Positions 1 through 28,085 of a stretch of DNA of 28,085 nucleotides are shown here, piece by piece. Numbering within the stretch: the stretch's first letter is position 1; each line of letters starts with the position of its first letter. The notes beneath the pieces are model-generated. The model was not told the DNA's origin, searched no databases, and was given only the letters and a program-made list of their open reading frames with translations. Where the stretch lies: IMG/VR virus record IMGVR_UViG_3300001533_001861, positions 1 to 28,085 of that record; one strand, 5' to 3'. This DNA comes from a virus. The position numbers and the translations under genes were made by a program.

Positions 1-1
1 T

Positions 2-298
2 AGTAATAAAAGAGATAAAAAGGGCATAGCAAAAAGGTCGGGATCTTGGGCTCATGCGATGGCTTGGATTGCTTGTGATGATACTGGTAATGAGCCATTA
101 TTTTTAGTACAAAATAGTTGGGGCAAATGGAATGATGGAGGTCATCCAGATTGGGGACCAATTCCAGATGGTTCTTTTTTAATTACAGCCGATGTTGCTG
201 CTAATATGTTGTCTCAAAATGGAAGTTACGTTTTTAGTGAATTCGATGGTTTTCCAGTACAGAAACTTCCTAATTATGGATTCGAGAATTATTTATGA
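2..298 (+). CDS. Papain-like (C1) cysteine peptidase, C-terminal fragment
   Basis: The frame is open to the left edge, so the gene begins outside the window; the first internal ATG (59) is unlikely to be the start because the motif region begins before it. The fragment carries the second half of a C1A peptidase active site: a His in SWAHAMAW (residue 18 of the fragment) and the Asn/Trp motif QNSWG, followed by a Gly-rich stretch ending in GSFLI, the usual papain-family arrangement around the catalytic His and Asn. The catalytic Cys would lie upstream, outside the window. The stop overlaps the next start (ATGA), so it is probably co-translated with the serine-peptidase protein that follows. 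In a phage this could be a virion-associated or maturation protease; that role is inference. Confidence 0.8.
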   Translation, partial: SNKRDKKGIAKRSGSWAHAMAWIACDDTGNEPLFLVQNSWGKWNDGGHPDWGPIPDGSFLITADVAANMLSQNGSYVFSEFDGFPVQKLPNYGFENYL

Positions 299-3183
299 GT
301 AGTTATATTAGAAGTAGCGGAAACCAGCATTATCTTATATACAAAAACGGTAAACCGTATGTATATACAACAAATAGTGTTATACCATTAGCAGAATACT
401 GCGAGCCATTATTGTACATGACTAATTGGCAAAATTTTGATAACCATTGCAATAATTATTTAAACACTATATCTAGCGTACCTTTAGAAACAACTTGGTG
501 GGTTCCTCCAAACGTTTCATCTGTTCCGGCCAAAAATTTGTACGATCTTGATAATGCCGATCTAGATTTGCCTAGAAGTTTACTCTGCGGAACTCCTCCA
601 CAAGTTAATATGTCAACCGCTATTAGAGTATTTATTACAGATGATGATTTTTTTGGTATTTATATTTTTAACTTTAATGGATCGACATGGGAGCTGAACA
701 CAGATCTAAGTTATATACCTAATTTATCAGTATATCCTGATTCTACAAGTAGTTACCACAATAAATACCTAGTCAATCTAGTAGAAACACGACCAGGGTT
801 ATCCAATTGGCCGTATCAAGGGTATATAGAATATAGTCATGATTCATACCTTTTGGATAATGACATGTCTATTAAACAAGACGCTTATGCTTTTCCTTGT
901 AGATTCGTTTTCAGTGCAATAAAGCATCCTGCTGATGTAACAGATGGTTTAAATTATAGTTCAGATACCGGAATTTTCCCAACAGGTGTTGGTAAGCGAT
1001 TAGTTTCTGGATTTAAAATGCCTATGCAATGGAGAGTAGCTTATAAGGATTTCAATCTAAATACTCAAATAGGTTTTTCTTTTACCGGCCCTGCTAGTAA
1101 TTATGTTTCGGGCTATGCTGAACAAGGAAATGTTTCTAATAATCCTTATTATTTATATGATCCTGCAACCGTCGGTTATAAAACTCCAGTATGCACAGGC
1201 ATCACGGAAGGTGGTTTTGCCTACAAAGTAGCAATTACTGGCTTCGGATTTAGCAATACCAATTTACCCAGCAACAATATGGCTAACCAATTGTATAGTG
1301 AATTACTAGATATATATCTGAGTCAAGCGCCAGAGTTCGAAAAAATAGTATTCAACAACGATTACACCTATGATCCAACACCAGCTACATCAAATGAAAA
1401 ACAAAATGTAACAGCTGTTTGGTCGTTGTTGTATAGTTGTGATAGACCGGTAATCGATCCATGCTTAGACACGATAGATCCTGTTATAGAGACCAATGAA
1501 ATAAAAGTTATAAGTGATATATCGTGTTTTGGTTCAACTACAGACATTGACTGGTGGTGTTCGGAAAGCATTGCTAAACCCACAGCAGCTGAATTTCAAG
1601 CAGAAGGTATAACAAAAATTATTCCAGTATATTCCGGAGTTTCTGGATTAAGGCCAATAATACAACATTCGGCATATTCAATTCCTAGTGGATTACTATA
1701 TCCAGATGCAGAAACAGATATAGTTTCTTTAAAAAGTATATATGAAGACGCAACAGAAAATATAGATGGTAGATTAAGACTATTGGGAGAAGTCACAGAT
1801 ATAAATAGAGGTACATTTGCAAATGTATATTCTTCTACCAATGTTAGAAATACAACAGTTTGGACTAATAAAATAAGTCCTGTAGACATAACATGTGTAA
1901 GTACACATCAAACTGGTGGCGTATTGATCTCTCCAAGACATACTTTACATTGTGCGCATCTTGGTTGGTATCCTAAAGCTAATGATGTAATGAATTTTGT
2001 TAAATCAGATAATACAGTAGTATCTGCAACCGTATTAAGTAGTACAACTATCGAGGGTTTTAGTAACGAAACGGGACATCCTTACGATATGGCATTAACA
2101 TATCTTGATATAAACGTAGAATCTTCCGGAATTCCAGTTTGTAAGGTTTTGCCAGACGATTATCAAACTTATCTATCTCCCATAGTCTACGACTCATTTG
2201 CTGATTTTTCAACTCGAACAGCAGTTTCGGGAAAATATTCGGTACCAGCTATGTGTCTACAAAATAATGAAGACGTACTTTCGGTAGGTAATTTGGTGGC
2301 TTTAATAAAGGTTCCAGCTCAAAATAGTAATCAGGTTAGTCCAGGATACACAGTATTAAACAGTAATTCTACACTAAGAACCAAATTTACCTATAGTGTA
2401 GATGGTGGAGATAGTGGTAGTCCAACATTTCTGGTTATAGATAATCAACTAGTATTAGTTGGAACTATAACACAATCGGGTTATGGTCATGCTGGAACAG
2501 CTATTATAGAGGAAGTAAAAACACGAGTAGAAAGTAGAATGAATAGCCTCGCCGCTGCGCAAAATGATAATACCTCTTACTCACTAACACCAATAGATTT
2601 AAGCGATGCTGATCTATCTACCATTTTTTATAGAAACGAATCTAATGAATTAGATCCCGAACTCTTTAGACAATGGTTAAATTCCAACGTGTCTTTTGCA
2701 AAATATGACGGTTCTTTGTCGGATCCAGCACAAACACTAGGTATTTATTGGTATACCGACACTATTGACCCAACTACTATCTATGCTAGGTTGTTCCCTG
2801 ATTATTCAAATAAAGTAGCAGATTATGGACTAATAATAGAAGATGCAGAATCAACTTTTAACGGTAAGTATAATTGGAATTTAAACTCTAATCGCTGGAT
2901 ATTATCCACAAACCCTAATGTACAAATGAGATGTTCAAACAACAATTGGATTTTAGGAGTTCTAGATGGTGCTACATACACAACCTATTACTCTCTAATT
3001 AGTGTAAGCAGCGAGTACTCGTTGTTGCCTACAACTAATGGATCAACATCAGATGCATTTCAAGAAGTTTATAATAGTAGCGTTTATACTTGTCAAAGTA
3101 TTCCATTGGGAACTTGGTCAAGTGATGGATATATTGGAGCTAACTTCTTAATAACATCTCAATTAGGAGAAATATATCAATGA
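295..3183 (+). CDS. Large protein with embedded chymotrypsin-fold serine peptidase domain
   Basis: 962 residues. The only recognisable domain is at about residues 535-770 and looks like an S1-type (trypsin/chymotrypsin fold) peptidase. A catalytic His is in the TLHCAHL motif (H555), an Asp in HPYDMAL (D598) and a Ser in GGDSGSP (S707), in the correct order and spacing for the fold. The roughly 530 residues before it are rich in Asn, Ser, Tyr and aromatic residues, look beta-rich and match nothing I can name; about 190 similar residues follow. No signal peptide is evident. It starts at the ATGA overlap with the cysteine peptidase gene, so two peptidases of different catalytic type are translationally coupled. 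It could be a virion structural protein with a processing domain or a secreted protein. The peptidase call is firm; the role is unknown. Confidence 0.75.
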   Translation: MSSYIRSSGNQHYLIYKNGKPYVYTTNSVIPLAEYCEPLLYMTNWQNFDNHCNNYLNTISSVPLETTWWVPPNVSSVPAKNLYDLDNADLDLPRSLLCGTPPQVNMSTAIRVFITDDDFFGIYIFNFNGSTWELNTDLSYIPNLSVYPDSTSSYHNKYLVNLVETRPGLSNWPYQGYIEYSHDSYLLDNDMSIKQDAYAFPCRFVFSAIKHPADVTDGLNYSSDTGIFPTGVGKRLVSGFKMPMQWRVAYKDFNLNTQIGFSFTGPASNYVSGYAEQGNVSNNPYYLYDPATVGYKTPVCTGITEGGFAYKVAITGFGFSNTNLPSNNMANQLYSELLDIYLSQAPEFEKIVFNNDYTYDPTPATSNEKQNVTAVWSLLYSCDRPVIDPCLDTIDPVIETNEIKVISDISCFGSTTDIDWWCSESIAKPTAAEFQAEGITKIIPVYSGVSGLRPIIQHSAYSIPSGLLYPDAETDIVSLKSIYEDATENIDGRLRLLGEVTDINRGTFANVYSSTNVRNTTVWTNKISPVDITCVSTHQTGGVLISPRHTLHCAHLGWYPKANDVMNFVKSDNTVVSATVLSSTTIEGFSNETGHPYDMALTYLDINVESSGIPVCKVLPDDYQTYLSPIVYDSFADFSTRTAVSGKYSVPAMCLQNNEDVLSVGNLVALIKVPAQNSNQVSPGYTVLNSNSTLRTKFTYSVDGGDSGSPTFLVIDNQLVLVGTITQSGYGHAGTAIIEEVKTRVESRMNSLAAAQNDNTSYSLTPIDLSDADLSTIFYRNESNELDPELFRQWLNSNVSFAKYDGSLSDPAQTLGIYWYTDTIDPTTIYARLFPDYSNKVADYGLIIEDAESTFNGKYNWNLNSNRWILSTNPNVQMRCSNNNWILGVLDGATYTTYYSLISVSSEYSLLPTTNGSTSDAFQEVYNSSVYTCQSIPLGTWSSDGYIGANFLITSQLGEIYQ

Positions 3184-3332
3184 AACTATTAGATAAAATA
3201 GCATTAAATAGATTAGTAGCAATAATAACAAATTTTATTTTGGGACTAGTTAAAATTTTTGCTCCAAAATCATTAGACGATATAGACGTACCAAAACCAC
3301 CAAAAAGAAAAATATTTCCTTGGAGAAAATAA
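3180..3332 (+). CDS. Small hypothetical protein with a hydrophobic N-terminal half and a basic tail
   Basis: A 50-residue ORF beginning at the ATG that overlaps the preceding stop (ATGA) and ending in TAATG with the next gene. A hydrophobic stretch at about residues 11-28 (LVAIITNFILGLVKIF) could be a membrane or amphipathic segment; the C-terminal third is rich in Pro, Lys and Arg (PKPPKRKIFPWRK). The tight overlaps on both sides are the main evidence that it is translated. It sits in a run of four small membrane-type genes, a context compatible with lysis or envelope functions, but no family is recognised. Confidence 0.6.
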   Translation: MKLLDKIALNRLVAIITNFILGLVKIFAPKSLDDIDVPKPPKRKIFPWRK

Positions 3333-3601
3333 TGAATAAAATAATTTTATGTTTATTAGGCTTATCTGTGTTTTATTCGTCTGATACTGTGACATCTCCA
3401 GCTCCGACAAAAGCTGCTGTGGTCATTGCTGGTTCGATAGTGGCACAAAATCACGACAACGAAAACAAAAAATACAAGAGAAAAGATTGTCCTGTTTGCA
3501 AAGGTAAAGGTTGGTATATTAGCGGAGACGATATTAAGAAAGTAGATTGTGGCTATTGTGAACCAGAAAAAACAGATCCACCACTTACAACAAGGAGATA
3601 A
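3332..3601 (+). CDS. Small protein with N-terminal hydrophobic segment and DnaJ-like CxxCxGxG zinc motif
   Basis: 89 residues from the ATG at 3332, preceded by GGAG at 3322-3325 and overlapping the previous stop as TAATG; a TTG at 3320 would add four residues but is less well placed. Residues 1-15 are hydrophobic (signal anchor-like), followed by a second Ala/Val-rich stretch at about 27-38 (KAAVVIAGSIVA). The C-terminal part has CPVCKGKGW and then CGYC, a pair of Cys-x2-Cys motifs of which the first has the CxxCxGxG form of the DnaJ zinc-binding domain. One zinc ion is likely bound. Because no J-domain is present, this is not a DnaJ chaperone; the function is unknown. Confidence 0.7.
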   Translation: MNKIILCLLGLSVFYSSDTVTSPAPTKAAVVIAGSIVAQNHDNENKKYKRKDCPVCKGKGWYISGDDIKKVDCGYCEPEKTDPPLTTRR

Positions 3602-3603
3602 TT

Positions 3604-3993
3604 GTGGACGAAAAGTTAAAAAATCTTGCTGAAAAAATTCGTCAGATAGCTAATATTCCAGAAGAAGAAACTTTTGGAAGCGTTATGGCTATATTAATGA
3701 TTATAAGTATAACCTTAACTCTTATTAGGGTTATGCAAGAATGCAACAAAACAAAACTCAGCACAACTTCTTCTAAAGAAGACAAAGTATCACTTTACGG
3801 AACGGAATTGCGTCACTATTCTATCGGTAAAGGATGGTTCACAAAAATGCGAATCAAAAAAATAATTAGGCAAAAAATGTCAAAAGAACAGTACAATATG
3901 TACGGAGCATCTTTGCTTAATGCTTTATTGTCTACAGGAGAAACTCTCACGGACGAGGAAGTATCAACTTTAGTGGAGAACGCCAATGTTTAA
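3604..3993 (+). CDS. Hypothetical single-pass membrane protein
   Basis: 129 residues, GTG start preceded by AAGGAG at 3592-3597 with a 6-nt spacer, so the start is well supported. One clear transmembrane segment lies at about residues 26-43 (VMAILMIISITLTLI), flanked by an acidic N-terminus and a basic region (TKMRIKKIIRQK) at about residues 80-92. The C-terminal part is helical and acidic. The small size and single membrane span in a block of small membrane genes would fit a holin-like or envelope-interacting protein, but no holin family is recognised. The end overlaps the next gene by 8 nt. Confidence 0.7.
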   Translation: MDEKLKNLAEKIRQIANIPEEETFGSVMAILMIISITLTLIRVMQECNKTKLSTTSSKEDKVSLYGTELRHYSIGKGWFTKMRIKKIIRQKMSKEQYNMYGASLLNALLSTGETLTDEEVSTLVENANV

Positions 3994-4237
3994 TATATTA
4001 GTATGGTGTGTATATGGTTTATTTGTAGGTAGTATAGCTAAATCCATTGTTCCCGGTGAGGAACGCATGGGATTTTTTCAAACCATAGCAATAGGTGTAG
4101 CAGGTTCTTATATGGGCGGAGCTGTATTGTATATGGTTGGTAAATATGATAGTGTTAGTCCGGCCGGTATTGTAATGGGTGTAGCTGGCGGAGTAATAAG
4201 CTTACTCTTATATAATAAATTAGTTCATAACTCTTGA
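3986..4237 (+). CDS. GlsB/YeaQ/YmgE-like (transglycosylase-associated) membrane protein
   Basis: 83 residues with three hydrophobic segments (about 3-18, 31-50 and 60-77) and the Gly-rich pattern of the GlsB/YeaQ/YmgE family. GLFVGSIAKSIVPGEE near the N-terminus corresponds to the family's G-x-I-A-x-x-x-x-P-G motif, and GVAGSYMGG to the second helix. In bacteria these small integral membrane proteins are associated with stress responses and have no established enzymatic role. In a phage it may act on the host envelope, which is inference. It overlaps the preceding gene by 8 nt and is the last gene before a promoter, so it probably ends an upstream operon. No terminator hairpin follows it. Confidence 0.75.
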   Translation: MFNILVWCVYGLFVGSIAKSIVPGEERMGFFQTIAIGVAGSYMGGAVLYMVGKYDSVSPAGIVMGVAGGVISLLLYNKLVHNS

Positions 4238-4261
4238 CTTTCAGTCTTCTTGTGATATAAT
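4234..4261 (+). promoter_or_regulatory. Strong sigma70-type extended -10 promoter for the nucleotide metabolism genes
   Basis: TTGACT (4234-4239), 16-nt spacer, TGA then TATAAT (4256-4261): near-consensus -35, extended TGn and perfect -10. The ATG of the dCMP deaminase begins only 7 nt after the -10 box, so the predicted transcript would start at or within a base or two of the start codon, and no Shine-Dalgarno is present. A leaderless mRNA is the natural reading. Confidence 0.85.
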
Positions 4262-4268
4262 TATTTCT

Positions 4269-4739
4269 ATGAGAAGACCCAACTGGACAGATTATTTTTT
4301 AGGTTTAGCCAAAGTTGTTTCACAACGTAGCCACGACATTCAAACTCAACACGGTTGCGTCATAACGGATGAACACAATAGGATTCTAGGAATAGGATAT
4401 AATGGATTTCCAAGAAATCTAGACGATAGTGCTCTCCCAAATACTCGTCCGGATAAATATCCCTGGATGATACACGCAGAAAGAAATGCGCTTTCTAATT
4501 GTACTATTCGACCAGAAAACGGTATAGCTTATGTTACTGGTCAATGCTGTAATGATTGTGTTATGGCGTTGTGGCAAGAAGGTGTTCGTAAAGTTATAAT
4601 GATGAACACACACGGTACTCATTTATTTGATAACAATCAACAGAAAATTTTTGATACATTTATTGAATTAAGCGGTATGAAAATAGAATATATCACTCCT
4701 GATCTTTTATGGATCAAGGATCTTAGTGGTGTATTATGA
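4269..4739 (+). CDS. Deoxycytidylate (dCMP) deaminase
   Basis: 156 residues. It converts dCMP to dUMP, the precursor for dTMP synthesis. The cytidine-deaminase zinc site is visible: HAE at residues 69-71 (zinc-binding His and proton-shuttling Glu) and C94 and C97 in GQCCNDC. The usual PCxxC is CCxxC here, with Cys in place of Pro. The GYNGFPR motif (43-49) typical of dCMP deaminases and the N-terminal RPNWTDYFLGLA segment fit the phage T4 cd/ComEB-like family in length and order. It is the first gene behind the promoter at 4234-4261, apparently leaderless, and lies two genes before the ribonucleotide reductase, consistent with joint dNTP supply. Its end overlaps the next small gene as ATGA. 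Confidence 0.93.
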   Translation: MRRPNWTDYFLGLAKVVSQRSHDIQTQHGCVITDEHNRILGIGYNGFPRNLDDSALPNTRPDKYPWMIHAERNALSNCTIRPENGIAYVTGQCCNDCVMALWQEGVRKVIMMNTHGTHLFDNNQQKIFDTFIELSGMKIEYITPDLLWIKDLSGVL

Positions 4740-4885
4740 TATACACAACACTGTTTTATGGTTCATTAGTATTATACATATATCAAAGTATTACCGGAAA
4801 TCAAAATATGATTGAGCAATCTTTCAAGGCAGTGGTAATACTCGGTTTAACTGCCATTCTTTCGTCTTTACAAAAACAGAAATAA
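4736..4885 (+). CDS. Small hypothetical membrane protein
   Basis: 49-residue ORF starting at an ATGA overlap with the deaminase stop and ending 12 nt before the reductase start. Two hydrophobic stretches are visible, about residues 5-17 (TLFYGSLVLYIYQ) and 32-44 (AVVILGLTAILSS), joined by a polar loop, with a basic C-terminal tip (QKQK). That is a hairpin-like two-span topology. Translational coupling and full use of the inter-gene space support it being real. No family is recognised. Confidence 0.55.
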   Translation: MIYTTLFYGSLVLYIYQSITGNQNMIEQSFKAVVILGLTAILSSLQKQK

Positions 4886-4897
4886 ATAGGAGAAAAT

Positions 4898-7800
4898 ATG
4901 TCTGCTCTTCAAGAACTTCAAAATTATACATTTGTTAGTAAATATGCTCGTTGGCTTGAAGATAAACAGCGTCGTGAGACATGGAAAGAAGCTGTTGAAC
5001 GTGTTAAAAATATGATGCATACTATGTATGCAGATAAGAATATTGCTGACGAAATTAATTGGGCTTATGATATAATGTACAAAAAAAAGGTTCTTGGGAG
5101 TCAAAGATGTCTACAGTTTGGTGGGGATCCTATATTAAAAAGAAATGCAAAATTGTATAATTGCACAGCAAGCTACTGTGATAGATTGAGATTTTTCCAA
5201 GAGTGTTTTTGGTTGTTGTTGTGTGGTAGCGGAACCGGATTCAGCGTACAAAAACATCATATTGCCAAGTTGCCCAGTCTTTCGTTAAAGCCCAAAGATA
5301 AAGATCAAGGGATTAAATATATTATAGAAGACAGTATCGAAGGCTGGGCCGACGCTCTGGGTGTTTTATTGAGTTCTTACTTTGTTAAGCCTTCTGAAGA
5401 GCGATTTGAACAATATAAAGATGAGTATGTAATATTTGATTATTCTGAAATTCGCCCACAAGGATCAACATTAAGTTCTGGAGTTGGCAAAGCCCCGGGG
5501 TTTGAACCACTGCAAAAAGGACTAGAAAAAATTAGAGTTCTACTAGATCGTTGTGTTGCCAACGGACAAAAAAAAATACGACCAATAGACGCTTATGATA
5601 TTGTTATGCACAGTAGTGATGCTGTATTAAGTGGTGGAGTTAGGAGATCTGCTAGTTTAGCATTATTTAGTGATGATGATCAAGAGATGATTAAGGCTAA
5701 AACCGGCAATTGGTTTATAGATAATCCACAGAGAGCACGTAGTAATAATTCAGTACTACTTTTGAAAGATGGTACATCGTTTGAAAAGTTTGCTTCGTTA
5801 ATGGAAAGTGTTAAAGAGTTTGGAGAGCCTGGATTTATTTGGAGTGATTCTACAGAAATAGTTTTTAATCCTTGTGTTGTTGGTGATTCTCTGGTAGCTA
5901 CAAAACATGGACTGTCTCTCGTAGACGAACTTATAGACAAACCATTCGATGCTTTGGTGGACGGTGAATTGTATTCTAGTCTCAAAGGATTTTGGAAAAC
6001 CGGAACAAAAGATGTTATAGAATTAGAATTTGTATCCGGCAGAAAACTAAGAGTCACACCTAATCACAAAATAATGACGACCCAAGGATGGAAAGAAGCT
6101 AAAGACATTACTTGTAAGAATGAAATAATTATCAATAATCACAGGTCTTTTCATACTTCTATAAATATAGAAAACAAAGAATATAAAAAAGGATATTTGT
6201 TAGGATCATTTTTAGGTGATGGTAATTACTCTAAAAAATCAGGGCAACTTAAGTGGTGGGGAGAAGAGAAAGACGAATACAGATCTGAAGCTTATGATAT
6301 GCTTTCTGATATAGGGTGGTTAAATAATCATAATAGTAAAGACACAAATAATGTCTCTGTATATGCCTCGATATCTTGTCAAAAATTATTAAGTTTTGCA
6401 GAACAAAGAAATTGCATGGTCGGCTCGTCAAAAAGATTGACAAAAAAAGCTCTTTCGGGAACCTGGGATTATATCAGTGGGTTGATTGGAGGATATTTTG
6501 ATGCTGATGGGACGGTCTCTGTTAATCATGTTAAGGGATGCTCTCTAAGAATATGGTCTGTACAATTAGAGAATTTAGAAAATTTACAAATAGCTCTTAA
6601 TAGTCTAGGCATTTATAGTAAAATATATAAAGAAAGATTATCAGCTGGACATAGACTCATGCCAGATGGAAATGGTGGAGAAAAAGAATATTTTTGTGAA
6701 ACCGGCCATGAATTATGTATTTCATGTGATAATATAGTCAAATTTCATGAATTAATTCCACTCAAAAATAAGGCTAAGTCTGAAAAAATACAACAAATTG
6801 TTTCTGGCTATAAACGATTGCCGAATAGGACTAATTTTACAGACAAGCTGATTAATAAAACTTTTGTAGGAGTATTAGATGTTTATGATTGCACAGTAGA
6901 AGATATTCATGCTTTTGATAATGACGGGGTTTATGTTCACAACTGTGTTGAAATCTCACTTTGGCCAGTTAATGAAAAAACAGGACAATCCGGGTGGCAA
7001 GGATGTAATCTCTCTACTATTAATTGTTCTTCTATAGAAGACGAAATAGACTTTTATGAGAGATGTAAAGCCGCCGCTATTATAGGAACTTTACAAGCGG
7101 GATTTACCAAATTAGAATATTTAGGTAAAAATACCGAACAAATATTTGAGAGAGAAGCTTTATTGGGCGTGTCCCTAACCGGCATTATGGAAAAACACGA
7201 CTTGGTTCTTTCCGAAAAAGTATTACGTCAAGGAGCCAAAATAGCTGTGGATACAAATAAAGAAATGGCTAAAAAAATTGGAATCAATCAAGCTGCTAGA
7301 GTAACTTGCTTGAAACCCGAAGGATGTCTTGCCAAAGAAACAATGGTTACTAGTAATTATGGAATATTGTCTCTTGAGGAGATGGGGGACATATATGGAG
7401 ATGAGTGGCAATCTCTAGATAACACTATGGTTGCCACAGACAAATCAAATCAAAAAGCCTCCAAATTTTTTGTTAATGGATATAAACCCACTAAAATAAT
7501 TTTAACTTCAGGTGGTATTGAGTTAGAATCTACACTTAATCACAAATTTAGAACATTAACTGAAGAAGGTCAGTATATATGGAAAACTGCAGAGGAATTA
7601 TCTGTAGGAGACATTTTGCCTTACAGATTGGGAGCATATAGTGGAGGTTCTGATCAGACACTAAATATTCCCAATATAGAAATATCAAGCCACGCATCAA
7701 GACTGAATATGGATATTAATTTGCCAAATATTATCGATACAAATTTTGCTTGGTTTCTTGGTTTATATACAGGAGACGGCTCCAATCACCCAGGAAAATA

Positions 7801-9280
7801 TTCTATTAGGATTCATGGCGATATAAACAAGCAAGAACACCTAATAAAAGCTCAAGAATATATAAAATCTTTTGGTATTGATGCTAAAATTATTAAATAT
7901 AATAAAGATAAAAATGATGTTAGATGTGCTTTGTATATAACATCAAGATTCTTTTATGAGTTTTTACGACATAATGATTTATTAAAACAAAAGTCACACG
8001 ATATAACAATACCTTTAAGTATAAGAAAATCTTCATCTAATATCATAGCTTCTTTTATTGATGGCTATGCTGCCGCCGACGGATGTACAAAGGGTCACGC
8101 TAGAAGTTTTTGTACAACCTCAAAACTGATGGCCTCACAATTAATCCAATGCCTAAGAGCAATCGGAATAGATTGCAAAATGAGATTGATGCCCCCAACG
8201 CCAACATCCTATGGTTCTGCTATGAGATATTGGATACAAGAAAGACTAGGTAGAAATTCAGAATATCTAAATAAAAACAAGTATTATAAATACTACAAAC
8301 TATTAGATCAATTAAAACTAAATTCTTTTGGTGTGGATTTGGTGGTAGATATTCGAGATTCATCGTGTGATACTTATGATATTAGTGTAGATCACGAAGA
8401 CCATACATATTTGGCCAATTCGTATGTATCCCACAATACCTCTAGCTCTATGCTTGGAACATCATCTGGTATCCATCCACATCACGCCAAACGCTATATA
8501 AGACACGTACAGGCCAATATTTTAGAAGCTCCATATCAACACTTCAAAGTTTATAACCCGCAAGCCTGCGAGAAGTCTTGCTGGTCAGCCAATAATACTG
8601 ATGAAGTTATTAAGTTTCCAATAGAGGTCCCAGATGGATCAAAACTAAAAAATCAACTACCAGCAGTAGAAATGTTAGAAGTGGTTAAAAATACTCAAAG
8701 AAATTGGGTTAATTCTGGTAAAAATAAACAATTATGTACTCAAGAGTTTTTAAACCACAATGTGAGTAATACTGTTACAGTCAAACCAGACGAATGGAAT
8801 GCTGTAACGAAATATATTTATGATAATAGAAAGTATTTTGCAGGAATAAGTTTGATTCCTCAAAGTGGAGATAAAGATTACCCACAAGCTCCATTTACTA
8901 CTGTTTATACCAGTAGAGAAATTGTGAAAGAATACGGAGACGCAGCCTTATGGTGCTCTGGTCTAATAGAATTAGCATTAAGCACATTTGATAATAATGT
9001 ATGGGCTGCTTGTGATTATGTCAGTATGAATCAGGCAAAAAATGTGGATTCTCCAGAAAAACTGGTATTTATTACAAAGGTGAAAAATTTTGCTGGTAAA
9101 TATTTTGATGGAGACATTAAAAGACTAACATACTGTATGAAAGACGTATATAATTGGAAAATATACTGTGATTTATTGAATACTTTTAATAAAGTTGATT
9201 ATACCCAATTGTTAGAGACGGAGGATAATACCGCAGGAATAGAAGAGGTTAGTTGTGCGGGCGGCGCTTGTGTAATCTGA
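4898..9280 (+). CDS. nrdJ: Adenosylcobalamin-dependent (class II) ribonucleotide reductase with two inteins
   Basis: The precursor is 1460 residues. Removing inteins at residues 326-682 and 810-1180 leaves 732 residues, close to the monomeric Lactobacillus-type NrdJ. It reduces ribonucleotides to deoxyribonucleotides using a B12-generated thiyl radical, with no NrdB partner and no oxygen requirement. Visible features: N-terminal KYARWL segment; C89 in LYNCT and C703 in WQGCNL (redox pair); a GSGTGFSV loop; the NPCVEI active site in which C683 is the radical cysteine; PEGTSSSMLGTSSGIHP phosphate-binding region; and a C-terminal CAGGAC tail that would re-reduce the active site. AGGAG at 4888-4892 precedes the ATG. 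The key catalytic loops are precisely those interrupted by inteins, so activity depends on protein splicing. Confidence 0.95.
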   Translation: MSALQELQNYTFVSKYARWLEDKQRRETWKEAVERVKNMMHTMYADKNIADEINWAYDIMYKKKVLGSQRCLQFGGDPILKRNAKLYNCTASYCDRLRFFQECFWLLLCGSGTGFSVQKHHIAKLPSLSLKPKDKDQGIKYIIEDSIEGWADALGVLLSSYFVKPSEERFEQYKDEYVIFDYSEIRPQGSTLSSGVGKAPGFEPLQKGLEKIRVLLDRCVANGQKKIRPIDAYDIVMHSSDAVLSGGVRRSASLALFSDDDQEMIKAKTGNWFIDNPQRARSNNSVLLLKDGTSFEKFASLMESVKEFGEPGFIWSDSTEIVFNPCVVGDSLVATKHGLSLVDELIDKPFDALVDGELYSSLKGFWKTGTKDVIELEFVSGRKLRVTPNHKIMTTQGWKEAKDITCKNEIIINNHRSFHTSINIENKEYKKGYLLGSFLGDGNYSKKSGQLKWWGEEKDEYRSEAYDMLSDIGWLNNHNSKDTNNVSVYASISCQKLLSFAEQRNCMVGSSKRLTKKALSGTWDYISGLIGGYFDADGTVSVNHVKGCSLRIWSVQLENLENLQIALNSLGIYSKIYKERLSAGHRLMPDGNGGEKEYFCETGHELCISCDNIVKFHELIPLKNKAKSEKIQQIVSGYKRLPNRTNFTDKLINKTFVGVLDVYDCTVEDIHAFDNDGVYVHNCVEISLWPVNEKTGQSGWQGCNLSTINCSSIEDEIDFYERCKAAAIIGTLQAGFTKLEYLGKNTEQIFEREALLGVSLTGIMEKHDLVLSEKVLRQGAKIAVDTNKEMAKKIGINQAARVTCLKPEGCLAKETMVTSNYGILSLEEMGDIYGDEWQSLDNTMVATDKSNQKASKFFVNGYKPTKIILTSGGIELESTLNHKFRTLTEEGQYIWKTAEELSVGDILPYRLGAYSGGSDQTLNIPNIEISSHASRLNMDINLPNIIDTNFAWFLGLYTGDGSNHPGKYSIRIHGDINKQEHLIKAQEYIKSFGIDAKIIKYNKDKNDVRCALYITSRFFYEFLRHNDLLKQKSHDITIPLSIRKSSSNIIASFIDGYAAADGCTKGHARSFCTTSKLMASQLIQCLRAIGIDCKMRLMPPTPTSYGSAMRYWIQERLGRNSEYLNKNKYYKYYKLLDQLKLNSFGVDLVVDIRDSSCDTYDISVDHEDHTYLANSYVSHNTSSSMLGTSSGIHPHHAKRYIRHVQANILEAPYQHFKVYNPQACEKSCWSANNTDEVIKFPIEVPDGSKLKNQLPAVEMLEVVKNTQRNWVNSGKNKQLCTQEFLNHNVSNTVTVKPDEWNAVTKYIYDNRKYFAGISLIPQSGDKDYPQAPFTTVYTSREIVKEYGDAALWCSGLIELALSTFDNNVWAACDYVSMNQAKNVDSPEKLVFITKVKNFAGKYFDGDIKRLTYCMKDVYNWKIYCDLLNTFNKVDYTQLLETEDNTAGIEEVSCAGGACVI
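5873..6943 (+). mobile_element. Intein 1 in NrdJ (class 1, LAGLIDADG endonuclease)
   Basis: 357 codons in frame. It starts with Cys (CVVGDSLV, block A) right after FNP and ends VYVHN just before Cys of CVEISLW, giving the spliced junction NP-CVEI. Block B is LRVTPNHKIMT (Thr and His present); block F is VYDCTVEDIHAF. Two LAGLIDADG motifs, GYLLGSFLGDG (intein residues 107-117) and GLIGGYFDADG (203-213), mark an apparently intact homing endonuclease. The +1 nucleophile of splicing is the reductase's own radical-forming cysteine. Confidence 0.93.
7325..8437 (+). mobile_element. Intein 2 in NrdJ (class 1, LAGLIDADG endonuclease)
   Basis: 371 codons in frame. It starts with Cys (CLAKETMVTSNYG) after CLKPEG and ends SYVSHN before Thr of TSSSMLG, so splicing restores PEG-TSSSMLGTSSG. 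Block B is ELESTLNHKF, with Ser-Thr-Leu-Asn-His in place of the usual TxxH; block F is TYDISVDHEDHTYL. LAGLIDADG motifs are WFLGLYTGDG (intein residues 143-152) and IASFIDGYAAADG (241-253). The +1 residue is Thr. It has little visible similarity to intein 1 outside the standard blocks, suggesting independent acquisition. Confidence 0.93.
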
Positions 9281-9293
9281 TCCCCTTATTCAC

Positions 9294-9297
9294 GAGG
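9294..9297 (+). promoter_or_regulatory. Shine-Dalgarno deciding the PhoH start
   Basis: GAGG at 9294-9297 lies 6 nt before the TTG at 9304. It supports that TTG as the phoH start rather than the TTG at 9253, which lies inside the end of nrdJ and adds 17 residues that do not look like PhoH. Confidence 0.6.
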
Positions 9298-9303
9298 TAT
9301 ACC

Positions 9304-11274
9304 TTGAGAAAAAATACTAAAGCTAAGAGAAAATCTAAGGTTATTGATGGTACTAATCCTTTAACACCACCAGAAATTGGTCATGTTTATAGAAATAAAT
9401 TAAAACCTCGTACTAATAACCAAAAAGAATATATCAGAACTATTGCGGAAAATACCGTAACATTTTGTCAAGGTGCGGCTGGCACCGGAAAAACGCATAT
9501 CGCTGTTGGTATGGGTTTAGAATATTTAATTGATGAAAAAGTTAAGAAAATTATTATTACTAGGCCGGTGGTTGAAAGTGGAGAAAAAATTGGTTATTTG
9601 CCTGGACCACAACCTATGGATGCAAAAATACTAACTCCGTCTGGGTGGGTATTAATGGGAGACATTAAGATTGGAGACATGGTAATTAGTCGAGACGGAC
9701 TGGCCACTAAGGTGCTAGGCGTTTTTCCAAAGGGTATAAAAACAGTATATAAAATCACCACAACAGATGGCAGAACAACAGAGTGCTGTTCAGATCATCT
9801 ATGGCTTACTCAGACGGCGGCTGACAGAAAAAGAAAAAGGGAAGGGTCTGTCAAAACAACCAAAGAAATATCTCTTTCTCTATTAAATGATAAAAATAAA
9901 ATTAATCACTTTTTACCAAGAAATGAACCAGTACACTTTGCACAACAAGAATTACCTATGTCCGCATACTCTCTAGGGGTTCTTTTGGGAGACGGAAGTC
10001 TATCTAATAGTATTACGTTTTCCAATACTGATAATGAGTTAATAGCAAGGGTAAATGAGGAAATGGCCCTCATAGGCTGCTATTGCGTCAAACAGTTACT
10101 AGATAGAATATCATATAATATTAGATCCAATCTACATAGCAAGAAAACAGCCAAACAGGTTTGTATGACAAACAGTAATACTGGAGAAATTACTAAATAT
10201 AGTTCAGTGGGCATAGCGTCTCAAAACCTAGCATTAAATAATAATACCCTGCAAGCTAGATGCAGAAGATTGTCTTCTGTTGGAGATGTTCAATATTCCT
10301 TTGAAAAACTAAATAAAACATATACTAATCCAGCCAAAGAAATTATATATAATCTTGGTATTTTAGGCACAAAAGCTATAAATAAATCTATTCCAAATAT
10401 CTATAAATACTCATCGATTACAGATAGGCTAGAATTACTCAGGGGACTTATGGATACAGATGGTAGTGTTAAAGAGAGTACCGGAGAAGCTTCTTTTTGT
10501 ACTATATCTAAACAATTGGCTCAAGATGTAATAGAACTAGTACAATCTCTTGGAGGTAAGGCTAGATTAATATCTAGAAATCGTGTTGGTAAAACGAATA
10601 TACTAAAGAAATCTAATAGAGTAATAACATCTAGACATATTAGTTATCAATTCAACATAACTCTACCAAATAATATGAATCCATTTTATATATCTAGAAA
10701 AGCTAAAAAATATAAGAATAATTTTATGCAAGGCATTGGTATATCCGAGATTGTGGAAGTGGGAGCCAAACCCGTACAGTGCATCAGAGTTGAACACCCA
10801 GAACACCTATATATTACTGATAATTATCTTGTTACTCATAACACCGCCGAAGAAAAATTACATCCTTATCTATTACCTATTCTGGACGAAGTATGTCATT
10901 TTATTCCGATGAGTCAATATGCTTCGTTAAAACTTAATAATCGTATCGAAATTGTTCCATTGGGACTGATGAGAGGCAGAAATTTTCATGATTGTTTTAT
11001 CATAGCAGACGAGTGTCAGAATGCTTCGTACGATCAACTAAAAATGTTGTTGACACGTACTGGCATGAATAGTAAAATGATTTTGACTGGAGATATAACT
11101 CAGTCCGATTTACAAAGACATATGAGGGGCGGATTTTTAGAACTAATTAATGCACTAGAAGGCATAGAAGGTATTGGAATTTCTATTCTAGATAATTCTG
11201 ATATTGTACGTAATCCTATAATTGCTTCTATATTGTATAGATTAGAAAACTACGAAAATGAAGAGCAAAAATAA
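9304..11274 (+). CDS. phoH: PhoH-like ATPase with a class 3 intein
   Basis: The precursor is 656 residues from the TTG at 9304. Excising 412 intein residues (102-513) leaves 244, the usual size of a phage PhoH-like P-loop ATPase. Walker A is GAAGTGKT (residues 57-64), followed by the IITRPVVESGEKIGYLPG motif; after the intein come TAEEKLHPYL, a Walker B-type IIADECQNAS, and the LTGDITQSD motif. All are in PhoH order. PhoH is a predicted RNA/DNA-acting ATPase, frequent in phages and often induced by phosphate starvation in bacteria; its exact job in phages is not established. It follows nrdJ closely and overlaps the HNH gene by 17 nt. A basic N-terminal stretch (KNTKAKRKSK) is present. Confidence 0.92.
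   Translation: MRKNTKAKRKSKVIDGTNPLTPPEIGHVYRNKLKPRTNNQKEYIRTIAENTVTFCQGAAGTGKTHIAVGMGLEYLIDEKVKKIIITRPVVESGEKIGYLPGPQPMDAKILTPSGWVLMGDIKIGDMVISRDGLATKVLGVFPKGIKTVYKITTTDGRTTECCSDHLWLTQTAADRKRKREGSVKTTKEISLSLLNDKNKINHFLPRNEPVHFAQQELPMSAYSLGVLLGDGSLSNSITFSNTDNELIARVNEEMALIGCYCVKQLLDRISYNIRSNLHSKKTAKQVCMTNSNTGEITKYSSVGIASQNLALNNNTLQARCRRLSSVGDVQYSFEKLNKTYTNPAKEIIYNLGILGTKAINKSIPNIYKYSSITDRLELLRGLMDTDGSVKESTGEASFCTISKQLAQDVIELVQSLGGKARLISRNRVGKTNILKKSNRVITSRHISYQFNITLPNNMNPFYISRKAKKYKNNFMQGIGISEIVEVGAKPVQCIRVEHPEHLYITDNYLVTHNTAEEKLHPYLLPILDEVCHFIPMSQYASLKLNNRIEIVPLGLMRGRNFHDCFIIADECQNASYDQLKMLLTRTGMNSKMILTGDITQSDLQRHMRGGFLELINALEGIEGIGISILDNSDIVRNPIIASILYRLENYENEEQK
9607..10842 (+). mobile_element. 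Class 3 intein in PhoH (Pro1, WCT triad, LAGLIDADG endonuclease)
   Basis: 412 codons inserted between YLPG and TAEEKLHPYL. The first residue is Pro (PQPMDAKILTPSGW), not Cys or Ser, so a class 1 N-S acyl shift is impossible. The class 3 signature is present: Trp66 two residues after His64 in block B (SDHLWLT), Cys392 at block F position 4 (VQCIRV), and Thr410 in the terminal VTHN, with Thr as +1. LAGLIDADG motifs are SLGVLLGDG (intein residues 122-130) and LRGLMDTDG (278-286). Confidence 0.9.
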
Positions 11275-11836
11275 TTCTTGTTTATTATTAAATGCTGATT
11301 ATAGTCCTTTATCTATCATAGATTGGAAAAAAGCTTTAACATGGTCTATTCGTTATGATCATAATCCAAAATATGGTATAGATATTATTGACTTTTACAA
11401 AGATGATCATATTGTCGGTGTTAATAACAAAAAATACCCTATTCCAGCAGTAGCCAGAACTAAACGATTCTTTAAGATTAAAGATTCGGTATTAATTTTT
11501 TCTCGTAAAAATATTTTTTTGAGAGACAATTATACTTGTCAATATTGTAATAAACAATTCGAAAATAAACAATTGACATATGATCATGTAATACCAAAAT
11601 CTAAATGGAACTATGAATACGGTTCGCCAACGGTATGGACAAATATAGTTACGGCATGTGTCGCTTGCAATAGAACGAAGGGCAATAGATCGCCAAAACA
11701 AGCAAATATGAGTCTAATCAACTTACCTTATAAACCTAATAAAACTAATAAATATCTACCGATATCTCATCATTTAAGAAAAAGAGCATATATACCATCA
11801 GAATGGACTATCTATCTGCCTTCATCTTATTTGTAG
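11258..11836 (+). CDS. HNH endonuclease
   Basis: 192 residues. The C-terminal half is a zinc-stabilised HNH nuclease: CQYC (C94, C97), the LTYDHVIPKSK motif with catalytic His110, Asn129 in WTNIV, and CVACN (C134, C137, Asn138) followed by RTKGNRSP. The N-terminal part (LLLNADYSPLSIIDWKKAL, then FSRKNIFLRDN before the zinc site) matches the widespread bacterial/phage HNH family of about 170-190 residues (COG1403/McrA-like). It would make double-strand breaks or nicks; the target is unknown. It overlaps the phoH end by 17 nt. Candidate roles are a free-standing homing endonuclease or a packaging/host-DNA degradation nuclease. It is the last gene before a promoter, so it probably ends this operon. 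Confidence 0.9.
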   Translation: MKSKNNSCLLLNADYSPLSIIDWKKALTWSIRYDHNPKYGIDIIDFYKDDHIVGVNNKKYPIPAVARTKRFFKIKDSVLIFSRKNIFLRDNYTCQYCNKQFENKQLTYDHVIPKSKWNYEYGSPTVWTNIVTACVACNRTKGNRSPKQANMSLINLPYKPNKTNKYLPISHHLRKRAYIPSEWTIYLPSSYL

Positions 11837-11839
11837 ATC

Positions 11840-11867
11840 TTGACAAAAAAAACAGATTGCTTACTAT
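11840..11867 (+). promoter_or_regulatory. Sigma70-type promoter before the small-gene/recombination operon
   Basis: TTGACA (11840-11845, perfect -35) with TACTAT (11862-11867) 16 nt downstream; TATAAG at 11865-11870 is an alternative -10 with a long 19-nt spacer. It sits in the 53-nt gap after the HNH gene. AGGA at 11879-11882 lies 7 nt before the ATG at 11890. Confidence 0.65.
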
Positions 11868-11889
11868 AAGAATCATATAGGATTACATA

Positions 11890-12282
11890 ATGAACAGCTC
11901 TATTTTTTGCAGTAAACCGTCCGATAATAATCAAAAGTTTTTTTGCCTAAAAGGACAAGAAGATTTTTTAGATGAAAACGGAAACCCAAGAATTTCTGAT
12001 GGTAAATCAACACGAATTTTAGCTAAAATAACAAATACCAAAAAATCAAAGGACATTACCGCTAAAAACTATCAAACGTACATGATTATGTTTGAAGCAA
12101 ATAATAAGCCTTACAATCCAATCAATAGCGAGATTCAAAATAATTACAAATTTGTAAATTCTATATGTAAGCAAACATCTTTCTTTAAAGAAGTTAATCA
12201 AGAAGTCTTTAATAAGTATGTTAAATTTTTAAATACTCATAGTTTAGCCTGGCTAAAAGAAATCGAAAGAGATTTATTGTAA
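11890..12282 (+). CDS. Hypothetical protein, paralogue of the product at 12992-13414
   Basis: 130 residues, with a Shine-Dalgarno AGGA 7 nt upstream. No known domain is recognised. It shares a clear pattern with the product of 12992-13414: EDFLDENGNPR near residues 24-34, a central Lys-rich strand region, an NKPYNP motif (112-117 region of the alignment; NKLYNP in the partner), then FFKEVNQEVFNKYVKFL and a closing AWLKEIER. The shared order and lengths make a duplication likely. It is the first gene of its operon, which suggests early or abundant expression. Its end overlaps the next start (TAATG). Function unknown. Confidence 0.75.
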   Translation: MNSSIFCSKPSDNNQKFFCLKGQEDFLDENGNPRISDGKSTRILAKITNTKKSKDITAKNYQTYMIMFEANNKPYNPINSEIQNNYKFVNSICKQTSFFKEVNQEVFNKYVKFLNTHSLAWLKEIERDLL

Positions 12283-12632
12283 TGCCAAGTTATTCTTATA
12301 CCTGTAATGCTTGCAATATAGATTTTGAACTGTTTTCCTACATCAAAGATTACAACCCCAGACCAAGGTGTATTTCTTGTAATAGTAAAAACACAGAACG
12401 AAATTATATTGAGGATGCAGCAACAATAAACTGTTCTGTTAAAAAATCAGATAATGAATTAAAAACATTAGGAGATTTAGCTAATAGAAATAGAGATAGA
12501 CTGAGTGATAATCAAAAAGCCGATTTGGAATATAAGCACAATAAATATAAAGATGATAGATTTAAAAGCAATACAAACCTACCCAAAGGTATGAAAAAAT
12601 TAAAAAGACAACCAAAAACTAAATGGACATAA
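12282..12632 (+). CDS. FmdB-like zinc ribbon protein
   Basis: 116 residues. The N-terminus MPSYSYTCNACNIDFELF with C8, C11, C30 and C33 matches the FmdB/CxxC_CxxC_SSSS regulatory zinc ribbon (typically MPxYxYxCxxCGxxFE and then CPxC). The remaining 80 residues are highly charged, with a basic C-terminus (GMKKLKRQPKTKW), and are not part of the family core. FmdB-type proteins are suspected transcriptional regulators, and phages often carry them; direct function is unproven. It starts at a TAATG overlap with the preceding gene and ends one nucleotide before the next ATG, so it is firmly part of the operon. Confidence 0.8.
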   Translation: MPSYSYTCNACNIDFELFSYIKDYNPRPRCISCNSKNTERNYIEDAATINCSVKKSDNELKTLGDLANRNRDRLSDNQKADLEYKHNKYKDDRFKSNTNLPKGMKKLKRQPKTKWT

Positions 12633-12633
12633 A

Positions 12634-13041
12634 ATGGAAGATAATATACCCGAATCTGGCAATGTAAATGATGCTATTAATAATATTTATGAATTTTTTG
12701 ATTCAAGAATTTTAGACGAACAAAAAACAGACCTATCTGGAGAATCACAAAAACTGATAGAATGTCCTCATGAATTAGTCTTTAAAATTGTAGCTAATGT
12801 CCTTGAAGAAAATGCAGAAGGGACGTTGGTGGGATCTAAAGAAATATACATGCAAAATTATCATATACCAGTACCATCTGGTAGTGATTATAAACTATTT
12901 TTGAATACTTTCTTTGGGTTCTTAGAACAGGCATTAAACACATCTGCCGACAAAACATACGAAGTTACAGAGTCAAAGGAAAACAAAAAAAATGAAAACA
13001 AACCCAAAACAAGAAAAAGAAAACCTAAGAAATCTCGATGA
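12634..13041 (+). CDS. Hypothetical acidic protein with a strongly basic C-terminal tail
   Basis: 135 residues. The first 110 are acidic and probably mainly helical (for example YEFFDSRILDEQ and LFLNTFFGFLEQAL); the last 23 (from about residue 113) are almost all Lys, Arg, Asn and Glu (ending KTRKRKPKKSR), a likely nucleic-acid-binding or disordered tail. No family is recognised. The tail is encoded in a stretch that overlaps the next gene by 50 nt in another frame. The last codons also contain a tempting ATGA, but that frame stops at once. Confidence 0.7.
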   Translation: MEDNIPESGNVNDAINNIYEFFDSRILDEQKTDLSGESQKLIECPHELVFKIVANVLEENAEGTLVGSKEIYMQNYHIPVPSGSDYKLFLNTFFGFLEQALNTSADKTYEVTESKENKKNENKPKTRKRKPKKSR

Positions 13042-13414
13042 ATTAGATTTCATCTTTTCTAGAAACCAAAATAGTAACACTTATTCAGAATTATTCTATA
13101 CTATAATTAACGATAATGATTTTTTGGATGACGATAACAATCCCAGAAGGTACAAAGATGACAATAAAGTTTATGCAAAAAAAATTATTACTAATAAATC
13201 CACAAAATTCTTAGTTAAAATTGATAATAGCAACAAATTGTATAATCCACTATCGTCGGTTTCTTCTATAAGATCAACAAAAATACCTCAAAGTATTGCT
13301 CTTCCAGAAAATAAATTCAAGCAAGTTAGTGAAAACGTGTTTAGTATGTATATACATTTTCTTAGATCAAAAAACGAAGCATGGCTTAATAATGCAGAAA
13401 GAGAGAATTTCTAA
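12992..13414 (+). CDS. Hypothetical protein, paralogue of the product at 11890-12282
   Basis: 140 residues. The only ATG in frame is at 12992, inside the preceding gene; AAAGGA at 12975-12980 lies 11 nt before it. The N-terminal 20 residues read the basic tail region of the upstream gene in another frame. The body resembles the product of 11890-12282: NDFLDDDNNPR, KVYAKKI, FLVKIDNSNKLYNP, FKQVSENVFSMYIHFL and AWLNNAER appear in the same order. That indicates an old duplication with two genes now between the copies. Function unknown. It ends at a TAATG overlap with the HTH-like gene. Confidence 0.72.
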   Translation: MKTNPKQEKENLRNLDELDFIFSRNQNSNTYSELFYTIINDNDFLDDDNNPRRYKDDNKVYAKKIITNKSTKFLVKIDNSNKLYNPLSSVSSIRSTKIPQSIALPENKFKQVSENVFSMYIHFLRSKNEAWLNNAERENF

Positions 13415-13746
13415 TGGCTAGACTAAATAAATTACAACTGTATAGTATTCGTTGGCTACAGAGCCAAGATAAAGATATAGCTTTTATCGCCAACGACCTA
13501 AAATTAACAGAAGATCAAGTCAAAAAGGCTATAGAAAAATTTGGATTAAATCAGCAAGATAAAAACATAAAAACAAAGCAGTCGAGTGCTGCTAAAAGCT
13601 TGATGATTTCCGAAACCATGAACAAAAAATCACCTAATGTATCTATTATGACTAAAGAGGCATCTATGTATAATGATACAGTAGCTAAGAATATCAATAA
13701 AGTTGAACTAAATAACAAAGGATACATTTTTAAACCCAAAAAATAA
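13414..13746 (+). CDS. Putative helix-turn-helix DNA-binding protein
   Basis: 110 residues. Residues 5-43 (LQLYSIRWLQSQDKDIAFIA, then NDLKLTEDQVKKAIEKF) have the spacing of a helix-turn-helix: a first helix, an IAxxLxL turn and a second helix beginning TEDQV, as in sigma-factor region 4 or GcrA-like domains. The rest is polar and basic, with a Lys-rich end (YIFKPKK). The gene is in the recombination operon, overlapping its neighbours at both ends by TAATG. A transcription or replication accessory role is plausible but inferred from the N-terminal pattern only. Confidence 0.65.
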   Translation: MARLNKLQLYSIRWLQSQDKDIAFIANDLKLTEDQVKKAIEKFGLNQQDKNIKTKQSSAAKSLMISETMNKKSPNVSIMTKEASMYNDTVAKNINKVELNNKGYIFKPKK

Positions 13747-14168
13747 TGAAAAAGTACTTATCTAAATACTCGAATGGGAAACAAGTTTCCGCAGCACAGT
13801 ATATAACAGAATTGATATGTGAGAAAAAAGCAGAAAAAGAAAAAAGGGATATTGGATACAAATTTTGGGTCAATAAAGAATGGTCTGCTTTTTATAGAAA
13901 TCAGATAGCTACAGCTAATAAACTGCTAAAAACATATAGTGATACGGCCATAGTTAAAGCTCTGAACAATCCAAAAACAGCAAGAACTTATTCGCTGCGG
14001 GCACCATTCTTGATCCCTATTATAGAAAGTGAACAAAAAAAAATAGATTCAGCGAATCAAACTTTAACTAAAAATTTTGACCGAAAAGAATCCATTAAAT
14101 TTAATCATAATAGCAAAAACAAAAAAAACATCATTAGCAAACTGAAGGATATCGACGATGGCAATTAA
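13746..14168 (+). CDS. Hypothetical protein upstream of the recombinase
   Basis: 140 residues, beginning at a TAATG overlap and overlapping the recA-like gene by 11 nt, which suggests translational coupling with the recombinase. N-terminal residues 1-35 (VSAAQYITELICEKKAEKEK) look like a charged helix; the centre has an aromatic region (YKFWVNKEWSAFYRNQI) and YSLRAPFLIPIIESEQ. The C-terminus is Lys/Asn-rich. The sequence resembles conserved unknown proteins in phage replication modules, but I cannot name a domain. A recombinase-loading or DNA-binding accessory would fit the position; this is inference. Confidence 0.7.
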   Translation: MKKYLSKYSNGKQVSAAQYITELICEKKAEKEKRDIGYKFWVNKEWSAFYRNQIATANKLLKTYSDTAIVKALNNPKTARTYSLRAPFLIPIIESEQKKIDSANQTLTKNFDRKESIKFNHNSKNKKNIISKLKDIDDGN

Positions 14169-15168
14169 AGAAGAAGTCAAGAAAAGTTTTGGTGATAACA
14201 TTATACTATCTGGCAACAGTATAGTAGACAAGAAGGTTTTAGTTATACCGGTAAGTCCTTCATTAGATTTGATACTAAACGGAGGAGTACCGGAAGGTAG
14301 TTTTGTAGTTTTAACGGGTCAACCAAAATGTGGTAAAACAACGACCTCTCTGGATTTTGCTGCAACAGCACAGAAACCAGAGTACCAAGGTGACCTTAAA
14401 GAAACTCGTGAAGTCTACTATTTGAATATAGAAGGCCGTCTTAAAAAGAGAGACCTGGAGGGTATACCTGGTTTAAACCTAGAGAGATTTCATGTCATAG
14501 GTAGTCATCAGGGTAAGATATTACACGCAGAAGAATATCTTCAAATTGCTGAAAAAATTATCAATGAAGTACCAGGATCTGTATTGATTATAGACTCTTA
14601 TTCAGCATTATGTACAGAAGCAGAAATTACTAGCGAAATGGATAAAATGCAGCGAGCAGACGGAGCAAAATTACTAGCAAAGTTTTGTCGTAAAGTAGCC
14701 AACGTAATTCCTGTAAATAAAAATATAGTGATCGGCATTACTCATTTAATGGGTAATCCTACTGGATATGGTGCAGAGTTTAAAGAAAAAAGCGGCCAAG
14801 CCATAGCTTATCAAACAGATATAAAGATAAGAGCAAAAACCTTTAAGCCTTGGTCATTAAGTCAAGACGGAACGCAGATAGGTCAAGAGATACAATGGCA
14901 AGTTATATGCTCTGCTCTTGGTCCTCCTGGAGGTAATATTACCAGCTATATTAGATATGGTGAAGGAATAGATAAATATACTGAAGTTATTAATATAGGT
15001 GCAGATATGGGTATTATTACTAAGGGTGGTGCTTGGTATACTTTAACCTGGTTAGAAAATAAACCTAAATTTCAGGGAGTAGAAAAAGTAAGGTTGTTCT
15101 TGTTAGAAAATAAAGAAGCTTACGAAACATTGGTAAAATCTATAAAAGATATGATGGGTATTAAATAA
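14158..15168 (+). CDS. RecA/UvsX-like recombinase
   Basis: 336 residues. It forms filaments on single-stranded DNA and drives strand exchange in repair and recombination-dependent replication. The RecA ATPase core is clear: Walker A GQPKCGKT (54-61), a catalytic Glu in LNIEGRL (E92), Walker B VLIIDSYSAL (142-151), the EAEITSEMDKMQRADGAK region (154-171) corresponding to RecA's loop 1, and IGITHLMGNP with the motif preceding DNA-binding loop 2. The length is near bacterial RecA (about 350), but the long basic RecA C-terminus is reduced. The SOS-type acidic tail is absent, so constitutive phage activity is likely. It overlaps the preceding gene by 11 nt and is followed two bases later by a nuclease gene. 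Confidence 0.92.
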   Translation: MAIKEEVKKSFGDNIILSGNSIVDKKVLVIPVSPSLDLILNGGVPEGSFVVLTGQPKCGKTTTSLDFAATAQKPEYQGDLKETREVYYLNIEGRLKKRDLEGIPGLNLERFHVIGSHQGKILHAEEYLQIAEKIINEVPGSVLIIDSYSALCTEAEITSEMDKMQRADGAKLLAKFCRKVANVIPVNKNIVIGITHLMGNPTGYGAEFKEKSGQAIAYQTDIKIRAKTFKPWSLSQDGTQIGQEIQWQVICSALGPPGGNITSYIRYGEGIDKYTEVINIGADMGIITKGGAWYTLTWLENKPKFQGVEKVRLFLLENKEAYETLVKSIKDMMGIK

Positions 15169-15170
15169 TA

Positions 15171-15578
15171 ATGCAAGTTATAGATTTAGACGGAATACAT
15201 CATAGATGGGTATTGACAGGACACATCGCTCGCGGTAAAATTTTACATAAGTCGAGTCATCATCTGAGAGCTAGGCAATTAATAGCTTCTATATATCCGA
15301 CCTTACAGATATTAGAAGAAGTGCCGATACCTATTAGAAAATCAGAAACATTATATTTAGATTTTTATCTACCTCTAAAAAAATTATGTATAGAAGTACA
15401 TGGTGAACAGCATTATAAATTTATCCCTTTCTATCACAATAATATTATGGGTTTTTTAAAGGCACAAAAAAACGATAGAGAAAAAAAAGAGTGGTGTTCA
15501 TACAATAATATATCAGTAGTAGAATTACCTTACAACGAATCTATGGAACAATGGCAAGACAGGATTAAAGATGATTAG
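15171..15578 (+). CDS. PD-(D/E)XK endonuclease (DUF559/VSR-like fold)
   Basis: 135 residues. The core is the restriction-endonuclease fold: Glu49/Glu50 in ILEEVPI, Asp64 in YLDFYLP, Glu75 in LCIEVHGEQHY, then a helix with Lys (FLKAQKNDREKKEW) and a final strand ISVVELPYNE. The DFYxP...IEVxGxQHY pattern is that of DUF559 and very-short-patch repair-like nucleases. Position 77 is His where many have Asp. Sitting directly after the RecA-like gene it may process recombination intermediates, for example as a junction-resolving or nicking nuclease; that role is inferred. It overlaps the next gene by 8 nt. No zinc-binding Cys cluster like that of Vsr is seen. Confidence 0.8.
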   Translation: MQVIDLDGIHHRWVLTGHIARGKILHKSSHHLRARQLIASIYPTLQILEEVPIPIRKSETLYLDFYLPLKKLCIEVHGEQHYKFIPFYHNNIMGFLKAQKNDREKKEWCSYNNISVVELPYNESMEQWQDRIKDD

Positions 15579-16062
15579 GACCACCAAAGAGGATGTAAAA
15601 TATTGGGATGATATATTAGATCAATACGAGCAGTCTATTGGTCTACCATTGTATAAAGATGATAGTATGTTATCTGAAGAATTAAATACATATCTCACAA
15701 TGAATAGAGACGCTATAGAAAAACTAGGTCCAGAAGATTGTGCTCAAATAGCATACAGATTAGCCCAATACTCTTTTCATGTACAACGAACAGTAAATCG
15801 TGAATTAGCAAGATATAATTGGGCAGAAGAATGTATGAAAGAAACCATAGCTGACGAACTAAATAACTACAAAGGTTATGGTTATATAGAAAAATCTACA
15901 CAAGCTATTAAGCACAATGATAAGGCACAATCATTAAATAAAATAAAAAACTATGCTAAACAGAGAAGTGATAGATTATCATATTTAGCCAACAGTATTA
16001 AAAACCTATCAGATATAATTTTGTCTATACAAAAAACAAAGGTGAAATATGGAGATAAATGA
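15571..16062 (+). CDS. Hypothetical helical protein of the recombination module
   Basis: 163 residues, predicted almost fully helical from its composition, with heptad-like stretches such as CAQIAYRLAQYSFHVQRTV (residues 58-76) and LSYLANSIKNLSDIILSIQ. No catalytic motif or Cys cluster. It overlaps the nuclease before it (8 nt) and the zinc-ribbon gene after it (14 nt). Similar unknown proteins sit beside RecA/UvsX or helicase genes in other phages as far as I can judge, so a recombination mediator or helicase-loader role is possible; there is no direct sequence evidence for it. Confidence 0.7.
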   Translation: MIRTTKEDVKYWDDILDQYEQSIGLPLYKDDSMLSEELNTYLTMNRDAIEKLGPEDCAQIAYRLAQYSFHVQRTVNRELARYNWAEECMKETIADELNNYKGYGYIEKSTQAIKHNDKAQSLNKIKNYAKQRSDRLSYLANSIKNLSDIILSIQKTKVKYGDK

Positions 16063-16444
16063 CGTTTTAAAAACTATCACGAAAGATGATGTAAACAAGC
16101 TAATAGCTTTATTGCAGGCTATCTCTTCAACCGATGAAACAGATACTAATAACGAAACAGAATCAGACAATCCCCAACCTTTTGTTCAAAATAATAGAAA
16201 TCAAAAAACTCCTGAAATTATCAGAAAAAATAAATTTCTCGATATGCCAGAAAGTAAAATGCATAAAGACGATACATTGATAGACAAAAAATTATCTCAG
16301 CAACCACCCGTTCCAAGATCAAGAGATTTTGAACCAATTAAGGTTATGTGCAGAATTTGTAATAAAACAGAATTTGTATCTCCATCTCTTATAGAGAATA
16401 TTTCGAGATATAAGTGTAATAAGTGTTCTACTAACCCAGGTTAA
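16049..16444 (+). CDS. Hypothetical protein with C-terminal zinc ribbon
   Basis: 131 residues. A helical N-terminal 27 residues (VLKTITKDDVNKLIALLQAI) is followed by a long polar, probably disordered linker rich in Asn, Thr, Asp and Pro (about 28-95), then a compact zinc ribbon: CRIC at C101/C104 and CNKC at C123/C126. Such a helical head, flexible linker and zinc knuckle would suit a protein tethering two partners, for instance helicase and primase or ssDNA, and it lies immediately before the helicase gene. It overlaps the upstream gene by 14 nt. No family is recognised. Confidence 0.7.
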   Translation: MEINDVLKTITKDDVNKLIALLQAISSTDETDTNNETESDNPQPFVQNNRNQKTPEIIRKNKFLDMPESKMHKDDTLIDKKLSQQPPVPRSRDFEPIKVMCRICNKTEFVSPSLIENISRYKCNKCSTNPG

Positions 16445-16446
16445 AA

Positions 16447-17928
16447 ATGATTCTAGCAGATCCAGCGGCAGAAAGAGCAGTATTATCCGGTATATGTCAT
16501 TATGGTCAGGATACATATTATGATATTGCTGATATTATTAATCCTAATACCTTTACAATAGACAGCAATGGATTAATTTTTGAATGTTTGAAACGTATAT
16601 GCGAGAACAACACATCATCAAAAATAGATATTCCATCGATATACTCTGTAGCACAGGAACTTGGCTTTACTCCTATCTTATCCAAAAAGGAAGAAGTTCA
16701 GCATCTAAAAGCGATTATCGATTTTCCTGTATCAGATTCTAATATTCGTAAATTTGCTGTTAAGATACGTAAATTAGAAATAGCTAGATTATTACGAAAG
16801 AATCTAGAAGATGCACAAGATAAAATACTAGATGTCAATGGAAGCGAAACAATATCATCAATCTTATCCATTGCTGAAGATGCTATATTTAATTTTTCTT
16901 CAACACTAAATGATACAGATAATAATCCAGTTCATATATCCAAAGATATAGAAGACTATATTAAACATTTATCGGAAAACGAAATAGATCAAATAGGTAT
17001 ACCCACAGGATTTCCTGTCTATGATTCTGCTATAGGAGGGGGTCTTAGAAAAGGTACTGTCAACGTAATTGCTGCTCGACCAAAGACAGGTAAAACTTTG
17101 TTAGCAGATAACATAGGATTTTACATTGCTAACAAATTAAAAATACCAGTACTTAATATGGATACGGAAATGAATACTGTAGACCATATTAATAGAGTTT
17201 TGGGTATGATGACAGAAATAGAAATAAATTCTATCGAAACCGGTAAATTTGCTAAATCTCCAGATAAAGCAACCAAGATTAATCAAGCCGCACAAGAACT
17301 AAAAGAAACCAGCTTATACTATAAGTCCATTGCCGGAAAATCTTTTGAAGAGCAGCTATCAATAATGAGAAGATGGATTGTTAAAGAGGTAGGTACTAAT
17401 GATGACGGAACAGCAAAACAATGTGTTGTTATATATGATTATCTAAAACTAATGGATAGTGCTGCTGTTAGTGGAGATCTCAAAGAATACCAAGTTCTCG
17501 GTTTTATGATGACAGCTTTGCATAACTTTGCTGTAAAATACCAGATTCCGATATTGTCTTTTATACAGCTAAATAGAGACGGCATCACTAAAGAATCTAC
17601 AGATACTGCTAGCGGTTCAGATAGAATTATCTGGCTATGTAGTAACTTTACTATCTTTAAACGTAAATCAGACGAAGAAATTGCGGAAGATGGCTTGACA
17701 AACGGTAACCGAAAATTGGTTCCTCTGGTTAGTAGACATGGGGGAGGATTAGACGATAATGATTACATTAATTGTTACCTAAAGGGTTGGTGTGCAAAGA
17801 TTACAGAAGGTAAGACTAAATTAGAGATAGCTAATAACACTTCTCAAACAGATAAAGGCTTTATAATATCAGACGATGAAAACTTTGACACAAACAAATA
17901 TGAAGAAAATCAAATCCCGTTTCAATGA
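16447..17928 (+). CDS. dnaB: DnaB-like replicative helicase
   Basis: 493 residues. Residues 1-150 are a DnaB N-terminal domain (ADPAAERAVLSGICHYGQDT, with the usual AExAVLGxxL pattern), then a linker, then the RecA-fold ATPase starting at GIPTGFPVYDSAIGGGLRKG (184-203). Walker A is ARPKTGKT (210-217), the catalytic Glu is in NMDTEM, Walker B is VVIYDYLKLM, and SFIQLNRDG is the H3 Gln motif. The length matches hexameric DnaB. It unwinds the fork 5'-3' ahead of the polymerase III-type enzyme encoded downstream. Unlike many phage dnaB genes it carries no intein. The C-terminal tip EENQIPFQ is acidic with an IPF similar to an SSB tail. It overlaps the primase gene by up to 53 nt. Confidence 0.93.
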   Translation: MILADPAAERAVLSGICHYGQDTYYDIADIINPNTFTIDSNGLIFECLKRICENNTSSKIDIPSIYSVAQELGFTPILSKKEEVQHLKAIIDFPVSDSNIRKFAVKIRKLEIARLLRKNLEDAQDKILDVNGSETISSILSIAEDAIFNFSSTLNDTDNNPVHISKDIEDYIKHLSENEIDQIGIPTGFPVYDSAIGGGLRKGTVNVIAARPKTGKTLLADNIGFYIANKLKIPVLNMDTEMNTVDHINRVLGMMTEIEINSIETGKFAKSPDKATKINQAAQELKETSLYYKSIAGKSFEEQLSIMRRWIVKEVGTNDDGTAKQCVVIYDYLKLMDSAAVSGDLKEYQVLGFMMTALHNFAVKYQIPILSFIQLNRDGITKESTDTASGSDRIIWLCSNFTIFKRKSDEEIAEDGLTNGNRKLVPLVSRHGGGLDDNDYINCYLKGWCAKITEGKTKLEIANNTSQTDKGFIISDDENFDTNKYEENQIPFQ

Positions 17929-19051
17929 TCAAAATAAACTCAAAATAGTTTGCGATGATTTATGTGACAATATAGAAGATTTGTTTGATGCTTTGGGTAT
18001 TAGTAATTACAAGTTGTCTCAAAAAATGATAACTTGTAGTTGTCCAATACATGAAGGAAACAATAACTCCGCTCTAAATCTGTATCATATCGGAGATAGA
18101 TATAGAGGTAACTGGAAATGTAGAACGCATAATTGTGAAGAAATATTTAAAAGTTCTATTATCGGTTTTATAAGAGGAGTTTTGTCCAAAGATAAATATA
18201 ATTGGCAAAAAGAAGGCGACAAAGCATGCTCGTTTGACGAAGCTGTAAATTTTGCATTAGATTTTTTACGTAAAGATATTTCTCAATACAAAATATCAAA
18301 AAAAGACAAAAACAAAACAGACTTTACCAATGTCATTAACTGCATCAAAAATGTTAATCCTACCACATCGATAATTACAAGAAAAACTGCTACAAAAACA
18401 TTACAATATCCCTGTAATTATTTTATAGATAGGGGCTTCAATACAGATATACTTAAAAAGTATGATGTTGGATTATGTTTTAATCCCAAAAAACCTATGT
18501 ATAATAGGGCTGTTGTGCCTATCTATGACGAAAGTCATCAATTTTTAGTTGGTTGTTCTGGTAGAAGTATTTTTGAAAAATGTCAAAAATGTGGATCCTA
18601 TCACGATTGTTCTGGTGATTGTCCATCTGAAAATGAATCATGGAAATATTCTAAGTGGAAACATAGTGCAGACTTTAAAAGTCAAGATAATCTATATAAT
18701 TTTTGGTTTGCTAAAGAACATATTAAACGCCAGAAATATGCTATCATTGTAGAAAGTCCCGGTAATGTGTGGAAATTAGAAGAAGCAGGTATACATAATT
18801 CGGTAGCGGTATTTGGGTCTTCATTATCAGATAACCAAAAAAGAATATTAGACGTATCTGGAGCTATGAGTTTGGTACTCATTATGGATAACGATGAGGC
18901 TGGTAAAAAAGCCACTGACCAAATCATAAAAAAATGCCAAAGGATTTACAATGTTTATGCCCTTAGTATAACACATGAAGATGTGGGTTCTATGTCTAAA
19001 AATGAAATTGTATCAAATATTATACCACAACTAGAAAAATTACCATTATGA
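17876..19051 (+). CDS. dnaG: DnaG-like primase (CHC2 zinc finger and TOPRIM)
   Basis: 391 residues; synthesises RNA primers for the polymerase. An N-terminal zinc-binding module (C54/C56, H59, then C82 and C87 in WKCRTHNC) resembles the CHC2 domain. The catalytic core has FIDRGF (183-188), a RAVVPIYDE strand, and the TOPRIM domain with E293 in IIVESPGN and D338/D340 in LIMDNDEAG. A second Cys cluster, C236, C239, C245 and C249, lies inside the core before TOPRIM. No helicase-binding C-terminal domain is visible, so the protein is shorter than bacterial DnaG. The start is uncertain: ATG 17876 or ATG 17900 (eight residues shorter, less overlap with dnaB); neither has a good Shine-Dalgarno. The end overlaps the kinase gene as ATGA. 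Confidence 0.9.
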   Translation: MKTLTQTNMKKIKSRFNDQNKLKIVCDDLCDNIEDLFDALGISNYKLSQKMITCSCPIHEGNNNSALNLYHIGDRYRGNWKCRTHNCEEIFKSSIIGFIRGVLSKDKYNWQKEGDKACSFDEAVNFALDFLRKDISQYKISKKDKNKTDFTNVINCIKNVNPTTSIITRKTATKTLQYPCNYFIDRGFNTDILKKYDVGLCFNPKKPMYNRAVVPIYDESHQFLVGCSGRSIFEKCQKCGSYHDCSGDCPSENESWKYSKWKHSADFKSQDNLYNFWFAKEHIKRQKYAIIVESPGNVWKLEEAGIHNSVAVFGSSLSDNQKRILDVSGAMSLVLIMDNDEAGKKATDQIIKKCQRIYNVYALSITHEDVGSMSKNEIVSNIIPQLEKLPL

Positions 19052-19635
19052 CAAAAATTATAGCTTTTGCAGGAAGAAAGCAGTCAGGCAAAACAACATC
19101 TGCAGAATTTGTTAAAACACTATTTGATAGCATGTCCGCTGGAGGCTCAGAAATATATAATTTTGCAGATCCATTAAAGTTATTATGTATAGATATATTA
19201 GGGCTAGACTACAATCAATGTTATGGTAAGGATGAAGATAAAAATCAATTGGTTGATTGCTACTGGGATAATAATCAGTTAACTGCTAGAGAAGTTCTTC
19301 AAATAGTCGGAACAGATATGTTTCGTACTATGCAAAAGAATGTATGGTCGTCTGCTACTATAAGACGAATTCGTAAAGAAAATCCAGAATTAGCTATTAT
19401 TGCTGATTGTAGATTTCCTAATGAAGTCGATGTAATAAAAAATGCTGGGGGCTTGGTAATAAAACTAAATAGAAACCCCTATAACTCACAGCATCAAAGC
19501 GAGATAGCTCTAGATAAGGATAAGTTTGATCAATCTATATTCGATCTAATAATAGATAATCACAACATGAATATTATTGAACAAAATAAGAATATTTACG
19601 ATTTTTTGAAGAAAACAGAGGTGCTACCATTATAA
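19048..19635 (+). CDS. Deoxynucleoside monophosphate kinase (T4 gp1-like)
   Basis: 195 residues. It phosphorylates dNMPs to dNDPs, completing the dNTP supply begun by the deaminase and reductase. The P-loop is GRKQSGKT (9-16); FADPLK, LTAREVLQIVGTDMFR (89-104 region), IIADCRFPNEVD and HQSEIALD are the characteristic blocks of the phage T4 gp1 family in the right order. The usual family length is about 200-240, so it is slightly short but has no missing block. It starts at an ATGA overlap with primase; its stop (TAA at 19633-19635) lies within the likely extended N-terminus of the next gene. Confidence 0.9.
   Translation: MTKIIAFAGRKQSGKTTSAEFVKTLFDSMSAGGSEIYNFADPLKLLCIDILGLDYNQCYGKDEDKNQLVDCYWDNNQLTAREVLQIVGTDMFRTMQKNVWSSATIRRIRKENPELAIIADCRFPNEVDVIKNAGGLVIKLNRNPYNSQHQSEIALDKDKFDQSIFDLIIDNHNMNIIEQNKNIYDFLKKTEVLPL
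19618..19623 (+). promoter_or_regulatory. Shine-Dalgarno pointing to a non-ATG start of the RecB-like gene
   Basis: GAGGTG at 19618-19623 sits 5 nt before ATT 19629, 8 nt before ATA 19632 and 11 nt before ATA 19635, but 50 nt before the ATG at 19674. The reading frame upstream of 19674 is open back to 19590 and encodes family-like sequence. Confidence 0.45.
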
Positions 19636-19673
19636 TAACCTATTTTAGAAGTAGTTCGTATAATACTCATTCT

Positions 19674-20669
19674 ATGTGTGAGCAACAATTTTTTATAGAG
19701 TATGTATTAGGGTGGAGAGGTCCGTCTGGACAAAAAGCAGATAAAGGAACAATTGTTCACAAGGTTTTGGAAATATTAGCGGTAATTAAACAAGCTCAAC
19801 AGAATAACATTTCCTCAGTAGTAGATGATATATATGGAGATATAGATATTTCTAGTTATGAGCTTAATGATATAATTGATAAAGTATACAAATATTATTC
19901 CGAAGTTAATAATCATCACAAATGGTCTACAAAAGATCATAGAGATTGCAAGGAGTGGGTATATAAAGCCATTAATTTTAACGATGGAATGTTTGATCCA
20001 AGAAATAGATTTATCCTATGTCCAGAACAACACTTTGATTTTGAAATAAAAAAACAATGGGCAAAATATTCGTATGATTTACCATCTGGTAAACTAGAAG
20101 GTAATTTAGCATTAAAAGGAACAATAGATCTAATAACGAAAGTAAATGATAATACTATAGAAATTATAGACTGGAAAACAGGTCGAAGATTAGATTGGGC
20201 TACTGGTCAAGAAAAAACACAAGAGAAACTCGAAAAAGATCCACAACTTAGAATATACCACTATGCGATAAGTCATATATATCCAGAAATAGAACACATT
20301 ATATTTTCGATATATTTCATTAATGACGGTGGGCCATTTTCTATATGTTTTGATAAAAAAGATTTAAAAGATACAGAAAATATGTTGAGACAAAAATTTC
20401 AACATATAAAAAACACCAATCGACCAAAACTACATAAAAGCTGGATGTGTAGTAAGCTATGTCATTTTGGAAAAACAACATTTGAAAATACAAGTATAAC
20501 ACCAATAATAGAATATAGAGAAAATCAAGTATGTCCAGAAGGAACATTTATGACAAAGTGCGAACAAATTCGACACGACATAGACTTGCATCAGATACAA
20601 AACGTGATACAATCGTATAAGTATCCGAATCATTCATTTGGTTCCTACAAGGCTCCTGGATCTATTTAA
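19674..20669 (+). CDS. RecB/Cas4-like PD-(D/E)XK exonuclease
   Basis: 331 residues from the first ATG. Motifs of the RecB-type nuclease: KGTIVHKVLE with His29, GTIDLI with Asp152, IIDWKTG with Asp166 and Lys168 (motif III), and QLRIYHYA (191-198, the Q-x3-Y motif). Cysteines at C2, in WMCSKLCHF, and further down could ligate an iron-sulfur cluster as in Cas4/AddB; this is uncertain. A 5'-3' exonuclease role in recombination or end processing is likely. The coding frame continues upstream of the ATG with ITYFRSSSYNTHS, which looks like the family's normal N-terminal SSSYNT motif, so the true start is probably near 19629-19635 at a non-ATG codon. A promoter candidate for the polymerase lies in its 3' end. 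Confidence 0.85.
   Translation: MCEQQFFIEYVLGWRGPSGQKADKGTIVHKVLEILAVIKQAQQNNISSVVDDIYGDIDISSYELNDIIDKVYKYYSEVNNHHKWSTKDHRDCKEWVYKAINFNDGMFDPRNRFILCPEQHFDFEIKKQWAKYSYDLPSGKLEGNLALKGTIDLITKVNDNTIEIIDWKTGRRLDWATGQEKTQEKLEKDPQLRIYHYAISHIYPEIEHIIFSIYFINDGGPFSICFDKKDLKDTENMLRQKFQHIKNTNRPKLHKSWMCSKLCHFGKTTFENTSITPIIEYRENQVCPEGTFMTKCEQIRHDIDLHQIQNVIQSYKYPNHSFGSYKAPGSI
20586..20613 (+). promoter_or_regulatory. Candidate extended -10 promoter for the polymerase genes
   Basis: TTGCAT (20586-20591), 16-nt spacer, TGA then TACAAT (20608-20613), inside the end of the RecB-like gene. It has the same spacer and TGn element as the promoters at 4234 and 25096. It would give a leader of roughly 85 nt before the polymerase ATG. 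Confidence 0.55.
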
Positions 20670-20691
20670 TTGGAATTAACAACAAAAAAAG

Positions 20692-20697
20692 AAGGAA
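20692..20697 (+). promoter_or_regulatory. Shine-Dalgarno fixing the polymerase start upstream of the in-frame stop
   Basis: AAGGAA at 20692-20697, 7-8 nt before ATG 20705. No comparable site precedes GTG 20750. Initiation is therefore expected before the TAA at 20747. Confidence 0.7.
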
Positions 20698-20704
20698 CAA
20701 ATTT

Positions 20705-20743
20705 ATGGACGTGAATAAGGGATATGTTCCTTTACACGTCCAT
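20705..20743 (+). other. Hairpin covering the polymerase start and first 13 codons
   Basis: ATGGACGTG (20705-20713) pairs with CACGTCCAT (20735-20743) over 9 perfect base pairs. Inside it AAGGGA (20717-20722) pairs with TTCCTT (20727-20732, one G-U) around a TATG tetraloop; a 3 by 2 internal loop separates the stems. The base of the hairpin abuts the TCT-TAA at 20744-20749. Confidence 0.75.
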
Positions 20744-22597
20744 TCTTAAGTGTCTCATTATTCACTTTTGGATGGACTATCAAAACCAGAGCAAATCGCC
20801 GAAAGATGCAAAGAAATAGGTACACCTGCTTGTGCATTAACAGATCATGGTAATATAGCAGGTACTGTTAAATTTTATTCTGTGCTAAAAAAACATGGAA
20901 TAAAACCAATTCTTGGTTGTGAGCTATATATTTCAAAACATAAAGCGTCTCTACAAGACGCGACAAACAAAAGCTTAAGTCACTTACTAGTATTGTGTAA
21001 AAATTTTGACGGATGGAGAAATTTAATCAAGATAGTTTCTGCATCAAATAATCCGATTAATTATTATTATAAACCAAGACTAGATCTAGATTTATTAAAA
21101 GATTTACACACAGGCAATCTATTAGGAATTACTGGACATTTAGGTTCCACGTTGGCCGACACAATTTTAGAATCTGACTATAAAACATTGAAACCCGATT
21201 GGCAAGAGCTGGGAATAAACCACATAAACTATCTAAAAACAATCTTTAATGATCTATTTTTAGAAGCTCAGTTAATGGACCAAGAGCACCTACCTGTTCA
21301 AATAACACTTACAGAATCTATTAGGCTTTTAGGGAAGCTTACAAATACTAAAGTGATATGTACTCCTGATGCTCATTATTGCAACAAAGAAGATGCTGTA
21401 GATCAAAGAATACTTTTATGTAATAATCTTAAGACTACATTAGTAGATGTTAATAAAAAAATTCTCAATAAAGAAGACATTCCTATGGGTTGTTTTTTTA
21501 TATCTGATAATTATCACATATTATCTTCCGAGGAGATGCAAAATTTGCATACGCAAGAAGAAATAGAAAATACTCATTATGTTAATAGTTTAATAGAAGA
21601 ATACAATATATTAAACAAACCTAAATTGCCACCATTTTCTTGTCCTCCCGGATTTGATGATGTAGAATATCTGAGAGAGTTGTGTAGAAAAGGATGGAAA
21701 GAAAAAATTGCTAATGTCATTCCTAAAGAAGATCATCAAAAATATATAGATCGCATCAAATACGAATTGGATGTTTTACAGGGTGCGGATTTAAGTAGTT
21801 ACTTTTTGATAGTTCAAGATATAGTTAATTTTGTTAGAAAAAAAGGATGGCTTCCAGGATGTGGACGAGGTAGTGCTGCTGGTTGTCTTGTGTCATATTT
21901 GATTGGAATTACTAGTATAGATCCTATTAAATATAATCTACTTTTCGAAAGATTTTATAATTCTGGTCGTAATACAGCTAATAGCATATCTATGCCAGAT
22001 ATTGATGTAGATGTTCCTATTGATAAACGTGAACAAATAATCGAATATATTAAAAAGAAATACGGTCAAGACAAAGTATCTCAGATGATTACATTTAATA
22101 CGATGAAAGGAAGAGGAGCACTCAAGGAAGTACTCAGAGTATACGGTAATATTAGTTTTGAAGAAATGAATAATATTACCAAGAATATACCAGACGAAGC
22201 TAAAATTGCTGATCAGCTACAAGAGATGAAAGAAGATTACGGAGAATCATCTATTATACGTTGGTCATTAGAAAATAGTCAAGATAAATTAAAAGAATGG
22301 TGTTTTATATCCGAAGACGATAAACTCACAGGACCGCTTGCCAAAAGATTTGAGCAGGCTATAAGATTAGAAGGTACTAAATCTAATCAATCTAAACACG
22401 CTGCTGGCATTGTTATCTCTAGCGAAAATTTATCAGATATATGTCCGATGATATATGATGCTAAAAATAAACAAATGATAGCCGGTATGGAAATGCAAGA
22501 CTTAGAGGCATTAGGAATAATAAAATTCGATATTTTAGGTGTAGCTATGTTAGATAAGATAATGGATATTTCTTTTAAACTAGAAAAAGGAGAATAA
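20705..22597 (+). CDS. dnaE: DNA polymerase III alpha subunit, N-terminal half (PHP and palm), with in-frame stop at codon 15
   Basis: The frame from ATG 20705 encodes MDVNKGYVPLHVHS, meets TAA at 20747, and continues from GTG 20750 for 615 residues. Numbering from that GTG: PHP metal ligands D9 (LLDG), H33 (TDHGN), E58 (GCE), H78 and D207/H209 (PDAHY) are present, while the HxH ligands lie before the stop. The palm has GRGSAAG (372-378), the catalytic pair D417/D419 in MPDIDVD, QMITFNTMKGRGALK, SKHAAGIVIS and the third catalytic Asp D594 in KFDILGV. It ends soon after that motif; the rest of alpha is encoded at 23474-25099. It works with the dnaB/dnaG products as the phage replicase. How the stop is passed (bypass, reinitiation at GTG, or a lesion) is open. 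The end is followed by a small gene with a good Shine-Dalgarno. Confidence 0.88.
20744..20755 (+). other. Candidate translational bypass site (TCT TAA GTG TCT)
   Basis: An in-frame stop (20747-20749) lies between two identical Ser codons, TCT 20744-20746 and TCT 20753-20755. Skipping 9 nt, with peptidyl-tRNA re-pairing on the second TCT, gives HVHS-HYSLLDG, the canonical PHP N-terminus. A weak hairpin, AAGTG (20748-20752) with CACTT (20763-20767), puts the second TCT at the start of its loop. Confidence 0.55.
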
Positions 22598-22599
22598 AT

Positions 22600-22779
22600 A
22601 TGAATAAAACTTTTGCCCAATTAACCAATGGCGCTAGATTTTCTTTAAATAGTAATAGTTATATTAAAGTACAAGAAGTAAAGGTAAGTTGCTGCAAAAC
22701 GGTCAATGCTCATTTAGCATCTGATCCTAATAATCGAATTTATATTCGTCCAGAAACTACGGTGATTGTAGATGGCTAA
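22600..22779 (+). CDS. Small hypothetical protein between the polymerase halves
   Basis: 59 residues, ATG preceded by AGGAG (22588-22592), overlapping the exonuclease start by 8 nt. The pattern FAQLTNGARFSLNSNSYIKV, then NAHLA, then PETTVIVD resembles a widespread class of tiny, beta-rich phage/bacterial proteins (F-x-x-L-x-x-G-x-x-F ... Y-x-K-V ... N-A-x). Two adjacent Cys (residues 31-32) are present but no zinc motif. Function unknown; its placement between the two halves of the replicase suggests it arrived or was kept together with the exonuclease. Confidence 0.65.
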   Translation: MNKTFAQLTNGARFSLNSNSYIKVQEVKVSCCKTVNAHLASDPNNRIYIRPETTVIVDG

Positions 22780-23464
22780 TAATCAAAAAATTTGTGTATT
22801 TGACCTGGAAACAGATGGTAGTGATCCTACTGTTTGTAGTCCGGTTCAAATAGCCGCTGTTATTATAGATCCAAGAAAATTGGAAATAATTGAAGATTCC
22901 GAATTTAATATTAACTTAATGCCAGAAGCTGTAGAGAAAAATAAAGATTATGATTACAATGATAGCGACGTTCTAGACTTTCATGCAAAAGTCAAAAACT
23001 TATCCAAAGAAAAAGTTTTAGCCGAATGGAGAGAATATCAAAAACAAGAAATAGGCTGGAAAATGTTTATTTCTTATCTAGAAATGTACCATATTAGATC
23101 TAGTGGTAAAAAATCATGTTTTACAGCACCTATTGCTTGTGGCTATAATATAAATCGATTTGATTTGCCAATTATAGATCGACTAAGTAAAAAATACAAT
23201 AATATTAATAAAGAAAAAAAAACAAACATCTTTTATCCAAGAGATGTGGTAGATGTTATGAATGTTGTATTTTATTGGTTTGAAGGAAATAATGAGCTCA
23301 AAAATTATACACTAGATAACTTAAGAGAATATTTGGGTATGTCTAAGGAAGGTGCTCACGACGCTCTAAAAGACGTAAAAGATACAGCAGAAATTATTAT
23401 ACGTTTCTTACGTTTACACAGAAACTTATCTAAAAAAATAAAGTTCAAGGGATCTTTTTGCTGA
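22772..23464 (+). CDS. dnaQ: DnaQ-like DEDDh 3'-5' exonuclease (proofreading-type)
   Basis: 230 residues. DEDDh motifs: Exo I FDLETDG with Asp and Glu (residues 10-16), Exo II GYNINRFDLPII with its Asp, and Exo III AHDALKDV with His and Asp near residue 191-198. The fold matches the epsilon proofreading subunit of polymerase III, about the right length. A 60-residue stretch between Exo I and II contains charged helices not typical of E. coli epsilon. It is encoded between the two alpha halves, which strongly suggests that it proofreads for them. There is no clear beta-clamp-binding motif. It overlaps the small upstream gene by 8 nt. Confidence 0.9.
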   Translation: MANNQKICVFDLETDGSDPTVCSPVQIAAVIIDPRKLEIIEDSEFNINLMPEAVEKNKDYDYNDSDVLDFHAKVKNLSKEKVLAEWREYQKQEIGWKMFISYLEMYHIRSSGKKSCFTAPIACGYNINRFDLPIIDRLSKKYNNINKEKKTNIFYPRDVVDVMNVVFYWFEGNNELKNYTLDNLREYLGMSKEGAHDALKDVKDTAEIIIRFLRLHRNLSKKIKFKGSFC

Positions 23465-23473
23465 ATATATAGA

Positions 23474-25099
23474 ATGGCAAATTATTATACTTTTTCTTGC
23501 GGATGTAAATTCCCTATAATTGGTGATTCTACTGAATATCCACGCATACATTTCGTACCAACTATAGAAAATATTAATCTTGATTGCTCTATGACTTGGG
23601 ATTTAATATCAGAAGGTAATACAAAAGGATGCTTTCAATTAGAATCTAGATTAGGGCAAATGATGGCTAAAAAACTTAAGCCGTCCAATATAGAACAACT
23701 ATCTGCTCTTATTGCGATTATTAGACCCGGATGCTTGGAAGCTATTAGAGACGACAAAAGCGTAACTAATCATTACATAGATAGAAAAAATGGAAAAGAA
23801 AGTATTGATTATTTTCATCCAATATTGGAACAAACTTTAAAGGATACATTCGGAGAGATGATTTATCAGGAACAAGCTATGGAAATAGCAAGAATTGTTG
23901 CTGGTTTTGATTTGAAACAGGCCGACGAACTCAGAAAAAGCATTGGTAAGAAAAATGTCGAATTGATGTCTAAAGTTAAGACCAAGTTTTTGGAAGGTTG
24001 TAAGGAACAAAAAAGCGTTTCCGAGGACGAAGCAGAAGAAATCTTTGGATGGATCGAAAAAAGTCAAAGATATTCTTTTAATAAGTCTCATTCTATTAGT
24101 TATGCAATCAACGGATATTTATCTGCTTATGCAAAAGCCCATTTCCCTAAAATCTTTTTTGCTTCTTATCTAAAATTTGCTAAAGATAAAATAGATCCTC
24201 AACAAGAAATCAAGGAGCTAATCCGTAATGCTTCGGAAATGGATATAAGTATTCGTATACCTGATTTTAGACTACTTAATGAGCTTTTTATCATACATGA
24301 TCAATCTATATTTTTTGGATTAACCGACATTAAAGGTGTTGGTAATTCAGTATACAAAAAAATTATTGAAATAACCAACGATATTAATTTAAACACATTA
24401 AATAAACTACAGGTAATTATAAAGATTTTATTAAAAATCAACTCTACCGCCAGTAAAGCATTAATTAAGTGCGGGGCATTTGATTATTTAAGAACCAGTA
24501 GAACAGAAATGTTATTCGAATATGACCTATGCTCTGCATTAACAGATAAAGAAGTTAATAATCTAGAAAAAATTGTTGATTATAATAATAATGTCTCGTT
24601 AAAAGTTTGCTTAGAGCAATTAATTACAACCACTAAAATTACACAAAAAAGATCAGATGTTGTAAAACATTTGATACATTCTATCATCAAACCTCCATAT
24701 TCGTTAGTTGATAAAATAGAATGGTTATCGGATTGTGAAAATGATTTATTAGGAGCAGCAATTAGTTGTTCAAAATTAGATACATACGATATTACAATGA
24801 CAAATACTACTTGTAAGACATTTAAAAATTCTAATCTGTCTAATAATATTATTATTGCTGGAGAAATTGCCAATATTAATATAGTCAAAACCAAAACTGG
24901 TAAAACTCCAGGTCAAGAAATGGCTTTTTTAACTATAGAAGACCAAACAGGATTGATAGATTCTGTCATTATGTTTCCCGAAAGCTGGATGAAGTATAAG
25001 CCTCATATGTATATAGGTAATATTTTGATATTTGTCGGCAACAGAAGTAAAACCAAAGATGGCCTAATTGTAGATAAATGTTTTGTGCCAAAGGCTTGA
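23474..25099 (+). CDS. dnaE: DNA polymerase III alpha subunit, C-terminal half (fingers to OB fold)
   Basis: 541 residues. It resumes alpha where the gene at 20705-22597 ends: INLDCSMTWDLISEGNTKG then CFQLESRLG, LIAIIRPG, YFHPILEQTL, IYQEQAM and RKSIGKKN (fingers), SQRYSFNKSHSISYAINGY, a helix-hairpin-helix-like GLTDIKGVGNSVYKKI, and a C-terminal OB fold at about 450-541 (IIAGEIANI ... MAFLTIEDQTGLIDSVIMFP). The first 30 residues (YYTFSCGCKFPI) have a CxC motif. With the N-half it would total about 1150 residues, the normal size of alpha. No split intein sequences flank the break, so the halves probably assemble non-covalently. No Shine-Dalgarno is evident at the ATG, 9 nt after the exonuclease stop. 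Confidence 0.9.
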   Translation: MANYYTFSCGCKFPIIGDSTEYPRIHFVPTIENINLDCSMTWDLISEGNTKGCFQLESRLGQMMAKKLKPSNIEQLSALIAIIRPGCLEAIRDDKSVTNHYIDRKNGKESIDYFHPILEQTLKDTFGEMIYQEQAMEIARIVAGFDLKQADELRKSIGKKNVELMSKVKTKFLEGCKEQKSVSEDEAEEIFGWIEKSQRYSFNKSHSISYAINGYLSAYAKAHFPKIFFASYLKFAKDKIDPQQEIKELIRNASEMDISIRIPDFRLLNELFIIHDQSIFFGLTDIKGVGNSVYKKIIEITNDINLNTLNKLQVIIKILLKINSTASKALIKCGAFDYLRTSRTEMLFEYDLCSALTDKEVNNLEKIVDYNNNVSLKVCLEQLITTTKITQKRSDVVKHLIHSIIKPPYSLVDKIEWLSDCENDLLGAAISCSKLDTYDITMTNTTCKTFKNSNLSNNIIIAGEIANINIVKTKTGKTPGQEMAFLTIEDQTGLIDSVIMFPESWMKYKPHMYIGNILIFVGNRSKTKDGLIVDKCFVPKA

Positions 25100-25123
25100 C
25101 TCTCAACACACCAGTGTTATAAT
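25096..25123 (+). promoter_or_regulatory. Strong extended -10 promoter for SSB
   Basis: TTGACT (25096-25101), 16-nt spacer, TGT then TATAAT (25118-25123), overlapping the stop of the polymerase gene. The spacer holds a dyad AACAC (25105-25109) / GTGTT (25114-25118) that could be an operator. A leader of about 50 nt follows, with TAAGGAG at 25165-25171, 7 nt before the ATG. Confidence 0.85.
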
Positions 25124-25178
25124 ATAAATGTGTCGATTATTGTTTTGTAAATACTTGAATCCTTTAAGGAGTGAATGA

Positions 25179-25565
25179 ATGAATATTTCAATTTTGAGAG
25201 GAAATTTAGCTAGAGATCCTGAACTAAGAAAGGTTAATACTGGAGGTAAGCAAACTTCTGTTGTTAATTTTACAATTGCTGTTTCAAGAGAATATACCAA
25301 GACTAATGGGGAAAAAGATAAAATCACATCTTTTATCAACTGTGAAGCTTGGGATACTGGGGCCGAAATTATAGGTTCGTCCTTTAAGAAGGGTGACCTA
25401 GTCTTGGTCGAAGGGTCTTTGAGAAATGACACCTGGGAAAAAGATGGAGTAAAGCATAGTAGTCTTAAGGTAAGAGTTAACAACTTCTCCAAGATTACCA
25501 AGCTATCTAAGAATAAGACATATGCCAACGAAGAAGCTGATGCTGCTGAACCTGTTGCATTCTAA
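25179..25565 (+). CDS. ssb: Single-stranded DNA-binding protein
   Basis: 128 residues with a bacterial-type SSB OB fold: NISILRGNLARDPELR at the N-terminus, VVNFTIAVSREY, FINCEAWDTGAEII, KGDLVLVEGSLRNDTW and the final VRVNNFSKI strand. It coats single-stranded DNA at the fork and during recombination. The linker is much shorter than in bacterial SSB; the C-terminus (EEADAAEPVAF) is acidic and ends in Phe, a degenerate version of the DDDIPF partner-binding tip. It has its own strong promoter, a good Shine-Dalgarno and a following hairpin, so it looks like a separately controlled, highly expressed single-gene unit. The ATG at 25175 is out of frame. Confidence 0.95.
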   Translation: MNISILRGNLARDPELRKVNTGGKQTSVVNFTIAVSREYTKTNGEKDKITSFINCEAWDTGAEIIGSSFKKGDLVLVEGSLRNDTWEKDGVKHSSLKVRVNNFSKITKLSKNKTYANEEADAAEPVAF

Positions 25566-25579
25566 TTAGTCTCAAATAG

Positions 25580-25626
25580 ATTGCTGTTTCTGAGAGGCTG
25601 TAAAAACAGTCTCTTAGAGCAGCAAT
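25580..25626 (+). terminator. Long hairpin after ssb (possible terminator or mRNA 3' stabiliser)
   Basis: ATTGCTG (25580-25586) pairs with CAGCAAT (25620-25626). After one bulged T, 25588-25601 pairs with 25606-25619 (14 bp including three G-U pairs) around an AAAA loop. No T-run follows, so a classical intrinsic terminator is not shown. Confidence 0.5.
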
Positions 25627-25651
25627 TATCATACTAACATAAATATATTAT

Positions 25652-27307
25652 ATGAATAAACTTAAAGTATTGATGTGTTCTGAGGCTAGTTTCATTAATT
25701 CAGGATTTGGAATATATGCAAAAGAACTTTTATCTAGATTACACAAAAGCAATAAATATCATATTGCAGAATTCGCATCTTATGGATTTGTGAATGATCC
25801 GAGAGATACAAATATCTCCTGGAGGTATTACGCAAACGCTGTAAAAGTAGAAGATCCCAGATATAAAGATTATACGTCCAGAACAGACAATCAGTTCGGA
25901 AGATGGAGGTTCGATAAAACTCTAATAGATTTTAGGCCTGACGTAGTTATAGACGTTCGAGATTACTGGATGTCGTATTATCAGCAATTGTCTTCTTTAA
26001 GAAAATATTTTCATTGGATACTAATGCCAACAGTAGATTCAGCCCCTCAACAAGAAGATTGGATTGATACTTTTTTGTCGGCAGATGCTATCTTTACTTA
26101 TTCTGATTGGGGTGCTGAGGTACTAAAAAATCAAAGTTCTAATAAGATTAATTATATTGACACTACTTCTCCTGGTGTTGATTTAGATGTGTTCAAGCCT
26201 AAAGACAATATAGAACAAATTAAGCAAATATTGGGTGTGCCTACCGATTCTATGGTAGTAGGTTCGGTAATGAGAAATCAAAAACGAAAACTCATACCAG
26301 AACTTATGATTGCTTTTAGAAAATATTTAGACCAATTAGAAGTAAGAAACCCAGAAGAAGGTGCGAATACTATACTATATCTGCATACTAGTTATCCTGA
26401 TGCTGGTTGGGATATACCAGAACTATTAAAAAAACATCGACTATGTAATAAGGTTTACTTTACATATGTATGTGCAAATTGTAATCATGTTAAAGCTTCA
26501 ACATATTCACATCCAACAAAAATTTGCGATAAATGCGGTAAACGAGCAAGCAAATTCGCTTCAGTAACAAATGGAGTTTCTTCAGACACATTAGCACATA
26601 TATACAATATTTTTGATATCTATGTTCAATACGCTATATGTGAAGGTTTTGGGATGCCTCAAGTAGAAGCTGCTGCTTGCGGAGTTCCAGTTGCTGCTGT
26701 TAATTACAGTGCTATGTGCGATACTATCAATAAAATAGATGCTTTTCCTATAGAAGTAGGTTCCTATTTTACAGAATTAGAAACCAAAGCGACGAGGGTT
26801 TATCCAAATAATGATTCTTTAATTTCTATATTTCATAACTACTTATCCTTACCAAAACCAATCAGAGATAAAAAGAGATCAGAAACGAGGCGGTTGACCG
26901 AAAAACATTACAATTGGGACAATATTGCTGCAATATGGATGCGATATTTGGACCAGTTAGATTCGAGCGGATATCGAGCTGACTGGAATGTACAGCCTAC
27001 TATGTTATCTCCTATCGACAAAAGCATAAATTGTAATGGTATATATGATATGATCAGAATTTGTGACAAAAACTTGAACAATGTGGATTTTATTAGTTCT
27101 ATGCATTTTTTGAGTATGCTAAATGATGCGGGATACGGGTTTAGTCAATCGGGTGCATCTTTTGATTCATTTGAATATAAAGACGTAGTTAATAACTTTC
27201 AAAAAATAATTAGCAATAATAATCAAAGCGAACATGTAAGATCTAATAATATTCCTATCAAAGAAGACTTTATAGAATATGCTCATATGAAAGAAAAACT
27301 ACAATGA
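25652..27307 (+). CDS. GT-B (family 4-like) glycosyltransferase with inserted zinc ribbon
   Basis: 551 residues. The N-terminal Rossmann domain starts LKVLMCSEASFINSGFGIYA (4-23) with the Gly-rich loop of GT4 enzymes; VSPGVDLDVFKP-like text (SPGVDLDVFKP, 173-183) and VVGSVMRNQKRK (202-213) begin the C-terminal domain; EGFGMPQVE (E331, E339) followed by AAACGVPVA is the E-x7-E donor-binding motif. Between them, at about 270-300, is an insert with C274, C277, C292 and C295 (YVCANC ... ICDKCG), a zinc ribbon not standard for the family. About 130 residues follow the catalytic part. It may glycosylate virion proteins, host surface sugars or DNA. The upstream region lacks a Shine-Dalgarno. It overlaps the next gene as ATGA. 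Confidence 0.87.
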   Translation: MNKLKVLMCSEASFINSGFGIYAKELLSRLHKSNKYHIAEFASYGFVNDPRDTNISWRYYANAVKVEDPRYKDYTSRTDNQFGRWRFDKTLIDFRPDVVIDVRDYWMSYYQQLSSLRKYFHWILMPTVDSAPQQEDWIDTFLSADAIFTYSDWGAEVLKNQSSNKINYIDTTSPGVDLDVFKPKDNIEQIKQILGVPTDSMVVGSVMRNQKRKLIPELMIAFRKYLDQLEVRNPEEGANTILYLHTSYPDAGWDIPELLKKHRLCNKVYFTYVCANCNHVKASTYSHPTKICDKCGKRASKFASVTNGVSSDTLAHIYNIFDIYVQYAICEGFGMPQVEAAACGVPVAAVNYSAMCDTINKIDAFPIEVGSYFTELETKATRVYPNNDSLISIFHNYLSLPKPIRDKKRSETRRLTEKHYNWDNIAAIWMRYLDQLDSSGYRADWNVQPTMLSPIDKSINCNGIYDMIRICDKNLNNVDFISSMHFLSMLNDAGYGFSQSGASFDSFEYKDVVNNFQKIISNNNQSEHVRSNNIPIKEDFIEYAHMKEKLQ

Positions 27308-28085
27308 TTGATCAACATACAATTTTATATTTTGGTTCATACAAAGACAAATCTGACCTTGGCTTACTGTCTTCTTTTATTCTTAAAGATTTAACACGAC
27401 TATCAAATGTAATCACAGAAAATGTTCCTATATATATAGACGATGCTAATATGGGCGTTGATTATAAATTAAACGTTACTAAAGCAGTTTATGATTTCGA
27501 CACCGTGATTCAACACGCCCCTCTGAATTATATTGTTTCTGATGATAAAATTAAGCGTAATATTATTTTTCCTATATTTGGATATATCAACGAAGAAGTG
27601 ATCAGTAAATTACAATCAATTTGTTTTGATAAGATCTTAGTAGATAATAAATACCATCTTGATCACTTAAAAAAATACTTTAGCAAAAAAGTTATACACT
27701 ATAAATACTATACTTCGGATTCTACTGCTAACAGAAGATATAATCTAGGCTTTTATAATCATACCAAAAAATTTTATGCTTTTGTTTCCTACGAACTAGA
27801 AAAGTATATTATAGATAAAATTATTTTATCTTTTCTATTAGCCTTTCGAGATTGTTCAAGTACAAGCTTATTAATGTTCGTCTCTTCGAAAAAAGAAGCT
27901 GAAACTCTAACAAAGAAAATTCAGGAATATTACCAAGATTTACAAATAGTTAATTCATATAAACAAATACATATTATACCTATTAATTTTTCTGAAGAGT
28001 CTATAGAAATCTGTCATAATACAGGAGACATATACATCAATACTTGGTTAAATTCTAATTATCATAATAGTCTAGCTCAAAAATA
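27304..28085 (+). CDS. Partial hypothetical protein, possibly a second glycosyltransferase-like protein
   Basis: 260 codons from the ATGA overlap to the right edge, with no stop, so the C-terminus is missing. The N-terminus (HTILYFGSYKDKSDLGLLSS) and a later strand-helix pattern (LLMFVSSKKEAETLTKKIQE, then IHIIPINFSEESIEICHN and GDIYINTWLNS) are compatible with the two Rossmann-like domains of a GT-B glycosyltransferase. The donor-binding Glu motif is not in the visible part, so this is weak. Translational coupling to the glycosyltransferase before it supports a shared pathway. Confidence 0.6.
   Translation, partial: MIDQHTILYFGSYKDKSDLGLLSSFILKDLTRLSNVITENVPIYIDDANMGVDYKLNVTKAVYDFDTVIQHAPLNYIVSDDKIKRNIIFPIFGYINEEVISKLQSICFDKILVDNKYHLDHLKKYFSKKVIHYKYYTSDSTANRRYNLGFYNHTKKFYAFVSYELEKYIIDKIILSFLLAFRDCSSTSLLMFVSSKKEAETLTKKIQEYYQDLQIVNSYKQIHIIPINFSEESIEICHNTGDIYINTWLNSNYHNSLAQK

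Follow-up and report, generated by a model that had tools for sequence, protein, structure and literature searches.

In the viral DNA analyzed here (the window, 28,085 nucleotides, positions 1 to 28,085 of IMG/VR virus record IMGVR_UViG_3300001533_001861, one strand), the gene for the DNA polymerase III alpha subunit (Pol III alpha) raises the question of how a protein could be made across a stop codon that falls inside one of its conserved motifs. A short open reading frame (ORF), MDVNKGYVPLHVHS, ends at TAA, and downstream of this stop the window continues in frame with GTG-TCT-CAT-TAT-TCA-CTT-TTG-GAT-GGA (SHYSLLDG...), the beginning of a 615-aa ORF with PHP and Pol III alpha domains. Because joining HVHS to HYSLLDG restores the Pol III alpha motif, the nine nucleotides TAAGTGTCT interrupt it; with both domains present, the HxH[ST]-xYSLLDG motif is continuous only when this gap is skipped, and solved Pol III alpha structures align across the junction without an insertion. 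Comparison with relatives, together with predicted RNA folding, indicates that the locus is very probably a programmed translational-bypass element, similar to that of T4 gene 60, with a short gap and driven by mRNA structure (Table 1).

The polymerase of the window is also split further downstream (20756-25099): the N-terminal part extends to 22597 and is followed by a DnaQ-like exonuclease (22772-23464) and by the C-terminal part (23474-25099) with the finger, HHH and OB domains. This split looks like a family trait, given that almost all relatives have an N-terminal ORF of similar length. One further polymerase, on a 170-kb contig (L070, ~4997-5015), carries a 2-nt frame break just past HxHS with neither stop nor hairpin, which could be an error or a different frame change.

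Table 1. Parts of the proposed bypass element and the adjoining polymerase gene in the window
Feature	Position	Strand	Remarks
Shine-Dalgarno (SD) sequence GAAGGA of the element's own start codon	20691..20696	+	Seen in the sequence; SD-like motif ahead of the start among the members listed; leader absent from uninterrupted siblings
ATG start codon and 5' arm of hairpin A (ATGGACGTG)	20705..20713	+	
Inner stem-loop of hairpin A, UAAGGGA-UAUGU-UCCUUUA; encodes part of a 3-codon N-terminal extension and YVPL	20716..20734	+	
HVH codons, forming the 3' arm of hairpin A (CACGTCCAT)	20735..20743	+	Val codon GTC in 51/51 members and 4/101 uninterrupted relatives (letters within a scan pattern)
Take-off codon TCT (Ser 14)	20744..20746	+	
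Stop codon TAA adjoining the take-off codon	20747..20749	+	TAA, TAG or TGA in relatives
Proposed bypassed stretch TAAGTGTCT, 9 nt including the landing codon	20747..20755	+	
Upper stem-loop of hairpin B, AAGTG (20748-20752) with CACTT (20763-20767)	20748..20767	+	Compensatory changes in relatives
Hairpin B as a whole, including the lower stem formed by GTCCATTC (20738-20745) and GGATGGAC (20770-20777); in competition with hairpin A	20738..20777	+	Lower stem: codon enrichment only
Proposed landing codon TCT; decoding would resume at CAT 20756	20753..20755	+	
Remaining N-terminal part of Pol III alpha (HYSLLDGL...)	20756..22597	+	

A sequence-only reading of the locus had described a two-part hairpin, here called hairpin A, that reaches from the start codon to the base before the take-off codon. 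Folding of 20705-20746 bears this out (-20.2 kcal/mol, z -5.3): the two outer arms are exact reverse complements over all nine claimed pairs, and the TCT and TAA codons lie where that reading placed them. An inner stem is also present, although with a different geometry from that described, namely a predicted 7 bp closing the 5-nt loop UAUGU, shifted by one register, instead of 6 bp with a TATG loop. The assertion that such pairing exceeds chance expectation holds as well, since in a control of 3000 versions with the amino acids kept and the codons resampled, none was as stable as the native sequence (mean -7.8, sd 2.5). The SD was said to remain outside the hairpin, and so it does, but it is perhaps not free, because in the minimum free energy (MFE) fold of the window it is paired. 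With ~100 nt of context, this fold (-28.7) lacks hairpin A and combines an SD:GTTCCTTT pairing with that of GTCCATTC-TTAAGTG and CACTT-TTGGATGGAC; the best fold that contains hairpin A reaches -25.2. In this respect the window is an outlier, hairpin A dominating the ensemble in 49 of the 51 members of the family described below. The complementarity lies between the SD and the Pro-Leu codons of the inner 3' arm (AGAAGGAAC with GTTCCTTT, within 20690-20734), and the leader of the window can thus also hide the SD; in most members the SD-hiding fold is weaker than hairpin A.

Protein scans of IMG/VR returned mostly straight-through polymerases (M..YIPLHVHS-MYSLLDGL) and ten distinct ones carrying a stop at the corresponding position. 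With two DNA-pattern scans, the set of distinct interrupted sequences grew to 51 (window included), to be compared with 101 uninterrupted ones. The pattern-found members were selected for GTCCAY-TCN-TAR (in one scan also for TTGGAYGG), and this biases their counts at the selected letters; neither the leader nor the 5' arm nor the content of the gap belonged to the scan patterns, and the ten protein-found members share these features. Many of the 51 members are near-copies of one another, the distinct gap/stem combinations numbering 32. Five sequences were added later: L339, from a contig of a bacterial metagenome-assembled genome (MAG), L370, and L377-L379, in which the stop is TGA. The MAG contig was the one real match in a scan of a genome collection; a Staphylococcus match in the same scan was rejected as due to chance. 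Among the matches listed, the nearest polymerases of cultured phages are at most 34% identical, and hence no cultured host can be named. Siblings without the bypass state have neither the gap nor the leader, a stretch of tens of nucleotides. We also built a covariance model for the element and applied it to the window alone. The same architecture, a start-codon arm pairing just before a stop, was also sought elsewhere in the collected loci; of the 264 matches off the polymerase site, those listed are mostly devoid of an SD and were set aside as chance-like.

Hairpin A is present in all 51 members and in none of the 101 uninterrupted relatives. Over the 42-nt stretch, the members have a mean MFE of -18.0 (weakest -12.8), whereas the uninterrupted sequences have a mean of -2.8 (strongest -8.7). 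The 5' arm opens with the start codon, at a distance of exactly 30 nt from the HVHS codons downstream (27 in five members), so that the distance from start to take-off is a constant 13-14 codons; in L052 and L255, a start six codons earlier is possible. The arms occur in nine combinations, each forming either 8 or all 9 of the pairs, and 98.8% of the cells are paired compared with 24-47% when slid. Thus, the covariation that had been proposed as a check is found: the third codon is GTG or ATG with CAC or CAT opposite, GC pairs are replaced by AU, and in L052 the start codon itself has changed from ATG to GTG, matched by a change from CAT to CAC. When the arms were permuted over the nine distinct combinations only, 4.5% of the shuffles were as good, which is weak by itself, and the case for hairpin A is accordingly built on its presence and absence, the per-pair counts and the codon control. 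A relative with the same stop and no pairing potential, the observation named beforehand as speaking against the hairpin, occurs in 0 of the 51. The stop and the hairpin thus occur jointly: a collection-wide scan for an SD followed by hairpin A, blind to what lies downstream, found no polymerase copy without the stop (and four other matches elsewhere). The mean probability that the start codon is unpaired is 0.14 over the members, and the second suggestion of the sequence-only reading, that hairpin A sequesters the start codon, may, on these folding predictions, be true as well.

The stop (TAA, TAG or TGA) directly follows the Ser codon of the HxHS motif of the PHP domain in 51 of 51 members, in addition to the TGA members, a count that is partly due to selection in the pattern scans but is 10 of 10 among the protein-scan members. 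Between this Ser codon and the following His or Met codon there are 6, 7, 8, 9, 10, 11 or 12 extra nucleotides (in 1, 1, 3, 9, 18, 18 and 1 members, respectively), and the gaps span all three frames. On the upstream side the codons keep Y-x-PLHVHS with synonymous variation, and on the downstream side coding resumes exactly at H/M-Y/F-SLLDG(L), which is intact in the members. The bypass reading in which the hairpin acts as stimulator is therefore, as far as comparative data go, strongly supported by the relatives, with a hairpin found only together with the stop, covarying arms, gaps in all frames and conserved flanks.

The take-off codon is TCT in 33, TCC in 17 and TCG in one of the 51 members, its TC being among the letters selected for in the pattern scans. 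The landing codon is TCT (18), TCA (10), TCC (3), TCG (1), ACT (10) or GCT (9), that is, TCN in 32 of 51; the sole TCG take-off (L255) is paired with a TCG landing, and L052 has the bare arrangement TCT-TAA-TCT. The 19 ACT and GCT landings have a first-base mismatch to tRNA-Ser, with an in-frame GTG or ATG there in 18 of the 19. A model of re-pairing alone is weakest for this class, although two of the three bases are able to pair; imperfect two-of-three pairing is also reported for mitochondrial bypass in a 2016 review (PMC5009743). Because the stem arm is shorter by one base in this class, hairpin geometry might determine the landing no less than the codon match does. In L379, with a TCA take-off, the landing would fall on TGA. 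No phage tRNA was found in the window. The larger bypass phages with tRNA clusters (L340, L341, L344, L345, L349 and L369) encode a tRNA-Ser with the anticodon ACT (A at position 34), unusual for AGY codons, for which GCT is expected; UCN codons are not read by it.

The stop and the gap form a second hairpin, B, with the downstream (Tyr)-Ser-Leu codons, and this hairpin covaries. Its variants include AAGTGAA:TTCACTT (in many members), AGAGAA:TTCTCT, AGCGAA:TTCGCT, TAGTGA:TCACTA and TAACGA:TCGTTA, and in the TGA-stop version GAGTG:CACTC, where the Leu codon is CTC. Measured through the Ser codon, the stems have a mean length of 6.6, compared with 5.0 (sd 0.23) when the partners are shuffled. 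The 5' arm has the landing codon at its top, usually with the last two bases of that codon in the loop. The codons of the lower stem (GTCCATTC:GGATGGAC), which competes with hairpin A, are enriched (31/39 versus 19/101), with no clear covariation of this stem among the members. Hairpin B is not universal, since its stem is weak in L052 and in a different register in L255. Taken as a whole, the sequence-only reading is partly supported; it missed this second covarying hairpin and the distribution of the element across a family.

Among the other ways to account for these data, termination followed by reinitiation fares best, although we regard it as unlikely. Under this scheme, the first 13-14 codons are a leader ORF and translation restarts at a nearby GTG or ATG, yielding a polymerase that lacks the first metal-binding His pair. 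An in-frame GTG or ATG is indeed found at the gap or resume codon in 24 of 51 members, including the window (TAA-GTG), but the remaining 27 have no in-frame NTG there, so that restarting cannot be general, and in L314 the GTG was lost through a change that preserves the stem TAACGA:TCGTTA. Moreover, the upstream YVPLHVHS is maintained as an amino acid sequence, and its HxH motif belongs to the PHP fold. Since reinitiation in general fails, as do readthrough and frameshifting (see below), either a hop over the gap or its removal from the RNA remains. Removal before translation, by a small splicing event or by cleavage and ligation, is equally indifferent to the frame and to the ACT and GCT landings, and the gap is flanked by two hairpins. 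We nevertheless find it very improbable: it needs no stop at the take-off site, no restriction of take-off to TCN and no TCN landing, while AGY take-off codons are found in 0 of 10 protein-scan members compared with 30 of 101 relatives. To our knowledge, no bacterial system excises 6-12 nt from an mRNA. Stop-codon readthrough, a suppressor tRNA or a single frameshift is scarcely tenable: the window by itself is in frame across TAA, but for the family these models are ruled out because gap lengths of 6-12 cover three frames with both flanks intact, three different stop codons are used, and readthrough would place extra residues inside an invariant motif. A sequencing error, assembly artefact or pseudogene has an equally negligible chance, for although the sources are metagenome assemblies with no close relative among cultured phages, the element recurs in many independent metagenomes and in a separate MAG project (L339), with long open downstream frames, two covarying stems and a perfect association of stop and hairpin.

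For the preferred bypass by the ribosome, we propose the following tentative model. The ribosome would translate 13-14 codons until the Ser take-off codon is in place and the stop occupies the A site, where the upper stem of hairpin B, with the final bases of the stop in it, would hinder access of release factor and tRNA. The peptidyl-tRNA-Ser would then release the mRNA. The inner stem of hairpin A may begin to form at the mRNA exit, after which the outer 9 bp would zip behind the ribosome, pulling the mRNA back by about the length of the gap and blocking its return. Such a motor would fit the layout of the element, since the outer stem ends at the take-off codon and its 9 bp roughly match a hop of 6-12 nt. 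The tRNA would settle on the Ser codon (or on a codon matching at two of three bases) atop the 5' arm of hairpin B, and decoding would restart at His/Met-Tyr/Phe-Ser-Leu-Leu-Asp-Gly, giving a product with an uninterrupted PHP motif, HVHS-HYSLLDG (predicted junction peptide GYVPLHVHSHYSLLDGLSK). Because the start codon lies within hairpin A, refolding of the latter may limit the loading of a second ribosome.

In a FastTree tree of 140 polymerase N-terminal parts, explaining the distribution of the bypass state takes 23 changes, of which well supported branches force at least 13. Elements that are 92-95% identical, including at positions that are free at the protein level, are found in polymerases that are 58-67% identical in DNA. 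The scattering over the polymerase tree and the identity of up to 95% between divergent genes suggest that a short cassette moves horizontally, with structural constraint contributing to the identity. It seems an evenly balanced proposition that a widespread, horizontally moving cassette of ~75-100 nt supplies the conserved PHP motif of phage replicative polymerases with an SD, start codon, hairpin, stop and short gap of its own, that RNA structure alone, without a nascent-peptide signal, brings about hops of 6-12 nt, and that polymerase synthesis is coupled to a 5' stem-loop in which the start is concealed. The cassette may spread by disrupting the target of a homing endonuclease, or may persist by regulating polymerase output; protection of a conserved target from a homing endonuclease has been proposed for T4 gene 60. 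Elsewhere in the window (4898-11836) there are a class II ribonucleotide reductase gene with two LAGLIDADG intein stretches and a PhoH gene with one, followed by a gene for a free-standing HNH endonuclease.

Knowledge of high-efficiency bypass in bacteria and phages has so far come largely from a single gene, T4 gene 60; the 2016 review called for further and regulatory cases (PMC5009743). The more than fifty natural variants offer covariation that shows which structures matter, together with the tolerated gap lengths and landing codons, and would be evidence that a long nascent-peptide signal is dispensable. In practical terms, gene callers will mis-start such polymerases and lose the metal-binding His-x-His. 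No prior description of the element was found in the literature searched, which took in few subscription journals or preprints.

As described in PMC5009743 and PMC11194080, in T4 gene 60 the stop occupies the A site, accompanied by a small A-site stem-loop and a take-off stem-loop, and the top of its 5' stem-loop forms just outside the mRNA exit, completion of the stem pulling the mRNA. On these accounts, the element and T4 gene 60 have in common a phage replication gene, a stop adjoining the take-off codon, a usually matched landing codon, a 5' stem-loop upstream of take-off and a take-off stem-loop that includes the stop. They differ in the gap, which is 6-12 nt in the element and 50 nt in T4 gene 60, where an SD-like sequence precedes the landing site, a feature in which the element departs from T4; and in the take-off codon, Ser TCN at codon 13-14 as opposed to Gly GGA at codon 46. 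A nascent-peptide signal of the T4 type (KKYK, ~25-30 residues from the P site) apparently has no room here because only 13-14 residues are made, and the earlier starts of L052 and L255 still leave too short a peptide. Unlike T4 gene 60, the element has its start codon inside the 5' stem-loop and its landing codon inside a hairpin, is known in more than fifty variants and resides in another gene.

Bypass has also been proposed for broken-frame phage genes, the terminase of Streptomyces phage Hau3 (PMC5009743) and the tmp gene of Corndog (PMC4351075); these are few cases in other genes and at other sites, and comparative RNA-structure support of the kind presented here is not given in the text available from these sources. 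The byp elements in mitochondria of the yeast Magnusiomyces capitatus (81 sites, with an unused codon in the A site) are said to be independent of mRNA context (PMC5009743). They share with the present element short skipped inserts, a sometimes imperfect codon match and apparent spreading, whereas the latter is found in phages, at a single site and with conserved hairpins. Finally, synthetic stop-hops in Escherichia coli (Weiss et al. 1987, via PMC5009743) used constructs with matched codons around a stop, and no natural in-frame stop-hop was known according to the 2016 review (PMC5009743). L052, with TCT-TAA-TCT (9 nt for one amino acid), resembles these constructs; unlike them, the element has conserved flanking RNA structure and, if the proposed bypass is real, would represent the first natural family of stop-hops.
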